Source of the DNA: Nitrospirae bacterium CG2_30_53_67 | GTDB lineage: Bacteria; CG2-30-53-67 | DNA length: 5,419 nucleotides | Assembly (NCBI GenBank): GCA_001873285.1 | Contig: MNYV01000024.1 | Coordinates: 1-5,419 of the forward strand | Direction of reading: 5' to 3' | Shown: piece by piece, positions 1 through 5,419 of the stretch | Position numbering within the stretch: position 1 is the first letter of the stretch | Layout of the letters: each line of letters opens with the position of its first letter | The notes under the pieces: model-generated | What the model was told of the DNA's origin: nothing | Database searches by the model: none | What the model saw: the letters and a program-made list of their open reading frames with translations, nothing else | Program-made: the position numbers and the translations under genes

Positions 1-124
1 TGGGTATCCTCCCCTTTTTTGCATGGGCCTCGCAGGCCAGGATCTCCACCTCAAGCCATTTTCCATACTTGTTTTGAAGGTCCCAGATCCGGGCCATCTC
101 AGGTCTTGTATACCGTTCGATCAT
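1..124 (-). CDS. purB: Adenylosuccinate lyase, N-terminal fragment (cut by window start)
   Basis: Reading the minus strand from an ATG at 124-122 gives 41 codons, beginning [14 protein letters not shown] and continuing through [11 protein letters not shown] to the window edge with no stop. These two blocks are the characteristic start of bacterial adenylosuccinate lyase (fumarase/aspartase superfamily). The enzyme releases fumarate from SAICAR and from adenylosuccinate, so it acts twice in cytoplasmic purine synthesis. The ATG at 131-129 is out of frame, so 124 is the start. A weak AAGG ribosome site lies 8 nt upstream. The active-site His and Ser regions lie outside the window. The gene follows the metallophosphoesterase on the same strand after 248 bp of repeat-filled DNA, so it may be a separate transcription unit. 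Identity is confident from the N-terminus alone. Confidence 0.92.
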
Positions 125-159
125 GATGCATGCCTTTTTATTCTTTTATGACGTAAGAA

Positions 160-372
160 GTATCAAGGGTTCCAGGGTTCAAGGATTCAAGGGTTCAAGT
201 GGTTTTTTTTAATTTAGGTATCTTCTATCATCTCACCTACCCCCAGGGTTCTTGATCTGTTAACCCATCAGTTTCTTGCTAAGCTTTTCACTCGGACCCT
301 AGGCCCCTTGACCCCTCGAACCCTCAAGTTTTTGAAAAGCATTTCACTTGACCCCTAATGTTTTCATCCGCT
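160..372. repeat. Degenerate copy of the octamer-array inverted-repeat element (copy A)
   Basis: This fills most of the gap between the metallophosphoesterase and purB. The left arm (160-199) is five tandem 8-bp units: GTATCAAG, GGTTCCAG, GGTTCAAG, GATTCAAG, GGTTCAAG. The right side has a complementary-type array at 291-330 (CTCGGACC, CTAGGCCC, CTTGACCC, CTCGAACC, CTCAAGTT). After a 16-bp link comes a shorter array, CTTGACCC-CTAATGTT (347-362). The right end TTTTCATCCGCT (361-372) matches the terminal repeat of copies B and D with three changes. That end touches the stop codon of the metallophosphoesterase at 373-375. The left terminal repeat is eroded. The right side is closest to copy C. 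Confidence 0.75.
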
Positions 373-1098
373 CTAAATTCCGTATTCGAGGCGTTCAATT
401 AAAAAAGAGGGCAGATGGTGCGCCCTCATCTTATCCTGGGTGATCCGGAAATTATATTTTACCCGTACAAACGAAATTTTTTCTTCCTCAGTATCGTAGA
501 GGACATAGACGGCATCCGGATTCCTGTCCCTGGGCTGTCCGACACTTCCGACGTTGACAATATAACGAATCTTCTCCTCTATTGTCAACACGGATTCTTG
601 GATTTCTCCGAATTGATTCCCATCGCAAAAATAGGCTGCCGGCCGGTGCGTATGGCCGACCAGGCAAATCTTTCCTTCAAAGAAATCAAAGTGATATGCC
701 GCATCCGGCATGGAAGAGATGTATGACCACTCCTGAGGCCGGTCCGGAGATGCATGGACAAGAAAAAGATCCTTTTCACGTTCCGTCATCGGAAGGGAAA
801 GGAGCCTGTCACGGTTCTCCGAGGTCAGCGCCGACCGGGTCCAGAGAATGGCCTCTGCGGCCAGGGGATTAAACTGATCGATGTCGGTGAGGCCGACCGC
901 GGCATGGTCGTGATTCCCGGCCACGATCATGTCCGAGACCTCGAAGATCTTCTCCATGCATTCGTTGGGGTCGGGCCCGTATCCCACCGCATCCCCCAGG
1001 AAGAAGACACGGTCCGGTTTCTGTTTCCGGATCTCGGTTAGAACAGCGTTCAGCGCCTCAAGATTGCTGTGGACATCGGAGAAAATGGCGATACGCAC
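373..1098 (-). CDS. Calcineurin-like metallophosphoesterase, YfcE/MJ0936 type
   Basis: A 241-residue protein with the full metallophosphoesterase motif set: D8-x-H10 (FSDVHSN), G35-D36 (GDAVGYGP), G61-N62-H63-D64 (GNHDHA), H115 (VHAS) and G148-H-T-H151 (GHTHRP). These bind the two-metal centre of a compact cytoplasmic phosphodiesterase or phosphatase. The substrate cannot be read from the sequence. I start it at the GTG at 1098, giving VRIAIFSDVHSN, because the family begins directly with this strand and an AGGT ribosome site lies 8 nt upstream. The frame stays open to 1173 through an ATG at 1152 and a TTG at 1173, but that would add 18-25 polar residues with no ribosome site. It lies last in the rib-nusB gene string, 273 bp after nusB. 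There is no signal peptide or membrane segment. Family assignment is firm; function is unknown. Confidence 0.9.
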   Translation of the reverse strand: MRIAIFSDVHSNLEALNAVLTEIRKQKPDRVFFLGDAVGYGPDPNECMEKIFEVSDMIVAGNHDHAAVGLTDIDQFNPLAAEAILWTRSALTSENRDRLLSLPMTEREKDLFLVHASPDRPQEWSYISSMPDAAYHFDFFEGKICLVGHTHRPAAYFCDGNQFGEIQESVLTIEEKIRYIVNVGSVGQPRDRNPDAVYVLYDTEEEKISFVRVKYNFRITQDKMRAHHLPSFLIERLEYGI

Positions 1099-1104
1099 AA
1101 TGTT

Positions 1105-1110
1105 TACCTG
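1105..1110 (-). promoter_or_regulatory. Ribosome binding site deciding the GTG start
   Basis: On the minus strand CAGGT is followed by an 8-nt AT-rich spacer and the GTG at 1098. Neither upstream alternative (ATG 1152, TTG 1173) has a purine-rich site at proper distance. This supports the shorter metallophosphoesterase, but the site is only a 4-base match. Confidence 0.45.
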
Positions 1111-1199
1111 AAAATGTTTTGCCGCCTTATCTCTTTTGGATGACGATCCCATTGATTGACGACTGAAGAACAACGGTCCTATATGCGCTGCCGGTTATC

Positions 1200-1235
1200 C
1201 CCCTCACCCTTACCCTCTCCCACAAGGGGCGAGGG
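1200..1235. repeat. CCCTCA-type palindromic repeat, copy 1
   Basis: A GC-rich dispersed repeat starting CCCCTCACCCTTACC and ending AAGGGGCGAGGG. CCCTC (1213-1217) pairs with GAGGG (1231-1235), and CCC (1219-1221) pairs with the GGGG run. Its reverse complement is found at 4864-4900 with about 30 of 36 positions alike. It resembles CCCTCACCC...GAGGG intergenic repeats common in several proteobacterial genomes. It lies in the nusB-metallophosphoesterase gap. Confidence 0.7.
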
Positions 1236-1255
1236 AACTGTTAGTGGGCTTTCCC

Positions 1256-1324
1256 TCCCTTGATGGAAGGGGACTCCGAGTAGGGTGTTTTTAACCGCTT
1301 ACGAGTAGGCCCCTTTGAGGGGCC
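1256..1324. other. Two further hairpins in the nusB-metallophosphoesterase gap
   Basis: TCCCTT (1256-1261) can pair with AAGGGG (1267-1272) across a 5-base loop. GGCCCC (1308-1313) pairs perfectly with GGGGCC (1319-1324) across TTTGA. Neither has a T-run on the transcribed strand, so they do not look like intrinsic terminators. No coding potential is seen in 1099-1371, and this gap appears to be stacked palindromic repeat debris. Confidence 0.45.
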
Positions 1325-1325
1325 A

Positions 1326-1356
1326 GAAAACGTCAAGCCTCCGGCTTTGCCGGAGG
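1326..1356 (-). terminator. Possible intrinsic terminator after nusB
   Basis: A perfect 8-bp GC-rich stem, CCTCCGGC / GCCGGAGG (1338-1356), has a 3-base loop and sits 15 bp past the nusB stop. In the direction of transcription it is followed by CTTGACGTTTTC. The T-run starts 6 bases after the stem and is only four long, so termination may be partial. The hairpin could also be another palindromic repeat. Confidence 0.4.
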
Positions 1357-1371
1357 TTACCGACTGTAGAT

Positions 1372-1806
1372 TTAAATGAGTGAATATTTTTCCATGTACC
1401 GTTCCTTTTCTTTCAGCACCTTGTCCAGAATCCCGTTGATAAAGGAGCCTGCGTCATCCCCGCTGTACTGCCTGGCCAGCTCAATGGCCTCATCAATCGT
1501 GACCTTTTCCGGAATGTCTTCCCGGAAACAGATCTCATAGATTGCGAGACGTAGGATGTTCTTGTCGACCATCGAAATGCGGGAAAGTTTCCAATGGAGC
1601 GAAAGCTCTGAGATCAGCAGGTCGATCTTTTCGATCTGTTCCACGGTGCCGATGAAGATGGACTCGGCAAAGGATCGAATATCCTTGTCCAGGCTTTTCT
1701 GTCCCTTCCAGAACTCTTTAAGCAGTTCCATGGGAGGCTCCTTGCGGATTTCATATTGATAAAGGAGCTGAAGGGTCAGCGCCCTGCTCTTTCGTCTCTT
1801 GCCCAT
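1372..1806 (-). CDS. nusB: Transcription antitermination protein NusB
   Basis: A 144-residue all-helical protein of normal NusB length. The basic N-terminus (MGKRRKSRALTLQLLYQYE) is the boxA RNA-binding helix region. The central ID-LI...W-L-RIS-VDKNILRLAIYE block and the C-terminal IPEKVTIDEAIELARQYS...FINGILDKVL block are the conserved NusB core. NusB with ribosomal protein S10 (NusE) binds boxA and lets RNA polymerase read through rRNA leader terminators. The start is the ATG at 1806. GGAAGG lies just 3 nt upstream, an unusually short spacing, and no in-frame alternative has a better site. It follows ribH after 274 bp, a frequent pairing but normally a much shorter gap; here a repeat element occupies it. 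A candidate terminator follows. Confidence 0.97.
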   Translation of the reverse strand: MGKRRKSRALTLQLLYQYEIRKEPPMELLKEFWKGQKSLDKDIRSFAESIFIGTVEQIEKIDLLISELSLHWKLSRISMVDKNILRLAIYEICFREDIPEKVTIDEAIELARQYSGDDAGSFINGILDKVLKEKERYMEKYSLI

Positions 1807-1844
1807 AATCCTTCCACTCGGTTGGAGATACCTGTCTATTCTTT

Positions 1845-2071
1845 TGGTTCTTCGCCCATTTAGTGGGTAAAAAGGGGTCGAGGGTTCAAGGGGTCAAGGA
1901 TTCAAGTGAAATATAGATTCAAGGAGATGCCGGGATCTAACGACAAAAATAGAGAAAAGCGGGACACGTGAAGCGTAACCCTATGACCCTTGACCCCTGA
2001 TGTTTTTAGCACTTCACTCGACCCCTTGAATCCTTGGCCCCTTGACCCCTGATGTTTTCACCTACTCTTTT
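1845..2071. repeat. Octamer-array inverted-repeat element, full copy B
   Basis: This lies between ribH and nusB. Terminal inverted repeats are AGTGGGTAAAAA (1862-1873) and TTTTCACCTACT (2055-2066). The left array (1875-1906) is GGGTCGAG, GGTTCAAG, GGGTCAAG, GATTCAAG, then TGAA. The right array (2017-2048) is preceded by TTCA and reads CTCGACCC, CTTGAATC, CTTGGCCC, CTTGACCC, then CTGATGTT. A partial extra array lies at 1981-2004. Left and right arrays are 24/32 complementary (26/32 with G-U pairs in RNA). Identity with copy D continues outside the left terminal repeat through TGGTTCTTC-CCCA (from 1845), so the true unit is larger than the terminal repeats. No ORF is seen in the spacer. The right end lies 9-14 bp from the ribH stop. 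Confidence 0.85.
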
Positions 2072-2080
2072 TAACGGAGT

Positions 2081-2551
2081 CTACTTCCCCAACTGGCGGA
2101 AGAGATTGACCATCTCGATGGCGCCGAGCGCCGCCTCGGCCCCCTTGTTTCCGGCCTTGGCGCCGGCCCGCTCGATGGCCTGCTCGATGGTATCCGTGGT
2201 CAGCACCCCGTACATGACGGGGATGGCGGACTGCATGGCGAGAGAAGCGATCCCCTTGGTGACCTCGGCGCTGATATAATCGAAATGCGGCGTCGCCCCC
2301 CGGATAACCGCACCGAGGCAGATCACGCCGTCGTACCCTCCCTTTGCAGTCAGCATCCTGGCCGCGAAAGGAATCTCAAAAGCGCCCGGCACCTTGACGA
2401 TCGCAACGTCCTTGTCCAAGGCGCCGTGCCGCTTCAGCGCGTCCATGGCCCCTTCCAGTAGTCGGGACGTGATGAAGTCATTGAAACGGCTCACCACGAT
2501 CGCGAATTTAAGACCCTTGGCTTGCAATTCACCTTCAATCATCTTCGGCAT
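2081..2551 (-). CDS. ribH: 6,7-dimethyl-8-ribityllumazine synthase
   Basis: A 156-residue protein, the usual length for the family. It condenses 5-amino-6-ribitylamino-uracil with 3,4-dihydroxy-2-butanone 4-phosphate to make lumazine, the next-to-last step of riboflavin synthesis, and usually assembles into pentamers or 60-mer capsids. Visible landmarks are R22-F23-N24 (Phe stacks on the pyrimidine), VPGAFEIP (54-61), [14 protein letters not shown] with R84-G85-A86-T87 at the phosphate pocket and catalytic H89, [16 protein letters not shown] with R128, and NKGAEAA near the C-terminus. All key residues are present. The start is the ATG at 2551, with a strong AAGGAGG (2556-2562) 4 nt upstream. 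It lies between ribBA and nusB with repeat elements on both sides. Confidence 0.98.
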
Positions 2552-2575
2552 GTCTCCTCCTTAAGTTATTAAAAT

Positions 2576-2679
2576 GCTTTTCACTTGGACCCCAGGCCCC
2601 TTGACCCCTTGGACCCTTGGGTTTCTAAAGAGCATTTCACTTGACCCCTGGAATCCTTGACCCCTTGGACCCTGTTTTT
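2576..2679. repeat. One-armed octamer-array element (copy C), two arrays in tandem
   Basis: This fills the ribBA-ribH gap. The first array (2584-2623) is CTTGGACC, CCAGGCCC, CTTGACCC, CTTGGACC, CTTGGGTT, preceded by TTTTCA. A 16-bp link ending GCATTTCA follows. The second array (2640-2671) is CTTGACCC, CTGGAATC, CTTGACCC, CTTGGACC, then CTGTTTTT. It closely matches the right half of copy A, including the link GCATTTCACTTGACCCC. There is no complementary left array and no terminal repeat, so it is a truncated or solo form. Its last bases overlap the ribBA stop codon (2678-2680). Confidence 0.8.
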
Positions 2680-3889
2680 ATATATGATTCAGGAAATGTC
2701 CCATTTTTTCCTTTTTGGTCTTGAGATACCTCAGGTTGCAGCTCCGGGTGGCCGTCTCTATGGGAACCCGTTCGACCACCTCCAGGCCGTATCCCTGAAG
2801 CCCGATAATCTTCCTGGGATTGTTGGTCAAGAGCCTGATCTTTCGCACCCCAAGCTCCACAAGGATCTGGGCGCCGATCCCGTAGTCCCTGAGATCGGGT
2901 TTGAACCCGAGCTTCTCATTGGCCTCCACGGTATCCAGCCCCTGATCCTGCAGGGCATAGGCCTTGATCTTGTTGGCAAGGCCGATCCCCCTCCCCTCCT
3001 GCCTCATATAGAGGATGACCCCCTTCCCTTGTTTTGCGATGAGGCCCATGGCGGTTTGAAGCTGATCCCCGCAGTCACACCGTTTGGAGCCGAAGACGTC
3101 GCCGGTCAGGCACTCGGAATGGACACGTACCAGGATTTCTTCGTCCGGATGAATCTCTCCCTTGACCAGGGCCAGATGTTCCTTATGGTCGATGTCGTTT
3201 TCATAGACGATCACCTTGAACTCACCGCCGAACAACGAGGGGATGACGGCCTCGGCCGAGCGGCGGACCAGGGATTCGTTTTGCAGGCGATAGGCAATCA
3301 GGTCCCGGATGGTCACGACTTTCAGACCGTGCATCTTTGCAAACTTGACAAGTTCAGGAAGGCGGGCCATGGTGCCGTCTTCGTTCATGATCTCGCATAT
3401 CACCCCGGCCGGTGTAAGACCGGCAAGCCGAGCCAGGTCCACGGATCCCTCGGTCTGACCGGCCCTCTGCAGAACCCCCCCCTCCCTGGCCCTGAGAGGG
3501 AAGATGTGTCCCGGCCGCACCAAATCATTAGCCTTGGCATCCGGATGGACGGCGGTAAGGATCGTGGTCGCCCGGTCGGCCGCAGAGATCCCCGTGGTTA
3601 CGCCCCTTCTCGCCTCGATGGAAACCGTAAAGGCCGTTCCAAAGGCCGACTCATTCTCCCTGGTCATCAAAGGAAGGTCCAGGCTCTTGACCTTCTCCGG
3701 AGTCAGGGAAAGGCAGATCAGCCCGCGGCCGTACTTGGCCATGAAGTTGACGGCCTCCGGGGTCACCTTCTCCGCGGCCATGGTCAGGTCCCCTTCGTTC
3801 TCCCGGTCTTCATCGTCAACCAGGATGACGATTTTCCCCTGACGGATATCCTCAATGGCCTCTTCGATGGTGGATATTTCTTTTTTCAT
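2678..3889 (-). CDS. ribBA: Bifunctional DHBP synthase / GTP cyclohydrolase II
   Basis: A 403-residue fusion of normal length that makes both riboflavin precursors. The RibB domain (about 1-202) turns ribulose 5-phosphate into 3,4-dihydroxy-2-butanone 4-phosphate. It shows [11 protein letters not shown] (25-35, with metal ligand E30), [10 protein letters not shown], the [15 protein letters not shown] block (96-110), [10 protein letters not shown] (125-134) and E166. The usual GHTEA motif reads GQTEG (144-148), so the expected metal ligand His is Q145. The RibA domain (about 206-403) opens GTP. It has the zinc cysteines C260, C271 and C273 (HSECLTGD...RCDCGDQL), RQEGRGIGL (296-304), DTVEAN (319-324) and LTNNPRK. 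Both domains look complete. The ATG at 3889 has GAGG 6 nt upstream. It lies between ribE and ribH, with repeat elements in both gaps. RibA function is very likely; RibB activity is open because of Q145. Confidence 0.97.
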
Positions 3890-3916
3890 ATCTAACCTCG
3901 TATTGTTTATGAATTA

Positions 3917-4149
3917 TGGTTCTTCTCCCACATAGTGGGTAAAAAGGGTTTGAGGACTGAAGAGCCATAGGGTCATAGGAGTCAAGGGGTCAAGGGTTCA
4001 AGTGGAATACTTAAATGCAAGCAAAATCTACAGAGCAAATCACTAAAACCCTTGAATCCTAAGATCCTCGGCCCCTTATGTTTTGATCACTTCACTTGAA
4101 CCCTGGAATCCTTGGCCCCTTGACCCCTGATGTTTTCACCCACTCTTTT
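3917..4149. repeat. Octamer-array inverted-repeat element, full copy D
   Basis: This lies between ribE and ribBA. Terminal inverted repeats AGTGGGTAAAAA (3934-3945) and TTTTCACCCACT (4133-4144) match 11 of 12. The left array has seven units in 8-bp register (3947-4002), from GGTTTGAG through GAGTCAAG, GGGTCAAG, GGTTCAAG, then TGGAA. An inner partial array sits at 4051-4082. The right array (4095-4126) is CTTGAACC, CTGGAATC, CTTGGCCC, CTTGACCC, followed by CTGATGTT. A 5-bp hairpin, CCCAC-ATA-GTGGG (3927-3939), overlaps the left end. Copy B shares both ends, including the flank TGGTTCTTC-CCCA. The spacer is not clearly conserved and has no ORF. The right end lies about 20 bp from the ribE stop. 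Confidence 0.85.
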
Positions 4150-4167
4150 GGAATTGCTTCGCTCCCA

Positions 4168-4824
4168 TCATGCAAACCCGTGCTCCGAAAGAAACCCCAG
4201 GTCGATCTTTCCGTGTGCGGATTTTTCGCCTTCATCACGTTGATTGAGGATGCGCCGGACATATTTTCCGATCAGGTCCGCCTCCAGGTTTACGCGGCTT
4301 CCGATTCCCCTGACGCCGAGCGTGGTCATTCGGGCCGTATGCGGAATGATGCTTACCGAGAAGGACTCTCCCCCGATTTCGTTGATCGTGAGACTGACCC
4401 CGTCCACGGCCATGGAACCCTTGGGTACCGAGGTCGAAAGAATCTCTCCCGGCGCCGAAAAGGTCAGTACCTGTGCGTTTCCCTGCGCTGTTTTTCGGAT
4501 CAGGGTCCCTACCCCGTCCACGTGCCCGCTCACCATGTGTCCCCCGAAGCGTCCTCCGGCTTTTATCGCGCGCTCGAGGTTGACCGCATCCCCGGGTTTG
4601 AGTTCGCCGAGTGTGGTGGCGCTTAGTGTCTCCGGTGAGACGTCCAGGGTAAAAGCGTTTGCATCGTAAGCGACCACGGTCAGACAGGCCCCGCTTACAC
4701 AGATGCTGTCACCCTCGTGTATATCTTCGAGAATGGTTCTCGCCTCTACGGACATTTGGGCGCTCTCTCCAGCCTTTTTCAGGGAACGCACCTTACCGAT
4801 CTCTTCAATGATTCCCGTAAACAT
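4168..4824 (-). CDS. ribE: Riboflavin synthase (alpha subunit)
   Basis: A 218-residue enzyme catalysing the last step, transfer of a four-carbon unit between two lumazine molecules to give riboflavin plus the RibH substrate. It has two lumazine-binding domains of about 97 residues each. The first starts MFTGIIEEIG and has G45-A-C47-LTV. The second starts near GGHMVSGHVDG (94-104, with H101) and has MAVDGVSLTIN (138-148, with S144), HTARMTTLG and D183. Positions equivalent to the E. coli catalytic Cys, Ser and Asp are therefore kept. The C-terminal helix (DLIGKYVRRIL) mediates trimerisation in homologues. The start is the ATG at 4824, with AAGGA 5 nt upstream. It follows ribD after 89 bp and precedes ribBA. 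E. coli calls this gene ribC or ribE. Confidence 0.97.
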   Translation of the reverse strand: MFTGIIEEIGKVRSLKKAGESAQMSVEARTILEDIHEGDSICVSGACLTVVAYDANAFTLDVSPETLSATTLGELKPGDAVNLERAIKAGGRFGGHMVSGHVDGVGTLIRKTAQGNAQVLTFSAPGEILSTSVPKGSMAVDGVSLTINEIGGESFSVSIIPHTARMTTLGVRGIGSRVNLEADLIGKYVRRILNQRDEGEKSAHGKIDLGFLSEHGFA

Positions 4825-4863
4825 CCGATTCCTTTTTACCCCGTTACACCTCTTGCCTCCGAT

Positions 4864-4900
4864 CCCTTCTCCCCTTGAGGGAGAAGGCGAGGATGAGGGG
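4864..4900. repeat. CCCTCA-type palindromic repeat, copy 2
   Basis: A perfect 9-bp stem, CCTTCTCCC (4865-4873) / GGGAGAAGG (4879-4887), has a CTTGA loop and is followed by CGAGGATGAGGGG. Its reverse complement aligns with 1200-1235. It occupies the ribD-ribE gap, 13 bp after the ribD stop. There is no T-run on the transcribed strand, so a terminator is unlikely and ribE is probably still co-transcribed with ribD. Confidence 0.75.
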
Positions 4901-4913
4901 GATTCATTCTATC

Positions 4914-5419
4914 TCAAACCGTTCTCGGTTCCGCGGATCGGCCTTGCGCATAGATCGGGTTGGTCAGACCGTCGGGCTTGATCACATCTCCCTCAATCAT
5001 CACGTCCTCACCGACCTGTTCGACATGGATATGCTCAATCTGCACGGCATCCCGGATGCGTTCCACGCCCAGGTTCCCGACGGACTCCCTGCTTCCCCCT
5101 CCGCCGATGATCTTCGGCGCCACGAAGAAGACCACGCGGTCAACAATCCCGGACTTGAGCGCCGAGGCATGGACCTCGGCCCCTCCTTCGATCATGAGAC
5201 TGCTGACCTCCATCACTCCGAGGTCTTCCAGGATCTGGACGAACTCGATCCTGTGCATCCCCTTTTTCGCGACCAGGACCGTGACGTTTCGTTCCTGATA
5301 GGCCTTAATCCTCTCCCTGGCCACGTCCCCTCCTGCAAAGATGAAGGTCTTGGCAGGGGAATCATTTACAATCACCCGGGCATCGAGCGGGGTCCTCAAG
5401 TGGGTATCCAGGATGATTC
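4914..5419 (-). CDS. ribD: RibD, C-terminal reductase domain (cut by window end)
   Basis: The last 167 codons of ribD. The frame is open to the window edge (IILDTHLRTPLDARVIV), so the gene starts outside; a TTG at 5399 is internal, not a start. This is the NADPH-dependent reductase half (RibD_C fold), which converts the deaminated ribosylamino-pyrimidine to the ribitylamino form. Landmarks are LRTPLDAR, FAGGD, LGVMEVSSLMIEGGAEVHASAL with the conserved EGG, and VDRVVFFVAPKIIGGG. The zinc deaminase half, expected upstream, is not visible, so the fusion is assumed from the family. After MIEGDV there is a tail of about 22 residues (to AEPRTV) that seems longer than usual. It is the first gene of the visible rib string. 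Confidence 0.95.
   Translation of the reverse strand, partial: IILDTHLRTPLDARVIVNDSPAKTFIFAGGDVARERIKAYQERNVTVLVAKKGMHRIEFVQILEDLGVMEVSSLMIEGGAEVHASALKSGIVDRVVFFVAPKIIGGGGSRESVGNLGVERIRDAVQIEHIHVEQVGEDVMIEGDVIKPDGLTNPIYAQGRSAEPRTV

What the first reader, a model, noticed from the sequence alone, without database searches (positions are those of the whole stretch)
160..4134. Strict 8-bp register in all arrays: tandem CTTGRMCC / GGKYCAAG units
All four elements break into 8-mers with no slippage inside an array: 160-199, 291-330, 1875-1906, 2017-2048, 2584-2623, 2640-2671, 3947-4002, 4095-4126. CTTG at the unit start and CC or TC at the end are kept while the middle varies. Right-hand arrays are bounded by TTCA on the inner side, and most end with CT(G/A)ATGTT or a T-rich last unit on the outer side. 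Left arrays carry the mirror boundary TG(G/A)A. Fixed unit length with drifting sequence suggests either repeated unit expansion or selection on spacing, such as protein binding or stem periodicity.
Basis: seen in the sequence. Interest (0 to 1): 0.68.

Follow-up and report, generated by a model that had tools for sequence, protein, structure and literature searches.

The report
Tandem-repeat arms of palindromic mobile elements
The 8-letter repeat arrays are the two mirror-image arms of small mobile DNA elements that jumped into the gaps between riboflavin genes; they appear to be gene-less relatives of a widespread, poorly understood element that carries the '23S rRNA intervening-sequence' (four-helix-bundle) gene between such arrays.

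Summary
The 8-bp arrays are real (19 three-unit matches in the window, 0 in 200 shuffles). They are inverted arms of four 100-250-bp palindromic elements in intergenic gaps of a riboflavin operon. The nearest genome (ribBA 91% identical) has the same genes but not these elements. The family is dispersed in relatives and, patchily, in deltaproteobacterial genomes. Window-type copies end in ~28-bp inverted repeats starting GG and are flanked by 8-bp target duplications (signal at length 8 only, z 4.6; one perfect case), as ISL3 transposons are. In other genomes the same arrays bracket an intact four-helix-bundle gene of the 23S-rRNA intervening-sequence protein (IVP, S23; PF05635) family. More generally, of 96 PF05635 genes from 34 genomes, 62 have array-like or inverted flanks against 13 of 690 control genes (period usually 7). 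Cyanobacterial plasmids show filled, ORF-less and empty versions of one site, and repeat numbers differing between strains. So the arrays are arms of ORF-less, MITE-like relatives of an IVP element class of which the rRNA intervening sequences are probably one outpost. I found no description of this link in the papers held. Shown: dispersal, empty sites, target duplications, the IVP link. Inferred: the transposase, and what IVP does.

The parts
155..380 (.). Element E1, between the purB start and the phosphoesterase gene: left array 160-199, right array 291-322, extra unit about 345-356, TIR-B-like remnant about 353-380
   Evidence: fold z -2.36; the G004 gap at the same place lacks it and holds a different array palindrome
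160..199 (-). E1 left array, 5 units GRKYCMAG
291..322 (+). E1 right array, 4 units
1846..2076 (.). Element E2, between nusB and ribH
   Evidence: TIR-A with 1 mismatch; fold z -5.26; absent from G004 (9-bp gap) and L001 (25-bp gap)
1846..1874 (+). E2 terminal inverted repeat A (GGTTCTTCGCCCATTTAGTGGGTAAAAAG)
1875..1906 (-). E2 left array, 4 units
2017..2048 (+). E2 right array, 4 units; partial extra copy at 1985-1999
2049..2074 (-). E2 terminal inverted repeat B, diverged outer end, abutting the ribH stop codon
   Evidence: 9 mismatches
2579..2679 (.). Element E3, between ribH and ribBA: two right-type arms 2584-2623 and 2640-2671, no terminal repeats; probably a rearranged or decayed copy
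   Evidence: absent from G004; fold z only -1.05
3918..4154 (.). Element E4, between ribBA and ribE
   Evidence: TIR-A 2 mismatches, TIR-B 4 mismatches; fold z -4.22
3918..3946 (+). E4 terminal inverted repeat A
3971..4002 (-). E4 left array (3979-4002 clean)
4003..4050 (.). E4 inner segment, resembling the joined start and end of an IVP reading frame as seen in ORF-deleted copies of G051
   Evidence: window E4 p 0.001 to 0.19 over three comparisons; three G004 copies p 0.0053 or lower
4051..4074 (+). E4 inner right array (degenerate)
4095..4126 (+). E4 right array, 4 units
4127..4154 (-). E4 terminal inverted repeat B (reverse complement of ...CCAAAAGAGTGGGTGAAAACATCAG)

Best explanation
The arrays are the inverted arms of ORF-less (non-autonomous, MITE-like) palindromic mobile elements that inserted into intergenic gaps of a riboflavin operon. 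They belong with elements in which the same arrays bracket a gene for a four-helix-bundle protein of the 23S rRNA intervening-sequence protein (IVP/S23, PF05635) type. The window-type copies also carry ~28-bp terminal inverted repeats and the family inserts with 8-bp target duplication, most likely by an ISL3-type DDE transposase acting in trans (inferred). Unit number and sequence then drift by slipped-strand expansion and point mutation (inferred), while the arms stay complementary enough to form a long hairpin. In transcripts that hairpin may be cut by RNase III as 23S intervening sequences are, making insertion between co-transcribed genes tolerable (inferred).
For: Dispersed copies: 44 hits in G001 (up to 2 mismatches) and 152 in G004 (up to 1), control 0. 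Order -/+ in 61 of 61 opposite-strand neighbours. Empty sites: G004 and L001 have the same operon with 0-55-bp gaps at E2 and E3. TIRs and TSD: 11 complete copies, mean 5.0/8 matching flank bases against 2.9 expected, only length 8 stands out (z 4.6), L177 a perfect TTTATTTA. ISL3 signature: ISL3 transposon Tn7546 has IR GGGTCTTCGGA and an 8-bp direct repeat (PMC9782665); a broken ISL3 transposase in G004 has a nearby end GGTCTTCTCCCAAACGAGTGGGTAGGAA like TIR-A. IVP link: the same arrays flank intact PF05635 ORFs (E about 1e-39) in G051 and G059, with partly deleted ORFs in further G051 copies. General association: 62/96 PF05635 genes against 13/690 controls, Fisher p 8e-54. Cyanobacterial plasmids show filled, ORF-less and empty states of one site, unit-number changes, and recurrence of the cassette next to different genes.
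Against: Window E1 and E3 lack one or both recognisable TIRs, and the window copies' own 8-bp duplications are not recognisable (2/8 and 2/8). The inner similarity of window E4 to IVP ORF ends is modest (p 0.001 to 0.19). No IVP gene with GGKTCAAG arrays was found in G001-G007, so the link in this phylum rests on other genomes. About a third of PF05635 genes show no array by the stricter test, and some genomes' genes (all three of G085) by neither test. The E4 gap in G004 is not clean: it retains a GGTTCTTC-like start and other sequence.
Confidence: 0.8

Rival explanations
1. Ordinary ISL3-derived MITE whose arms happen to hold an 8-bp minisatellite; any likeness to IVP elements is convergence or chance capture.
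For: TIRs, 8-bp TSD and small size fit a MITE. A minisatellite inside a MITE is known in Porphyromonas gingivalis (PMC4596501, listed, not read).
Against: The same unit, orientation and TGAA|ATG boundary flank intact IVP ORFs in other genomes, and array flanks are general to PF05635 genes.
Confidence: 0.12
2. REP/BIME-like extragenic palindromes or transcription-terminator/mRNA-stability hairpins kept for function.
For: Intergenic, palindromic, strong predicted hairpins in two of four, many copies.
Against: Absent at orthologous gaps in the nearest genome; TSDs in the family; E2-E4 lie inside an operon, where terminators would be unexpected.
Confidence: 0.05
3. Selected tandem binding sites for a protein that needs 8-bp spacing.
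For: Fixed unit length with drifting sequence; unit count peaks at 4.
Against: Sister elements use 6-, 7-, 8- and 9-bp units of unrelated sequence; 4-unit arms look inherited. Binding was not testable here.
Confidence: 0.08
4. CRISPR-like array or sequencing/assembly artefact.
For: Several G004 contigs end inside arrays.
Against: Units are contiguous without spacers; arrays occur in many independent assemblies and, in sister form, in complete plasmids.
Confidence: 0.01

Closest known systems
23S rRNA intervening sequences (IVS) with S23p/IVP ORF (e.g. Coxiella burnetii; PMC4990558)
   Same: S23p/IVP-family ORF bordered by complementary sequence; direct heptamers (GACAGAT) just upstream of the ORF whose number differs between strains; ORF prone to deletion
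   Different: Those sit in rRNA helices; window copies are intergenic, ORF-less, with 8-bp units and ISL3-like ends
ISL3-family insertion sequences and transposons (e.g. Tn7546, PMC9782665)
   Same: GG(G/T)TCTTC-type ends, 8-bp target duplication
   Different: No transposase in the element; palindromic array arms
Heptameric repeats of Xanthomonas (GGGAATC) and Nostoc (PMC4692102); cyanobacterial STRR
   Same: Short-unit arrays, intergenic; 70 and 75 cases of paired, convergent repeat sites in two Xanthomonas genomes
   Different: 7-bp units; [quoted passage not shown] a link to IVP was not tested for Xanthomonas here
MITE with minisatellite in Porphyromonas gingivalis (PMC4596501)
   Same: Tandem array inside a miniature inverted-repeat element
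   Different: Known here only from title and abstract
DGR accessory protein Avd
   Same: Four-helix-bundle relative of IVP (weak Pfam/NCBIfam hits; PMC10053308)
   Different: No reverse transcriptase or template/variable repeat looked for in these elements

Membership tests
MITE (non-autonomous DNA transposon) | Terminal inverted repeats | tested here: met
   TIR-A/TIR-B in window E2, E4 and many G004 copies; E1 and E3 incomplete
MITE (non-autonomous DNA transposon) | Target site duplication of fixed length | tested here: met
   8 bp, z 4.6, carried by G004 copies; not recognisable for the two window copies tested
MITE (non-autonomous DNA transposon) | Insertion polymorphism / empty sites | tested here: met
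   E2 and E3 empty in G004 and L001
ISL3 family (as mobiliser) | Transposase with matching ends in the genome | tested here: inconclusive
   Broken ISL3 transposase in G004:C17 with a TIR-A-like end; no intact element with both ends identified
IVP/S23 (IVS-type) element | PF05635 four-helix-bundle ORF | tested here: not met
   Absent in the window elements; present between the same arrays in G051, G059. Hence described as an ORF-less derivative or relative, not filed as an IVP element
IVP/S23 (IVS-type) element | Bordering inverted arrays / stem | tested here: met
23S rRNA IVS | Located in rRNA | tested here: not met
   All four lie between protein genes; no Rfam hit
REP/BIME | Short palindromes moved by a RAYT transposase | not tested
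   RAYT was not searched
CRISPR | Repeats separated by unique spacers | tested here: not met
   Units are head-to-tail without spacers

The most novel reading that the evidence does not exclude
IVP/S23 four-helix-bundle genes are the cargo of a general, phylum-spanning class of small mobile elements defined by inverted arrays of 6-9-bp tandem repeats with fast-changing unit sequence. The 23S rRNA intervening sequences, many unexplained intergenic short tandem arrays (cyanobacterial heptamers, perhaps the Xanthomonas ones) and the window's 8-bp palindromes are its rRNA-resident, ORF-less and TIR-bearing forms.
Probability: 0.6. Interest if true: 0.85.

Novelty: new variant of a known kind. Interest (0 to 1): 0.76.

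Why it matters
The function and origin of 23S rRNA intervening sequences and of the abundant PF05635 proteins have long been open, as has the origin of short tandem arrays scattered through bacterial genomes. This ties them together and makes the question testable: the element has definable ends, empty sites, ORF-less derivatives and strain-variable repeat numbers. It may also explain misleading gene-neighbourhood signals, such as four-helix-bundle genes sitting between cas genes.

Tried and rejected
Rfam scan of the window: nothing. Strict three-unit regex in 80 rib loci: arrays only in the window. The whole genome of the window is not held. Similarity of flank arrays against IVP identity: only pairs above about 60% identity share units, so arrays seem to turn over faster than the protein; the sample of close pairs is small (2 pairs above 70%). 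My first comparison of the MITE inner segment with ORF starts or ORF ends taken separately gave weak statistics; comparison with joined start+end forms was better, and I note that this was the second attempt. Considered CRISPR, REP/BIME, terminators and a pure minisatellite-in-MITE (see rivals). The first control set (66 genes from the same loci) gave 76/96; I rely on the larger, stricter set (62/96 against 13/690).
Full report
Setting. The window carries, on the minus strand, a riboflavin operon: ribD (C-terminal part, PF01872), ribE (lumazine-binding), ribBA (DHBP synthase + GTP cyclohydrolase II), ribH, then nusB and a calcineurin-like phosphoesterase. Alignment to G004 places the start of a gene that I read as purB (adenylosuccinate lyase, my reading of the G004 protein, not tested by Pfam) at about 1-124. 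No whole genome is held for the window. The closest genomes are G004 (ribBA 91% identical) and G001/L001 (83%); only 7 genomes are held for G001's phylum.

The observation. The 8-bp arrays are real and far beyond chance: 19 three-unit matches (up to 3 mismatches) against none in 200 shuffles. Exceptions: the 3947-4002 array is out of register in its outer half, and several listed arrays have degenerate end units. Among all fetched loci, neighbouring arrays on opposite strands are ordered GRKYCAAG first, CTTGRMYC second, 61 times and never the other way; 9 neighbours are on the same strand. The modal unit number is 4 (95 of 175 arrays), with extremes of 11 and 12.

The arrays are arms of elements. 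Outside the arrays, window E2 and E4 and many G004 copies have conserved ends: A, GGTTCTTCTCCCATTTAGTGGGTAAAAAG, and B, GGATCATCTCCAAAAGAGTGGGTGAAAACATCAG. Eleven complete copies show flank similarity at length 8 only (mean 5.0 of 8 against 2.9, z 4.6), with a perfect pair in L177 and 7/8 in L113 and L139. The window copies themselves score 2/8, so they are older or damaged. The ends and the 8-bp duplication are those of ISL3-type transposons; for comparison Tn7546 has GGGTCTTCGGA and an 8-bp repeat (PMC9782665). G004 holds a broken ISL3 transposase with a TIR-A-like end beside it. That an ISL3 transposase moves the elements is inferred.

Empty sites. L001 has gaps of 12, 55 and 25 bp where the window has 278, 126 and 274. 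G004, at 81-87% nucleotide identity over the rib genes, has virtually no gap at E2 and E3. At E1, G004 carries a different palindromic array made of ATCAAAAA-type units; at E4 it retains a GGTTCTTC-like start followed by other sequence.

Distribution. The arrays occur in 4 of 7 genomes of the phylum (152 hits in G004), in 1 of 33 further relatives, and in 5 of 34 genomes reached through other ribBA loci, four of them deltaproteobacterial records (G047, G051, G059, G048) and one Nitrospirota record (G045, one hit), always with control 0. A patchy distribution of this kind fits mobile DNA.

The IVP link. In G051 and G059 the same arrays in the same orientation flank an intact ORF that begins with ATG a few bases after the left array and ends inside the right one. 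The protein is PF05635/TIGR02436, the 23S rRNA intervening-sequence protein or four-helix-bundle family, E about 1e-39. Further G051 copies have partial ORFs (L220) or short remnants (L224, L228). The inner segment of G004 copies resembles such joined remnants (p 0.0053 or lower by shuffling); for window E4 the support is weaker (p 0.001, 0.018 and 0.19 against three references). This comparison followed a weaker first attempt.

A general rule. Looking at PF05635 genes at large, most are bracketed by short tandem arrays, usually inverted, of unrelated unit sequence. Against 690 control genes, 62 of 96 PF05635 genes pass the 99% threshold for inverted or tandem flanks, while 13 controls do (Fisher p 8e-54). 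With a smaller control set from the same loci the count is 76 of 96, in 30 of 34 genomes, and the period is mostly 7. Not all members follow it: the G085, G064, G065 and G083 genes did not pass even that looser test.

Sister elements in complete plasmids. Most of 13 cyanobacterial and other plasmid-borne four-helix-bundle genes have heptamer flanks, and cassettes have empty sites: Trichormus variabilis plasmid C against Nostoc linckia and Aulosira laxa (flanks about 98% identical), with a 5-bp repeat GTAAT at the junctions; Picosynechococcus PCC 7003 against 7002, between cas10 and cmr3; Calothrix against Nostoc carneum. At one Nostoc site the cassette (L360), an ORF-less array palindrome (L370) and a site without arrays (L371) are all seen. 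Unit number differs between orthologous copies: 5 against 6 CTGTTCC units, and a two-heptamer difference between Trichormus and Scytonema. The whole cassette recurs at other loci with 78-83% identity, and ORF-less copies are common.

Known biology. The Coxiella 23S IVS has an S23p ORF preceded by GACAGAT heptamers whose number differs between strains, is bordered by complementary sequence, and is excised by RNase III (PMC4990558). Heptamer arrays in Xanthomonas and Nostoc, in Xanthomonas many of them in inverted pairs, were reported without an association to mobile elements (PMC4692102). I found no paper in the held library that makes the general link; most subscription literature was not searchable, so novelty is provisional.

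Mechanism. Shown: dispersal, empty sites, 8-bp target duplication for the TIR-bearing family, hairpin potential (strong in E2 and E4, weak in E1 and E3), unit-number change in sister elements, association with IVP genes. Inferred: mobilisation in trans by an ISL3-type transposase; slippage as the source of unit change; RNase III processing of transcripts; any role of IVP. The transposition route of IVP cassettes without TIRs is unknown.

Noticed in passing
L200:4733-4925 (G004, same gap as window E1): A different array palindrome (ATCAAAAAT / TTTTTGATC) occupies the gap; it matches the array type flanking the IVP gene of L273.
   Followed up: partly
L001:6462-6516: The ribBA-ribH gap holds TTCAGCCGTCAGCATTCAGTC, resembling CAGCNNT arrays that flank another IVP gene (L295).
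   Followed up: no
window 1952-1981: The GGGTTACGCTTCACGTGTCCCGCTTTTCTC module inside E2 recurs in about 20 fetched loci (some overlapping), inside or beside array elements of the same phylum.
   Followed up: partly
window 1197-1235 and 4865-4903: A second inverted repeat family (ATCCCCCTCACCC...GAGGG), 82% complementary, unrelated to the arrays; similar text also in G004 gaps.
   Followed up: no
L357, L363, L366: Four-helix-bundle genes sit between cas6 and cas4 or cas10 and cmr3 in cyanobacterial plasmids; array-like flanks and the empty site in PCC 7002 suggest insertion rather than CRISPR function.
   Followed up: partly
L382, L383, L384, L385: ORF-less cyanobacterial palindromes with AGAAGTC/CAGAATT arms share a conserved multi-hairpin loop not obviously derived from IVP; possibly a structured RNA (one copy folds at -79.8 kcal/mol).
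   Followed up: no
L115, L119, L127, L135 (G004): Contigs end inside pure GGTTCAAG arrays, so draft genomes probably undercount the longest arrays.
   Followed up: no
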